Positions 1 to 50,727 of a stretch of DNA of 50,727 nucleotides are shown here, piece by piece; position 1 is the first letter of the stretch; each line of letters opens with the position of its first letter. A program made the translations under genes and the position numbers. Below the pieces are notes generated by a model, which did not search any database, was not told the origin of the DNA, and saw nothing but the letters and a program-made list of their open reading frames with translations. The DNA lies in assembly GCF_003550015.1 (NCBI RefSeq), contig NZ_QXEV01000004.1, forward strand, positions 1-50,727, given 5' to 3'. Source of the stretch: Anaeroplasma bactoclasticum. Lineage in GTDB: Bacteria > Bacillota_I > Bacilli_A > Acholeplasmatales > Anaeroplasmataceae.

Positions 1-51
1 AAAAAAATTTTCTAAATAATTTTTGTAACTACATTTTTATAACACAGTGAA

Positions 52-100
52 AGAGAGAAAAATGGCTTATCTAGGCCATAATTCTCTCTTTTCTATTTTT
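52..100 (+). terminator. Intrinsic terminator of a gene left of the window
   Basis: AGAGAGAA (52-59) pairs with TTCTCTCT (82-89), and inside it ATGGC (62-66) pairs with GCCAT (75-79) around an 8-nt loop. A T-rich run follows at 89-100, so the plus strand is the terminating direction. Positions 1-51 and 101-177 contain no gene I can recognise. Confidence 0.7.
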
Positions 101-171
101 TAACTGTTGAAAACGGGATTATGAAAACCTTTTCAAGACAATTATTGTTGTAACGTTGTTTTAAAAACAAG

Positions 172-202
172 GGAAAGAAAAAAGGTAAGCTTTTGACTTA
201 CC
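172..202 (-). terminator. Terminator of the GT8-acyltransferase gene
   Basis: GGTAAG (184-189) and CTTACC (197-202) form a 6-bp stem with a 7-nt loop, followed on the minus strand by a run of six T. The stop codon of the gene (198-200) lies inside the first arm of the stem as transcribed. Confidence 0.75.
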
Positions 203-1982
203 TTACTGCATATTCTAGTGGAATATTATATGTTTTTTCATATATATCCTTCCATAAAGAATAATTCTCATTCATTAAATAATTAATTTGAGCTTTGGAA
301 TTTTCTTCCTTATTTGGATATATTGGCTTTCCAATATGAATAGTATATTCTTGTACCTTAAAGCCATCGCTATCTACAATATCAGAATCCTCCATTGTAA
401 TAAAGCATGGTACAACAGGTACATTACTTTTAACTGCAAATTGGAATGCACCCTTTTGAAGTGGCTTTGGCTTTCTATAATTCCACCACATAGATTGTTC
501 TGGATAAACAAGCACGAAATTACCTTTTTCTAGTAATGTATTGGTAGATTTCATAAATTGCTGCATAGCCTTCATATTTGTAGCTAGTGGCAATGTATAA
601 CAATTTCTCATTAAAAATCCATAGAAGCCAGGGAAGCTTGTGTAATTACCTTCACGAATTACACGGTAAAATCTTCTTTTTCTTCTTTCGGATTTTTTAA
701 TGCATGTTTCATATGCAACCTGAATTGCAAAGGAATCTAATGCATTAAAATGATTACATGTCAAAATAGCACCACTATCTAAGTTCCTTAAATTCTCGAT
801 ACCCTCAATATCCTTAATAATCATTTGCTTATTACGGATAATTTTATTTAAAAATCTTCTTGCAACAAAATATGCTGCCTTTGTTTTAATCTTAGAAGTA
901 ACCTTCTTCTTTAAATAATCAACTTCGCCAGGTAAAATCTCACGACTGGGAGGATCCTGTTCAACATCTTCAGCAAATCTGCCTTCAACCTCATAAGAAC
1001 GAATCTTCTTCATAATTCTTAAGCGGTCAATAGAATGAACAGCAATTTCACCCTTCTGTAATAATTTATAATAAGAATCACTTCTTAAGGATTCACTAAT
1101 TGCTAGAGCCTCTAAAATCTTAGCCTGCTCCATATCTCTTAAGACTTGCTCTTCTTTATAATTCTCTTGAATTTCTTTAATTTCATCATATCCAGGAGTC
1201 ATAATAGCATATTTCCAGAAATGCTCACCTAAAGGACCATTTTTCATATGCCATGGCTTACCCCACATAATATAATGAATCATATTGATATCTTCATCTT
1301 TGTATTTGATTTCACCATAAATTTCAACATTCCATGAATTATCAATCCATAATACCTTATGGTTACAAATAACATTTAAGTAATCCTCATCCTGAGTAAC
1401 TTGGAATCTATAAACTCCAAGTAGGTTAATGAACTGATCTAATACACAATCCTCACGGAACTTCTTTGTGTTAATTAGCATTAAGCCTGCATTAAAGAAT
1501 TCATCTCTTTTAACACCACAAACCTCTTCAACATAATTACCATAACATTCTGTTTGGATCATTGCCTGCTCATTACATGCTCCACAATAATAATTTGTAA
1601 TATCATGGCTAAAGAATTTAGAAATATCACCTAATACTACAGTATCAGAATCAATATAGATTGCCTTATCATATTCTTCAAACATTTCTGCAATGAAGAA
1701 ACGGAAATAAGTTGTCTTGTTGTAATAATCTCTTACTGGTAGACGAGATTCGATTCCTTCATAGTAGCTAGATACATCTACATATTCAACACTAAATCCC
1801 TTTTTGGAAACAGAGGAATACTTTTCCTTTGTTTCTTCCTTTATATCTGTATTTAAAATGTATACTCTATATTCAAAATCTGGTGATGCATTTTCCATAA
1901 TGGACTTTAAAGTAACCATTGTGAACTTAACATATTTGTCATCACACGCAAAGAATATAGGAACGATTTTCTTTTGATTCAT
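198..1982 (-). CDS. GT8 glycosyltransferase fused to a PlsC-type acyltransferase
   Basis: The 594-residue protein joins two enzyme domains. Residues 1-265 look like a family 8 glycosyltransferase (nucleotide-sugar, retaining): the metal-binding DSD at 111-113, FFNAG at 162-166, QDED at 197-200 and a C-terminal H236...GKPWH 241-245 motif. Residues 270-390 are a charged, largely helical linker. Residues 395-575 look like a lysophospholipid acyltransferase of the PlsC superfamily: NHxxxxD with N410, H411 and D416, YPEQ at 493-496 where the family has FPEG, and VPVVP at 521-525. No signal peptide or clear transmembrane helix is visible, so the protein is probably cytoplasmic or membrane-peripheral. 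A glycolipid assembly role is inferred from the two domains. The start follows AAGGAGG and a TTGACA-17-TATCAT promoter; the gene diverges from an XRE regulator. Confidence 0.85.
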   Translation of the reverse strand: MNQKKIVPIFFACDDKYVKFTMVTLKSIMENASPDFEYRVYILNTDIKEETKEKYSSVSKKGFSVEYVDVSSYYEGIESRLPVRDYYNKTTYFRFFIAEMFEEYDKAIYIDSDTVVLGDISKFFSHDITNYYCGACNEQAMIQTECYGNYVEEVCGVKRDEFFNAGLMLINTKKFREDCVLDQFINLLGVYRFQVTQDEDYLNVICNHKVLWIDNSWNVEIYGEIKYKDEDINMIHYIMWGKPWHMKNGPLGEHFWKYAIMTPGYDEIKEIQENYKEEQVLRDMEQAKILEALAISESLRSDSYYKLLQKGEIAVHSIDRLRIMKKIRSYEVEGRFAEDVEQDPPSREILPGEVDYLKKKVTSKIKTKAAYFVARRFLNKIIRNKQMIIKDIEGIENLRNLDSGAILTCNHFNALDSFAIQVAYETCIKKSERRKRRFYRVIREGNYTSFPGFYGFLMRNCYTLPLATNMKAMQQFMKSTNTLLEKGNFVLVYPEQSMWWNYRKPKPLQKGAFQFAVKSNVPVVPCFITMEDSDIVDSDGFKVQEYTIHIGKPIYPNKEENSKAQINYLMNENYSLWKDIYEKTYNIPLEYAVR

Positions 1983-2026
1983 AAGAAAAATACCTCCTTG
2001 GTTCTTCTTTTAAAAAAACCGACTGA

Positions 2027-2055
2027 ATGATAAAACATTATCGCTCTACTGTCAA
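2027..2055 (-). promoter_or_regulatory. Sigma-A promoter of the GT8-acyltransferase gene
   Basis: On the minus strand, a perfect TTGACA (2050-2055) and TATCAT (2027-2032) are separated by 17 bp. A TCTAC/GTAGA motif (2045-2049) touches the -35 box and may be an operator half-site. Confidence 0.8.
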
Positions 2056-2123
2056 TAATATATAAGGCTACATCGAATTCTACACACATTCTACCTTAAA
2101 AAAACTACTCTACTCACAGTAGA
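2045..2123. promoter_or_regulatory. Cluster of TCTAC repeats, candidate operator
   Basis: TCTAC occurs on the plus strand at 2045, 2079, 2090 and 2109, and its inverse GTAGA at 2119, so 2109-2123 is a 5-5-5 inverted repeat. The cluster lies between the divergent GT8 and XRE promoters and one copy abuts the GT8 -35 box. Binding by the adjacent XRE protein is inference only. Confidence 0.35.
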
Positions 2124-2162
2124 ATTTGCATTATAACCCTAGTTTTTGCGAGGAAAATGGGG

Positions 2163-2168
2163 TATAAT
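2163..2168 (+). promoter_or_regulatory. -10 box of the XRE gene; transcript probably leaderless
   Basis: A consensus TATAAT ends 8 nt before the ATG at 2177. With normal initiation 6-8 nt after the -10 box, the mRNA would start at or within about two bases of the start codon, leaving no room for a Shine-Dalgarno site. The -35 region is weak (TAGTTT at 2140). Confidence 0.6.
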
Positions 2169-2176
2169 AGTGATGT

Positions 2177-2773
2177 ATGAGTGATTTAAAGAAATTAATA
2201 GCTCAAAATTTAGTAGAGCTAAGAAAGTCAAGAAAATATACACAACAGGATATAGCCAATATGGTTCAGTATTCTGATAAAGCCGTATCAAAGTGGGAGA
2301 AAGGAGAATCATTACCTGATATCGAGGTTCTTTATCAGATTTGTAACATATATGGTGTTACCCTAGATTATCTAACTCATGATGGAGCTTATGATGAGAA
2401 AAAGGAATATGTAATTCCTCAATCGGAATTCAGAAATCGAATCATCATCACAGCTTTATTCTCTTCCATTATTTGGATGGGTGTAATCATTGTGTACGTA
2501 TATCAGAATTTATACCAAGAGTTTAACAATTGGCCTATTTTCATTTGGGCAGTTCCAGCAAATTGCGTTCTTCTTTGGTTTTTCAATATGAAATGGGGAA
2601 GACGCAAATGGTTCATTGTCATTGGCTCTATATTCGTTTGGACATTAATTGCAGGATTATATTTACAAATCCTTTATACATCCCATTTCGAATATAATTA
2701 TTGGATGCTATTTTTAATTGGTATTCCAATTCAAGTAGCATTAGGCTTATTAACTCAATTAAGACATTATTAA
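2177..2773 (+). CDS. Membrane-anchored XRE-family transcription regulator
   Basis: The protein has 198 residues. Residues 8-63 are an XRE helix-turn-helix with the typical YTQQDIANMV recognition region followed by SDKAVSKWEKGESLPD. The rest holds four hydrophobic segments (about 89-109, 119-137, 143-167 and 173-192), so the DNA-binding domain is probably tethered to the inner face of the membrane. The start gives a normal-length XRE N-terminus and lies 8 nt after a TATAAT box. It may respond to a membrane or envelope signal and control itself and the divergent glycolipid gene; both statements are inference. A bidirectional terminator follows. Confidence 0.85.
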   Translation: MSDLKKLIAQNLVELRKSRKYTQQDIANMVQYSDKAVSKWEKGESLPDIEVLYQICNIYGVTLDYLTHDGAYDEKKEYVIPQSEFRNRIIITALFSSIIWMGVIIVYVYQNLYQEFNNWPIFIWAVPANCVLLWFFNMKWGRRKWFIVIGSIFVWTLIAGLYLQILYTSHFEYNYWMLFLIGIPIQVALGLLTQLRHY

Positions 2774-2803
2774 AAAGAAAGTCCACAAGGGACTTCTTTT
2801 TTT
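2774..2803. terminator. Bidirectional terminator between convergent genes
   Basis: AAGTCC and GGACTT arms (2779-2784 and 2790-2795, extended by A/T pairs with one bulge) are flanked by A-rich and T-rich runs, so the hairpin can end transcription from the XRE gene and from the SGNH-like gene. Confidence 0.75.
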
Positions 2804-3233
2804 ATGCTGCAAGAAGAACCTTGCGATAGTTTATATTATCTAAGTTATATAATGCACGAACCTCATCAATTACATCTAAATATAGATTATTCTTCTTACA
2901 TAATGGATTTTGAAGTTCAATCTTTACTCCATAATAATTACAAATAGATATAATTTCGATTAGATTCTTTCTAAATGCTTCCTTATCTATTCCTTCTTCC
3001 ATATCTCCTTCACCTAAGGATAAGATACAGTAATCAAAGGATCCCAATTTCAAAAAAGCTTTTACAAGAAGCATTGCTTCTTTGGAAGTAAGATTCTTTT
3101 TAGATAAATTATATACATCATATTTTTTATAAAGCATTCTAAGATAGTATTCATTCGATATAAAATATATACCATTCTTTATATATTCTCTTAAATAATG
3201 TGAACATCCGGCAATTAGAATTCTTTTTTCCAT
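2802..3233 (-). CDS. Reduced SGNH-hydrolase-like protein of unknown function
   Basis: The protein has 143 residues. It begins with a beta strand and turn (RILIAGCSHYL) resembling block I of SGNH/GDSL hydrolases with the serine kept (GCS), and later has ILSLGEGD and an FRKNLIEIISICNYYGVKIEL stretch that resembles the block III region and the strand after it. The C-terminal Asp-x-x-His pair expected of an active SGNH enzyme is not seen; the matching place reads YLDVIDEVRALYN. At 143 residues it is shorter than usual (about 190-220). It may be a degenerate or non-catalytic relative; the family assignment is tentative. It has its own strong promoter and an AAGGAG ribosome site. Confidence 0.55.
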   Translation of the reverse strand: MEKRILIAGCSHYLREYIKNGIYFISNEYYLRMLYKKYDVYNLSKKNLTSKEAMLLVKAFLKLGSFDYCILSLGEGDMEEGIDKEAFRKNLIEIISICNYYGVKIELQNPLCKKNNLYLDVIDEVRALYNLDNINYRKVLLAA

Positions 3234-3281
3234 AGCGATACGCTCCTTGTCTAAAAACTATTTCATCTAGTTTTCGATACT

Positions 3282-3310
3282 ATATTAAACCAATTTTAAA
3301 AACTTGTCAA
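3282..3310 (-). promoter_or_regulatory. Sigma-A promoter of the SGNH-like gene
   Basis: TTGACA (3305-3310) and TAATAT (3282-3287) on the minus strand are separated by 17 bp. TTTTCGAT repeats at 3271-3278 and 3314-3321, 43 bp apart, bracket the promoter and could be operator half-sites. Confidence 0.75.
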
Positions 3311-3329
3311 CTATTTTCGATGCTTTTTA

Positions 3330-3358
3330 TTGTAATTTTTACTATAACATGATAAAAT
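3330..3358 (+). promoter_or_regulatory. Promoter of the DUF1836 gene
   Basis: TTGTAA (3330-3335), a 17-bp spacer and TAAAAT (3353-3358), 26 nt before the start codon. The gene's GAGGTG ribosome site follows at 3373-3378. Confidence 0.65.
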
Positions 3359-3384
3359 TGAAGTAATCAATCGAGGTGTTATAT

Positions 3385-4038
3385 ATGGACAGCATAAAAA
3401 AGGCATTAGAAAACTGGATGAACGAGCTTAATAACTTCTCTTTTAAGGATTATGAGCAGTTACCAGATTTAGATTTATATATGGATCAGGTTATCCAGTT
3501 TTTAGATAAACAGTTATATATTTTCCAAACTTCTACTATGGATAAGCAAATTACCCCATCTATGATTAATAATTATGTAAAGGGTGAGGTATTACCTTCT
3601 CCTATCTCTAAAAAATATAATAAGGAGCATTTAGCTCTTATTGAAGAGATTTGTACATTAAAGCAAGTATTATCTATTGCAGAGGTTAAGCAAATCATTG
3701 ATTCTGAATATAAGGATCAAACAACTAAGGCTGAAATATTTAATAAATTCAATCATTTAAATAATAAAAAGCTTGATTCTTCTGTTGAAGAGGCATTTAA
3801 GCATTTAAATGATATTGAAGAAAATGATACGAAGGCTTTAACAGAGCTTGCGATGGATTTTGCAATGACTGCAAATACATATATTCAAATTTCTAAGCGT
3901 ATCTTATATCTTATTCGTGCATATGAAATTGCAGAAAAGGCTAAGGAAGCTATGGAAAAGAAAAAAGAAAAGAAAGAAAAGAAAGATGAAGAAGCTTTAG
4001 ATAATACTTCTTCTCTTGAAGAAAGTGTAGAAGAATAA
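3385..4038 (+). CDS. DUF1836-family protein, probable DNA-binding regulator
   Basis: The protein has 217 residues. The N-terminal two-thirds carries the DUF1836 signature: LPDLDLYMDQVIQFLDKQL, then MINNYVKGEVLPSPISKKYNKEHL, which in this family resembles a MerR-like helix-turn-helix followed by a helical core. The C-terminus is an extended lysine/glutamate-rich tail (about residues 190-217) with KKEK repeats. Family members are presumed transcription regulators but no ligand is known to me. I chose the ATG at 3385 over an upstream in-frame GTG at 3376 because GAGGTG at 3373-3378 serves as the ribosome site. It is monocistronic and convergent with proC. Confidence 0.8.
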   Translation: MDSIKKALENWMNELNNFSFKDYEQLPDLDLYMDQVIQFLDKQLYIFQTSTMDKQITPSMINNYVKGEVLPSPISKKYNKEHLALIEEICTLKQVLSIAEVKQIIDSEYKDQTTKAEIFNKFNHLNNKKLDSSVEEAFKHLNDIEENDTKALTELAMDFAMTANTYIQISKRILYLIRAYEIAEKAKEAMEKKKEKKEKKDEEALDNTSSLEESVEE

Positions 4039-4040
4039 AG

Positions 4041-4077
4041 AAAACGGAAGCAAATTTGAATTGCTTCCGTTTTTATT
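4041..4077. terminator. Bidirectional terminator between DUF1836 gene and proC
   Basis: A 13-bp perfect stem (4041-4053 with 4061-4073; core ACGGAAGCAA) with a 7-nt loop has A-runs on the left and T-runs on the right, so it works in both directions. Confidence 0.9.
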
Positions 4078-4870
4078 ATTTACTTAATTCTTTCGAACGA
4101 TTTGCACAAGCTCTTGCACATTTAGAAATAGTATCTTCAAAGCCATTTTCTTTCAATACATTTAATCCTGCAATTGTTGTACCACCCTTAGAACAAACAT
4201 TTGTAATCAATTGATCTATAGAGTCTTCACTTTTTAAAATCATATCTGCAGAAGCTTTAATAGATTCTGCAGCTAGCTTCTTAGCTACATCATAATCGAT
4301 ACCACATTTAACCGCATCATCAATAAATGCTTTCGCAAATAAATATAGGTATGCTGGCATTGAACCATTTAAAGCTAAGGAATCATCCATTTCTGATTCT
4401 TTTATAGGGTATGCAACACCAATAGATCTAAATACTCTTAATGCACTTGTAAAGAATATATTTGAATCATCTAAGCTACAAAGAGTTGTAACTCCTTCTT
4501 TAATTTGAGCTGGTGTATTTGGCATAGCACGAACAACAAAGGCATTATTGAAGTAGCTTTGGATATAAGATATAGTTAATCCTGCTGCAATACTTATTAC
4601 ACATCTACCACTAAAATCATAATTCTTTGCATCCTCTAATACTTCAGGAAACATTTGAGGCTTTATAGCAATTAAAATAATCTTAGAATTTTCTAATACC
4701 TCTTCAATATGATTGGTTACATTATAGCCTTCCATTCTATATTTAGCTAGCTTTTCAAAGGAATGAATATGTAATAGGATATCCTCCTTTTGATATACGC
4801 CACTTCTTAATACTCCCTCTAAAATGGCACTACCCATTTTACCAACACCTAAAATTGCAATCTGATACAT
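4076..4870 (-). CDS. proC: Pyrroline-5-carboxylate reductase
   Basis: The protein has 264 residues and performs the last step of proline synthesis, reducing pyrroline-5-carboxylate with NAD(P)H. A Rossmann start (ILGVGKMGSAILEGVL) lies at residues 5-20, AIKPQMFPEVL follows near 68, and VVRAMPNTPAQIKEGVTTL near 112 is the conserved family block. The C-terminal dimerisation domain has the GGTTIAGLNVL signature. The start overlaps the proA stop by one base (TAATG), so translation is coupled. It is the third gene of proB-proA-proC. Confidence 0.95.
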   Translation of the reverse strand: MYQIAILGVGKMGSAILEGVLRSGVYQKEDILLHIHSFEKLAKYRMEGYNVTNHIEEVLENSKIILIAIKPQMFPEVLEDAKNYDFSGRCVISIAAGLTISYIQSYFNNAFVVRAMPNTPAQIKEGVTTLCSLDDSNIFFTSALRVFRSIGVAYPIKESEMDDSLALNGSMPAYLYLFAKAFIDDAVKCGIDYDVAKKLAAESIKASADMILKSEDSIDQLITNVCSKGGTTIAGLNVLKENGFEDTISKCARACANRSKELSK

Positions 4871-6114
4871 TACTCTCTCACCTGACCATTTCCATAAATT
4901 AAATACTTATACGTTGTAATTTCCTTTAACCCCATAGGACCTCTAGAATGAAGCTTGCCTGTTGAAATACCAATTTCAGCGCCAAACCCAAAGCATCCAC
5001 CATCTGTAAATCTTGTAGATGCATTATGGTATACACATGCAGAATCAATTTCATTCATGAATTTTACATAAGCATGAATATCTTCTGTAATAATAGCCTC
5101 ACTATGCTTTGTAGAATGTAAATTGATATGTGCTATTGCTTCATCTAAATTTTTAACTACCTTAACTGCAACAATATAATCATTATATTCTGTATAATAA
5201 TCCTCCAAAGTAGCTTCATTACAAGAAATTATCTTTCTTGTTTTTTCGTCTCCTCTGATTTCTATTTTAAGAGAATCAAATTCCTTTTTTAACATTGGTA
5301 AAAAGGATTCTGCTATTTTTTCATCAACAATAATATTCTCTATTGCATTACATACACTAGGACGAGAATATTTTGCGTTTATAGCAATTTTCATTGCCAT
5401 ATCTAGATTTGCCTTTTCATGAACATATAAATGACAATTACCAGCTCCTGTTTCAATATATGGAACCTTGGCATTGGATACTACATATTGAATTAATCCT
5501 TTAGATCCTCTAGGAATTAATAAATCAATATATTCCTTTTTCACAATAAGCTCATTCGTTGCGCTTCTATCTGTAGATTCGATTAAAGTGATACAATTAG
5601 GATTTACAATATCTTTAATTGCATCTTGCATAATCTTGCATAAAGCTTTATTTGTTAATATAGCCTCTTTTCCACCCTTTAATACACAAGCATTTGCAGT
5701 TTTAATACATAATGCTGCAATATCTACACATACATTTGGTCTAGATTCAAAGATAACTGCAATAACTCCAAAAGGAACTCTTACCTTATCAATCCTTAAA
5801 CCATTATCCCTATTGTAGCTTTCAATAACCTCACCTATATAATTTGGTAATTCTATAACATCTAAAATACCTTGGACTAATCCATCAATTCTTTTATCAT
5901 TTAAGGTTAATCTTTCAATCATAGATTCCTTTAAACCGGATGCTTTAGCTATTTCTATATCCTTTTTATTTTCTTCTATGATATATTCTTTATTCTTTAA
6001 AATAGCTTCGCTTATTCTTTTTAGCATTAAATTTCTATCTTCATTTGTAAGCTTTAGAAGCTCTTTTTCAGCTTCCTTTGTATTATTTAAGATACTATTT
6101 AACGAATCTTCCAT
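4870..6114 (-). CDS. proA: Gamma-glutamyl phosphate reductase
   Basis: The protein has 414 residues, the usual length. It reduces glutamyl-5-phosphate to glutamate semialdehyde using NADPH. It belongs to the aldehyde dehydrogenase superfamily: FESRPNVCVDIAALCIKTANACVLKGGKEA marks the cofactor-binding half, and SRPSVCNAIENIIVD holds the cysteine nucleophile region. The start at 6114 follows AAAGGAGG and lies 20 nt inside the end of proB, as expected for coupled translation with the kinase whose unstable product it consumes. Confidence 0.96.
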   Translation of the reverse strand: MEDSLNSILNNTKEAEKELLKLTNEDRNLMLKRISEAILKNKEYIIEENKKDIEIAKASGLKESMIERLTLNDKRIDGLVQGILDVIELPNYIGEVIESYNRDNGLRIDKVRVPFGVIAVIFESRPNVCVDIAALCIKTANACVLKGGKEAILTNKALCKIMQDAIKDIVNPNCITLIESTDRSATNELIVKKEYIDLLIPRGSKGLIQYVVSNAKVPYIETGAGNCHLYVHEKANLDMAMKIAINAKYSRPSVCNAIENIIVDEKIAESFLPMLKKEFDSLKIEIRGDEKTRKIISCNEATLEDYYTEYNDYIVAVKVVKNLDEAIAHINLHSTKHSEAIITEDIHAYVKFMNEIDSACVYHNASTRFTDGGCFGFGAEIGISTGKLHSRGPMGLKEITTYKYLIYGNGQVRE

Positions 6115-7240
6115 AATATCCCTCCTTTAGAATTACCATATCATCGGCATAGACGATACCTTTCTTTGTATGAAAGTCAATTATACTTTCTGCAGTCTTA
6201 GAGTCTTTTCCTTTAACGGAATCTATTTCGCTTGAGGAATGGTTTGTAATTCCTTTCGCTAATATAATTCCATCTAAAGAGATTATATCTATAACAGAAC
6301 CACTTAAGAATTCTCCATCTACTTTGGTAATTCCTTTTGGTAATATAGATACCTTTCTTTTTTCAAGTAGTTCTTTAACTCCATTATCTACAGTAATAGC
6401 CCCTTGGCTATTTGCTTTAAATATCATCCAATGTTCTCTAGAAGAGATTCCTTTTTCTTGTGCTTTAAATAATGTACCAATATTTTTCCCCTCTGCAATA
6501 TCTATAAGCGAATCAAGCTTATTTGAATTACAAATAATCATATTTACTCCAACCATAGTTGAAATTAATGCAGCATCGATTTTTGTTTCCATTCCACCAG
6601 TTCCAACATTTGTTGTGGAACCAGATACCATAGATAAAATATTGGAATCTATTTTATCTACTATATCTACCATTACTGCATCCTTATAAACCTTAGGATT
6701 TTTAGTATATAATCCATCAATATCAGAAAATAAAACTAATAAGTCAGCATCTACCATTGGTGCAATTAAGGCTGCAAGTGTATCATTATCTCCAACCTTA
6801 ATTTCTTCAACAGCTAATGCATCATTTTCATTGATAACTGGTACAATATTATTTTTAAACATGCTATCTAAAGTATTTGATAAATATAGCATTCTTTTTC
6901 TTACTTGGAAGTCATCATGATTTACTAATATTTGTCCAAGCTTGATATTATATATTTCTGCAGCCTTATTATATGCTTCCATAAGCTTCGCTTGTCCAAC
7001 TGCCGCACAAGCCTGTTTTAATGCCATGTCCTTAGGCTTATGCTCTAGCCCCAAGACATTCATTCCAACCGCTATCGCACCAGAGGTTACTAAAGCTACA
7101 TCAATTCCCTTTTTCTTTAAATTAGAGAACTCATGCATAATAGTAACAAGCATTGGCATATTTACAGAATAATCACTCTTAACTAAAGAGGATGAACCTA
7201 CTTTTATTATGATTCTTTTAATATTCTGAAAATTTCTCAT
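6095..7240 (-). CDS. proB: Glutamate 5-kinase with PUA domain
   Basis: The protein has 381 residues. It phosphorylates glutamate as the first committed step of proline synthesis. Residues 8-260 are the amino-acid kinase fold with IIKVGSSSLV (phosphate binding), VALVTSGAIAVG, NENDALAVEEIKVGDNDTLAA and GTGGMETKIDAA (catalytic lysine region). Residues 280-375 form the C-terminal PUA domain seen in longer ProB proteins. It is the likely site of proline feedback, known for the family. It is the first gene of the operon, about 45 nt after the terminator of the preceding gene. A possible extended -10 box TGGTAAAAT lies at 7269-7277. Confidence 0.96.
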   Translation of the reverse strand: MRNFQNIKRIIIKVGSSSLVKSDYSVNMPMLVTIMHEFSNLKKKGIDVALVTSGAIAVGMNVLGLEHKPKDMALKQACAAVGQAKLMEAYNKAAEIYNIKLGQILVNHDDFQVRKRMLYLSNTLDSMFKNNIVPVINENDALAVEEIKVGDNDTLAALIAPMVDADLLVLFSDIDGLYTKNPKVYKDAVMVDIVDKIDSNILSMVSGSTTNVGTGGMETKIDAALISTMVGVNMIICNSNKLDSLIDIAEGKNIGTLFKAQEKGISSREHWMIFKANSQGAITVDNGVKELLEKRKVSILPKGITKVDGEFLSGSVIDIISLDGIILAKGITNHSSSEIDSVKGKDSKTAESIIDFHTKKGIVYADDMVILKEGYYGRFVK

Positions 7241-7268
7241 AATCTCTTCCTCGCAAAAAATTTTTAAT

Positions 7269-7277
7269 ATTTTACCA
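7269..7277 (-). promoter_or_regulatory. Possible extended -10 promoter of proBAC
   Basis: TGGTAAAAT on the minus strand directly follows the U-tract of the upstream terminator. No good -35 box is seen. The same nonamer occurs in the same position before the gene at 39254, which supports it. Confidence 0.45.
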
Positions 7278-7278
7278 T

Positions 7279-7303
7279 AAAAAAAGGCTTATTTAAAGCC
7301 TTC
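7279..7303 (-). terminator. Terminator after the GGDEF-EAL-like gene
   Basis: AAGGCTT and AAGCCTT arms (7285-7291, 7297-7303) with a 5-nt loop are followed on the minus strand by a run of seven T. Confidence 0.85.
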
Positions 7304-7305
7304 TT

Positions 7306-10300
7306 CTAGTTTTTTCTTCTTTTTACTCCTTGGAGTAAGTCTTTTATACGGAATCTCTTATTATAATAATTACCAAAAATATATTGATAACCATTTTCTC
7401 TTGCCATATCTATATCTATACTACTATCCATATTCGATAGGATAACTGTAACATTATGCTTTTCACATAATTCTAATATTTCTGGAATAGAGCTTGAATT
7501 TACTCCATGGTAATCATAAATTAGATAATCACATAAGCCTCTATATACATCAAATATATCTTTAGATGCTAAATGATAATTTGTATCACGCAAGGATTCT
7601 AGGCATGTATTATGAATAGAATCTGTAACTAAAGTTATATATTTTGGATTAACCTTATAAAACTTCTCATTTGTAGCTAGAGATTCTAAATATTTTTCTT
7701 CTAATGTTTCTTTAGAAACAGGAATAAATAAATTAGGATAAGCTTTTGTTTCATTATTAAATAATCTCATCTCTTGATAAGCCATACGAAGCATATATTT
7801 TTCTATATTAGAAACTAATCCTTTTTTCTTTATGACATTATCCATATCTTCTTTAGATATTTCTAAAGTATCCATACTAATTTCTAAATAGAAGCCTAAT
7901 ACCTTATTTCCTGTTAAATTTACTATTTGCTTATACATCAAAGAAAGCTTACCTTGATCTATTGCTTCACTAATTGCAGTTACTAAATGATTTTGATAGA
8001 ATCTTTCTTTCGCAAGATGGGAATCATAATGAGCAATATGATTATCTAAAGAATCCATATTTGATGCATCAATTAATGCATCACTTGCATTTTCAATTAG
8101 CTCATGAATATCATTAAAATTCATATTTTTACCTAATCGAAATACACCAGCATTAAATCTTATATTTACTCTATAATTTAATTGCTTCATAGAAAGCGAT
8201 GCATTATCTAATGCATTTTTAAGTATAGAATCTACAATTCTTTTATCATTGATATCCTTGATTAAAACTGCATAGGTTGTACCAAATAAATGATATAATT
8301 CGATATTAAAATGATTACTGAAGGCATCCTTTAGCTTTAATCCTACGGCATAGATTACTTGATTATAGAAATTTAAGCCATAAATATCTTTATAGAATAA
8401 GGAATCTATAACATCAATAATAACTAAGGATAATTTCTTTTTAGAATATTCCTTAGCTAAATCAACAGTCAATTTAACCTCTGTTTGCATATGAGATATA
8501 GGATTTTCATATGCTAGAGCAACTAAATCATCCTTTTCCTTTTTCTCGCTTGTAATATCTTCTATTAAAGAATAAATGATAATCATTCCATTATTTAATA
8601 ATGGATAGAATCTTTCTTTAATTCTAACCTTACTATTTCCCTTTTTGAAATCATATTCAAAGATAATATCTTTAGACTTTAGGGCATATAATTCTTTTAA
8701 TATTTCTTTATATTTTATGACATCAGAAGATTCCATATGCATAAAATAATCTTTATCTGTTAAGGTTTCTAATACGCCAAGTATTTCTTGAGCTTTATCG
8801 GAAAAATGATAATAGCCTTCTAAATTCTCTATAACACCTAAAGACATATTTTCTTGAATGAATAGCATTTTACTATTTTTAATATCATTCTTTTCTCTAT
8901 CTAAATACTCAATTAATTTTGTATTTAAAACGGAAGTTATAAGCTTTAAGGATTCATAGCATAAATCTTCACTTAAAAATGGTGTATCAGATAAATATGT
9001 AATAGAACCAAGCTCTCTATTATTATCAAATAATGGAATAGCTATAGCATAAGTATCACTGATAAAATCTTTTCCTGTAACGATACTTTTAGAATAAGTT
9101 TTATCTGATAAATCTAAGAATACCTCACGCCCCATTTGCATAGCCTGATATCCAAGTGTACCATCTAATAAATCGACCTTTGGTTCTTTATCATATACTC
9201 TTTCAACCTTATAATGCAAACCTAAATATTTATAATCAAAATATAATAAATAGATTTCTTTTATAGAATATTGATTAGCTATTTCTATAGAAGCTCTTCG
9301 AAATGCTTCTCTAAATTTAACATTATGGTCTACTTGATTCATTGTATCAAAAATTATAGATAGCTTTCTATAATTTTCGGATACAGTTATATTCTTAACC
9401 GTCTTAATATCTTCAATTACCTTTTGACTTTGTAAAGGTAATTCTACTACTTTAGGATTTAATATACCAAGAGGACTATAGCTTGTATCTTCAGCCTTAA
9501 TTAAAGGAAGTGTAACCTCTTCCTTTTCTTCTATAGTAGGAATTACAATTTCTTCTTTTTTCTTGGATTTTTTTACAACCTTTTTGATATCTTCCTTCGG
9601 ATTTAATACATCCTCTAATTCTTCTATTTTTCTTCTATAAGAAATAATAGATGAAGCTGTATTCGTATGAATATATAAATCTAGAGCCGCTTTAGCAAAC
9701 TCTAAGGATTCCTTAGGATAATCTATTGTTATATATTCTTCATAATTACTTTCTACAATAGAAGCCTTTTTATAATTATCTACTAAAATATATGATTTAA
9801 TCATATAAGATGCGATTAATAGCTTCTTATCAATAGATGCATCATATTCATTAAAGAAGGAATCTCCATCTTGAATGACTCTTATATAATTCTTTCTTAT
9901 AAAAGCTATTTCTATTTTATTTTTAGCTATTTCTTCTTGATGAGATAAATCTAGAGTTGTTGCATAATAGGATTCAAGCCTTGGAATTAATTCTAAATAT
10001 TTATCATAATCTCTTTCCATATAATAAATATCCGATAATTTTTCTAAAGCAAAGATTTCTTCTTCTCTAGTGATATCATCATCTAGATATTCCTTTAAAG
10101 ATTGTTTAGCATTTTCGTAATCACGTTTTGCTAAATATAATCTTGTAGAATCCTTAATATACTCACTTTGACGTGAAATAGGTAAATATTTTTGTTTGAT
10201 ACGAATATATTTTGCTGCTTGATCATATGCACCAATAGAAATAGTAACATCAACAATAGAACTACATAAGGCAATTACTCCTTCGGAATCCATTTTATTG

Positions 10301-10491
10301 ATATCAGGTACATATTCATATAATAATTTTAATGCATCATTCGTTTTACCAAGCTCATGTAAAACTAAGCCTTTATAGGCTATAGCCTTCATGTAATCTT
10401 TTGAAAATTTAGTCTTTTGGCTTACAAAAAGATCAATCTTTTTTACCGAAGACTGTACTTTATCTAATTGTAAGATTTCATCTAAAGACAT
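7306..10491 (-). CDS. TPR-GAF-PAS protein with degenerate GGDEF and EAL domains
   Basis: The protein has 1061 residues and no signal peptide or membrane segment. Residues 1-290 are helical, TPR-like repeats; 300-345 a charged linker; 375-530 a GAF-like sensor domain; 545-655 a PAS-like domain; 660-815 a diguanylate-cyclase fold and 825-1055 an EAL fold. The cyclase signature is FGTTY (around 737-741) instead of GG[DE]EF, and the EAL signature around 870 reads LEIS while the DDFG-type motif near 994 reads YDYHG. Both enzyme domains therefore look inactive, and the protein may be a nucleotide-binding or scaffold regulator. It follows yfcE by 9 nt and is probably co-transcribed with rdgB-yfcE. 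I use the ATG at 10491; an in-frame TTG lies one codon upstream. Confidence 0.8.
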   Translation of the reverse strand: MSLDEILQLDKVQSSVKKIDLFVSQKTKFSKDYMKAIAYKGLVLHELGKTNDALKLLYEYVPDINKMDSEGVIALCSSIVDVTISIGAYDQAAKYIRIKQKYLPISRQSEYIKDSTRLYLAKRDYENAKQSLKEYLDDDITREEEIFALEKLSDIYYMERDYDKYLELIPRLESYYATTLDLSHQEEIAKNKIEIAFIRKNYIRVIQDGDSFFNEYDASIDKKLLIASYMIKSYILVDNYKKASIVESNYEEYITIDYPKESLEFAKAALDLYIHTNTASSIISYRRKIEELEDVLNPKEDIKKVVKKSKKKEEIVIPTIEEKEEVTLPLIKAEDTSYSPLGILNPKVVELPLQSQKVIEDIKTVKNITVSENYRKLSIIFDTMNQVDHNVKFREAFRRASIEIANQYSIKEIYLLYFDYKYLGLHYKVERVYDKEPKVDLLDGTLGYQAMQMGREVFLDLSDKTYSKSIVTGKDFISDTYAIAIPLFDNNRELGSITYLSDTPFLSEDLCYESLKLITSVLNTKLIEYLDREKNDIKNSKMLFIQENMSLGVIENLEGYYHFSDKAQEILGVLETLTDKDYFMHMESSDVIKYKEILKELYALKSKDIIFEYDFKKGNSKVRIKERFYPLLNNGMIIIYSLIEDITSEKKEKDDLVALAYENPISHMQTEVKLTVDLAKEYSKKKLSLVIIDVIDSLFYKDIYGLNFYNQVIYAVGLKLKDAFSNHFNIELYHLFGTTYAVLIKDINDKRIVDSILKNALDNASLSMKQLNYRVNIRFNAGVFRLGKNMNFNDIHELIENASDALIDASNMDSLDNHIAHYDSHLAKERFYQNHLVTAISEAIDQGKLSLMYKQIVNLTGNKVLGFYLEISMDTLEISKEDMDNVIKKKGLVSNIEKYMLRMAYQEMRLFNNETKAYPNLFIPVSKETLEEKYLESLATNEKFYKVNPKYITLVTDSIHNTCLESLRDTNYHLASKDIFDVYRGLCDYLIYDYHGVNSSSIPEILELCEKHNVTVILSNMDSSIDIDMARENGYQYIFGNYYNKRFRIKDLLQGVKRRKN

Positions 10492-10500
10492 CAATTTTCA

Positions 10501-10947
10501 TCACCACTTAAATTCAAATTTTTTATAGTTCTTATCCTCAAAATAATAATAGATATAATCATCTGTAATAATGATTCTAAAATCATCCATATAGGCTCCA
10601 GGATTCATTGTAAGTAAATCATCACTTGGTCTCCAAATAGGAATATGCGTATGTCCAAATAGACATACAGAAGCTCCAAGCTCTAGTGCTCTATACATTA
10701 CTCTATCATAGGATTCCTTTACTCCATAGTAATGACCATGTGTAATGAATACCTTTCTCCCAAATAAATCTAAAAGTAATTCCTTTGGACCAAAAGAATC
10801 ACAATTTCCTATAACATAATGGATATTATTGTTTTTTAATATAGGCAAGCTATTCCCATAATCCCCACAATGAATTATGGCATCAAATTCTTTAAAATTT
10901 TCATCAACTAATTTATTATGGCTATCGCTTATAAGTAAAATCTTCAT
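10501..10947 (-). CDS. YfcE/MJ0936-family metallophosphoesterase
   Basis: The protein has 148 residues. The calcineurin-like two-metal motifs are all visible: ISDSHN near 7, HCGDYG near 26, IGNCDSFG near 46, THGHYYGV near 69 and FGHTHIP near 97. Family members hydrolyse phosphodiesters with Mn2+; the physiological substrate is unknown. It overlaps rdgB by 26 nt, the same order as ysnA-ysnB in Bacillus subtilis. The gene ends in TGA, one of the direct signs that UGA is not tryptophan here. Confidence 0.9.
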   Translation of the reverse strand: MKILLISDSHNKLVDENFKEFDAIIHCGDYGNSLPILKNNNIHYVIGNCDSFGPKELLLDLFGRKVFITHGHYYGVKESYDRVMYRALELGASVCLFGHTHIPIWRPSDDLLTMNPGAYMDDFRIIITDDYIYYYFEDKNYKKFEFKW

Positions 10948-11512
10948 TGATTAGCTCCTTCATCTTAGCTATTGCCCTTGCACGATGGGAAATTGTATTT
11001 TTTAATTCTAATGGGACCTCTGCAAAGGTCTTTTTAAATTCTTCAATATAAAAATATGGGTCATAGCCAAAACCATTTTCACCCTTAGGTGTATCAATAA
11101 TAATACCCTCAACAGTTCCTTCAGTAACTAAATAATTCCCATCTGGATAATAAATACAAATGGCACATACATATCTAGCACTTCTATTTTCTATGCCTTG
11201 TAAATTTTTAATTAACAATTTATTATTATCATCATCGTTATGAGTACCAGCATATCTAGCTGAATATATACCAGGTTCACCACCAAGTGCATCAACCATT
11301 AAGCCTGAATCATCAGATATTGCAATACATCCTAAATCCTTTGATACCTGTTTTGCTTTAATAATGGCATTTTCCTTAAATGTATTTCCATCTTCTATGA
11401 TATCCTTATCATACCCAATTTCATGTAAGGTTTTAAATTCAACTTTATCCGTACCAAATAGACTTTTAAATTCATAAACCTTATTCTTATTATTTGTAGC
11501 TATAACAACCAT
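10922..11512 (-). CDS. rdgB: XTP/dITP pyrophosphatase (RdgB/HAM1)
   Basis: The protein has 196 residues. It removes non-canonical purine nucleoside triphosphates such as dITP and XTP, preventing their incorporation. Motifs: IATNNKNKVYEF at the N-terminus, AISDDSGLMVDALGGEPGIYSARYAG in the middle, GYDPYFY and SHRARAI at the C-terminal end. It leads the rdgB-yfcE-(GGDEF/EAL-like) unit and has a TATAAT -10 box at 11540-11545, 28 nt upstream. Confidence 0.95.
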   Translation of the reverse strand: MVVIATNNKNKVYEFKSLFGTDKVEFKTLHEIGYDKDIIEDGNTFKENAIIKAKQVSKDLGCIAISDDSGLMVDALGGEPGIYSARYAGTHNDDDNNKLLIKNLQGIENRSARYVCAICIYYPDGNYLVTEGTVEGIIIDTPKGENGFGYDPYFYIEEFKKTFAEVPLELKNTISHRARAIAKMKELINEDFTYKR

Positions 11513-11539
11513 GTTAAATACCTCGTAAAATATGAAAAT

Positions 11540-11567
11540 ATTATAACATACTAATTAAAATTAGTAT
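11540..11567 (-). promoter_or_regulatory. rdgB promoter with overlapping palindrome
   Basis: TATAAT on the minus strand at 11540-11545. The spacer and -35 region are covered by a perfect 9-bp inverted repeat ATACTAATT-AA-AATTAGTAT (11548-11567), a plausible operator. No good -35 box is visible, which fits an activated or repressed promoter, but chance in AT-rich DNA is possible. Confidence 0.5.
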
Positions 11568-11587
11568 ATTCATTATAAAGAAAATCA

Positions 11588-11612
11588 TGAAAAAAAGGGG
11601 ATTTACCCCTTT
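11588..11612 (-). terminator. Terminator of the zinc-ribbon membrane protein gene
   Basis: AAAGGGG (11594-11600) pairs with CCCCTTT (11606-11612), with a 5-nt loop and a run of T on the minus strand. Confidence 0.85.
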
Positions 11613-11620
11613 AAATATCA

Positions 11621-12610
11621 CTATTTAATTCTTGTATGACAAGCTCCACAATAGGATAGATTTACTAATCTTTCACCACAGTATGGGCAATATTTGAATT
11701 TGCTTTTAGATACATTTTCAAATTCAACCTCAACCCCTCCACCATTTTTATAGATTTTATAATCCTCCTCATCGATTTTACCATCGTGATTTAAGTCTCC
11801 AACAAATTTAATAGAAACTAAATACTTCTTTCTTTGAATAATACCATATCCTAAGAAGGCTGAGCCTAAAATTAGGAATACGAATAAAGTAATCATAGGT
11901 GCTGCATTATACTCAAATTCATAATGGCTTGGGTTTACCATAGATACATAAATATAGTACTGACTACCTTCTGTAATCATGCTTGAATACTCCTTCTTAT
12001 CACTCCCCTGTCCAGAGTAGGGTGCTCCATTATAGGAATAAGTGAAGGAATAGGAAACCTCACTTGATGTTTCATATTTACTTGTAACTGTAGCTTTTAC
12101 CTTTACCTGGTTTAATAATAAAAATAATACTAAGCCAAGCCCCATTAATACATAGCCTACAATTCTTGCTGACCTAGTTATAATACGATTACTTTTAGGC
12201 TCCTCAGTTTTTGCATAAACCTTTGTGCTATCTTTAGAAATGGAATTTAAAAAGCTATCAATATCTATTTTATTTATATCTATTGTTTCTTTGATTTCTT
12301 CCTTTTCCTTTTGATATCTCTTAATATTTATAATAATAATTGCAACACCAGCAATCGTAAAGAATAGGAACATAATTGTAGCTATAAATATCTTTGCAGC
12401 AAGCTCTATTTCCGCTTGTGAAATTAAATAAACCATAAATACATCCAATACTAAAAAGAATATACCAGTTCCTATATTAAATATAGGGTGTCCTGGATTA
12501 TAGTAATGGTGACATCTACAGTAATGATAATCATCATCATGAGAATCATTGCTGCTGTAATTTGAGTTTGAACCTGAGTTGTGGTTTGTACCACCGTAAA
12601 ATCCTCCCAT
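11621..12610 (-). CDS. Membrane protein with DUF3592-like, EF-hand-like and zinc-ribbon parts
   Basis: I do not recognise this 329-residue protein as a named gene. Residues 1-42 are Gly/Asn/Ser-rich and end in a His/Asp/Cys cluster (HDDDYHYCRCHHYY). Hydrophobic helices lie near 45-65, 70-95, 148-167 and 238-258. The stretch between the third and fourth (about 170-235; ATVTSKYET, NGAPYSGQG, VNPSHYEF) resembles the extracellular DUF3592 fold. After the last helix comes DLNHDGKIDEED, a good EF-hand/dockerin-type calcium loop, and the end is a zinc ribbon (CPYCG...CGAC). The ribosome site GGAGGG is 8 nt from the ATG. It diverges from coaD. Confidence 0.65.
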   Translation of the reverse strand: MGGFYGGTNHNSGSNSNYSSNDSHDDDYHYCRCHHYYNPGHPIFNIGTGIFFLVLDVFMVYLISQAEIELAAKIFIATIMFLFFTIAGVAIIIINIKRYQKEKEEIKETIDINKIDIDSFLNSISKDSTKVYAKTEEPKSNRIITRSARIVGYVLMGLGLVLFLLLNQVKVKATVTSKYETSSEVSYSFTYSYNGAPYSGQGSDKKEYSSMITEGSQYYIYVSMVNPSHYEFEYNAAPMITLFVFLILGSAFLGYGIIQRKKYLVSIKFVGDLNHDGKIDEEDYKIYKNGGGVEVEFENVSKSKFKYCPYCGERLVNLSYCGACHTRIK

Positions 12611-12640
12611 AATAATCCCTCCAAATTTTTTTACACACCT

Positions 12641-12687
12641 AGTATATCATTTATATACTTTTAAATAAAGTATATATGTTATATAAT
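12641..12687. promoter_or_regulatory. Divergent promoters of coaD and the zinc-ribbon gene
   Basis: On the plus strand TATAAT (12682-12687) precedes coaD by 21 nt. On the minus strand TGATATACT (12641-12649) is an extended -10 box for the zinc-ribbon gene. Between them a perfect 9-bp inverted repeat, ATATACTTT (12653-12661) and AAAGTATAT (12667-12675), could be a shared operator. Confidence 0.55.
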
Positions 12688-12708
12688 GAAAGAAAGCGAG
12701 GTATTTAT

Positions 12709-13188
12709 ATGAGAAAAGCCGTATATCCTGGATCCTTTGATCCAATTTCTAATGGACATTTAGATATAATAAAAAGAGCTTCAAAGCTCTTTGATGAGGT
12801 ACATGTTGTTGTATCCTTTAATATAGCCAAAGGCACATCTTTTACAGTTGAAGAAAGAATTGAGATGCTAAAAAAAGCAACAGCAGGATTAACAAATATT
12901 GTTATAACATCTTGGGATGGACTTGTTGTAAGCTACTGTAAAAATAATGGAATAAAAGTTATCATTCGTGGTATGAGAAATTATTCCGATTATGAAAATG
13001 AATTTTCTTTATTCCAATACAATAAAGATATTTATCCTGATGTTGAAACAATCCTTCTTATGCCTACAACAAAAAATCAAATGGTATCTTCTTCTGCAAT
13101 CAAGGAATTAGTTACATTTGGTTGTGCAATTGATAAATATGTTCCAAAATGCTTAATAGAAGAAATCACCAATAAATTTAAAAAATAA
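12709..13188 (+). CDS. coaD: Phosphopantetheine adenylyltransferase
   Basis: The protein has 159 residues. It transfers AMP from ATP to 4'-phosphopantetheine, the penultimate step of coenzyme A synthesis. The nucleotidyltransferase motif is YPGSFDPISNGHLDII (residues 5-20), RGMRNYSDYENE near 86-97 contacts substrate, and VSSSAIKEL near 127 is the ATP-binding block. I start at the ATG 12709, which follows a GAGGT site, rather than an upstream in-frame ATG at 12676 that precedes the -10 box. Confidence 0.96.
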   Translation: MRKAVYPGSFDPISNGHLDIIKRASKLFDEVHVVVSFNIAKGTSFTVEERIEMLKKATAGLTNIVITSWDGLVVSYCKNNGIKVIIRGMRNYSDYENEFSLFQYNKDIYPDVETILLMPTTKNQMVSSSAIKELVTFGCAIDKYVPKCLIEEITNKFKK

Positions 13189-13236
13189 AGGGGCTGTCAG
13201 AAACTAAAATAGTTTCTCAGCCCCTTCAGTTTTTTA
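13188..13236. terminator. Bidirectional terminator, copy 1 of a duplicated hairpin
   Basis: The outer stem AAGGGGCTG (13188-13196) pairs with CAGCCCCTT (13218-13226); the inner stem AGAAACTA (13199-13206) pairs with TAGTTTCT (13210-13217) around an AAA loop. It lies between the convergent coaD and BspA-like genes. A second copy is at 14409-14448. Confidence 0.85.
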
Positions 13237-14325
13237 TTCCCATATTGTTATATTGCCATCTACATAATGCCAATAATTTCCTTCATTTGAAGGAGCAGTT
13301 TCACTGTATAAATATATATAACCTATTGGGTGGCACCATCCTTCTATATAAAAATAACCATCCTTTGTATAAGGACTTATATGCGTTATAACTACATTTC
13401 CAATACTTTGTCTATGTGTGTAGAATAAGTCTTTACTTACAATGGAACTAAAGTCAGAACCATTATAATAAAGTTTGGTCTCATAACTATTACAGAATGC
13501 AAAGGGAACCTCAGATATTTTTTTCATTGTAGATGGAATATATATTTCATTTAAATTGTAATAAGATCTATCATCCTTTTCAATGAATACATCCAAAAGA
13601 ACGAACGCATAAATAGCAATTTCTTCGACTCCTTCTTCAAACTTTATACTATTTAAAGATTCACATCCCATAAATGCACAGGAGTCTATTTTCTTAACAT
13701 TAGAAGGAATTGTTAATTCCGTTTGATTATATATATAAAAGGCAAAGGAACCAATTTCTTTCACTGTACTAGGAATCTTTGGACTATTTAATCCAGCTAT
13801 AAGTATCTTATCTGTTTTCGTTTCAATAATACAATTCGAGTTCTCTCTTGAATCGAAATATGGATTATCTATAGCTACTTCAATATCTCCTACATTAGGA
13901 ACATAAAATCCCATCTTTTCTTTATTTATCATTGCATATGTAAATTCATCAAAACCATCATCTCTTATACGAGAAACTGTTTTAGGTACAATGATTTTCG
14001 TTTTATAAATTAAAGAATCTGGTGTAAGCTTTTCTTTAACATAGTCAAACTTAATTTCAGTTACAGTATATTTCTTTTCAACCCATCTTTCCTTAATGGT
14101 AATTTCTTCAGGAATATGTATTTCTTTACCATTTTGTGGAATGAAAAAGCATGCTTCATTTTCTGAATCATTCATTAATTCTATTTTGTATTTATACCCA
14201 TCCATTTCATATTCCCTAATTCCTTCAGAATCTTTTAAATTTTGTACAAATACTATTGTAAGAATTGTAGCTATTAAAGCTATAGCACTTGCGATTATAA
14301 TTAAATATTTTAACTTTTTATTCAT
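13234..14325 (-). CDS. BspA-like leucine-rich-repeat protein with N-terminal anchor
   Basis: The protein has 363 residues. Residues 3-27 are a hydrophobic membrane anchor or uncleaved signal (KLKYLIIIASAIALIATILTIVF). The middle carries LRR_5/BspA-type repeats: IPSTVKEIGSFAF, IPSNVKKIDSCAFMGCESL, FEEGVEEIAIYAF and IPSTMKKI, around residues 180-270. BspA-like proteins are usually surface-exposed and involved in adhesion in host-associated bacteria. I use the ATG at 14325 because GGAGAGGG precedes it, and because the longer reading frame would begin inside the promoter (TATAAT 14354-14359, TTGACT 14377-14382). Both sides carry copies of the same terminator hairpin. Confidence 0.8.
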   Translation of the reverse strand: MNKKLKYLIIIASAIALIATILTIVFVQNLKDSEGIREYEMDGYKYKIELMNDSENEACFFIPQNGKEIHIPEEITIKERWVEKKYTVTEIKFDYVKEKLTPDSLIYKTKIIVPKTVSRIRDDGFDEFTYAMINKEKMGFYVPNVGDIEVAIDNPYFDSRENSNCIIETKTDKILIAGLNSPKIPSTVKEIGSFAFYIYNQTELTIPSNVKKIDSCAFMGCESLNSIKFEEGVEEIAIYAFVLLDVFIEKDDRSYYNLNEIYIPSTMKKISEVPFAFCNSYETKLYYNGSDFSSIVSKDLFYTHRQSIGNVVITHISPYTKDGYFYIEGWCHPIGYIYLYSETAPSNEGNYWHYVDGNITIWE

Positions 14326-14353
14326 AAATCCCTCTCCATTCTTTTTCAAAAAA

Positions 14354-14382
14354 ATTATATGATTAAAAAATATATCAGTCAA
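14354..14382 (-). promoter_or_regulatory. Sigma-A promoter of the BspA-like gene
   Basis: TTGACT (14377-14382), 17-bp spacer, TATAAT (14354-14359) on the minus strand, 28 nt before the start codon. Confidence 0.85.
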
Positions 14383-14401
14383 TAACTTTGTTTACTGCAT
14401 A

Positions 14402-14448
14402 AAAAGAGAAGAGGCTGTTAAGAAACTAAAATAGTTTCTCAGCCTCTT
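14402..14448 (-). terminator. Nudix-gene terminator, copy 2 of the duplicated hairpin
   Basis: The outer stem AAGAGGCTG (14409-14417) pairs with CAGCCTCTT (14440-14448); the inner stem AGAAACTA (14421-14428) pairs with TAGTTTCT (14432-14439). The inner hairpin is identical to copy 1, and the outer stem differs by a compensated G-C to A-T change. Confidence 0.85.
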
Positions 14449-14850
14449 TTATTTTAAATGTCTTCTAGCAAGTCTTAAAATTTCTTTATCCGATTCATAA
14501 GTTAATGTATTTATGGCATCTTCAAATTCTAAAAATAGAATTTGATTTACCTCTTCTTCTTGAGCCTTTACATCTAAAGATACAATTTCTCCAACAAAGA
14601 ATACAACATCCTTTATTACACCAACCTTAGGGGAATATGTAATAACCTGACGGAAGGATGTATCTAATTTAGCATCTAAGTTTGTTTCTTCTTTAATTTC
14701 TCTTAGGGCAGTTTCTTCTTCAGTTTCATTTCCTTCTACATGACCTTTAACTAAAGAATAATGTCCAAGTCTCATTTTTTCAATTAAATAAAATCTTTTG
14801 CCTTCCTTCATTAAATATAGGACAGCACCACAACTTTTCTCTCTTTCCAT
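14449..14850 (-). CDS. Nudix hydrolase, Ap4A-hydrolase-like
   Basis: The protein has 133 residues. The Nudix box is GHVEGNETEEETALREIKEE (about 38-57) followed by TNL, matching GX5EX7REUXEEXGU except for N in place of the last G. The N-terminus EKSCGAVLYL and KGHVEGNET resemble asymmetric diadenosine tetraphosphate hydrolases, so it probably cleaves Ap4A or a related nucleotide. A strong AAGGAGG site precedes the ATG. The first 71 nt overlap the 3' end of the MATE gene in another frame, which suggests coupled translation. Confidence 0.85.
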   Translation of the reverse strand: MEREKSCGAVLYLMKEGKRFYLIEKMRLGHYSLVKGHVEGNETEEETALREIKEETNLDAKLDTSFRQVITYSPKVGVIKDVVFFVGEIVSLDVKAQEEEVNQILFLEFEDAINTLTYESDKEILRLARRHLK

Positions 14851-16228
14851 AAATGAATTCCTCCTTAGGTTCTTTCATTTCTTCTTCTATTTCTAAATCT
14901 TTATCCTTAATTAAAGATTTATTTTGCCATCTACCACTAAACCAACGAATTAAAGATACAATTCCTCTTACAAATTCATCTAAGCCTTGAGCAAGTATAA
15001 TACCAGCAAGCCTCATCTTAAAGCTTACTGCAAAAAGCCATGATCCTCCACCCATAATAACTGCCATAGAAATTATGGCTAATACTAATGGAAATATTAC
15101 ATCTCCACTACTCTTTTGAGCACCTATGACTATTAAATTGACGCACCTGCCAATTTCAAGTATGTATACAAGTGGTAAAACGCTTCTTATTATATCTATA
15201 TTATCCCTCTTTCCAGCTACTGCTGTAAAGAGTGGATCTACAAGAATATTAATTAAAGTTACTAAAAGTAAAACAAAGGATAAACCAATCATTGTAACAT
15301 ATAAGGTTAGCTTCTTGGCCTCATTATATTTATGGGAACCAACATATCCTGCAACTAATATGGAATTGGCAGATGCTAAGCCTGAGGAGAACATTAAAAC
15401 ATATCCTAATACTAGATTAATTAATACCCTAGAATTAATTTCAGGGTCAGACAAAGTGTTTAATGCAGCAGTAAGTGCAAACGAGCACGCGGAATATGTA
15501 ACAGTTTCTAGTGCGGATGGTCCACCAATTTTAACTATTGCAGCTAAAATACTCTTATCGATATGTCTTGGAATTAATGGGCATTTTAAAATAAAGTGAT
15601 TCAAAATAATCCCAGAGAATGTTTTAAATATTAAGGATATCACTGTCGCAATTGCAGCGCCCTTTATTCCAAGCTCTGGGAATATTCCAACACCAAAGAT
15701 TAATAGCCAGTTAAATAATACATTAATTAAATTAGAAACAACCGATATGATGGTCATATAAAATGGCTTACCATAGGCTCTAAAGTTTGCATTAATTACT
15801 TGAGTTATTGCTTGAAATGGTAATGCAATAGAATATATTTTTAAATATGTTTTCGCATATTCAAAGAAGGAATCTGGTGTATTTGCCATCTTTAATAATG
15901 GGCCATTGAAAAAGAAGAAAACCAGCATTAATCCAAGTCCTAAAAAGAAATTAAAGAATACACCTTGGCTTAATACATCCTTTGCTTCCTTATCCTTCCT
16001 TCCACCTAAGAATTGACCAACAGTAATAGATACTCCGTTGGAAGAAATAATGATTAATGTAGTTAAAAGCGATAGTGTTTGATTCGATGTGCCAACCGCA
16101 TTTACACATAATTCATCATATCTTGTAAGCATGATTGTATCTATACTGGATAACAAATTTATTAGTAAAAGTTCTAAAAAAATAGGAATAAATAATAACA
16201 AAACTTTACGAAAAACTTCCTTTTTCAT
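14780..16228 (-). CDS. MATE-family multidrug exporter
   Basis: The protein has 482 residues and about twelve hydrophobic helices, typical of MATE (NorM/DinF) cation-coupled exporters. VGTSNQTLSLLTTLIIISSNGVSITVGQFLGG near 43-74 and the matching second-half block LASANSILVAGYVGSHKYNEAKK near 283-305 mark the two-fold pseudo-repeat. The last 45 or so residues are a charged tail. The final 23 codons overlap the Nudix gene out of frame, so the natural end may have been earlier. It lies 42 nt after the HAD gene; the spacer contains alternative hairpins around the GGAGGTG ribosome site. Confidence 0.9.
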   Translation of the reverse strand: MKKEVFRKVLLLFIPIFLELLLINLLSSIDTIMLTRYDELCVNAVGTSNQTLSLLTTLIIISSNGVSITVGQFLGGRKDKEAKDVLSQGVFFNFFLGLGLMLVFFFFNGPLLKMANTPDSFFEYAKTYLKIYSIALPFQAITQVINANFRAYGKPFYMTIISVVSNLINVLFNWLLIFGVGIFPELGIKGAAIATVISLIFKTFSGIILNHFILKCPLIPRHIDKSILAAIVKIGGPSALETVTYSACSFALTAALNTLSDPEINSRVLINLVLGYVLMFSSGLASANSILVAGYVGSHKYNEAKKLTLYVTMIGLSFVLLLVTLINILVDPLFTAVAGKRDNIDIIRSVLPLVYILEIGRCVNLIVIGAQKSSGDVIFPLVLAIISMAVIMGGGSWLFAVSFKMRLAGIILAQGLDEFVRGIVSLIRWFSGRWQNKSLIKDKDLEIEEEMKEPKEEFIYGKREKLWCCPIFNEGRQKILFN

Positions 16229-16238
16229 TTATACATAC

Positions 16239-16264
16239 ACCTCCTCATATGAGGTTAAACCTCT
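16239..16264 (-). promoter_or_regulatory. Possible alternative hairpins at the MATE ribosome site
   Basis: In the mRNA, GAGGT-TTA-ACCTC comes first, and the ACCTC arm can instead pair with the downstream GAGGT of the Shine-Dalgarno GAGGAGGTG. CCTCATATGAGG (16243-16254) is a perfect palindrome. The two pairings exclude each other, so HAD translation could open the MATE site. Stems are only 5 bp. Confidence 0.35.
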
Positions 16265-16270
16265 ACCTTT

Positions 16271-16939
16271 TTATAACAATTCATGAATACGATTTAATAC
16301 TTTACGATAAGAAAAATTGATAATTTTATCTTCTGTATCTACAAAATAGGATTGATTTGATTCAATATAAATAGTCTTTAATCCAAGCTCTTTTGCAGGC
16401 AAAATATCATTATTGTAATCATTACCTATCATAATTGCATTATTTGTATCTATAGAATACTTTTCAATTAAGGCATTATAATAAGCCATATTTGGCTTTT
16501 TAATACCTAAATCGCTAGATAAGAATATTCCATCAAATAAATACTCTAAATTGAATTTAGATAATTCCCACTTAGTGAAGGATGCTTGGGCATTCGAAAG
16601 CAAATAGATTTTATAGCCTTCACTCTTTAGCTTTTTTAATAATCTTTTTACTCCAAAATAAGGATGAATAAAATCTGTAGATAATTTGCGGAAGGTTATC
16701 GCAATCTTATTTACATCTCCTTCAGGATATAGAATATGAAATACATCTAATATTTCTATTTCTTCTTTTTCTTTTTCTAATTCCTTACATAGCTTTAAAT
16801 ATTCACTTTTTAATTCCATTGGTTCATATTCCTTATAATCCTTAAAGGCCTTGGCAAGATTCTTCCAAAAAGAATCCCTTTCTTCATCGGTATGAATATT
16901 CATCAATGTTCCATATAAATCAAATATAACAGTTTTCAT
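16271..16939 (-). CDS. HAD-superfamily (subfamily IA) phosphatase-like hydrolase
   Basis: The protein has 222 residues. VIFDLYGTLMNI at the N-terminus carries the nucleophile Asp, with Tyr at +2 as in haloacid-dehalogenase-type members. LLSNAQ is motif II, KKPN motif III and MIGNDYNNDI motif IV. The cap is the helical type of subfamily IA. The substrate is unknown. I use the ATG at 16939 (GGAG 12 nt upstream); the longer frame would read through the malQ terminator hairpin at 16968-16990. It is the first of HAD-MATE-Nudix, and no promoter is visible between the malQ terminator and its start. Confidence 0.85.
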   Translation of the reverse strand: MKTVIFDLYGTLMNIHTDEERDSFWKNLAKAFKDYKEYEPMELKSEYLKLCKELEKEKEEIEILDVFHILYPEGDVNKIAITFRKLSTDFIHPYFGVKRLLKKLKSEGYKIYLLSNAQASFTKWELSKFNLEYLFDGIFLSSDLGIKKPNMAYYNALIEKYSIDTNNAIMIGNDYNNDILPAKELGLKTIYIESNQSYFVDTEDKIINFSYRKVLNRIHELL

Positions 16940-16959
16940 AATGGTTATTCTCCAAGAGT

Positions 16960-16990
16960 TAAAAAGAGGAGGCTCCTTGGTGGAGCCTCC
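16960..16990 (-). terminator. malQ terminator or attenuator
   Basis: GGAGGCTCC (16968-16976) pairs with GGAGCCTCC (16982-16990), with a 5-nt loop and a minus-strand CTCTTTTT tract. The HAD start codon lies only 28 nt beyond the stem. Confidence 0.9.
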
Positions 16991-17032
16991 CAAAGAAAAA
17001 AGAGGTAAACACAGATTTGAGTATCAAATCTT

Positions 17033-18529
17033 TTAACGATTATACTTAGTAATATAGCCCTTTAATTCTTCTGCAAGTTCATCAGAGAAATAGGACTTTT
17101 TGCATCTATAGCTCCAGTTATCTGTAGAAACTGTAGATGGAAGGTTCATTCTTGTAGAACCATCTTGGCATAATAAATCCTGTAAAGGCACAATCGCAAT
17201 ATTTGCGATAGATGCGAAGGCAAGCTCAACTACAGTCTTCTCAATAGACTTAGGATCTTCACCCTTAACAGTTACGCCTAACATTTTTGCTTCTCTCTTT
17301 ACGCCTTCTTTGAAGGTCTCATATTCTTTTTCATTTAAATCTAAAATATACTGGTATAATGGCATATTGTCATGTGTACCTGTATAGCATAATAGATTCT
17401 TCTTATAGTTGCTAGGTAAATGGTCATTTTCTTTAGAACCATCAAAAGCGAACTCTAAAATCTTCATACCAGGATACTGTGTATCTGCCATAAGCTTTCT
17501 AACACCATCATCGATAACACCTAAGTCTTCAGCTACGATATTTAAATCTAGCTTATCCTTAAATAGATCGCTCTTAGGACCATCTAACCATTCACCTTGT
17601 CTTGCGTTTGTATTTTCTGCAGGAATAGCATAGTAACGGTCAAATCCTCTAAAGTGGTCAATACGTAGCATATCTACAAACTTAAAGCTTTCATTAATTC
17701 TATAAGTCCACCACTTATATCCTCTACTCTTCTGATATGTCCAGTTATAGCATGGATTACCCCATAGCTGACCATCCTCACTAAATACATCAGGTGGGCA
17801 ACCAGCAACTAAGTGCTTACTCTTATCTGGATTTAAATCGAATAGCTCAGGGTGCTTCCAAACCTCAACAGAGTCGTAAGCAACATAAATAGGCATATCA
17901 CCCATAATACGGATTCCTGCTTCCTCTGCATAATCCTTAAGCTTCTTCCATTCATTTACAAACTCAAACTGAGTCCATACCCAGAATAGGTAATCATCAT
18001 TATATTCTTCAATAACAGATTCTTCTAATTCTTTAGAATAGTTCTTATACTTCTCGCTCCATAAATCCCAAGATTTATATTCATGCATAGCTTTAATAGT
18101 CATGAATACTGCGAAATCATTATAATCTCCATCCTTAACAAATTTCTTAAAGTTTCTGTTTTCTTTATCGAAATTGTTAAAAGCCTTTCTTAAGACTTCA
18201 GTCTTGTTTTCAAATAATGCTGCATAATTTACTCTTAAAGGATCATCTCCAAAGAAGACATTCTCATAATCCTCTTTCTTAAGAAGCTTCTTTTGTCTTA
18301 AGATATCTAAGTCAATTAAATAATAATTTAATGCTGTAGATGATACAGACTGATATGGTGAATCACCATAGTTCGTAGGAACTAGTGGCAAAACCTGCCA
18401 AATGGAAACATTAGACTTCTTTAAAAAGTCAATGAAATCGAAAGCTTCCTTTCCTAAAGTACCTACACCATACTTTGATGGTAAGGAAGTGATGTGTAAT
18501 AAAACGCCAGCGCATCTTTTTTGTTCCAT
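17033..18529 (-). CDS. malQ: 4-alpha-glucanotransferase
   Basis: The protein has 498 residues, the usual length for family GH77. It disproportionates maltodextrins by transferring glucan segments and feeds glycogen/starch breakdown together with glycogen phosphorylase, which is at the right end of this window. Motifs: AGVLLHITSLPSKYGVGTLG, SPYQS near 58, MLRIDHFRGFDRYYAIP with the nucleophile Asp, VAEDLG with the acid/base Glu, and YTGTHDN. Start after AATTTGGAGGAA. A TTGTAA-17-TAAACT promoter lies upstream, and the gene diverges from a LacI-type regulator, its likely controller. Confidence 0.96.
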   Translation of the reverse strand: MEQKRCAGVLLHITSLPSKYGVGTLGKEAFDFIDFLKKSNVSIWQVLPLVPTNYGDSPYQSVSSTALNYYLIDLDILRQKKLLKKEDYENVFFGDDPLRVNYAALFENKTEVLRKAFNNFDKENRNFKKFVKDGDYNDFAVFMTIKAMHEYKSWDLWSEKYKNYSKELEESVIEEYNDDYLFWVWTQFEFVNEWKKLKDYAEEAGIRIMGDMPIYVAYDSVEVWKHPELFDLNPDKSKHLVAGCPPDVFSEDGQLWGNPCYNWTYQKSRGYKWWTYRINESFKFVDMLRIDHFRGFDRYYAIPAENTNARQGEWLDGPKSDLFKDKLDLNIVAEDLGVIDDGVRKLMADTQYPGMKILEFAFDGSKENDHLPSNYKKNLLCYTGTHDNMPLYQYILDLNEKEYETFKEGVKREAKMLGVTVKGEDPKSIEKTVVELAFASIANIAIVPLQDLLCQDGSTRMNLPSTVSTDNWSYRCKKSYFSDELAEELKGYITKYNR

Positions 18530-18541
18530 AGAAATTCCTCC

Positions 18542-18591
18542 AAATGAATTTAATTCATTTTAAGTTTATGCTTTTTTAAAAGCCTTTACAA
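18542..18591 (-). promoter_or_regulatory. malQ promoter with palindrome at the transcription start
   Basis: TTGTAA (18586-18591), 17-bp spacer, TAAACT (18563-18568) on the minus strand. AAATGAATTTAATTCATTT (18542-18560) is a perfect 9-1-9 palindrome covering the expected start site and lying just before the ribosome site; it could be an operator or an mRNA hairpin. The -35 box also lies in an inverted repeat (18584-18598). Confidence 0.55.
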
Positions 18592-18636
18592 GTAAAAGTG
18601 AATAACTTGCTGAACTTTCAAAACAATTCAAACATT

Positions 18637-18666
18637 TCCGAAAGAATTTCGGATTTTTTTCGAAAA
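18637..18666. promoter_or_regulatory. Candidate operators upstream of the LacI-type gene
   Basis: TCCGAAAGAATTTCGGA (18637-18653) is a perfect 7-3-7 inverted repeat. Four bases later TTTTCGAAAA (18657-18666) is a perfect CG-centred palindrome just before the -35 box; CG-centred palindromes are the usual binding-site form for LacI-family proteins. The first repeat followed by T7 could also be read as a plus-strand terminator, but no gene reads into it from the left. Confidence 0.45.
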
Positions 18667-18669
18667 TTC

Positions 18670-18698
18670 TTGTAATCTAAACGAAATTTATGTATAAT
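18670..18698 (+). promoter_or_regulatory. Sigma-A promoter of the LacI-type gene
   Basis: TTGTAA (18670-18675), 17-bp spacer, consensus TATAAT (18693-18698), 19 nt before the ATG at 18718. Confidence 0.85.
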
Positions 18699-18717
18699 GT
18701 ATTTGAAGGTGATTACT

Positions 18718-19710
18718 ATGCGAATAAAAGATATAGCAGATGCATTACATCTTTCCGTGTCTACTGTTTCCAAGGCACTGAATGGTGGTTTCGATGTATC
18801 TCCCGAAACAAAAGAACAAGTTTTAAAATATGCAAAAGAAAATGGATACAAATCTAGAGATGAAAGATTAAAGGTAAAATCCATAAGAAGACTATGTGTC
18901 TTATTTGATAATGCAGTTGATTCAAAGTCAAACATTTTTATTCCTCTATCCTTAGCATTTGCTGAGGCAGCAAGAGTTAATAACTTTGAAACAATCACAA
19001 GACCAATTTCAGATGTTACACCATCTTATGAAAAATTCATGATGAATAATAACTATGATGGTGCATTCATTGTTGGTCTAAATTATTTATCTCCTTTTTT
19101 TAAGGAATTGGAAACAACAAAAATACCTACTGTTTTATACGATAATATCTTAAATGGTGAAAAGGTATCTACAATTACAAATGATAATATCAATACGATT
19201 CAAAGATTAGTTACACTTCTTGCGAAGAGTGGACATAAGAAGATTGGCTTTATCCATGCGGATAAGCAATCCTTCGTTGCGAATGAACGTTATGCAGGAT
19301 ATATTATCGGTTTAATGATGAATAATATCGAATATAATCCAGATTATGTATTCTATGGTTCATTCTCTGAAGCATCTGGCTTTGAGGCATCCGAATACTT
19401 CGCTCAAAGAGATGTAACTGCAGTTGTATGCTCTTCTGATATTATTGCGGTAGGATTTATTAATGGTATTGAAAGATTCCATATGGCAGTACCTAAGGAT
19501 ATTTCTGTTACAGGCTATGATGATCTAGAAATTTCAAGATACATTAAGCCACCTCTAACAACTATCCGTCAGGATCTAGAATTAATTGGTGAAAGAGCAT
19601 ATTATCTTTTAACCTCTTTAATGATGAACAGAGCGAGCCAAAGAATTGTTGTCGATGGTGATATCATCGTACGTTCTTCTGTTTCTGTTCCAAGAAAAGA
19701 TAACGAATAA
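18718..19710 (+). CDS. LacI-family transcription regulator, probably of malQ
   Basis: The protein has 330 residues. Residues 1-50 are the LacI helix-turn-helix (RIKDIADALHLSVSTVSKALNG, then SPETKEQVLKYAKENGYK). Residues 60-325 are the periplasmic-binding-protein-like effector domain, with GHKKIGFIHAD, ERYAGYIIGL, AVVCSSDIIAVGFINGI and ISVTGYDDLEISRYIKPPLTTIRQD in the usual order. The ATG at 18718 follows AAGGTGATT; an upstream in-frame ATG at 18697 lies in the -10 box. Its divergent position next to malQ and palindromes between the two suggest it represses malQ in response to a sugar; the effector is not known. Confidence 0.92.
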   Translation: MRIKDIADALHLSVSTVSKALNGGFDVSPETKEQVLKYAKENGYKSRDERLKVKSIRRLCVLFDNAVDSKSNIFIPLSLAFAEAARVNNFETITRPISDVTPSYEKFMMNNNYDGAFIVGLNYLSPFFKELETTKIPTVLYDNILNGEKVSTITNDNINTIQRLVTLLAKSGHKKIGFIHADKQSFVANERYAGYIIGLMMNNIEYNPDYVFYGSFSEASGFEASEYFAQRDVTAVVCSSDIIAVGFINGIERFHMAVPKDISVTGYDDLEISRYIKPPLTTIRQDLELIGERAYYLLTSLMMNRASQRIVVDGDIIVRSSVSVPRKDNE

Positions 19711-19715
19711 TAAAT

Positions 19716-19747
19716 ATAGCCAGCAAAATTCAATTTGCTGGCTTTTT
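19716..19747. terminator. Bidirectional terminator between LacI-type and double-Nudix genes
   Basis: AGCCAGCAAA (19718-19727) pairs with TTTGCTGGCT (19734-19743), a 10-bp stem with a 6-nt loop and a T-run on the plus strand; the minus-strand tail is weaker. Confidence 0.85.
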
Positions 19748-20800
19748 CTATAATCTTTTTAAGGCATCATTTAGTTTTTTATAAATAGGCTTCATATCTT
19801 CTTCATTTGTAATTTCAATTGTTTTATCCATATCCACCCATTTTAAGCCAGAGTTCTCATCTGGTTTTATTTTTAGTTCTTCTTTTTCATCTGCTTCAAA
19901 TAAATAAGTTACATTCATATGTGTATGGCTAGACACAAATTTAGAATTCTTTATATGATATGTAACCGGTAATACCTCTATAGATACTGGTTCTTCCTTT
20001 AATACCTTGATATTCGATAAGCCAGATTCTTCTTGGGCTTCCTTTAAAGCTACACTTAAGAAATCCTTATCATTATCATTATGGCCTCCAAGCCATCCCC
20101 AATTTTTATATATATTATGATAATTCATTAAAATCTTTGTATGGTCTTTATTTGTAATCCAACAGGATGATGAAAAATGAGTAGCTAAGGATTCTCTTTT
20201 AAATAATTCATCTCCCATTTTTTCATACATATAAAGCATATATTCCAAATCTGCTTTTTCTTGTTCATTCACTGGCTTATAGCTTTTTAAGAAATTATAA
20301 GTATCCATAATATTTGTATATCTTATATATTCCTTTATAGCTCTATATTCTCTTTGATATAAGCCATAGACCTCTACATTAGTATATTGATATTCTGGAT
20401 AGCTTCCAAATATTCTTAATGCTTCATTTAAATCTACCCATCTAGGCTCACATTTTGCCTTAATTTCAGCTTTTGTTAGCTTAAGTGGTAAATTCTCTTC
20501 ATTAACCTCGCAAATCAAATAATGATTAATGTGACACATTCTTTCAAAATACTCTTCAATATCTAAATATAAATCTTTTACTGAAACTAAAGTTCCTGTT
20601 TCTTCTTGTAATTCTCTAATACAAGTTTCAGTGATAGTTTCTACTCCCTCTTTACCACCACCAGGTAGCATATAAATATCTTTTGTTTTAACATAGGTTA
20701 ATAAAATCTTATTATCTTTTATAACAATACCTCTTGAGGCATGACGTAATACATCAATTTGTTTTTGGAAATCATCATAATAAAGCTTAATTGTTCTCAT
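19748..20800 (-). CDS. Protein with two Nudix domains
   Basis: The protein has 350 residues. The first Nudix domain (about 15-130) has a complete box starting GGKEGVETITETCIRELQEE and then TG, matching all catalytic positions. The second (about 205-345) has GHNDNDKDFLSVALKEAQEE followed by SGL, where the first conserved Glu is Lys and the Arg is Lys; the REUXEE glutamates remain. The second domain resembles isopentenyl-diphosphate-isomerase-like Nudix proteins in WGWLGGHND. One active and one altered domain suggests a hydrolase plus a binding or regulatory unit; substrates are unknown. Start after AAGGGGGATTAT. A TATAAT at 20824-20829 is the probable -10 box. Confidence 0.82.
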   Translation of the reverse strand: MRTIKLYYDDFQKQIDVLRHASRGIVIKDNKILLTYVKTKDIYMLPGGGKEGVETITETCIRELQEETGTLVSVKDLYLDIEEYFERMCHINHYLICEVNEENLPLKLTKAEIKAKCEPRWVDLNEALRIFGSYPEYQYTNVEVYGLYQREYRAIKEYIRYTNIMDTYNFLKSYKPVNEQEKADLEYMLYMYEKMGDELFKRESLATHFSSSCWITNKDHTKILMNYHNIYKNWGWLGGHNDNDKDFLSVALKEAQEESGLSNIKVLKEEPVSIEVLPVTYHIKNSKFVSSHTHMNVTYLFEADEKEELKIKPDENSGLKWVDMDKTIEITNEEDMKPIYKKLNDALKRL

Positions 20801-20853
20801 ATAATCCCCCTTAACAATTAATTATTATAAAACATAAATATAAAAAGATTGCA

Positions 20854-20879
20854 AGAAAAAAAGCTTCCGAAGAAGCTTT
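20854..20879 (-). terminator. pta terminator with UUCG tetraloop
   Basis: AAAGCTTC and GAAGCTTT arms (20860-20867, 20872-20879) enclose TTCG on the minus strand, giving the extra-stable C(UUCG)G loop, followed by a run of T. Confidence 0.9.
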
Positions 20880-20889
20880 AAATCTAAAA

Positions 20890-21912
20890 CTATTCAGCCA
20901 TACCAGCAGTGATGATAGCCATCTTATAAACTTCATCAGCGTTGCAACCACGAGATAAGTCATTGATAGGAGCATTTAATCCCTGTAAAATTGGACCATA
21001 TGCCTCATATCCACCTAATCTTTGTGCAATCTTATAACCAATGTTACCAGCCTCAATTAGAGGGAAGATGAATGTATTTGCCTGACCAGCAACCTTAGAA
21101 TCAGGGCACTTAGTTTTAGCTACTACAGGAGATACTGCAGCATCAAACTGGAATTCACCATCAATTACTAATTCAGGGTTTAGCTTACGAGCTTCAATTA
21201 CAGCATCATGAGATAACTGAACTGTACCGCCCTTACCAGAACCATATGTAGAGAAGGATAATACAGCAACCTTTGGATCAATACCAAAGAATGCAGCTGT
21301 CTTAGCAGTTTCAACTGCTACTTCTGCAAGCTTAGATGCAGCTGTAACCTTAACCTCACCAGTTACCTTATCGATTGTATCCTCATAAGAAATATTAATT
21401 GCGCAGTCACCCATTGCAATTCTTTCTTCTACTCCATCCTTCTCACGGAATAGGATGAAAGATGAAGAAACTAAATTTGCACCTGGCTTAGTCTTAACTA
21501 GCTGAAGTGCTGGTCTAACTGTATCTGCAGTAGAGTAAGTTGCACCAACAAGTAATGCATCTGCCTTACCCATCTTAACTAGCATTGTACCAAAGTAGTT
21601 AGACTTTCTTAGGCTAGAAGCACAATCTTCTCTTGTCATCTTGCCCTTTCTTAATTCAACCATCTTATCTACCATAGCTTCAAATTCAGCATAAGCTAAA
21701 GGATCTAATACTGTAGCCTTTGATACATCAAAGCCACCCTCCTTAGCTGCCTTAGCTACTTCATTAACGTTACCACAAAGGATAACATCCATTAAGTCTT
21801 CCTTTAATAAACGGTCTGTTGCAGAAAGAATTCTTTCATCAGTACCTTCTGTAAAAACAATAGTCTTCCTCTTAGCCTTTAAATTAGCTAAAAGCTTATC
21901 AAACATGCTCAT
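20890..21912 (-). CDS. pta: Phosphate acetyltransferase
   Basis: The protein has 340 residues, the short Pta form without the N-terminal DRTGG part. It interconverts acetyl-CoA and acetyl-phosphate, for ATP generation with acetate kinase during fermentation. IVFTEGTDERIL (residues 18-29), KADALLVGATYSTADTVRPALQ, VAVLSFSTYGSGKG and a C-terminal half with FIFPLIEAGNIGYKIAQRLGG are typical. The acetate kinase gene is not in the window. Start after AGGAGG, with a TTGACT-17-TAAAAT promoter. It is monocistronic between two terminators. Confidence 0.95.
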   Translation of the reverse strand: MSMFDKLLANLKAKRKTIVFTEGTDERILSATDRLLKEDLMDVILCGNVNEVAKAAKEGGFDVSKATVLDPLAYAEFEAMVDKMVELRKGKMTREDCASSLRKSNYFGTMLVKMGKADALLVGATYSTADTVRPALQLVKTKPGANLVSSSFILFREKDGVEERIAMGDCAINISYEDTIDKVTGEVKVTAASKLAEVAVETAKTAAFFGIDPKVAVLSFSTYGSGKGGTVQLSHDAVIEARKLNPELVIDGEFQFDAAVSPVVAKTKCPDSKVAGQANTFIFPLIEAGNIGYKIAQRLGGYEAYGPILQGLNAPINDLSRGCNADEVYKMAIITAGMAE

Positions 21913-21950
21913 GTTTTATTCCTCCTAATATTATTCAAACACCAAAAGTA

Positions 21951-21979
21951 ATTTTATGCTTTTTTTATTATTAAGTCAA
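21951..21979 (-). promoter_or_regulatory. Sigma-A promoter of pta
   Basis: TTGACT (21974-21979), 17-bp spacer, TAAAAT (21951-21956) on the minus strand. Confidence 0.8.
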
Positions 21980-22000
21980 TAAAAGTAACGCTCATTTCAA

Positions 22001-22028
22001 TAAAAAAATGCCTAAATAAATAGGCATT
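22001..22028 (-). terminator. Terminator of the second XRE gene
   Basis: AATGCCTA (22007-22014) pairs with TAGGCATT (22021-22028), followed on the minus strand by a run of T. The stop codon (22027-22029) overlaps the first transcribed arm. Confidence 0.85.
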
Positions 22029-22737
22029 AATCATTATTTGTATCTTCTGTCTTATGGATATAAGAATCGATTGGGCCAGCAACTGCATAAAATAGAGGGA
22101 TTGTTAAAAACAAAATCCACATTGGATGCCAAAATCCATGCATTTCTTTTCCGAATAAATTATAACTAACATCATTAAATCTCATACCTAAAAAGCAGTA
22201 TACTGCTACAACTAATACAGGATATAAGAATTTGCATATTCTTCTTTCTTGAATTGCTTCCACTAAGGATGTAGCAATAGGTATAAGTAAGAATAATACC
22301 CAATAACAGCTCCAACCATATTTTGGAACTAAAAATCCAATAGTCAAATAAACAATTGCAGTACCAAATACAAATAATCCAGAAACAAAATCTAAAGCGA
22401 AATTCTTTTCTTTCTTTTCTTCTTCACTTAATTCCTTTTTAGGTAAATCCTTTTTTATATTATTCTCTTCTTCAACTATTTCTGATTCCATAATAGGATC
22501 TGCCTCTATATTTTCTTTTGCCAAATCCTCTGCAGATTCAGAATTTAATAATTCATCTAATGTAACACCATATAGCTTAGCTAATAAGATTAAATTATCT
22601 GTATCAGGAGATGCTTCCGCTCTTTCCCATTTTGATACGGCCTGTCTTGATATGCCAAGCTTATCCGCAAGCTCCTCTTGAGATAATCCATTCTTTTTTC
22701 TAAGTTCATATAATCTGTTTGCAGTTTCAATATTCAT
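22027..22737 (-). CDS. Membrane-anchored XRE-family regulator
   Basis: The protein has 236 residues. Residues 5-62 are an XRE helix-turn-helix (LSQEELADKLGISRQAVSKW, then ERAEASPD). Residues 65-110 are an acidic and lysine-rich linker, and four hydrophobic segments follow (about 115-137, 140-158, 166-183, 200-222). It shares the HTH-plus-four-helix plan of the regulator at 2177. I start at the ATG 22737 (AAGGAGG upstream); the longer reading frame has an implausible N-terminus lying in the regulatory region. Repeats of GCAAC upstream may be its own operator. Confidence 0.87.
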   Translation of the reverse strand: MNIETANRLYELRKKNGLSQEELADKLGISRQAVSKWERAEASPDTDNLILLAKLYGVTLDELLNSESAEDLAKENIEADPIMESEIVEEENNIKKDLPKKELSEEEKKEKNFALDFVSGLFVFGTAIVYLTIGFLVPKYGWSCYWVLFLLIPIATSLVEAIQERRICKFLYPVLVVAVYCFLGMRFNDVSYNLFGKEMHGFWHPMWILFLTIPLFYAVAGPIDSYIHKTEDTNND

Positions 22738-22780
22738 AACACATTCCTCCTTCAATTTACAGCCATAATTTAACAAAAAT

Positions 22781-22832
22781 CTAGTGGTTGCGCTAGCAAT
22801 TTTAGTTTGAAATGGCCGCAACTATCGGTTGC
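22781..22832. promoter_or_regulatory. GCAAC repeats upstream of the XRE gene, candidate operator
   Basis: GCAAC-TATCG-GTTGC (22818-22832) is a 5-5-5 inverted repeat. CTAGTGGTTGCGCTAG (22781-22796) contains another GGTTGC inside a CTAG inverted repeat. GC content here is higher than in the neighbouring intergenic DNA. Autoregulation is inference. Confidence 0.35.
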
Positions 22833-22883
22833 ATCACCTTATTTTACGCTAAATTTACTACTTTTTAAATAAATATCTAAAAA

Positions 22884-22909
22884 GAAAAGGAAATCTAAAT
22901 TTAGATTCC
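22884..22909 (-). terminator. Terminator downstream of the lipoprotein locus
   Basis: Arms GGAAATCTAAA and TTTAGATTCC (22889-22909) form a stem with one bulge, with a minus-strand T-rich tail. It lies after the lipoprotein remnant, as if the original gene ended here. Confidence 0.65.
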
Positions 22910-22923
22910 CTAGGTTCTTTAAA

Positions 22924-23124
22924 TCAGAGGTTTGTTATAGTTAATTTATCTTGATTTCTTTCTACTAATTCATCTACAACATTTATAAATCCATTCTCAT
23001 ATGATCCAGGTAAAGAATAAAAATAATCACCAAATGAATAATTATATCTATCATAATCATTCCAATTATACTCTATATAGTCTGTTGAATCGATTTTATC
23101 ATCTAAAATTGATTCACTAATATT
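22924..23124 (-). pseudogene. Out-of-frame C-terminal lipoprotein remnant
   Basis: An open frame of 66 codons without a start codon begins inside the last codons of the lipoprotein gene, shifted by one base, and ends in TGA. It translates to a Tyr/Asp/Asn-rich peptide like the lipoprotein itself. DDKIDSTDYIEYN near its start resembles YDKIDGYTDVKLEY at the end of the lipoprotein. It is either the lost tail of the same gene after a frameshift, or the last part of a tandem copy. A terminator follows it directly. Confidence 0.55.
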
Positions 23125-23959
23125 CTAATTTTACATCTGTATATCCATCAATTTTATCATATCCTAAACAATCAGACAAACCTAATCTTGCTTCTCCATA
23201 ATAAGATACTAAACTATTTTCTCTAATAGATACATATTTTTCAGAATCTCCATAATATCCTCCACGATTTAAATCAACAGAGGCATAAATATAACTCTTA
23301 TCCTCATTAGAATATATAGACATATTATTTGAATTAAATCTTCCCGAGAACAATTCAGGATAACAACAATTTTCAAAAACTGTATAGTTATAATATTTCA
23401 TTAAGTTTCCTTTAAAGGATGTAATTTTTAGAGAACCACTTGCCTTCTTTTCATCACAATACTGGTAATCATTAAATTCAAAATCCGAATTTACAATGTA
23501 TTTATCATCCTTTAGTACTGCCTTTGTTACAAAAGAATAGGATGAATCACCTTTACTAGTTTTTAAATGGTAATATTCATAATAATAGGAAGAACCATTT
23601 TTTGAATCATAAATAGATTTTATTTTGAATTTAAAAACCGGTTTATTCTTATCCCCAGACTCATAGCCTTTAGCTTCTTGAGTCATCATAATTGTTGTAT
23701 TATTCTGGTAGAATTTATCATACTCATCAACTGACATACCATTTAAGATATTATTTTTTGTATTATGTTTCACAGTTTCAAATTCATTTATCAAATTCGA
23801 TTTTTCTTCTATTGTCTTATACTCTACTGTAGCACAAGAATCCATTTCTTGACTTGCTACATCAAAATCCTTTGAAAAATAGTCTCTTTCTCCACAAGAA
23901 GCTAAGCTTACTGTAGATACTGCTAATGCAAATAATAATGTTATTTTTTTCTTTTTCAT
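23117..23959 (-). CDS. Lipoprotein of unknown function
   Basis: The protein has 280 residues. Residues 1-22 are a lipoprotein signal (MKKKK, hydrophobic core LLFALAVSTV, lipobox SLASC with Cys22), so the mature protein is probably anchored outside the cell. The rest is polar, rich in Tyr, Asp, Ser and Asn, with no motif I recognise. The end may be truncated: TAG is followed at once by TGA, and an open frame continues one base out of phase for 66 codons. A TTGACA-16-TATAAT promoter and an AAGGAGAGAG site precede it; it is monocistronic. Confidence 0.8.
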   Translation of the reverse strand: MKKKKITLLFALAVSTVSLASCGERDYFSKDFDVASQEMDSCATVEYKTIEEKSNLINEFETVKHNTKNNILNGMSVDEYDKFYQNNTTIMMTQEAKGYESGDKNKPVFKFKIKSIYDSKNGSSYYYEYYHLKTSKGDSSYSFVTKAVLKDDKYIVNSDFEFNDYQYCDEKKASGSLKITSFKGNLMKYYNYTVFENCCYPELFSGRFNSNNMSIYSNEDKSYIYASVDLNRGGYYGDSEKYVSIRENSLVSYYGEARLGLSDCLGYDKIDGYTDVKLEY

Positions 23960-23991
23960 AATTACTCTCTCCTTCTTTTTATGACAATGTT

Positions 23992-24019
23992 ATTATAACG
24001 AGTTTTTAAAAAATGTCAA
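23992..24019 (-). promoter_or_regulatory. Sigma-A promoter of the lipoprotein gene
   Basis: TTGACA (24014-24019), 16-bp spacer, TATAAT (23992-23997) on the minus strand, directly after the mrp terminator. Confidence 0.8.
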
Positions 24020-24052
24020 ATAAAAATACTCAAGTTATTAAGCTTGAGCATT
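24020..24052 (-). terminator. Terminator of the rimP-nusA-infB-mrp operon
   Basis: AATACTCAAG (24025-24034) pairs with CTTGAGCATT (24043-24052) with one mismatch and an 8-nt loop; a minus-strand TTTTTATTT tail follows. Confidence 0.75.
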
Positions 24053-24056
24053 TGAA

Positions 24057-24905
24057 TTACTTTACAATGTTTCTATTAAGTTCAATTTTACCAAACTTTT
24101 TTACAGCTTCTGCTGTATCTTTGATGAATGAAGTATCAATAGATTCAATCTTTCCATCATCAACAAGCTTTGCATAATTTGGATTAATAGGTAAAGCCTG
24201 AAGTGGTAATATGTCATAGTGGAATGCTACTTCTTCTAGCTTTGAATCACCAAATGGATATACCTTTTCTTTACAGCAAGGGCATTCCATATAGCTCATG
24301 TTTTCAACCAAACCAACAATCTTAATATTCATTTGGTTGCACATATTAACTGCCTTACCAACAATCATCTTAACTAAATCCTGTGGAGTAGATACAATGA
24401 TTACTCCATCTACTGGAATGGATTGGAATACAGTTAATGCAACATCTCCTGTTCCTGGAGGCATATCGACAAATAGATAGTCTAAATCTCCCCAGCAGGT
24501 ATCAGAATAGAATTGCTTAATTGCTCCACCAATTACAGGTCCTCTCCATAATACTGGAGTGGATGGATCCTGTAAAATTAAATTAATAGACATTACTTTA
24601 ATTCCTAGGCTAGATTCTGATGGATACATAGTATCTTCTGTACCATGAATCTGTTCTGTAACTCCAAAAGCCTTAGGAATTGATGGGCCAGTAATATCAG
24701 AATCTAAAATTCCAACCTTATAGCCCTCTTTGGCAAGCTCTGTTGCAAGTAAGGATGTTACCATGGATTTACCAACTCCACCCTTACCAGATACTACACC
24801 AATAATTTTTTTAATACTTGAATCCTTAGGTGCTTTTGCAAGTAAGGATTTATTCTTATCACAGGATGCAGTGCATCCGTCACAATTATGATTACACTCT
24901 GACAT
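24057..24905 (-). CDS. Mrp/NBP35-family iron-sulfur cluster carrier ATPase
   Basis: The protein has 282 residues. The N-terminus has a cysteine cluster CNHNCDGCTASC (residues 4-15), the P-loop is GKGGVGKS near 39-46, followed by DSDITGPSIPKAFG, DMPPGTGD and a CPCC motif near 210 that would hold the bridging Fe-S cluster of the dimer. Family members store and transfer 4Fe-4S clusters in the cytoplasm. The MIP18-type N-terminal domain of longer Mrp proteins is absent. It starts 1 nt after the rbfA stop, so it belongs to the rimP-nusA-infB-rbfA operon, in the position where truB often stands in Bacillota. Confidence 0.92.
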   Translation of the reverse strand: MSECNHNCDGCTASCDKNKSLLAKAPKDSSIKKIIGVVSGKGGVGKSMVTSLLATELAKEGYKVGILDSDITGPSIPKAFGVTEQIHGTEDTMYPSESSLGIKVMSINLILQDPSTPVLWRGPVIGGAIKQFYSDTCWGDLDYLFVDMPPGTGDVALTVFQSIPVDGVIIVSTPQDLVKMIVGKAVNMCNQMNIKIVGLVENMSYMECPCCKEKVYPFGDSKLEEVAFHYDILPLQALPINPNYAKLVDDGKIESIDTSFIKDTAEAVKKFGKIELNRNIVK

Positions 24906-24906
24906 A

Positions 24907-25299
24907 TTACTTTTCCTCTTCTTCTTTAATGCCTAAGGAAGCCTGATGCTCCTTAATTTCCTTATCATGCTCATGAATACCAACAATTAAATCATTGATA
25001 TGATTACCATAATCTAAGGAAGTATCTCTTTTAAAGATAAGCTCTGGCATTTTTCTAGCATTTAGCTTTTTAGCAAGGGCACTTCTCAAATAGCCTTTAC
25101 AATCTTCTAATGCTTTTTGATAATTTTCTTCCTTACCCTGATAGAAGGTATAATAAACTGTCATATAAGATAAATCGTTTGTTATTCTTACTTCAGTCAC
25201 TGTAACATTAGATAAGTGCTTGTTCTTCGCATCATTTCTTAAAATGATAGCAAGCTCTCTTAATGCATTAGACTCTAATCTTGCTAAACTAATTCCCAT
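24907..25299 (-). CDS. rbfA: 30S ribosome-binding factor A
   Basis: The protein has 130 residues. It assists late 16S rRNA maturation and cold adaptation. RLESNALRELAIILRNDAKN at the start and VTVTEVRITNDLSYMTVYYTF in the KH-like core are typical, as is PELIFKRDTSLDYGNHIND near 84-102. The C-terminal extension is glutamate-rich. One base separates its ATG from the infB stop (TAATATG). Confidence 0.93.
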   Translation of the reverse strand: MGISLARLESNALRELAIILRNDAKNKHLSNVTVTEVRITNDLSYMTVYYTFYQGKEENYQKALEDCKGYLRSALAKKLNARKMPELIFKRDTSLDYGNHINDLIVGIHEHDKEIKEHQASLGIKEEEEK

Positions 25300-25300
25300 A

Positions 25301-27139
25301 TTATCTTGGAATCTCCTTCATAATAGAGGCTTCGATTACGTCGCCTTCTTTAATATCATTATAGTTTTCAATGCCAATACCACATTCAAAACCATATTTA
25401 ACTTCTTTAACGTCATCCTTAAATCTCTTTAAAGATGCCATCTTTCCTTCAAATACAACTACGCCATCTCTTAAAATACGTACTAAGGAATTTCTTTCGA
25501 TAACACCATCAGTTACATAACAACCGGCAATTGTACCAATCTTAGAAATCTTAAATACTGTACGAACCTCTGCTTGACCTGTAACAACTTCTTCAAATTC
25601 AGGATCAAGTAGACCCTTACATGCAGCTTCAATTTCTTCAATAACCTTATAAATGATGTTATATAGACGGATTTCAACACCCTTAGTTTGTGCTTCTTGA
25701 CGAACAGGAGCCATAGGACGTACATTAAAGCCAATGATAATCGCATGGCTTGCTTCAGCTAAGGATACATCAGTATCTGTAATAGCACCTACAGTTGCAC
25801 GAATGATATTAACCTTAACATCATCCATTTGAATCTTTTCTAAGGAAGCCTTTAATGCTTCAACAGAACCCTGTACATCACCCTTGATGATTAAGTTTAA
25901 AATCTTTTCCTTATCTTGTTCTGCTTCACTGAATAATTCTTCAAGTGTTACAGCCTTCTTAGATGTATTTTCTAATGCCTTTGCGTTAGCCTGACGAATA
26001 GCTGCAGTTTCTCTTGCAGTTCTTTCATCTGCAAATACCATAAACTTATCACCAGCCATAGGAACCTCATTTAAGCCAGTAACCGCTACAGCTAAGGATG
26101 GCTCTGCATCTGTAAAACGAGAATGATGGTCATCCTCCATTGTACGGATTTTACCCCATGTTGTACCTACTACAACACAGTCACCAACCTTTAATGTACC
26201 ATTTTGTACTAATAGAGTAGCAACAGGGCCCTTACCCTTATCAAGCTGAGCCTCAATTACACTACCCATAGCTAGTCTCTTTGGATTTGCTTTTAAATCC
26301 TTCATTTCAGCCACTAACTGAACCATACCTAATAGGTCATCAACACCAGTACCCTTAAGTGCACTAATTGGACAGAAGATTGTATCTCCACCCCAGTCCT
26401 CTGCTAATAGATCATAGTTTGCAAGCTCTTGCTTAACTCTATCCATATTGGCAGTTGGCTTATCCATCTTGTTTACTGCAACAATAATAGGGCATCCTGC
26501 AGCCTTAGCATGAGCAATAGCCTCTTCTGTTTGAGGCATTACACCATCATCTGCAGCTACAACTAGAATAACGATATCTGTAATTTGAGCACCACGTGCA
26601 CGCATCTGTGTAAATGCGGCATGACCTGGAGTATCAATGAATGTAATTAAGAAGCCTTCATGGTTAACCTGGTATGCACCAATATGCTGTGTGATACCAC
26701 CAGCCTCACCCTTAGCTACTCTAGAATTACGAATAGTATCAAGTAATGTTGTTTTACCATGGTCAACATGACCCATGATTGTTACAACTGGTGGACGAGA
26801 AACTAAATCAGCTTCATCATCCTCAAATACCATCTCATCAAATCTTGCAGCATCTGTAATGACCTCATCCTTAACCTCAAAGCCAAAATCCATTGCGACT
26901 AGCTCAATAGTTTCTCTATCTACAGTTTGATTTTGGTTGGCCATAATACCAAGCTGCATAAGCTTCATAATGACTTGGCTATTTGTTTTGCCCATTTCAG
27001 ATGCAATATCTGCAACAGTCATATCCGCTCTATATGTTAAGACACCCTTTTCTTTAGTGTCATTTTCCTTCTTCTTACCCTTTTGTGGCGGGATATTTGA
27101 AGTTCTTACCTCTTTTTTATTCGTAGGTTTTTTAGCCAC
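25301..27139 (-). CDS. infB: Translation initiation factor IF-2
   Basis: The protein has 612 residues. The N-terminal part is short (about 115 residues) with only one IF2_N-like segment ([20 protein letters not shown]), while many bacterial IF-2 proteins have a long charged arm. The G domain has GHVDHGKT (123-130), DTPGH and NKMD; domains II, III and the C-terminal fMet-tRNA-binding domain follow. I chose the GTG at 27139 because AAGGTGATT is placed correctly for it; the first GTG of the reading frame at 27148 lies inside that ribosome site. Confidence 0.96.
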
Positions 27140-27149
27140 AATAATCACC

Positions 27150-27437
27150 TTATTTCTTTAATATTTTTAGAAAGCTTTCATTGCTAATTCCAACAACCAT
27201 ACGATTTTCCTTACCAATGGCAGATGAAAGTTCTATTGAGGAATAGCTTTCTTGGACCTCCACATTATAATAATTCGCTTTATTACGAATCTTTTTCTTT
27301 GTATTTTCTGATGCATCTTTAGCAAGAAATACAAGCTTAATCTTATGATCTGCCATTTGGCTACATACGATATCTGTACCATCTACAAGACCTCTTGCTC
27401 TAGCGCATAATCCTAGATTTGATAAAATCTTATCCAT
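27150..27437 (-). CDS. ylxQ: YlxQ, L7Ae-family RNA-binding protein
   Basis: The protein has 95 residues. [17 protein letters not shown] near 8-24 and [17 protein letters not shown] near 34-50 match the L7Ae/L30e/Gadd45 fold; members bind kink-turn RNA. It sits between ylxR and infB, the conserved Bacillota position. Two-base spacing to ylxR. Confidence 0.9.
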
Positions 27438-27438
27438 A

Positions 27439-27699
27439 TTACTTTAATAATCCTAAAAGTTCATCATAAATAGAATCAGGAACAGAAACCTCAAGCTTTC
27501 TATCTAAAGCTTTAGATTGCTTTGCTTTTAGAATAACCTCTTCAGATAGCTTAAGATATGCTCCTCTACCGTTTGCCTTACCCTTAGTATCTACAATAAC
27601 ATTACCCTCAGGTGTACGAACAACACGGATTAAATCCTTCTTTTCACATACCTCTTTTGTAACAACACAGGTACGTAAAACAGGCTTTCTTTCTTTCAT
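27439..27699 (-). CDS. ylxR: YlxR, DUF448 nucleic-acid-binding protein
   Basis: The protein has 86 residues. RTCVVTKEVCEKKDLIRVVRTPEG near 9-32 and KANGRGAYL near 41-49 are the family signature. YlxR has been described as an RNA- or DNA-associated regulator. Its start overlaps the nusA stop by one base, so translation is coupled. Confidence 0.92.
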   Translation of the reverse strand: MKERKPVLRTCVVTKEVCEKKDLIRVVRTPEGNVIVDTKGKANGRGAYLKLSEEVILKAKQSKALDRKLEVSVPDSIYDELLGLLK

Positions 27700-28772
27700 T
27701 AGATTAATAATCCCTTCTCATATGCTTCAGTAACTGGCATAATATCAATCTTCCAGCCACAAGACTGAACAGCTAAACGTACATTCTGTCCTGACTTACC
27801 GATAGCAAGTGATAAATGATCATTTGGAACTACAACTACAGATGACTTTGTCTTTGGATCAATGGATAAAACCTTTGTAACATTTGCAGGCTGTAAGGAA
27901 TTAGAAATTAATTCCTCTGGAACTTCACTCCACTTATATAAATCAACCTTTTCTCCACCTAAAGCATTAACGATATCACGGATTCTAGATCCTCCTTCAC
28001 CAACACAAGAGCCGATAGCGTCAACTTTTGGATCATTAGAATATAAGGCAATCTTAGAACGATCACCAGGATCTCTAGCAATACCCTTAATTTCAATAAC
28101 TCCACTCTTGATTTCTGGAATGAAGTTTTCCATTAAACGGATAACTAATGCTCTATCTGTACGAGATACAGAAACCTTAGGATCCTTAGTAGTCATTTCA
28201 ACCTTACGAACATATACATTCATCTTTTCACCAATGAATGGATGATCATTAGGTAATAATTCTTTAACAGATAGGCTTGTTACAACACCCATACCTAAAT
28301 TTAGGGTAATGAACTTATCATTTAAGTTAGTAACCTCACCAATAACCATTTCATTTTCTAAAGTCTTGAAATGCTCATAAGCAAGTTCTCTTTGTTTAGT
28401 TCTAACACCCTGAGTATAAACACTCTTTGCAGCACTAATTGCTGTACGGTTGAAGTCTTTAATATTAACTTCCTGTTTAACAATATCTCCAACCTTATAG
28501 GATGCCTTAATTAATTGAGCATCCTCAAGTAGCATTTCTGCCATTGCATCTTCTTCTAACTCTTCAGAATACTTTTCAACTACAACATGTAAAGAATACA
28601 TTTTGATTTCATGATGGCCTGGATCAATTGTAACCTCACATGAAGCATTACCATTAATCTTCTTGAAGGAATTAATTAATCCCTTCTTAAATACCTCATA
28701 TACATCCTCTACAGTAATACCTCTTTCTTCAGCAAGTACTTCTGCATTCTCAAAAAAAGCTTTGTTAATCAT
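27699..28772 (-). CDS. nusA: Transcription termination/antitermination factor NusA
   Basis: The protein has 357 residues, similar to other Bacillota NusA and lacking the C-terminal acidic repeats of the E. coli form. The N-terminal RNA-polymerase-binding domain is followed by an S1 domain (about 135-200) and two KH domains (GSCVGEGGSRI near 242 and AIGKSGQNVRLA near 328). It enhances pausing and intrinsic termination, which is relevant in a genome region so rich in intrinsic terminators. Start after AGGAGGAG. Confidence 0.95.
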   Translation of the reverse strand: MINKAFFENAEVLAEERGITVEDVYEVFKKGLINSFKKINGNASCEVTIDPGHHEIKMYSLHVVVEKYSEELEEDAMAEMLLEDAQLIKASYKVGDIVKQEVNIKDFNRTAISAAKSVYTQGVRTKQRELAYEHFKTLENEMVIGEVTNLNDKFITLNLGMGVVTSLSVKELLPNDHPFIGEKMNVYVRKVEMTTKDPKVSVSRTDRALVIRLMENFIPEIKSGVIEIKGIARDPGDRSKIALYSNDPKVDAIGSCVGEGGSRIRDIVNALGGEKVDLYKWSEVPEELISNSLQPANVTKVLSIDPKTKSSVVVVPNDHLSLAIGKSGQNVRLAVQSCGWKIDIMPVTEAYEKGLLI

Positions 28773-28781
28773 TTTCTCCTC

Positions 28782-29228
28782 CTATATTTTAACTGCAAGC
28801 CTTATAAGCTTGATTTCTTCTTTCTTAATATTCATTTTTTTAAATCTACCTTTAATATTAATCCTTAAGGTAATGGACATGGGATCTGCCTCTACAAGCT
28901 CACCCTCATAAATCATATTTTCTACTTCTACATGAGTATACATTCCAATAGATTCTAAGATTTCTTCATCATTTCTTAAAACCTTCTCTGCCCCAGGGGA
29001 TGATACTTCAAGTAAATATTCTGGCATATCAGAATCATACTTATCTATTCTTTCGGATAAATATTCATTCGCAAGACCTAAAGTATCTACATCAATTCCA
29101 CCCTTTTTATCTAGGGTAACCCTTAAAATCAGATAACCAAATTCCTTAACGAGCTCTACATCATAGAAAATTAAATCATGCTCCTTAAGAAATGGCTCTA
29201 ATATGGTTTTGGTAATTTGTAAATCCAT
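28782..29228 (-). CDS. rimP: Ribosome maturation factor RimP
   Basis: The protein has 148 residues. LRVTLDKKGGIDVDTLGLANEYLSERID and YLLEVSSPGAEKVLRND are the conserved family blocks, and the C-terminus is the SH3-like domain. It helps 30S assembly. First gene of the nusA-infB operon, after a promoter at 29303-29330 and a hairpin-containing leader. Confidence 0.94.
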   Translation of the reverse strand: MDLQITKTILEPFLKEHDLIFYDVELVKEFGYLILRVTLDKKGGIDVDTLGLANEYLSERIDKYDSDMPEYLLEVSSPGAEKVLRNDEEILESIGMYTHVEVENMIYEGELVEADPMSITLRINIKGRFKKMNIKKEEIKLIRLAVKI

Positions 29229-29261
29229 AAAATCCCTCCATTTCCAAATTAAGAAATAAAT

Positions 29262-29285
29262 AAGAGAGGTCCGTCAACCTCTCTT
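29262..29285 (-). terminator. Hairpin in the rimP leader, possible attenuator
   Basis: AAGAGAGGT (29262-29270) pairs with ACCTCTCTT (29277-29285), a 9-bp stem with a 6-nt loop. The minus-strand tail ATTTATTTC is a weak U-tract. It lies downstream of the rimP promoter, so besides ending the ankyrin transcript it may control the operon that encodes NusA. Confidence 0.6.
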
Positions 29286-29302
29286 TTAAAGCTTATACTT
29301 CT

Positions 29303-29330
29303 ATTATATAGAAATATTCAAAAAAATCAA
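29303..29330 (-). promoter_or_regulatory. Promoter of the rimP-nusA-infB operon
   Basis: TTGATT (29325-29330), 16-bp spacer, TATAAT (29303-29308) on the minus strand, immediately after the stop codon of the ankyrin gene. The leader to the rimP ATG would be about 68 nt. The greA promoter at 31203-31230 has the same boxes and spacing. Confidence 0.75.
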
Positions 29331-29335
29331 GTGAA

Positions 29336-30283
29336 TTACTTAATTTCATCTAAAAGTTTTCGGATTCTTTCGTTCTTTATGTACTTTATTAACATCTTCG
29401 GTGTAAATCCAAAAGTATCACTTCTTTTTATATTTCTTAAAACCATATGTTTTTCTACTAAAACATAATCTTCAATTAGAATCGCATAATGCAAAGGATA
29501 TGTACTTTTATATTCCTCATACTTATATTTAATCGCCTTTTCATTAATGAAATCTATCATAGAATCTGCTTCAATTAAATCTAAGGCAGTATCCCCATTT
29601 TTATTCTTTATATCTAAAATAGCTCCTTTAGATAATAATAAATCTACACTATCAAAGCTTTTCGCTTTTATAGCATAGAAAAGCGGAGTTTCTCCTTGAT
29701 TTGTTTTCAAATTCACAAATGCATTGTGGCTAATCAAATAAGATAAAACCTTTATGTCTCCACTTCTAGCTGCAATATGGATTGGGGCTTCCCCCTTAAA
29801 GTTAGGCTTATTTACAATTTCATCATCTACAATTACTTTAGCAAGTAAATCTAGATTTCTACTTCTTACTAAAGCCATAAATATAGTTTCTTCTTTATTA
29901 TCCTCTTCTTCTAAATGGAATTCTTGAGTTTCTAATAATAAAGAAATCATATTTTCTCTACCTAAGATGCATGCTTTATACAAAGGAGAATGTCCATCAT
30001 TATTCTTGATGGTTAAATCAGCATTATGACGAATAAGCATTTTTAAAAAGCCAATTCGATTATTAATTACACAATAATGGCTTGGAGTATTTCCAAAGCT
30101 ATCCTGCATATTTACATTGATATAGTTTTCTAAAAGTAAATCAAATATTTCAGAGTTGTTGAAGGTAATAGCTACATGAAGAAGACTTAGGCCTCTTTCA
30201 TTTTTTATATTAACATCTCCAAGCTCTAAAAATTCTCTTAGAGCTTGAGGGTTATTCGAATAAATAGAATCAAATGCGTCCAT
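29336..30283 (-). CDS. Ankyrin-repeat protein of unknown function
   Basis: The protein has 315 residues and consists of about eight ankyrin repeats, for example GLSLLHVAITFNNSEIFDLL, GNTPSHYCVINNRIGFLKML, GHSPLYKACILGRENMISLL, GEAPIHIAARSGDIKVLSYL and GETPLFYAIKAKSFDSVDLL. No signal peptide, membrane segment or catalytic domain is visible, so it is probably a cytoplasmic protein-binding scaffold. The start lies 15 nt after the stem of the HU terminator with only a poor ribosome site (GGATGGA), and no promoter fits between, so it may be made only by read-through from HU. Confidence 0.85.
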   Translation of the reverse strand: MDAFDSIYSNNPQALREFLELGDVNIKNERGLSLLHVAITFNNSEIFDLLLENYINVNMQDSFGNTPSHYCVINNRIGFLKMLIRHNADLTIKNNDGHSPLYKACILGRENMISLLLETQEFHLEEEDNKEETIFMALVRSRNLDLLAKVIVDDEIVNKPNFKGEAPIHIAARSGDIKVLSYLISHNAFVNLKTNQGETPLFYAIKAKSFDSVDLLLSKGAILDIKNKNGDTALDLIEADSMIDFINEKAIKYKYEEYKSTYPLHYAILIEDYVLVEKHMVLRNIKRSDTFGFTPKMLIKYIKNERIRKLLDEIK

Positions 30284-30289
30284 ATTCCA

Positions 30290-30321
30290 TCCGAAAAAAA
30301 ATAGAGCATGATGCTCTATTT
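30290..30321 (-). terminator. HU terminator overlapping the stop codon
   Basis: AAATAGAGCAT (30299-30309) and ATGCTCTATTT (30311-30321) form a near-perfect hairpin, followed on the minus strand by a run of T. The HU stop codon (30316-30318) is within the stem. Confidence 0.88.
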
Positions 30322-30591
30322 ATTTACAGCGTCCTTTAAAACCTTACCAGCCTTGAAAGCAGGAGTCTTCTGTGCAGGTACTTCAACGATTTCACCAGTT
30401 CTTGGGTTTCTACCCTCTCTAGCTACTCTAGTTCTTACCTCAAATGTACCAAATCCAGAAATAACAACCTTATCTCCATCAGCTAAAGCTTCTCCAATCA
30501 TCTTAAAAACTGTATCCACTGCTCTTTCAGCATCCTTACGTGTAACTTCTAATCCATCGGCAATTGCTGCGACAATTTCTGATTTATTCAT
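30316..30591 (-). CDS. hup: HU-family DNA-binding protein
   Basis: The protein has 91 residues. MNKSEIVAAIADGLEVTRKDAERAVDTVF and the hallmark ISGFGTFEVRTRVAREGRNPRTGEIVEVPAQKTPAFKAGK arm show the HU/IHF family. As a homodimer it bends and compacts DNA. It has a strong TTGCAA-17-TATAAT promoter and an AGGAGG ribosome site, consistent with high expression. Confidence 0.97.
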   Translation of the reverse strand: MNKSEIVAAIADGLEVTRKDAERAVDTVFKMIGEALADGDKVVISGFGTFEVRTRVAREGRNPRTGEIVEVPAQKTPAFKAGKVLKDAVNK

Positions 30592-30628
30592 TTTTTCCTC
30601 CTAAAAATAATTGCATTTTGTATTTATA

Positions 30629-30657
30629 ATTATAACAATTGTATGTTATAATTGCAA
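30629..30657 (-). promoter_or_regulatory. Sigma-A promoter of the HU gene
   Basis: TTGCAA (30652-30657), 17-bp spacer, TATAAT (30629-30634) on the minus strand. Confidence 0.82.
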
Positions 30658-30683
30658 GCCCTTTCATAAGAGAAAATGGCTTA

Positions 30684-30713
30684 ACTAAAAGAAAAATGGC
30701 TTAGATAAGCCAT
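30684..30713 (-). terminator. greA terminator
   Basis: ATGGCTTA (30696-30703) pairs with TAAGCCAT (30706-30713), with a minus-strand TTTTTCTTTT tail. An extra copy of the left arm, ATGGCTTA at 30676-30683, could form an alternative hairpin with the same partner. Confidence 0.85.
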
Positions 30714-30724
30714 AAATCTTGAAA

Positions 30725-31171
30725 TTACTTTTTAATCTCTAATACTTCGATTTCCATGTCCTTGCCAGTTTCAGTAGTCATAAATACATGATCTCCTGCC
30801 TTATGACCTAAAACTGCCTTTGCTAAAGGAGATTCATTAGAAATCTTACCAGCAAATGGATCTGTTTCAGAACCGCAAACCTGGAACTCTTTTACTAAAT
30901 TCTTAGCTACATAGCGAATCTTAATTGTAGTGATTTCTACAATTCTAGCATGCTTTAGCATATCCTCAATTTCAGTAATACGAGCTTCATTCTTAGACTG
31001 CTCTTCTCTTGCGGATGTATAATCAGCGTTTTCGGATAAGTCACCTTGCTCACGAGCTACCTGGATAGCTTCTTTAATTCTATCACGCTCAGAAACTTTT
31101 CTCCACTCTAGCTCATCTTCAAGTTCCTTCTTACCCTGTACGGTTAAATCAATTTGTTTTGCGTTTACCAT
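30725..31171 (-). CDS. greA: Transcription elongation factor GreA
   Basis: The protein has 148 residues. It rescues backtracked RNA polymerase by stimulating transcript cleavage. The N-terminal coiled coil carries the acidic tip region GDLSENADY near 42-50 and the C-terminal FKBP-like domain ends DPFAGKISNESPLAKAVLGHKAGD. I use the ATG at 31171, placed after GGAGGACTATAAA; the longer frame would include the promoter region. Confidence 0.95.
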   Translation of the reverse strand: MVNAKQIDLTVQGKKELEDELEWRKVSERDRIKEAIQVAREQGDLSENADYTSAREEQSKNEARITEIEDMLKHARIVEITTIKIRYVAKNLVKEFQVCGSETDPFAGKISNESPLAKAVLGHKAGDHVFMTTETGKDMEIEVLEIKK

Positions 31172-31202
31172 TTTATAGTCCTCCATAAAAATACATATAT
31201 AA

Positions 31203-31230
31203 ATTATACCTAAAAACTTCAAAAAATCAA
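31203..31230 (-). promoter_or_regulatory. Promoter of greA
   Basis: TTGATT (31225-31230), 16-bp spacer, TATAAT (31203-31208) on the minus strand, adjacent to the stop codon of the preceding gene. Confidence 0.72.
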
Positions 31231-31233
31231 GAA

Positions 31234-31911
31234 CTAATAAGCATCATTATATTTTGTTCTTCTAAGCCTTGCTTGAATCTCCCTATAAGAAGGAAATACT
31301 TCTTCTAGACGCTTATAAAAGGAAGATTGATGATTTTGATAATAAAAATGACAAAGTTCATGATATATAACTGATAAAATAGAAATCTCATCATATTTTG
31401 CTAATGCTAATTGAAATATAACTATTCTTCTTTTTGGTAAGCATTCCCCATAATAGGTCTTTACTTGCTTATATTGAATAGTTATAGGGAATTTAATACC
31501 CATATCTTGCTTTGCTTTTTCTATATGATTATTTACAAAATAAGATAAATTTTCATAATAGAATTGATTAGCAATTTGTTGATTGATATTTTTATCCTCA
31601 GTATCTGTATATAAATATACCTTATCTCCAAATAATACCATTCTTCTTATATCAGAATATTCCTTTATAAGCTCATATTCCTTACCAAATAAATGGATGG
31701 AATTCGAATATATCTTTTCTTCTTGATTCAAGCATCTTTTAATAAACCTATAATGCTTTGACATTTCTAAGATTATTTCATCATCCCTCCATATTCTATT
31801 CGAATAGAATAGAAAGGTATCTGGGGATTTAAATTTAATCGACCAGCCTCTTTTTTCTTTTCTTAAAATGAAATCTACCTTTACTTTTAAACCCTTAAGT
31901 AGAAATTCCAT
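31234..31911 (-). CDS. YgjP-like (DUF45) zinc metallopeptidase-like protein
   Basis: The protein has 225 residues. The C-terminal half has the gluzincin-like site YHELCHFYYQNHQSSFY (HExxH plus a downstream His) and KTYYGECLPKRRIVIFQLALA, both typical of YgjP/DUF45 proteins; the N-terminal half (VDFILRKEKRGWSIKFKSPD) matches the beta-rich family start. Members are thought to be cytoplasmic metal-dependent proteases or hydrolases; the substrate is unknown. Its start overlaps the trhP2 stop by one base. Confidence 0.86.
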   Translation of the reverse strand: MEFLLKGLKVKVDFILRKEKRGWSIKFKSPDTFLFYSNRIWRDDEIILEMSKHYRFIKRCLNQEEKIYSNSIHLFGKEYELIKEYSDIRRMVLFGDKVYLYTDTEDKNINQQIANQFYYENLSYFVNNHIEKAKQDMGIKFPITIQYKQVKTYYGECLPKRRIVIFQLALAKYDEISILSVIYHELCHFYYQNHQSSFYKRLEEVFPSYREIQARLRRTKYNDAY

Positions 31912-33098
31912 TAGATTAACCTCAATAAATCAAATTCAGATAGTGGAATATCACTTTTAAAATGAATCTTTTGAAGTGGATGTCTTGCAGCATCTAAGCT
32001 ATTACCATCCTCATCATAAATCTCTTTAATATCTAAATTAAATGTTCCACGAGGAGAAAATACTTCTATCGTTGTATTAGGTAAGAAATAATTTCTTTGT
32101 TCAATATAGGCTATTTTAGTCTCTTTATCATATCCTCTAACAATTCCAATAAAATCCTTAGTAGGAACAGTTAAATTTAAATCATATAGCTGACAATCAA
32201 CAGTAGGATCACCAAATAAAAAGCCTGTACCAGTAAGTCTATTTTCTGCCTTTTCGATTGCAGTAATATAAGAATCATAATCTAAAACCTTACCTGTTGT
32301 TTCATATTCATCAATGATTCTTCTATAAGCATTTACTACTGTTGCAATATAGTGTAAGGATTTCATTCTTCCTTCAATTTTAAAGGAATATACTCCACTA
32401 TCCATTAATTTAGGAATAGCCTTAATAGCACATAAATCTTTAGAAGACATTGCAAAATAATCTCCTTCTTTGTTGTATACCTTACCATCCTTAATTAAAT
32501 CATAATTCCATCTACAGGAGTGAGCACATCCTCCTCGATTGGCATCTCTATTGGTCATGTTATTGGATAACATACATCTACCACTATAGGATACACACAT
32601 TCCACCATGGATAAATGCTTCAATATCTACTTTAGAATTTTTAACAACCTCTTTAATTTCATCTAAATCTAATTCTCTTGCAAGAACTACTCTATGTACT
32701 CCAAATTTTGTAAAGAAATCGATAGTTTCCGAGTTTGCTGAAGATTGCTGGGTAGATACATGAGCTTCCATATGGGTATGCTCTAATACCATTTTTAAAA
32801 TATATAAGCTTGATGCAATAATAGCATCAACACCACATGCTTCTAATGCTTTTAAATATTCAATTACATCATCTGTATCATGCTCATGCATAACAATATT
32901 ACATGTTACATGAATTTTTGCATTATGAGCATGGGCAAATTCACAGCCTTCTTTAATATCTTCTAATGTGAAATTGGATGCTCTACTTCTTAAAGAGAAC
33001 TTTAATCCACCAATGAATACAGCATTTGCTCCATAAAGAATAGCAACCTTAAGCTTTTCTAAATCTCCTGCAGGAGCTAATAGTTCAAATTTACTCAT
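31911..33098 (-). CDS. trhP2: U32-family tRNA 5-hydroxyuridine synthesis protein TrhP2/YrrO-like
   Basis: The protein has 395 residues. LLAPAGDLEKLKVAILYGANAVFIGG at the start and the U32 signature EAFIHGGMCVSYSGRCMLSN (about 167-186) with its cysteine cluster continuing at GGCAHSCRWNYDL mark an Fe-S U32 protein. Homologues (E. coli TrhP/YegQ, B. subtilis YrrO) hydroxylate uridine 34 of tRNA using prephenate-derived chemistry; older annotation calls them collagenase-like peptidases. It overlaps trhP1 by 4 nt (ATGA). Confidence 0.88.
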   Translation of the reverse strand: MSKFELLAPAGDLEKLKVAILYGANAVFIGGLKFSLRSRASNFTLEDIKEGCEFAHAHNAKIHVTCNIVMHEHDTDDVIEYLKALEACGVDAIIASSLYILKMVLEHTHMEAHVSTQQSSANSETIDFFTKFGVHRVVLARELDLDEIKEVVKNSKVDIEAFIHGGMCVSYSGRCMLSNNMTNRDANRGGCAHSCRWNYDLIKDGKVYNKEGDYFAMSSKDLCAIKAIPKLMDSGVYSFKIEGRMKSLHYIATVVNAYRRIIDEYETTGKVLDYDSYITAIEKAENRLTGTGFLFGDPTVDCQLYDLNLTVPTKDFIGIVRGYDKETKIAYIEQRNYFLPNTTIEVFSPRGTFNLDIKEIYDEDGNSLDAARHPLQKIHFKSDIPLSEFDLLRLI

Positions 33099-33958
33099 AA
33101 CTTTAACTCCTCCTTTTGATATACAGAATCCTTATAAGTAAAGCCATCCTCTACATTTAAATTTAATGAATTAAATTCACTTATTAATTCATCTATATTT
33201 TTACCATCTATGGCATTCTTATAAATATCTAATACCTTCTTCATTGTATCATTATCTACTCTATAGCTTTCTAAATAGCCATAGGTAAAGTCTTTCATTT
33301 GGCTTAGCTCTTTTAATAAAGAAATATAATAAGAACGATACATCACTGTACCATTTATATTTTCAAAGCCAGGGAAATAATCACTTCTTGTAGCTTCTCT
33401 AAAGTATACATCCTCTTTAGGATATTCTTCATTATTTTTCTTTGAATATAAAGAGATTAAATGCCTTTTTGAGTAAAACATTAATCTTAATCCAAAAACC
33501 TGATAAAAGGAATTTTTATTACATTTATGAATAATTGTATTACAATCCTCTAAAGTTATTTCGGATGAAATTCCAAGTGCATGAAAACCATAGGACGCAT
33601 AAATAGAAAAATCTAAAGAATTTGTTATCATAGTTTTAGGATCAAAGATGATTTTATTTTCTATACCAAGCTTTATAGCTAAATTACATACACCTAAATC
33701 CGTAACATAAAAATAATCTACAATATCTTTATATTTCTTTAAAAATTCTTCTGCTTCTTTAATCGTTTTTGGTTGATAAATCTTATCCATAGATAAAGCT
33801 ATACCAATATGATTATCCATACAAAATCTAATGGCATAATCTAAATCTAAATTCTTGTAATTTAAGGATGCCTCCTTAGACTCTAATAAGGCTAAATCAA
33901 GACTATCCTTTAAATATTCTAATTGTTCTTTTTCATATATACTTGTAATAAGCCTCAT
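33095..33958 (-). CDS. trhP1: U32-family companion protein TrhP1/YrrN-like
   Basis: The protein has 287 residues. It follows the U32 TIM-barrel pattern (SLDLALLESKEASLNYKNLD, DYFYVTDLGVCNLAIKLGI, ASYGFHALGISSEITLEDC) but lacks the cysteine-rich U32 signature, as expected for the smaller partner YrrN. Gene order trhP1-trhP2 matches B. subtilis yrrN-yrrO, so they probably act together on tRNA wobble uridine. The ATG at 33958 follows GGAGGATCT and lies only 16 nt after the stem of the ffh terminator, without room for a promoter. It ends in TGA. Confidence 0.82.
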   Translation of the reverse strand: MRLITSIYEKEQLEYLKDSLDLALLESKEASLNYKNLDLDYAIRFCMDNHIGIALSMDKIYQPKTIKEAEEFLKKYKDIVDYFYVTDLGVCNLAIKLGIENKIIFDPKTMITNSLDFSIYASYGFHALGISSEITLEDCNTIIHKCNKNSFYQVFGLRLMFYSKRHLISLYSKKNNEEYPKEDVYFREATRSDYFPGFENINGTVMYRSYYISLLKELSQMKDFTYGYLESYRVDNDTMKKVLDIYKNAIDGKNIDELISEFNSLNLNVEDGFTYKDSVYQKEELKL

Positions 33959-33967
33959 AGATCCTCC

Positions 33968-33996
33968 GCTTAAAAAAACCATGAAGCCATGGTTTT
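33968..33996 (-). terminator. ffh terminator or attenuator
   Basis: AAAACCATG (33975-33983) pairs with CATGGTTTT (33988-33996) around a 4-nt loop; a minus-strand T-run follows and runs into the trhP1 ribosome site. Confidence 0.88.
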
Positions 33997-34003
33997 TTAT
34001 ATT

Positions 34004-35422
34004 TTAATAGTGGAATCCACCCTTGCCCTTGCCTTTACCCTTTTTCATTTTAGGCTGTGCAAAGCCAGAATAATTTCCATTTTTCATTTGTTGAGACATT
34101 CTTTTCGCATCATCTTCATCCATATTCTTCATTTGCTTCATCGTCTTTTTCATTTGCTCTAGCATTGTACGAAGACGGTTAACCTCTTGAATGGATCTAC
34201 CAGAACCTTTTGCGATTCTATCTCTTCTTTTAAAATCCTTATCAATTAATTCCGGATGACATCTTTCCTTTTCTGTCATAGAATAGATGATTGCCTCAAT
34301 CTTATCAAAAGCCTTATCATCTACTTGAGACATTGCTTGCTTCATTTGACCCATACCAGGTAAGAAGCCTAGAAGCTTAGAAATGGAGCCCATACGCTTA
34401 ATCATTTTAAACTGCTTTAATAAGTCATTATAGTTGAAGTTATTTTTCATCATCTCTTCAGCCATTTGCTTCATTTCTTCTTCATTGATATTCTCTTGTA
34501 CAGTATCAATTAAGGTTAATACATCACCCATTCCTAAGATTCTATCTGCAAGTCTATCTGGATAGAAAATCTCCATCGCATCAAGCTTTTCACCTGTAGA
34601 CATAATCTTAATTGGAATACCAGTCATTTCCTTAATGGATAATGCAGCACCACCACGAGTATCACCATCAAGCTTAGTTAAAATAATACCTGTAATGTCT
34701 AAATCCTTATGGAAGGATAAGGCTACATTTACAGCATCCTGACCTGCCATAGCATCTACTGTAAGTAAGATTTCATCAGGGTTTGCGATTTCCTTTACAT
34801 TCTTTAATTCCTGCATTAATTCTTCATTAATCTGAAGTCTACCTGCAGTATCGATGAATACTAAATCACAGCCCTCTTCACGAGCCTTCTTTAAGCCTTC
34901 CGTAACAATCTTTTCTGCAGATACCTTTGTACCCATTTCAAATACAGGTACATTAATCGATTTACCAAGTGTAACTAGCTGATCTACCGCAGCAGGACGG
35001 TAAATATCGGCTGCAATTAGCATAGGCTTTTTCTTTAGCTTTTTTCTATAGAATAATGCCATCTTACCTACTGCAGTAGTTTTACCTGCACCCTGTAAAC
35101 CAACAGCCATAACAATGGTTGTACCATGCTCTTTAATATTTAAATCAACAGCCTCATCACCTAAGGTTTTCTTTAATTCCTCACGAACAACCTTAACAAC
35201 CTGTTGTCCTGGATTTAAGCCCTTTAGAATTTCTTCACCTAAGGCTTTTTCTTTTATATCTGCTAAGAATTTTTTTACAACCTTGTAGTTAACATCGGCC
35301 TCAAGTAAGGATAATCTTACTTCTCTTAGCATATCATCAATATCTTTTTCATCAAGCTTACCCTTACCAGTAAGTCTTCTAAGTCCCATTTGTAAACGGG
35401 AGCTTAAGCTATCAAATGCCAT
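34004..35422 (-). CDS. ffh: Signal recognition particle GTPase Ffh
   Basis: The protein has 472 residues. The NG domain carries GLQGAGKTTAVGKMA (P-loop), DTAGRLQI and TKLDGDTRGGAAL; the methionine-rich M domain (about 300-435) has GMGQMKQAM and the SRP-RNA-binding SGRSIQEVNRL. A Gly/Lys-rich tail (KKGKGKGKGG) ends the protein. With FtsY it targets nascent membrane proteins. Last gene of ftsY-ylxM-ffh, 3 nt after ylxM. Confidence 0.96.
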   Translation of the reverse strand: MAFDSLSSRLQMGLRRLTGKGKLDEKDIDDMLREVRLSLLEADVNYKVVKKFLADIKEKALGEEILKGLNPGQQVVKVVREELKKTLGDEAVDLNIKEHGTTIVMAVGLQGAGKTTAVGKMALFYRKKLKKKPMLIAADIYRPAAVDQLVTLGKSINVPVFEMGTKVSAEKIVTEGLKKAREEGCDLVFIDTAGRLQINEELMQELKNVKEIANPDEILLTVDAMAGQDAVNVALSFHKDLDITGIILTKLDGDTRGGAALSIKEMTGIPIKIMSTGEKLDAMEIFYPDRLADRILGMGDVLTLIDTVQENINEEEMKQMAEEMMKNNFNYNDLLKQFKMIKRMGSISKLLGFLPGMGQMKQAMSQVDDKAFDKIEAIIYSMTEKERCHPELIDKDFKRRDRIAKGSGRSIQEVNRLRTMLEQMKKTMKQMKNMDEDDAKRMSQQMKNGNYSGFAQPKMKKGKGKGKGGFHY

Positions 35423-35425
35423 AAT

Positions 35426-35725
35426 CTACTCCTTTAAAAGGTTCAAGATTTCTTCTTTTAATTTAGAATCCATTTCCATTGAACCAATCTTTTTCATCTT
35501 ATCTAGAAGATGGATATGCATTTCATATTCCTCTAGTGCACTAACCGCTCTTTTAATTTGGTCAAATACACCATTTCTAGATATCCCATAATTCTCTGCC
35601 ATTTCAGATAAGGATAAATCTAAGAAATAATAATCTTCAAAATAAGTTCTTTGTTTTTCTGTTAATAAGCTACCATAAATATCATATAAATCTATGGTAA
35701 GCTGTCTTTTAGCTTCCTCTTCCAT
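35426..35725 (-). CDS. ylxM: YlxM, SRP-associated helix-turn-helix protein
   Basis: The protein has 99 residues. LTEKQRTYFEDYYFLDLSLSEMAENYGISRNGVFDQIKRAVSALEEYE is a sigma-70 region 4-like helix-turn-helix typical of YlxM. YlxM modulates the SRP GTPases in streptococci. I use the ATG at 35725, one base after the ftsY stop (TAATATG); the longer frame would run through the end of ftsY. Confidence 0.9.
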   Translation of the reverse strand: MEEEAKRQLTIDLYDIYGSLLTEKQRTYFEDYYFLDLSLSEMAENYGISRNGVFDQIKRAVSALEEYEMHIHLLDKMKKIGSMEMDSKLKEEILNLLKE

Positions 35726-35726
35726 A

Positions 35727-36695
35727 TTATTCCTCAAAGAAATCAGCAAATAAACCGTATAGGTATTGCTCGATATCAAAGATTTCTAAATCCTCAACAC
35801 CTTCACCTAATCCGATATATTTGATTGGAATACCAAGCTCATGACGAATGGCAAGAACAATACCACCCTTAGATGTACCATCAAGCTTAGTTAAAATTAC
35901 ACCAGAAACATCTGTTGCCTCTTTAAATGCCTTTGCCTGAGACATACCATTTTGACCTGTTGTTGCATCAATAACAAGTAATGTTTCATGTGGTGCATCA
36001 GGAATTTCCTTTTGAATGACTCTTTTCATTTTGGCAAGCTCATTCATTAGGTTAACCTTATTTTGTAATCTACCTGCAGTATCGCAAAGTAATAAATCAT
36101 ATCCTTCTGCCTTAGCCTTCTTTACTGCATCATACATTACAGCACTAGGGTCAGAGCCATCTGGCTTTACAACAATATCTACTCCAACTCTATTTGCCCA
36201 TACATCTAGCTGTGCAACTGCACCGGCTCTAAAGGTATCTCCTGCAGCAAGTAAAACCTTCTTACCCATCTTTTTATATTGGTAAGCAATTTTAGCAATG
36301 GATGTTGTTTTACCAACACCATTTACACCAACGAATAAAACAACAGATAATCCTTCTTTTTTTAGATTAAGGTTTGCGTTAACAATTTCACCATTCAAAT
36401 AGATTTCAAACATTTCATCCATAATCATTTCCTGTAAATCTACAGGATTAGTGATGCCCTTTGTTTTAACCTCATTCTTAAGCTTATCTATAAAGTCAAT
36501 AACAGTATCTACACCAATATCTGCCATAATAAATATTTCTTCTAGCTCATCAAATAAATCTTCATCAATTTGATTACTCTTAGATAGAATATCCTTTAGG
36601 GTAGATAATGCACCCTCACGAGTTTTGTGTAAACCCATTTTATATTTTTCTTTTTTCTTTTTATCTTTTCTTTTAAATAAATCAAAAAAGCCCAT
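35727..36695 (-). CDS. ftsY: Signal recognition particle receptor FtsY
   Basis: The protein has 322 residues: a short lysine-rich N-terminus (GFFDLFKRKDKKKKEK), then the N domain, and the G domain with GVNGVGKTTSIAKIAY, DTFRAGAVAQL, DTAGRLQNKVNLM and TKLDGTSKGG. The long acidic A domain of E. coli FtsY is missing, as in other Gram-positives. I use the ATG at 36695 (GGAG 8 nt upstream) instead of a GTG three codons earlier. Confidence 0.95.
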   Translation of the reverse strand: MGFFDLFKRKDKKKKEKYKMGLHKTREGALSTLKDILSKSNQIDEDLFDELEEIFIMADIGVDTVIDFIDKLKNEVKTKGITNPVDLQEMIMDEMFEIYLNGEIVNANLNLKKEGLSVVLFVGVNGVGKTTSIAKIAYQYKKMGKKVLLAAGDTFRAGAVAQLDVWANRVGVDIVVKPDGSDPSAVMYDAVKKAKAEGYDLLLCDTAGRLQNKVNLMNELAKMKRVIQKEIPDAPHETLLVIDATTGQNGMSQAKAFKEATDVSGVILTKLDGTSKGGIVLAIRHELGIPIKYIGLGEGVEDLEIFDIEQYLYGLFADFFEE

Positions 36696-36719
36696 AATTT
36701 TCACTCCATATTCTTTTCT

Positions 36720-36728
36720 ATTATATCA
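36720..36728 (-). promoter_or_regulatory. Extended -10 promoter of ftsY-ylxM-ffh
   Basis: TGATATAAT on the minus strand is an extended -10 box with consensus TATAAT (36720-36725); the -35 region TTTAAT is weak, as often with extended -10 promoters. Confidence 0.65.
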
Positions 36729-36747
36729 TAATAGAGTCCTAAATTAA

Positions 36748-36776
36748 AAGAAGAAAAAATAGGCCAAAGCCTATTT
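36748..36776 (-). terminator. Terminator of the YfhO-like gene
   Basis: AAATAGGC (36757-36764) pairs with GCCTATTT (36769-36776) around a 4-nt loop; the minus strand then has a run of T. The stop codon (36771-36773) lies in the stem. Confidence 0.87.
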
Positions 36777-39254
36777 CTCTATATATAAAACATTTTCTTT
36801 ACGAATTCTTTTCTTATTATCAAAGAATAATCCTAAAGAGGCAAAGCCTAGTGTTAATGGAATAGCTAACCTCTGATATAGATTTCCAATATTCATTAAT
36901 TTTGTACCCTCATAATAAGAGGTAGCCTTATAAGTACCCTTATTTACTCTAAAGGATACTAATCCATCTACATTTATTGCATCAATTTTAACAATATCAC
37001 CATTTGAATTCTCTAATGAAATTACATATCCAGGATAATAAATTAAAGGTAATTGAATTAAGGTATCCTCCATTACTATATCTAAATCCATTTCAATTTG
37101 AGGAGCTTGGTTTCTATTAAGTAAAATATTACCTTCTCCTTCTAATACAACTGGTTTAATATTCGATGCCAAATTATAGCTATATTGATATCTTACTTTA
37201 TATGTACCCTTATTTATATGGAAGGATACCTTTTGTTCTCTACTTATAACGATTACATCTACTTTATTTCCATTATTATCCATTAAATCAACTATATAGT
37301 CACTAGAATAGCTAATTGGTAATTGAACTAAAGAATTATCCTCTTTCACATCTAAAATATAAACAATCTCTTTATCTAGTATTCCATCTAAGGCTACATT
37401 AGCTTCTCCTTCTAAAATAATAGGAGTAGGCATTTTATAAAGGGAAGGATTCATAAGATAATTCTTAACCTTCTTATATAAGCTATTGTTATAGCTAGAT
37501 TGATATGTTTCATTGTAATAATAAATCTGTGGGAAATATTCTCTACAAGCACCAATGGCACCACTATCTGTATACATAGAATCATCAATTGCATATAACC
37601 AACCAGTAGCTTTAGGATCATTTTTATTACTGTTATATACGAGTGTCTTTTCCGGGATTGCCTCAGATACAACCATTAAAAATGCTGCACCTGCTAAAGC
37701 TCCAAAGGTAAAGTATTTTGATTTAACATTCTTTAATATTTCAACAGTTAAAATAGATGTAAAGAATGCTAAGAATCCAAATAAGCGCCATGGGAATTGA
37801 ATACTTCTTAGGGTAGATGGCATAATATACCAAATGCCTCCACCAACTATTAATATAATAGTTACAATATGTGCAAATACTAAATAATATAAATCCATAT
37901 TAGATTCTTTATATATCTTTGCACACTTTTTCTTTTTATGAAGCACTGTATAGCTTATGGCATATAATACACTTGCCAAAATTAAAACACCATATAAGGC
38001 AGTTTTATATGCTACCATGGATACTATAAAGAATACTGTTGCAATGCCAAAGAAAGCTAAAAGTGCTTTTAAATCTAATTTTTCTATTCCCTCTTTATAT
38101 GAATAGAATAAATAAGTTACTAAGAATAATACAATACCTAATACTACTTCTGTTCTTAGTTGAAATATAAATGCTAAAGCTAATCCAACTAAACAAGCAA
38201 GAATAGAATGGAAATACTTTGTATATTTAATTTTGGCAATAAAATAATCCAAGAATACTATACCTAAGGTACTAATAGAAAAATATAGAGCATCTAGTGA
38301 TGCAGTTTTAATATTAATACCACAGTTTCTACCAGTTAAATATTCTAAATTCAATAAACCGCTATACCATTCAAAATCATTTCTTTTAGCTAAATATTCC
38401 GCATTCGTCCACATACGTACCTCATGTGATACATTATATAGATTGGTTTGATATAAAGAATATGCACTAAATAATGTTTTAGAGGCAATTCCTAAAAGTA
38501 ATATAGCAGATACTACTGCATATAGAATTAATGTTTTGTCGTATTTGAATAAATAATAAATCTTTTTAAGATGGAATAATAAATATATGATTCCAAAGAA
38601 ATATGCATAAATTGCACTAATATTATGTGTTAAAAATAATAAGCTACCACCAAGGATAATTTCTAAGCATGGAATCATTCCACCAGTATTTCTATCTTCA
38701 ATATGGATAAAATCATATAATCCCATAAAGAATAGTGGGAAAAATAAGAAAGCATATGCTTCTGCAAGCGCAACTCTACATAGCATATCAAAATAGCGAT
38801 ATGGGTATAATACATATATTAATGCTGCAATTAAAGATATTATTTTTTTATTTTTAGATATATGCATGGAAAAGCGGTACATAAATATACCAGATATAAA
38901 AATAGATATAAATAAATTAAATTTCAAAGCATTTAATAAAGATACTCCAAAAGGCTCTAATATAATAGCTAATACTGCAGTAGATAGATGTACAAGTGGT
39001 GAATAAAATAAATTCTTTCCAAAGCCAAAGCCACAAGCTAGAGTATCAGAAATACTAGCTATAGATCCACTTTTTAAATCTAAATACATATCATAAATAT
39101 TAGAAAAATGATATGCAACATCGTCTCCTCTAGGAAATCCATTATAAAAAAGTACAATTCCACCAAAGATAGATGCTAAAAATATTATGATATATGGTAT
39201 GAAACGATATAATATATCTTCTTTTAAACTTATTTGTTTTAATGAAATAACCAT
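36771..39254 (-). CDS. Large multi-spanning membrane protein, YfhO/GT-C-like
   Basis: The protein has 827 residues. Residues 15-40 are the first membrane helix, followed by RGDDVAYH near 42-49, an acidic loop of the kind seen in GT-C glycosyltransferases. About twelve further helices extend to about residue 540. The outer C-terminal part (about 545-790) contains two related beta-rich modules (LPISYSSDYIVDLMDNNGNK and LPLIYYPGYVISLENSNGDI, each followed by VSFxxNKGTYK), and a last helix lies near 800. This plan fits YfhO-like proteins, some of which glycosylate lipoteichoic acid. The exact substrate is unknown. The start is about 45 nt after the topA terminator, with a TGGTAAAAT box between. 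Confidence 0.72.
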   Translation of the reverse strand: MVISLKQISLKEDILYRFIPYIIIFLASIFGGIVLFYNGFPRGDDVAYHFSNIYDMYLDLKSGSIASISDTLACGFGFGKNLFYSPLVHLSTAVLAIILEPFGVSLLNALKFNLFISIFISGIFMYRFSMHISKNKKIISLIAALIYVLYPYRYFDMLCRVALAEAYAFLFFPLFFMGLYDFIHIEDRNTGGMIPCLEIILGGSLLFLTHNISAIYAYFFGIIYLLFHLKKIYYLFKYDKTLILYAVVSAILLLGIASKTLFSAYSLYQTNLYNVSHEVRMWTNAEYLAKRNDFEWYSGLLNLEYLTGRNCGINIKTASLDALYFSISTLGIVFLDYFIAKIKYTKYFHSILACLVGLALAFIFQLRTEVVLGIVLFLVTYLFYSYKEGIEKLDLKALLAFFGIATVFFIVSMVAYKTALYGVLILASVLYAISYTVLHKKKKCAKIYKESNMDLYYLVFAHIVTIILIVGGGIWYIMPSTLRSIQFPWRLFGFLAFFTSILTVEILKNVKSKYFTFGALAGAAFLMVVSEAIPEKTLVYNSNKNDPKATGWLYAIDDSMYTDSGAIGACREYFPQIYYYNETYQSSYNNSLYKKVKNYLMNPSLYKMPTPIILEGEANVALDGILDKEIVYILDVKEDNSLVQLPISYSSDYIVDLMDNNGNKVDVIVISREQKVSFHINKGTYKVRYQYSYNLASNIKPVVLEGEGNILLNRNQAPQIEMDLDIVMEDTLIQLPLIYYPGYVISLENSNGDIVKIDAINVDGLVSFRVNKGTYKATSYYEGTKLMNIGNLYQRLAIPLTLGFASLGLFFDNKKRIRKENVLYIEK

Positions 39255-39280
39255 ATAATAAACCCCTCAATTCAAAAACC

Positions 39281-39289
39281 ATTTTACCA
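39281..39289 (-). promoter_or_regulatory. Possible extended -10 promoter of the YfhO-like gene
   Basis: TGGTAAAAT on the minus strand lies between the topA terminator and the start codon, the same nonamer and position as upstream of proB (7269-7277). Confidence 0.45.
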
Positions 39290-39292
39290 CAA

Positions 39293-39318
39293 AATAAAAA
39301 AACTCCAAATAGGAGTTT
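39293..39318 (-). terminator. topA terminator overlapping the stop codon
   Basis: AAACTCC (39300-39306) pairs with GGAGTTT (39312-39318) around a 5-nt loop, then a minus-strand T-run. The topA stop codon occupies 39317-39319. Confidence 0.87.
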
Positions 39319-41779
39319 AATTATTTAATAACTTATTATATTCTTCTAAGGAAATAATTGCCTTACATTTAGGGAAGTTTGAACATCCAAAGAATACATT
39401 TCCTTGCATCTTACCCTTAGATGCAACTCTTTTAATTAAATGACCCTTACCACATTTAGGACAAGTGACATTTGTATCTTCTTTAATAGGTTCTTTAACC
39501 TCTACTTCTTTTTTTACCTCATTGCATTTCTTATAACAAGATAACTTACCATCATTATCCATAATCATCATAGAACCACAATCTTTACATTTCTCATTTG
39601 TTGGAGTTCCATTAATGATGGTTTTACATCTAGGGAAGTTTGTACAGCCATAGAAGGTTGCCCCCTTCTTTTTACCTCTTGCGGCAGTTCTTGGAACTAA
39701 GTGTCCCTTGCCACATTCAGGGCAAATAAATACCTCTTTTGGTTCATCTTGGCAATGAGAAGAGCAATATTTAATTCCATCTTCTCCCATTAAGATTAAT
39801 GCACCACAATCCTTGCATACTTCTCCTGTAGGCTTATCATTGAATATTGTTTTACATTTTGGATAATTATTACATGCATAGAAGGTTTTACCCTTACTCT
39901 TACCAGATTTAGATACTCTTTTTACAATATGGGCCTTACCACATTTAGGGCATATAATTCCTGTATCATTATCCTCTTCCTCTTCCCTTTTAATGAAGCT
40001 ACAGCTTGGATAATTACTACAAGAGATGAATTCACCATATTTACCTAATCGAATAACTAATGGGCTTCCACATTCCGGACATATTTCATCTGTAGGAATA
40101 GGATATTTACTATCCATATTTCTTAATGCCTTATCATAAATAGGCATAAATCCATCATAGAAGCTTTGAAGCTCAGTTTCCTTTTCTAGCTCTCCTGATG
40201 CGATTTTATCCAAATCAGATTCCATATTTGCTGTATATTTTACATTAATAATAGAATCAAAATATTCATTAAGCCTATCAATAGTAAGCATACCCTGTTC
40301 GGTTGGATGAATCATCTTCTTTTCAAGCTTAATATATTCTCTTTCCTTTAGGGTTGCGATAGTTTGGGCATAAGTAGATGGTCTACCGATACCTAAATCC
40401 TCCATATCCTTAATTAAGGATGCTTCTGTATATCTACTCTTAGGCTGAGTTTCCTTATCTAATATTTGAATCTTATCCGCATTATAGGATTCCCCAAGCT
40501 TAAATGAAGGTAGGGTTACCTCATCCGTTGCTTCTTTTCCATATACCTTTAAATAGCCATCAAAGGTAAGCTCTGTTCCTGATGCACTCCAAACGGAATC
40601 TGTATTTTGGAATTCTACCTTTGTTTGGTTATATACTGCTGCACTCATTAAGGATGCTAGAGTTCTTTTATAAATTAAATTATAAAGCTTATATTCATCA
40701 TTTGTTAAATAATCTTTAATAGAATCTGGTGTTCTAGATATGGATGTTGGACGAATACCTTCATGGGCATCCTGCATACCCTTTTGGTTTTTTGTTTTAA
40801 CAGAGCCTAAATATCTAGTACCATAATTATTTAAAATATAATCATCACAGGTTTTAACAAAGCTATCCGCTAATCTTGTAGAATCAGTACGCATATAAGT
40901 AATTAAACCGACAGTTTCACTACCAATATTCTTACCTTCATATAAGGCTTGCGCAATTGTCATTGTACGAGTTGGACTAAAGCCTAATCTTATGGATGCA
41001 TCCTGCTGCATAGTAGATGTTGTATAAGTAGGATAGGATTGCTTTTTTACCTGCTTATGGCTAATATCAGATACCGTAAAGGATAATAATCTTGCTTTAA
41101 GGTTTTCAAGTACCTTACGATCTGTAATACGATTCTTGGAATCTATTTTAACACCATTTAATTCACTTAACTTAAGCTTGAAGGTTTTAAATAATGCCTC
41201 CATCTCATAATAAGCCTCAGGAACGAATGCTAATATCTCTTTTTCTAGATTTACTATTAATAATAAGGTTGCACTTTGTACTCTACCTGCAGATTTAGAA
41301 CCAATCTTTCTTTGTAATAGCTTAGAAAGCTTAAAGCCTAAAATACGGTCGATCATTCTTCTTGATTCTTGTGAATCCACCATCTTCATATTAATCTTAT
41401 GGGGATTTAACAATGCTTCATTGACTGCCGTTTTTGTAATTTCATGGAATTCTATTCTATTTGAATCATTTAAATCTAGATTCAATTCTCTAGCTAAATG
41501 ATATGCAATGGCCTCTCCTTCACGGTCGGGGTCGGTTGCAAGATAAACTTGATTACCCTTACAAGCCTTTTGTAAGCTTTTAACTAAAGACTCTTTGCCC
41601 TCGATAATTCTATAGTCTGGAATAAATCCTTGTTCTATATCAATACCAAGTCCACCCTTACCTGTAGTAGCAAGGTCACAAATATGGCCTTTTGAGGATA
41701 ATACGGTATACTTTCCACCTAAATATCCTGCGATAGTTTTTGATTTACTTGGAGACTCAACGATGATGATTTTATTCAC
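39317..41779 (-). CDS. topA: DNA topoisomerase I with an expanded zinc-finger tail
   Basis: The protein has 820 residues. It relaxes negative supercoils through a 5'-phosphotyrosine. The Toprim domain starts IIIVESPSKSKTIAGYLG with ATDPDREGEAIAYHL, and the active site is ITYMRTDSTR. The last 230 or so residues hold six zinc-binding modules: four of the topo C4 type (CPxCG...CxNxPxC) and two shorter CKDCG...C modules inserted between them. I use the GTG at 41779, placed after AAGGAGG; the longer frame begins inside the promoter (41811-41839). Confidence 0.96.
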   Translation of the reverse strand: MNKIIIVESPSKSKTIAGYLGGKYTVLSSKGHICDLATTGKGGLGIDIEQGFIPDYRIIEGKESLVKSLQKACKGNQVYLATDPDREGEAIAYHLARELNLDLNDSNRIEFHEITKTAVNEALLNPHKINMKMVDSQESRRMIDRILGFKLSKLLQRKIGSKSAGRVQSATLLLIVNLEKEILAFVPEAYYEMEALFKTFKLKLSELNGVKIDSKNRITDRKVLENLKARLLSFTVSDISHKQVKKQSYPTYTTSTMQQDASIRLGFSPTRTMTIAQALYEGKNIGSETVGLITYMRTDSTRLADSFVKTCDDYILNNYGTRYLGSVKTKNQKGMQDAHEGIRPTSISRTPDSIKDYLTNDEYKLYNLIYKRTLASLMSAAVYNQTKVEFQNTDSVWSASGTELTFDGYLKVYGKEATDEVTLPSFKLGESYNADKIQILDKETQPKSRYTEASLIKDMEDLGIGRPSTYAQTIATLKEREYIKLEKKMIHPTEQGMLTIDRLNEYFDSIINVKYTANMESDLDKIASGELEKETELQSFYDGFMPIYDKALRNMDSKYPIPTDEICPECGSPLVIRLGKYGEFISCSNYPSCSFIKREEEEDNDTGIICPKCGKAHIVKRVSKSGKSKGKTFYACNNYPKCKTIFNDKPTGEVCKDCGALILMGEDGIKYCSSHCQDEPKEVFICPECGKGHLVPRTAARGKKKGATFYGCTNFPRCKTIINGTPTNEKCKDCGSMMIMDNDGKLSCYKKCNEVKKEVEVKEPIKEDTNVTCPKCGKGHLIKRVASKGKMQGNVFFGCSNFPKCKAIISLEEYNKLLNN

Positions 41780-41810
41780 TTGGTGTTCCTCCTTTTCAAA
41801 GTGCCCCTCT

Positions 41811-41839
41811 ATAATAGAACAAGATTTTTCACTTGTCAA
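41811..41839 (-). promoter_or_regulatory. Sigma-A promoter of topA
   Basis: TTGACA (41834-41839), 17-bp spacer, TATTAT (41811-41816) on the minus strand. Confidence 0.83.
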
Positions 41840-41864
41840 GGCTACATTTTTACCTATTTTTCAC

Positions 41865-41891
41865 AAAAAAGAACCCCCTCCTAAAGGAGGG
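41865..41891 (-). terminator. Terminator of the FtsK-rnhB operon
   Basis: CCCTCC (41876-41881) pairs with GGAGGG (41886-41891) around a 4-nt loop; the minus strand continues GGTTCTTTTTT. Confidence 0.85.
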
Positions 41892-41902
41892 AGTAGAAAA
41901 AA

Positions 41903-42577
41903 TTAATTTTCATTTTCATCATCATTAAAATCTAAATCTAAGGATAATTGTTTTGAGAAATATTTTGATACTGGTGCGAATGTTTTACGATGAATTTTAC
42001 AAGGACCATATTTTTCTAAGGCAGCTAAATGCTCCTTAGTACCATATCCCTTATGCTTTTTAAATCCATAATTAGGATATTTAAAATCCATCTTTTCCAT
42101 ATAATGATCTCTAGATACCTTTGCAATAATAGATGCTGCAGCAACAGACGCAGATAAGGCATCTCCATGAATTAAGGATTGATGCTTAACCTCAAGCTCA
42201 CCTAAAGGCATTGCATCAATTAATACATAATCAGGTTTTACCTTTAATTCTTCTACTGCCTTCAGCATACCCTTTTTGGTAGCTTGATAAATATTTAATT
42301 CATCTACTTCCTTTTCTGAAACAAATACTACGCTATAACTAACAGCATTCTTAACAATTATTTTATATAAGGCTTCTCTTTTCTTTTCAGATAGTTGCTT
42401 AGAATCATTAATGCCTTCTATTTTTAAGAAGGGTGGCAAGATACATGCAGCAACTACAACAGGGCCTGCAAGAGGACCTCTACCTGCTTCATCTATTCCA
42501 CAGATATTTTCATATCCTTCATCATATAATTCATTCTCATATTTATATAGGTTAATTTCTTCCTTCTGGCTTTTCAT
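41903..42577 (-). CDS. rnhB: Ribonuclease HII
   Basis: The protein has 224 residues. It removes ribonucleotides and RNA primers from DNA. The catalytic carboxylates are in CGIDEAGRGPLAGP (Asp-Glu), VLIDAMPL and VSRDHYME; the C-terminus has YGTKEHLAALEKYGPCKIHR. The start lies 26 nt inside the end of rbgA, the usual rbgA-rnhB arrangement of Bacillota. Confidence 0.95.
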   Translation of the reverse strand: MKSQKEEINLYKYENELYDEGYENICGIDEAGRGPLAGPVVVAACILPPFLKIEGINDSKQLSEKKREALYKIIVKNAVSYSVVFVSEKEVDELNIYQATKKGMLKAVEELKVKPDYVLIDAMPLGELEVKHQSLIHGDALSASVAAASIIAKVSRDHYMEKMDFKYPNYGFKKHKGYGTKEHLAALEKYGPCKIHRKTFAPVSKYFSKQLSLDLDFNDDENEN

Positions 42578-43409
42578 AACTCATTGCCCCTATCTTCATA
42601 CTTCTAAGCTCATTCATAAGGATTGTTCTTACTCTATCTAAATCAATAAGACCACCCTTTAACATACAGCCTCTTTTTTTACCAATTTCCTTTAATACTT
42701 CAATTGGATCTTCATTTAATTCTTCTAAGTTATATCTATCCTTTAATAAATTAGGATAGTTTTGACTTAAATACCTAACAGATTCATCTGTGATATATTC
42801 CATATCCAAGATTTCATCTTTAATAGAACCACACATTGCAAGCTTTAAGCCAACCGTTTGATCTTCAAACTTTGGCCATAAGATACCTGGAGTATCTAGT
42901 AAGAATAAATCATCCGTAATCTTAATCCAGGTTTGAGATTTCGTTACACCAGGTCTATCTCCTACCGCAACAGCCTTTCTTTTGGCTAAGGTATTAATTA
43001 ATGTAGATTTACCTACATTAGGGATACCAATAATTAAAGCTTTAATTTGTTTACTTTTAATACCTTTAGATTCTCTTTTTTCAAATACTTCTTTTAAAGC
43101 TAATCTTGCGTATGGAACTACATTCTTAACATTATATCCTGTAATAGAATCAATATCTAAGGATAATATATTTAAGGATTTATAATAATCCATCCATTCC
43201 TTAGTGATTTTAGGATCCGCAATAGATGATTTACAAAGTAAAATAAGTCTAGGCTTATTTCCTACGATTTCATCTACCATAGGATTTGTTGAGGAATAAG
43301 GTATTCTTGCATCCTTTAGTTCTATGATTAAGTCCACAAGCTTAATATTTTCTTTAATTTCTCTTTTCGCTTTGGCCATATGACCAGGGAACCATTGAAT
43401 TGGATTCAT
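42552..43409 (-). CDS. rbgA: Ribosome-assembly GTPase RbgA/YlqF with altered G4 motif
   Basis: The protein has 285 residues and is circularly permuted: the G4 region comes before G1. IQWFPGHMAKAKREI is the N-terminal signature, GIPNVGKST is G1 and DTPG is G3. Where the family has NKxD for guanine recognition (LNKADxAD in B. subtilis), this protein reads LLCKSSIAD. RbgA acts in late 50S assembly. The ATG at 43409 follows AAGGAGTG; an in-frame GTG three codons upstream is inside that site. Confidence 0.93.
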   Translation of the reverse strand: MNPIQWFPGHMAKAKREIKENIKLVDLIIELKDARIPYSSTNPMVDEIVGNKPRLILLCKSSIADPKITKEWMDYYKSLNILSLDIDSITGYNVKNVVPYARLALKEVFEKRESKGIKSKQIKALIIGIPNVGKSTLINTLAKRKAVAVGDRPGVTKSQTWIKITDDLFLLDTPGILWPKFEDQTVGLKLAMCGSIKDEILDMEYITDESVRYLSQNYPNLLKDRYNLEELNEDPIEVLKEIGKKRGCMLKGGLIDLDRVRTILMNELRSMKIGAMSYEKPEGRN

Positions 43410-43428
43410 AAGATGCACTCCTTAAAAC

Positions 43429-44322
43429 TTAAACTCTATGATATGTACAGCCTAGATTAAATGAGAATGGGAATATTCTCATATATACCTTACCAAAGAT
43501 ATCAGAGGCATAAATTAAACCAAAGGATCTAGAATCACAGGATTCTCCTGGTTCTCTATTATCTCCCATTACCATAACCATACCATCTGGAATTTTAAAC
43601 CAATCCTTATCCTCTGTTATTCCAGCACTTTCTCTTATTTTGATAAATTCTGTTTTACTAACATCAGGACATTCTACGTCATTCACATAGAATGTAAATG
43701 AATCAGGTAATGGTTCACTTAAGGTTAATTTATCTCCAGATACCGCAACAATTCTTTTGATAAAGAATTTATCATCATAATTTCCATATAGTTTTTTGGT
43801 ATATTGGGATGCGTTAAATACGATGATATCTCCTTGGTGTGGAGAATAAAATAAATCTGTACATAATAATCTATCTCCATTATGTAATGTATCATTCATA
43901 GAATTACCTACTACAGTACATGGAGTAGTCATATATATCATTATAAATAATAATATAGATAAGCACTTACATAAAAAAGATACAATATCTAATTTGATAT
44001 TTAATTTAGAAATAAGACTTAACCAGTCTTTTTTCTTTATTTCAGAATAAACCATATAGGATATTTGAAATGTAAAATAACCAAATGTTAAAAATAATGT
44101 TAAATAGAATAAAACAATCGCAACTGCATAGAAGGAAAATTTTCCTCCACCTAATACATTAAAGAAGATAGATACTCTTCTTACCCATACAAAGGATAAT
44201 ATAATCATAAGGAAGTATAGGCCAAGAAGAATACCTTTTCTAATCCATAGGATTTTTTTATATTGAGCCGTTTCTTCTTCTGTAATTGTTTTATCTAAAT
44301 ACTTTTTCTCTAAAGATATCAT
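43429..44322 (-). CDS. lepB: Signal peptidase I with an N-terminal multi-helix extension
   Basis: The protein has 297 residues. The catalytic serine is S141 in VVGNSMNDTL and the lysine K189 in FIKRIVAVSGD; MVMGDNREPGESCDSRSFG is the C-terminal signature. Unlike the usual Gram-positive enzyme with one membrane anchor (about 180-200 residues), about 115 residues precede the catalytic part and contain at least three hydrophobic helices (28-46, 62-92, 111-132). The ATG overlaps the ftsK stop by one base (TAATG). Confidence 0.92.
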   Translation of the reverse strand: MISLEKKYLDKTITEEETAQYKKILWIRKGILLGLYFLMIILSFVWVRRVSIFFNVLGGGKFSFYAVAIVLFYLTLFLTFGYFTFQISYMVYSEIKKKDWLSLISKLNIKLDIVSFLCKCLSILLFIMIYMTTPCTVVGNSMNDTLHNGDRLLCTDLFYSPHQGDIIVFNASQYTKKLYGNYDDKFFIKRIVAVSGDKLTLSEPLPDSFTFYVNDVECPDVSKTEFIKIRESAGITEDKDWFKIPDGMVMVMGDNREPGESCDSRSFGLIYASDIFGKVYMRIFPFSFNLGCTYHRV

Positions 44323-46691
44323 TATTCGTCATCAATTCCAAACATTTGTCTTAATTGATATGTATCCACAAGAATTTCACGGCTCTTTGTTCCATTCTTA
44401 GGAGCTACAATATTTCTATCTTCAAGCATTGTAACAATTCTTGAAGCACGGTTAAAGCCTAGACCAAAGGCATTTTGAATACCATTGATGGAGCAGGCGT
44501 TAGAATCCACACAGAACTGTGCGATTTGATATAATAATTCCTCTGATTCAGCTGCCACATCTCTTCCACCTAAAGATCCTCCTGCAGCTGGCTGATTCAT
44601 TCTCTTCTTTAAATCATCTAAATTGAACATATAGTCTGGACCATAGGTTTGAACTAAATAATCACAAATAGCGATGATTTCATTATCCGGTAAATATGCA
44701 CCTTGAGCTCTCATTGGAGCACCCTGGTTTTTGATTAACATATCACCACGACCAAGTAGGTTTTCAGCACCTACCTCATCCAGAATTGTATTCGAGTCAA
44801 TTTGAGATGCAACTCTAAATGCGATACGGCATGGAATATTGGCCTTAATTGTACCACTTACAACCTGTACAGTTGGTCTTTGAGTAGCTAAGATAATATG
44901 CATACCGCAGGCTCTAGCCTTTTGAGCTAGACGAACAATGGAATCATTTACCTCAGCACCGCACTGCATAACTAAATCATTAAACTCATCGATAACTGCC
45001 AAAATGAATGGTAGATTTTCAAGTTCAGGATAAGTTTCTCTTTTCTTATTATATTCTTCTAGGTTACGAACTCTGTTTCTTGAGAAGATTTCATATCTTC
45101 TATCCATTTCTTCACATGCCCATTTTAGTGCCTCACCTGCAAGTGTTAAATCTGTAATAACTGGTACAGCTAGATGTGGAATATCTCTATAGAAGGTCAT
45201 TTCAACCATCTTAGGGTCAACTAAAATAAGCTTTAGCTTTTCTGGAGAATTCTTTATAAGTAAAGAAACTAATAAAGTATTGATACAAACAGACTTACCA
45301 GATTTTGTAGCACCGGCAATTAATGCATGTGGCATATCTGTAATATCTTGGTATACACTCTTACCATTAATATCCTTACCCAAAGCTACATTCATAGGCT
45401 TCTTATCATTAACGAATTTATCATCAATAATATCACCAAATTTAACTACATCTGCCTTATCATTTGGAGCTTCAATACCTACGGTATTCTTTCCTGGAAT
45501 TGGGCATAGAATACGTAAGGATTGAACCTCTAGATTCATAGCAAGGTTATCACGAATTTGGTTAACCTTTTTAACGTTAACACCTGGGTCAAGCATAATT
45601 TCATATAAAGTGAAGGCAGGACCCTTTGTATAAGAAATTACCTCACCTGCAATACCAAAGGAGGTAAGAGTTTGATTGATAATTTCTTTCTTTGTTTCAA
45701 GCCATGCTGGAAGCTCTGATTCTGCTAAAGAAGACTTTTGGAACATAGAATTATAATCAATATGATAATTCTTATATTTGTTTTCCTTCTTGAATACTGG
45801 AGCCTTTGGCTCTTCCTTCTTAATAGGAAGAGGATCCTTTTTAACTTCTACAACTCTATTTTGAGTAGGATCTTCCATATCTACAGTTGGGAAATCACCA
45901 GCCTGTGCTCTTCTTATTGCTTCTTCAATAGAAATAGTCTTATCTACTGGAGGATTATCGGTAAATTTAATTTCAGGGGCATCCATCGATGGCATATCCT
46001 CAAAGTTAAAGTCATCAATACTATCTTCTCCAAATGCGAATGGATCTTCTTTTTCCTCTTCTATAGGCTCTTCCTCTTTTTGCTTTTCTGTTAAGAAGGA
46101 TGGAATAGATGTAGGCTTTGCCTTTGGCATAGAGCTTGATTCTGTATTATATTCATATGGAGAATCATCAACATTTAAGTCAAGCTCAAAGTCTGGCTCT
46201 TCTACATCCTCTTCCTTAGGTAAAACAGCCTCTTCTACCTTAGGCTTATCTTCTGTTATAAAATCATTGAAATCCTCTTCAAATAAGGATAATGCCTTTT
46301 TCTTCTTTTCAGGCTTTGGAGCCTCTACAGGCTTTTTAAGCTCAGGACCTTCTCCACCTAAGAATTCCTTAGCCTTTTCATGGTCAAGCATTTGGAACTC
46401 ATAATATTTTGTTCCATATTTTTTAATAATTTCTTCTTCAGAAATATGCTTTTCCTCTTGTTTTCTAATATAATCATAGCCTTGATCAATATCAATTTTA
46501 CCTGCATTATCAGGGTAAACTGGCTTATCATCAATTTGTGAGCCATAAGCAGGAGATGCTACTTGAATTCCGTGAAATTCATTTTTTCTAGCATTGAATT
46601 TAAACTTTTCTGTTAATTGATAAATTTCAAAGGGTTCCTCTGTATATAAAAGTGGAATATACACAGGCTCTTTTATCTTCTTCTTTTTCAT
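44322..46691 (-). CDS. Soluble FtsK/SpoIIIE-type DNA translocase, SftA-like
   Basis: The protein has 789 residues. Residues 1-310 are highly charged, acidic and low-complexity and contain no membrane helix, unlike FtsK and SpoIIIE with four. Residues 325-430 are the alpha domain, 440-700 the RecA-like motor with Walker A GATKSGKS (460-467) and Walker B LAVIDEF (564-570), and 715-789 the winged-helix gamma domain. The layout resembles SftA of B. subtilis, a soluble translocase that clears DNA from the septum. It follows an unknown membrane protein by 11 nt, a possible anchor partner. Confidence 0.9.
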   Translation of the reverse strand: MKKKKIKEPVYIPLLYTEEPFEIYQLTEKFKFNARKNEFHGIQVASPAYGSQIDDKPVYPDNAGKIDIDQGYDYIRKQEEKHISEEEIIKKYGTKYYEFQMLDHEKAKEFLGGEGPELKKPVEAPKPEKKKKALSLFEEDFNDFITEDKPKVEEAVLPKEEDVEEPDFELDLNVDDSPYEYNTESSSMPKAKPTSIPSFLTEKQKEEEPIEEEKEDPFAFGEDSIDDFNFEDMPSMDAPEIKFTDNPPVDKTISIEEAIRRAQAGDFPTVDMEDPTQNRVVEVKKDPLPIKKEEPKAPVFKKENKYKNYHIDYNSMFQKSSLAESELPAWLETKKEIINQTLTSFGIAGEVISYTKGPAFTLYEIMLDPGVNVKKVNQIRDNLAMNLEVQSLRILCPIPGKNTVGIEAPNDKADVVKFGDIIDDKFVNDKKPMNVALGKDINGKSVYQDITDMPHALIAGATKSGKSVCINTLLVSLLIKNSPEKLKLILVDPKMVEMTFYRDIPHLAVPVITDLTLAGEALKWACEEMDRRYEIFSRNRVRNLEEYNKKRETYPELENLPFILAVIDEFNDLVMQCGAEVNDSIVRLAQKARACGMHIILATQRPTVQVVSGTIKANIPCRIAFRVASQIDSNTILDEVGAENLLGRGDMLIKNQGAPMRAQGAYLPDNEIIAICDYLVQTYGPDYMFNLDDLKKRMNQPAAGGSLGGRDVAAESEELLYQIAQFCVDSNACSINGIQNAFGLGFNRASRIVTMLEDRNIVAPKNGTKSREILVDTYQLRQMFGIDDE

Positions 46692-46702
46692 CTAAATCCT
46701 CC

Positions 46703-47638
46703 CTACTCATGAACAATACTCTTTTTTGAGTTTTTCTTTTTTAATGGTTTAGTTTCATCAAATAATGGATCATATTCATCTCTTACTTCATTTGCAACTA
46801 CAACTCTACTTTTCATTTTTGCATCAAATGAAGTAATTGTCTTAGGACTATTATCTAATTTTGGTGTTTCTTGATTTAAAGAAGATAATAACTCTTTATC
46901 CATATTCTTTAATTCTTCTGTAACACCACCATCAATGGTTTCAGAATAATTCTTATAAGACTTTGAGAAAATCTTATAAGCCTCTTCACCAATAATACCC
47001 AAGGTGGCAATATAAATCTTTTTCATGATGACATGTACACCAACATCTATTGTACCCTTCTTAATAAGATTTAGTGGGTTAATAACACTAAGTACATAAG
47101 AGGATACCTTAATCGTCTTTTGTAAATTTATACCAACCTCATATGCTTTAGAATCCACAACCTGCATGGTCGTTTCTGTTAAAGACATAATCTGTGATAT
47201 TTTTAATCTTCTTAAAAGCTTAATACCTCTATGATTTAAGATTTCATCTAATCTTTCCTTTACATAAGAAATAAGCTCTAAGGATTCATCTATCGTTAAT
47301 TCAAAAAATGGATGCTTGGAATCTGGATAAAAGCGAGATGCTATTCCATAAACCAAATTCATAGAAACATATTTAAAATGCTCCATTTCCTTTTGGTCTC
47401 CTCTTAAGGTTTTATCCTTAAAGGCAGCCATAGCGATTTGAATCATTTCTTCTGCTTCAGATGCTTTTAAGTCATTGGCCTGAAGCTTGGCGGCATATTT
47501 TTTATCCCTCATTGATGAAACGACAATAAGGGCATAGATTAGACTTAGAAGCAACATACCAATTCCAATACCAAGAACAAAGGAAAGTATGGTGGAAAAG
47601 TCTAATTTGAATATCCAAATTTCATATAGGAACATCAT
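46703..47638 (-). CDS. Membrane protein of unknown function upstream of FtsK
   Basis: The protein has 311 residues. I do not recognise a named family with confidence. Residues 15-40 are a single strong membrane helix (STILSFVLGIGIGMLLLSLI), after which comes a helical cytoplasmic domain with a hydrophobic patch around 177-215 (VSSYVLSVINPLNLIKKGTI, IYIATLGIIGEEAYKIF) somewhat like DUF697-type proteins, and a basic C-terminal tail (KPLKKKNSKKS). It heads the operon unknown-ftsK-lepB-rbgA-rnhB. A TTGTTT-17-TAATAT promoter appears upstream, in very AT-rich DNA, and GAGGTGGTG precedes the two initial ATG codons. Confidence 0.75.
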   Translation of the reverse strand: MMFLYEIWIFKLDFSTILSFVLGIGIGMLLLSLIYALIVVSSMRDKKYAAKLQANDLKASEAEEMIQIAMAAFKDKTLRGDQKEMEHFKYVSMNLVYGIASRFYPDSKHPFFELTIDESLELISYVKERLDEILNHRGIKLLRRLKISQIMSLTETTMQVVDSKAYEVGINLQKTIKVSSYVLSVINPLNLIKKGTIDVGVHVIMKKIYIATLGIIGEEAYKIFSKSYKNYSETIDGGVTEELKNMDKELLSSLNQETPKLDNSPKTITSFDAKMKSRVVVANEVRDEYDPLFDETKPLKKKNSKKSIVHE

Positions 47639-47698
47639 CTACACCACCTCTATATTATTATATAATATATTATCATTTTTTAAATATAAAAACAAATA

Positions 47699-47726
47699 AA
47701 AGTAAAAAAATGGCCTAAGCCATTTT
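47699..47726 (-). terminator. Terminator of the MutS-like gene
   Basis: AAAATGGC (47707-47714) pairs with GCCATTTT (47719-47726) around CTAA, with a minus-strand T-run. The ATGGC/GCCAT core recurs at 62-79 and 30696-30713. Confidence 0.85.
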
Positions 47727-47727
47727 C

Positions 47728-49443
47728 TTACTCTTCTATAATTCCTGACATTTTAAGTAGGTATAATGCATTACCTTTAATACCAGGACCCTTTTTTAAT
47801 TTGTAATCAAAGGAAATCTTATCATCAATATAATTTTCTTCAAAATGATAATTTGTAATCCCCTTTGTATCACAAAGCTCAAAATCATGGGTAGAGATTA
47901 TAAATATTGCATGATAATTATTCAGCTTTTCAATTACTTTTTTAGATGCTTCTATTCTTTCTAAGGCATTAGTTCCCTTAAATATTTCATCAACTAATAC
48001 TAAGCATTTAGATTCTTTAATTGCTTGATTAATTTTTTTCATTCTTTTGATTTCTGCATAGAAGGTAGATACTCCTTCTTGTAGCATATCATTTGCACGT
48101 AAGGATGTATATATATCCATATTTGGTGCCTTAAAGCTTTTTGCAGGAACAATTGAACCTGCATTTTTAAGTAGAATACAAATACCTAAGGTTCTCATGA
48201 ATGTAGTTTTACCACTCATATTCGATCCTGTAAGTACAATACCAGAATCTAAGGAAATAGAATTTGGAATACAGTTTAAAACAAATGGGTGATACATATC
48301 TATTGCATCTATTTTATCTCCATCTTCTGGAACACAATATTCCATATTATCCATACCAATATTCTTGTAGGATAAGGCAAGTTCTATTAATGAAATAGAT
48401 TTTAAAGAATCCTTTAATTCAATACCATTTTTTATCTTAAATCTTAGTATTAATATCATAATAGAATCAAAGGAAAATATTATATTTAATATAATATTAA
48501 GTAATAAATTCTTTCGAATATTTAAGAAAGTATAGATACCTCTAATCTTTTTAATTAGAGGAATTTCATCTACTATTTTTTTCTTTAAAATTTGATAATA
48601 TTCATCCTCTATATTTGTATTCTTAATCGATAACGATAAGTCTACATATAAATCAGATAAATAATAATAGCTATTCGCATCCTTAGTTAAAATATCATCA
48701 CGAATAAGTAGCTTACTTGATATAAAATTAACACCTAAGAATACTAATGGAATATATGGATTTATACCAAATATAAAGATAAATGGTATATATACTAGCA
48801 TTAAAATAAAGCTTATTATTGGTATAAAATACCATATTTTAAACTCTATTTTTTTACTTACAATAGATAGAAATTCATCTGTTGTAATACCCGCTTGTCC
48901 CTTTTTAAACTCCATTAGGGATGCTTCAAGTTCTAAAGAATCCTCATTTTCAGCTAGATTTTTAACCATGGATTTAAAGTTAGAATCTAATTCAATTGGA
49001 TCCTTGAATTGTTTTGCAAGAAGTGCTCTACCTAAAGGGGTTTTAGCCTCATTTAGGTATTGATATAAGGATTTTGGACCAAAGATATCTAAATCAGATA
49101 GCTTATAATCTTCCTTATCCTTAAATTCAATTCCATTATCTGAAAAATGAGAAAAATTCTTATTTCTTCTTTGGTTGTGTCTTTCATAAACCTTACGCTT
49201 ATTTTCTATAATTTTTAAGGCTTTATAGCTTGGATTCGATAAACTAACGGAAATAAAGAATAAAGCTAAAAAAACGCCAGATAATAATCCATATAGGAGG
49301 TAATCACCTATAGATAATAAGCAAATAATGAAAATAATGGAAGCTATGGCTAAAATTGCCCGAATGAGTGACCATATTCTAGTAATTTTCTTTTGATGAT
49401 TTAATTTTTCTTCTAGTTCATTGTATTTTTTAAATTCTAGCAT
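47728..49443 (-). CDS. Membrane-embedded MutS-family ATPase
   Basis: The protein has 571 residues. Residues 395-560 are a MutS-type ABC ATPase: Walker A GSNMSGKTT (406-414), SLRANDMLQEGVSTFYAEIKRM (signature region), Walker B LVLVDEIF (481-488) and STHD (517-520). The mismatch-recognition domain of MutS is absent. Instead there are hydrophobic pairs at about 25-67 and 203-242 and another near 312-333, so the protein is predicted to be membrane-bound, with a helical core between. Such short membrane MutS relatives occur in several phyla; their function is unknown to me, and mismatch repair is unlikely. The start is 20 nt after the stem of the glgP terminator with GGAGGG between and no visible promoter. 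Confidence 0.85.
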   Translation of the reverse strand: MLEFKKYNELEEKLNHQKKITRIWSLIRAILAIASIIFIICLLSIGDYLLYGLLSGVFLALFFISVSLSNPSYKALKIIENKRKVYERHNQRRNKNFSHFSDNGIEFKDKEDYKLSDLDIFGPKSLYQYLNEAKTPLGRALLAKQFKDPIELDSNFKSMVKNLAENEDSLELEASLMEFKKGQAGITTDEFLSIVSKKIEFKIWYFIPIISFILMLVYIPFIFIFGINPYIPLVFLGVNFISSKLLIRDDILTKDANSYYYLSDLYVDLSLSIKNTNIEDEYYQILKKKIVDEIPLIKKIRGIYTFLNIRKNLLLNIILNIIFSFDSIMILILRFKIKNGIELKDSLKSISLIELALSYKNIGMDNMEYCVPEDGDKIDAIDMYHPFVLNCIPNSISLDSGIVLTGSNMSGKTTFMRTLGICILLKNAGSIVPAKSFKAPNMDIYTSLRANDMLQEGVSTFYAEIKRMKKINQAIKESKCLVLVDEIFKGTNALERIEASKKVIEKLNNYHAIFIISTHDFELCDTKGITNYHFEENYIDDKISFDYKLKKGPGIKGNALYLLKMSGIIEE

Positions 49444-49456
49444 AGTCCCTCCATAG

Positions 49457-49483
49457 ACAAAAATAGGGGATATGAATCCCCTA
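49457..49483 (-). terminator. glgP terminator or attenuator
   Basis: TAGGGGAT (49464-49471) pairs with ATCCCCTA (49476-49483) around a 4-nt loop; the minus strand continues TTTTTG and reaches the mutS-like ribosome site in 7 nt. Confidence 0.88.
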
Positions 49484-49500
49484 ATTTTTATAAATTATTA

Positions 49501-50727
49501 TTATGCTGCCTTCTTAGCTGTAGTCTTTTTAGCTGGAGCCTTCTTTGCAGGAGCCTTAGCTTCTGTATCCTTCTTAGCTGGAGCCTTTACAGTTTGGATA
49601 GGGCTAACATGCCAAATGTCTTGGTTGTACTGTCTCATTGTACGGTCTGTTGTGAAGAAACCAGACTTAGCAATGTTTACAATAGACATATGTAACCACT
49701 TCTTTTGATCCTTATATAATTCGTTAATCTTTTCTTGTGCCTTAACATAAGAATCGAAATCCTTTAATACAAAGTAATTATCCTTACCAAGTAATGTATC
49801 ACGAATCATCTGGAATTCATTTGGATCAACATGATCAAAGAAGCCATTTGTAAGCTGATCAATAATCTGATGAATTCTTTCATCATTGTTATAGTAATCC
49901 CAAGGATTATAACCACCCTGCTCATATAAATCAGTAACTTCTTTAGCTGTCATACCGAAGATAACAATATTATCATCGCCAACTAATTCACCAATTTCTA
50001 CGTTAGCACCATCTAATGTACCACAAGTAATTGCACCATTCATCATGAACTTCATATTACCAGTACCAGATGCTTCCTTAGAAGCTGTTGAAATCTGTTC
50101 AGATACATCTGCAGCTGGCATAATAGTCTCTGCATATGTAACATTATAGTTAACACAGAATACAACCTTTAATAAGGAATTAGTTTCATAATCGTTATTA
50201 ACCTTATCAGCAATAGTGTTGATTAACTTAATAATCTTCTTAGCTAAAACATAACCAGAAGCTGCCTTAGCACCGAAAATGAATGTATGAGGATGATAAT
50301 TCTTCTTGAATTCAGCATCGCTCTTTAAACGGTTATAAATATACATAATATGTAATGCGTTCATTAACTGACGCTTATATTCATGTAATCTCTTAACCTG
50401 AACATCAAAGATAGAATTAGTATCTAAGGAAATACCCTGCTCCTTGAAAATCTTAGCAGCTAAAGCATCCTTACGAGCCTTCTTCATCTTTGCGAATTCT
50501 TTTTGAGCCTTTGGATCATCAGCAATCTTTAATAATAGAGGGAAATACTTCTCTGGATCTTTAATCCATTCTTCACCACAATACTTATTTAAGATTTCAA
50601 CTAACTCAGGGTTAGACTGTGCAACCCAACGACGATGAGTAATACCATTTGTCTTGTTGTTGAACTTTCCTGGATAGTAATCGTTGAATACCTTCATTTC
50701 GATATTCTTTAAAATCTCTGTATGTAA
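49501..50727 (-). CDS. glgP: Glycogen/maltodextrin phosphorylase, 5' part outside the window, with a lysine-rich tail
   Basis: The 408 visible residues are the C-terminal half; the reading frame stays open to the right edge (LHTEILKNIEMKVF... at 50727), so the internal Met at 50697 is not the start. FNNKTNGITHRRW, VKRLHEYKRQLMNALHI, PAADVSEQISTASKEASGTG and NMKFMMNGAITCGTLDGANVEI (pyridoxal-phosphate lysine in NMKF) are conserved. The enzyme releases glucose-1-phosphate from alpha-glucans. After the normal end (WHVSPIQTV) come about 28 residues made of alanine, lysine and proline with PAKK repeated, like a histone H1 tail, which glycogen phosphorylases do not normally have. Partner of malQ. 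Confidence 0.95.
   Translation of the reverse strand, partial: LHTEILKNIEMKVFNDYYPGKFNNKTNGITHRRWVAQSNPELVEILNKYCGEEWIKDPEKYFPLLLKIADDPKAQKEFAKMKKARKDALAAKIFKEQGISLDTNSIFDVQVKRLHEYKRQLMNALHIMYIYNRLKSDAEFKKNYHPHTFIFGAKAASGYVLAKKIIKLINTIADKVNNDYETNSLLKVVFCVNYNVTYAETIMPAADVSEQISTASKEASGTGNMKFMMNGAITCGTLDGANVEIGELVGDDNIVIFGMTAKEVTDLYEQGGYNPWDYYNNDERIHQIIDQLTNGFFDHVDPNEFQMIRDTLLGKDNYFVLKDFDSYVKAQEKINELYKDQKKWLHMSIVNIAKSGFFTTDRTMRQYNQDIWHVSPIQTVKAPAKKDTEAKAPAKKAPAKKTTAKKAA

Follow-up and report, generated by a model that had tools for sequence, protein, structure and literature searches.

A recurrent fusion of a family 8 glycosyltransferase to an acyltransferase in Anaeroplasma bactoclasticum and other anaerobic bacteria, and its proposed role in acylated glycolipid synthesis

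A gene at the very edge of a contig of Anaeroplasma bactoclasticum raises the question of whether a family 8 glycosyltransferase (GT8) and a PlsC-type acyltransferase are truly joined in one protein and, if so, what such a protein would make. The window, that is the whole stretch of DNA analysed, covers bases 1-50,727 of a contig of 114.7 kb in a 2.2-Mb assembly. Only 198 bases separate the end of the gene from the end of that contig (G000:C4), so that its 3' neighbour is missing from the assembly. One uninterrupted frame at 198-1982 had been predicted to carry both domains, and Pfam recovered both, on the minus strand, which the original prediction had left unstated.

The fusion gene and its protein

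The features of the locus are as follows.

198..1982, minus strand: GT8a-AT2 fusion gene, a single open frame with an ATG start (594 aa, 70 kDa)
1993..1998, minus strand: AGGAGG ribosome-binding site of the fusion gene, read from the sequence
1245..1961, minus strand: GT8 domain, residues 8-246, with an LgtC/WbbM-like GT-A fold (PF01501, E 3.3e-43)
1644..1652, minus strand: DSD (DxD) metal/UDP-sugar motif, residues 111-113, both Asp invariant (n=81 homologues)
1029..1085, minus strand: fusion junction, approximately residues 300-318, a variable stretch in alignment A1 that corresponds roughly to the GT8a end and AT2 start in unfused relatives
399..809, minus strand: acyltransferase domain AT2 (PF01553), residues 392-528 (Pfam E 3.4e-14)
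735..755, minus strand: NHFNALD, the HX4D catalytic motif, residues 410-416 (N and H invariant, D in 79/81)
495..506, minus strand: YPEQ motif III, residues 493-496, 100% conserved in 81 fused homologues
1983..2176, no strand: 194-bp intergenic region between the fusion gene and a divergent regulator, from the sequence

Both Pfam assignments exceed their gathering scores, with 148.5 bits against 24.3 for Glyco_transf_8 (PF01501) and 53.2 bits against 23 for PF01553. NCBIfam places the protein in no curated family, its scores staying below the cut-offs of TIGR00530 (AGP acyltransferase/PlsC; 35 vs 102.95 bits) and NF011718 (LPS 3-alpha-galactosyltransferase; 65.8 vs 461 bits). Sequence matches to solved structures all fall on the GT8 half (LgtC, WbbM, GlyE and an Anaerococcus GT8), the best being LgtC (E 1e-19). 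Hydropathy analysis found no transmembrane helix (best 19-residue mean 1.16), the GT8 half is acidic (pI 4.8) and the acyltransferase half is basic (pI 9.4), from which we conclude that the protein is probably peripheral to the membrane.

The motifs named in the original prediction for either half are all present, including NAG (164-166), QDED (197-200), H236-xxxx-GKPW and VPVVP (521-525), and the key residues are conserved throughout the 81 fused sequences in which conservation was counted. D111, D113, FNAG, Q197/D198/D200, H236, K242-P243-W244, N410-H411 and Y493-P494-E495-Q496 reach 100%, residue 416 is E in the two sequences that do not have D, and Q-D-x-D-Y and WWNYxKPxP are invariant or nearly so. 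The G of GKPW varies and is mostly S. A loss of catalytic residues, looked for across the 81 fused sequences, was not seen. YPEQ does replace the expected FPEG, as had been pointed out; this is no peculiarity of the window gene, since YPEQSMWWNY is near-invariant in the fused family. The PlsC motif III FPEGTR is absent, its place being taken by YPEQSMW with a Q invariant in all 81, and in AT2 relatives that are not fused, Y/FPE precedes G, R, Q, S or C.

Comparing the window gene with its relatives of 89% and 78% identity, we obtained dN of approximately 0.06-0.16 and dS of approximately 0.9-1.4, the dN/dS being approximately 0.06-0.15 in both domains and approximately 0.1 in the linker, which indicates purifying selection on both halves. 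Residue conservation together with Ka/Ks far below 1 in both halves excludes a chance origin and likewise rules out a decayed domain. As judged from their residues, the catalytic sites are intact in both halves, and both look active.

The structure prediction proposed at the outset gave a confident AlphaFold model (mean pLDDT 91.8, pTM 0.84). The GT8 half superposes on WbbM with Z 31.1 and on LgtC with Z 26.5 (251 residues, 2.8 A). Because GT8 chains filled the full-length search, AT2 was folded alone (pLDDT 90.2), and its model matched PlsC (Z 15.0), plant, algal and human GPAT (13.9-14.5), PatA (11.9) and LpxM (10.7), all well above unrelated rows. The AT2 profile had no match at E 1 among the sequences of solved structures (PDB), PatA included. 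With PatA ranking behind PlsC and GPAT, the modelled AT2 fold appears nearer to the latter two, a difference of a kind that cannot assign the acceptor.

Recurrence of the fused form and its cassette

The possibility had been raised that an assembly error had merged two genes. Homologues with the halves in separate genes are indeed present in the genus and the family, but an assembly join is ruled out. Among 100 related genomes, the full-length protein lies in one frame in ten other genomes of the same genus (58-89% identity), and the halves are neighbouring genes in G017, G026 and G002 of the genus and in G033, G034 and G038 of the family. In G026 and G002 the GT8a and AT2 genes are about 10 bases apart, each with its own start, and in G007 the halves are on different contigs. 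A scan of 84,980 species genomes yielded at least 558 relatives, and among the best 80 named loci, which were analysed, both halves share a single open frame in 80/80 (583-606 aa); these loci include near-copies and repeats of the genus genomes and are not 80 independent cases. The identical frame in the ten genus genomes and in all 80 top named loci excludes an assembly artefact, and the recurrence of full-length homologues in about 90 assemblies points to a true evolutionary fusion.

The best 80 loci come from Anaeroplasma/Acholeplasmatales-type bacteria, Lachnospiraceae, Oscillospiraceae, other Clostridia, Roseburia faecis M72 and Treponema/Spirochaetales, the carriers of the fusion being many anaerobic bacteria known largely from gut and rumen assemblies. 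The spread is patchy, with the protein or one of its halves in 17 of 392 genomes sampled across the phylum of the window (E 1e-40) and in three of 295 genomes of the order of Roseburia (E 1e-60). The way in which clostridial, Anaeroplasma-type and Treponema sequences intermingle may reflect horizontal transfer. A tree of 81 rows, fused and split, with several long branches, shows the two states interspersed; they require at least seven changes, three of them forced by well-supported branches, so that neighbouring cistrons underwent fusion or fission more than once. Since some relatives encode the halves separately, the fusion itself is dispensable and tethering is not needed.

Directly upstream of the fusion and on the same strand, 67 of the 80 named loci carry a second PF01553 acyltransferase (AT1), marked by a 'YYxDELNDEF' start, and a second GT8 (GT8b), both assignments being confirmed by Pfam. 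The fusion is usually the last member, giving AT1-GT8b-[GT8a-AT2]. When neighbours were counted by clustering, the runners-up among true families reached only 8/80 loci each; one cluster of 13 was made up of open frames antisense to the cassette genes. The genome of the window has AT1-GT8b away from the fusion, at C1:27925-29521.

The composition of this cassette is kept in many arrangements. Several relatives have four separate adjacent genes, AT1-GT8b-GT8a-AT2, and other orders are GT8a-AT1-GT8b-AT2, GT8b-GT8a-AT2-AT1 and GT8b-[GT8a-AT2]-AT1, with all four domains retained in the rearranged orders of G290, G265 and G703. L089 has a triple fusion, GT8b-GT8a-AT2, of 875 aa, and in G414 (L161, G414:C15) a tandem GT8a copy precedes the fused gene, as AT1-GT8b-GT8a-[GT8a-AT2]. 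In sister genera, the place between AT1 and AT2 is taken by a membrane GT2 that is weakly PgaC/IcaA-like, either by itself or together with GT8b. That a membrane enzyme can fill the GT slot while the flanking acyltransferase families stay the same is a sign that the acceptor is lipid-linked. In a further search, six genomes (four Clostridia and two Treponema) proved to have the fusion and no recognisable AT1 or GT8b, indicating that the cassette is not obligatory; the same holds for some genomes of the genus, and some of the genomes in which AT1 and GT8b were not recognised are incomplete drafts.

By its sequence, AT1 is a divergent branch of the LPLAT superfamily, and it has no match among PDB sequences or in NCBIfam. 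AT1-type acyltransferases (L131 7926-8702 = G000:C1:27925-28701; L136 4618-5496) carry a YPEAHIWP block and the spacing HX5D, e.g., NHTHNLAD in L021, instead of HX4D. A second AT1-like gene, in L136 4618-6541 (G000:C17), directly follows a GGDEF-domain gene with a slight overlap, an unusual pairing, and in G008 (L028 3283-5218) and G009 (L029 16801-18754) the partner of an AT1-like acyltransferase is a GT4-type (Glycos_transf_1) glycosyltransferase, yet another GT type next to this acyltransferase family.

Proposed function and competing readings

A unit that combines two acyltransferases with two sugar transferases points to an acylated glycolipid. We favour, with confidence and doubt in about equal measure, the reading that the fusion works in glycolipid synthesis as a peripheral enzyme of the inner membrane with two activities, one of them headgroup acylation. 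With a UDP-sugar as donor, the GT8 half would transfer a hexose (probably Glc or Gal, alpha, by a retaining mechanism) to a lipid or glycolipid acceptor at the cytoplasmic face, and the acyltransferase half would acylate the glycolipid, perhaps on the sugar in the manner of PatA. Where present, AT1 and GT8b would add a second acyl group and a second sugar; being fused would hold consecutive steps together in a fixed ratio, though it is not essential. The link to acylated glycolipids drawn in the original prediction holds, but the protein need not form a complete pathway by itself, the four-domain cassette being its normal setting.

Known systems resemble the fusion in part. PatA, the mycobacterial PIM acyltransferase, is an LPLAT enzyme that acylates a glycolipid sugar through His126 and Glu200 (PMC4792965). 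Like the fusion, it belongs to the LPLAT superfamily and works with glycosyltransferases on a glycolipid, and its His and Glu pair would correspond, by motif position, to the conserved H411 and E495; unlike the fusion, it is a separate protein with no GT8 and no detectable sequence relation. LgtC-type galactosyltransferases share the GT8 fold and DxD, whereas their acceptor is lipooligosaccharide and they have no acyltransferase domain. WbbM, on which the GT8 half superposes best, is likewise a two-activity fusion, its partner domain, however, being another glycosyltransferase. PlsC shares PF01553 and HX4D and is the closest solved fold; the fusion differs from it in having YPEQSMWW for FPEGTR, no helix of transmembrane strength by hydropathy and a score short of the TIGR00530 cut-off, and a plain PlsC was accordingly set aside on the cut-off and the motif. 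The acyl-cholesteryl-galactoside of Borrelia is of the same class as the product proposed here; its sugar is a beta-linked galactose added by BB0572, and the acyltransferase for the Borrelia acyl-galactolipids is still unidentified (PMC8168883).

Headgroup acylation is favoured by the make-up of the cassette, by phosphatidic-acid synthesis being encoded elsewhere, by an AT2 that departs from FPEGTR and by the precedent of PatA. The genome encodes PlsY, two PlsX and a protein of 435 aa that has two PF01553 domains in tandem and scores above the TIGR00530 cut-off (L132 5183-6487, G000:C1). In enzymes of the PlsC/GPAT kind, phosphate binding is generally associated with the Arg of FPEGTR. AT2 does not have this block, and basic residues follow in KPxP, given which a phosphorylated acceptor for AT2 may be considered.

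A rather unlikely, still serious alternative is that AT2, with AT1, builds the lipid part by acylating a glycerol or polyol lyso acceptor that the GT8s then glycosylate, yielding an ordinary diacyl diglycosyl lipid, e.g., a lipoteichoic-type anchor. Two acyltransferases and two GT8s would match two acyl chains and two sugars, and PlsC (Z 15.0) and GPAT (Z 14.5) are the closest solved folds; on the other side stand the PlsX, PlsY and TIGR00530-class acyltransferase encoded elsewhere, the YPEQ block with no following Arg, the missed TIGR00530 cut-off and the genomes that have the fusion and no AT1. The GT8 relatives include glycosyltransferases of LOS, O-antigen and adhesins (LgtC, WbbM, GlyE), and these, together with the weak resemblance of the sister-cassette GT2 to PgaC/IcaA, would also suit a glycoconjugate other than a membrane lipid, either a surface-polysaccharide precursor carried on a lipid or a protein or polymer that is both glycosylated and acylated. 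We regard such a product as distinctly improbable, given that two PlsC-type acyltransferases are typical of lipids and that clustering of the neighbours found no further widely shared family around the cassette, unlike the flippases and polymerases of polysaccharide loci.

Adjacent genes can also fuse with no common substrate, so that the two domains might merely be co-translated while their products act on different substrates. The interspersed fused and split states on the tree, with the forced changes among them, and the separate contigs of G007 would fit such an incidental fusion, which we nevertheless consider very improbable: the same four domains stay together through reordering, duplication and further fusion, and among close relatives the fused state is dominant across phyla.

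Returning to headgroup acylation, few bacterial enzymes are, to our knowledge, known to attach a fatty acid to a glycolipid's sugar. No characterised enzyme with the GT8-acyltransferase layout was found, in agreement with the original prediction, and searches of the open literature for the fusion, for glycolipids of Lachnospiraceae and Anaeroplasma and for acyl-glycolipid enzymes returned no description of the fusion or cassette. Both domain families are well known; within that literature, what appears new is the GT8-LPLAT architecture and the cassette. The cassette would open the way to a membrane lipid of gut anaerobes that has so far gone undescribed, and the fused pair in a compact cassette of the cultured human gut bacterium Roseburia faecis M72 is a directly testable candidate. 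A wider proposal, which we put forward tentatively and think unlikely to hold in full, is that gut anaerobes and treponemes owe a new class of headgroup-acylated diglycosyl lipid to an undescribed and probably horizontally spread cassette, which a membrane-anchored XRE sensor would control.

The adjacent regulator and neighbouring genes

Across the intergenic region lies a divergent regulatory gene.

2177..2773, plus strand: XRE-family regulator, 198 aa, with C-terminal membrane helices (HTH_3 E 4.7e-14; hydropathy up to 2.4)

In most relatives of the window and in a few other loci, a homologue of this protein adjoins the first cassette gene, nearly always divergently, and this membrane-anchored protein is the probable regulator of the cassette. 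The 194-bp intergenic region holds no perfect inverted repeat with arms of at least 7 and no palindromic operator.

Other genes of the window deserve mention. A 143-aa protein with no Pfam match (2802-3233) is conserved in several relatives, where it adjoins either the fusion gene or the gene of the regulator. At 4076-7240, near the fusion gene, are proC, proA and proB look-alikes, recognised by eye, which also occur near the fusion in several relatives, some with an intact cassette. A protein of 1062 aa (7306-10494) shows, again by eye, apparent repeats and degenerate GGDEF/EAL-like signalling domains.
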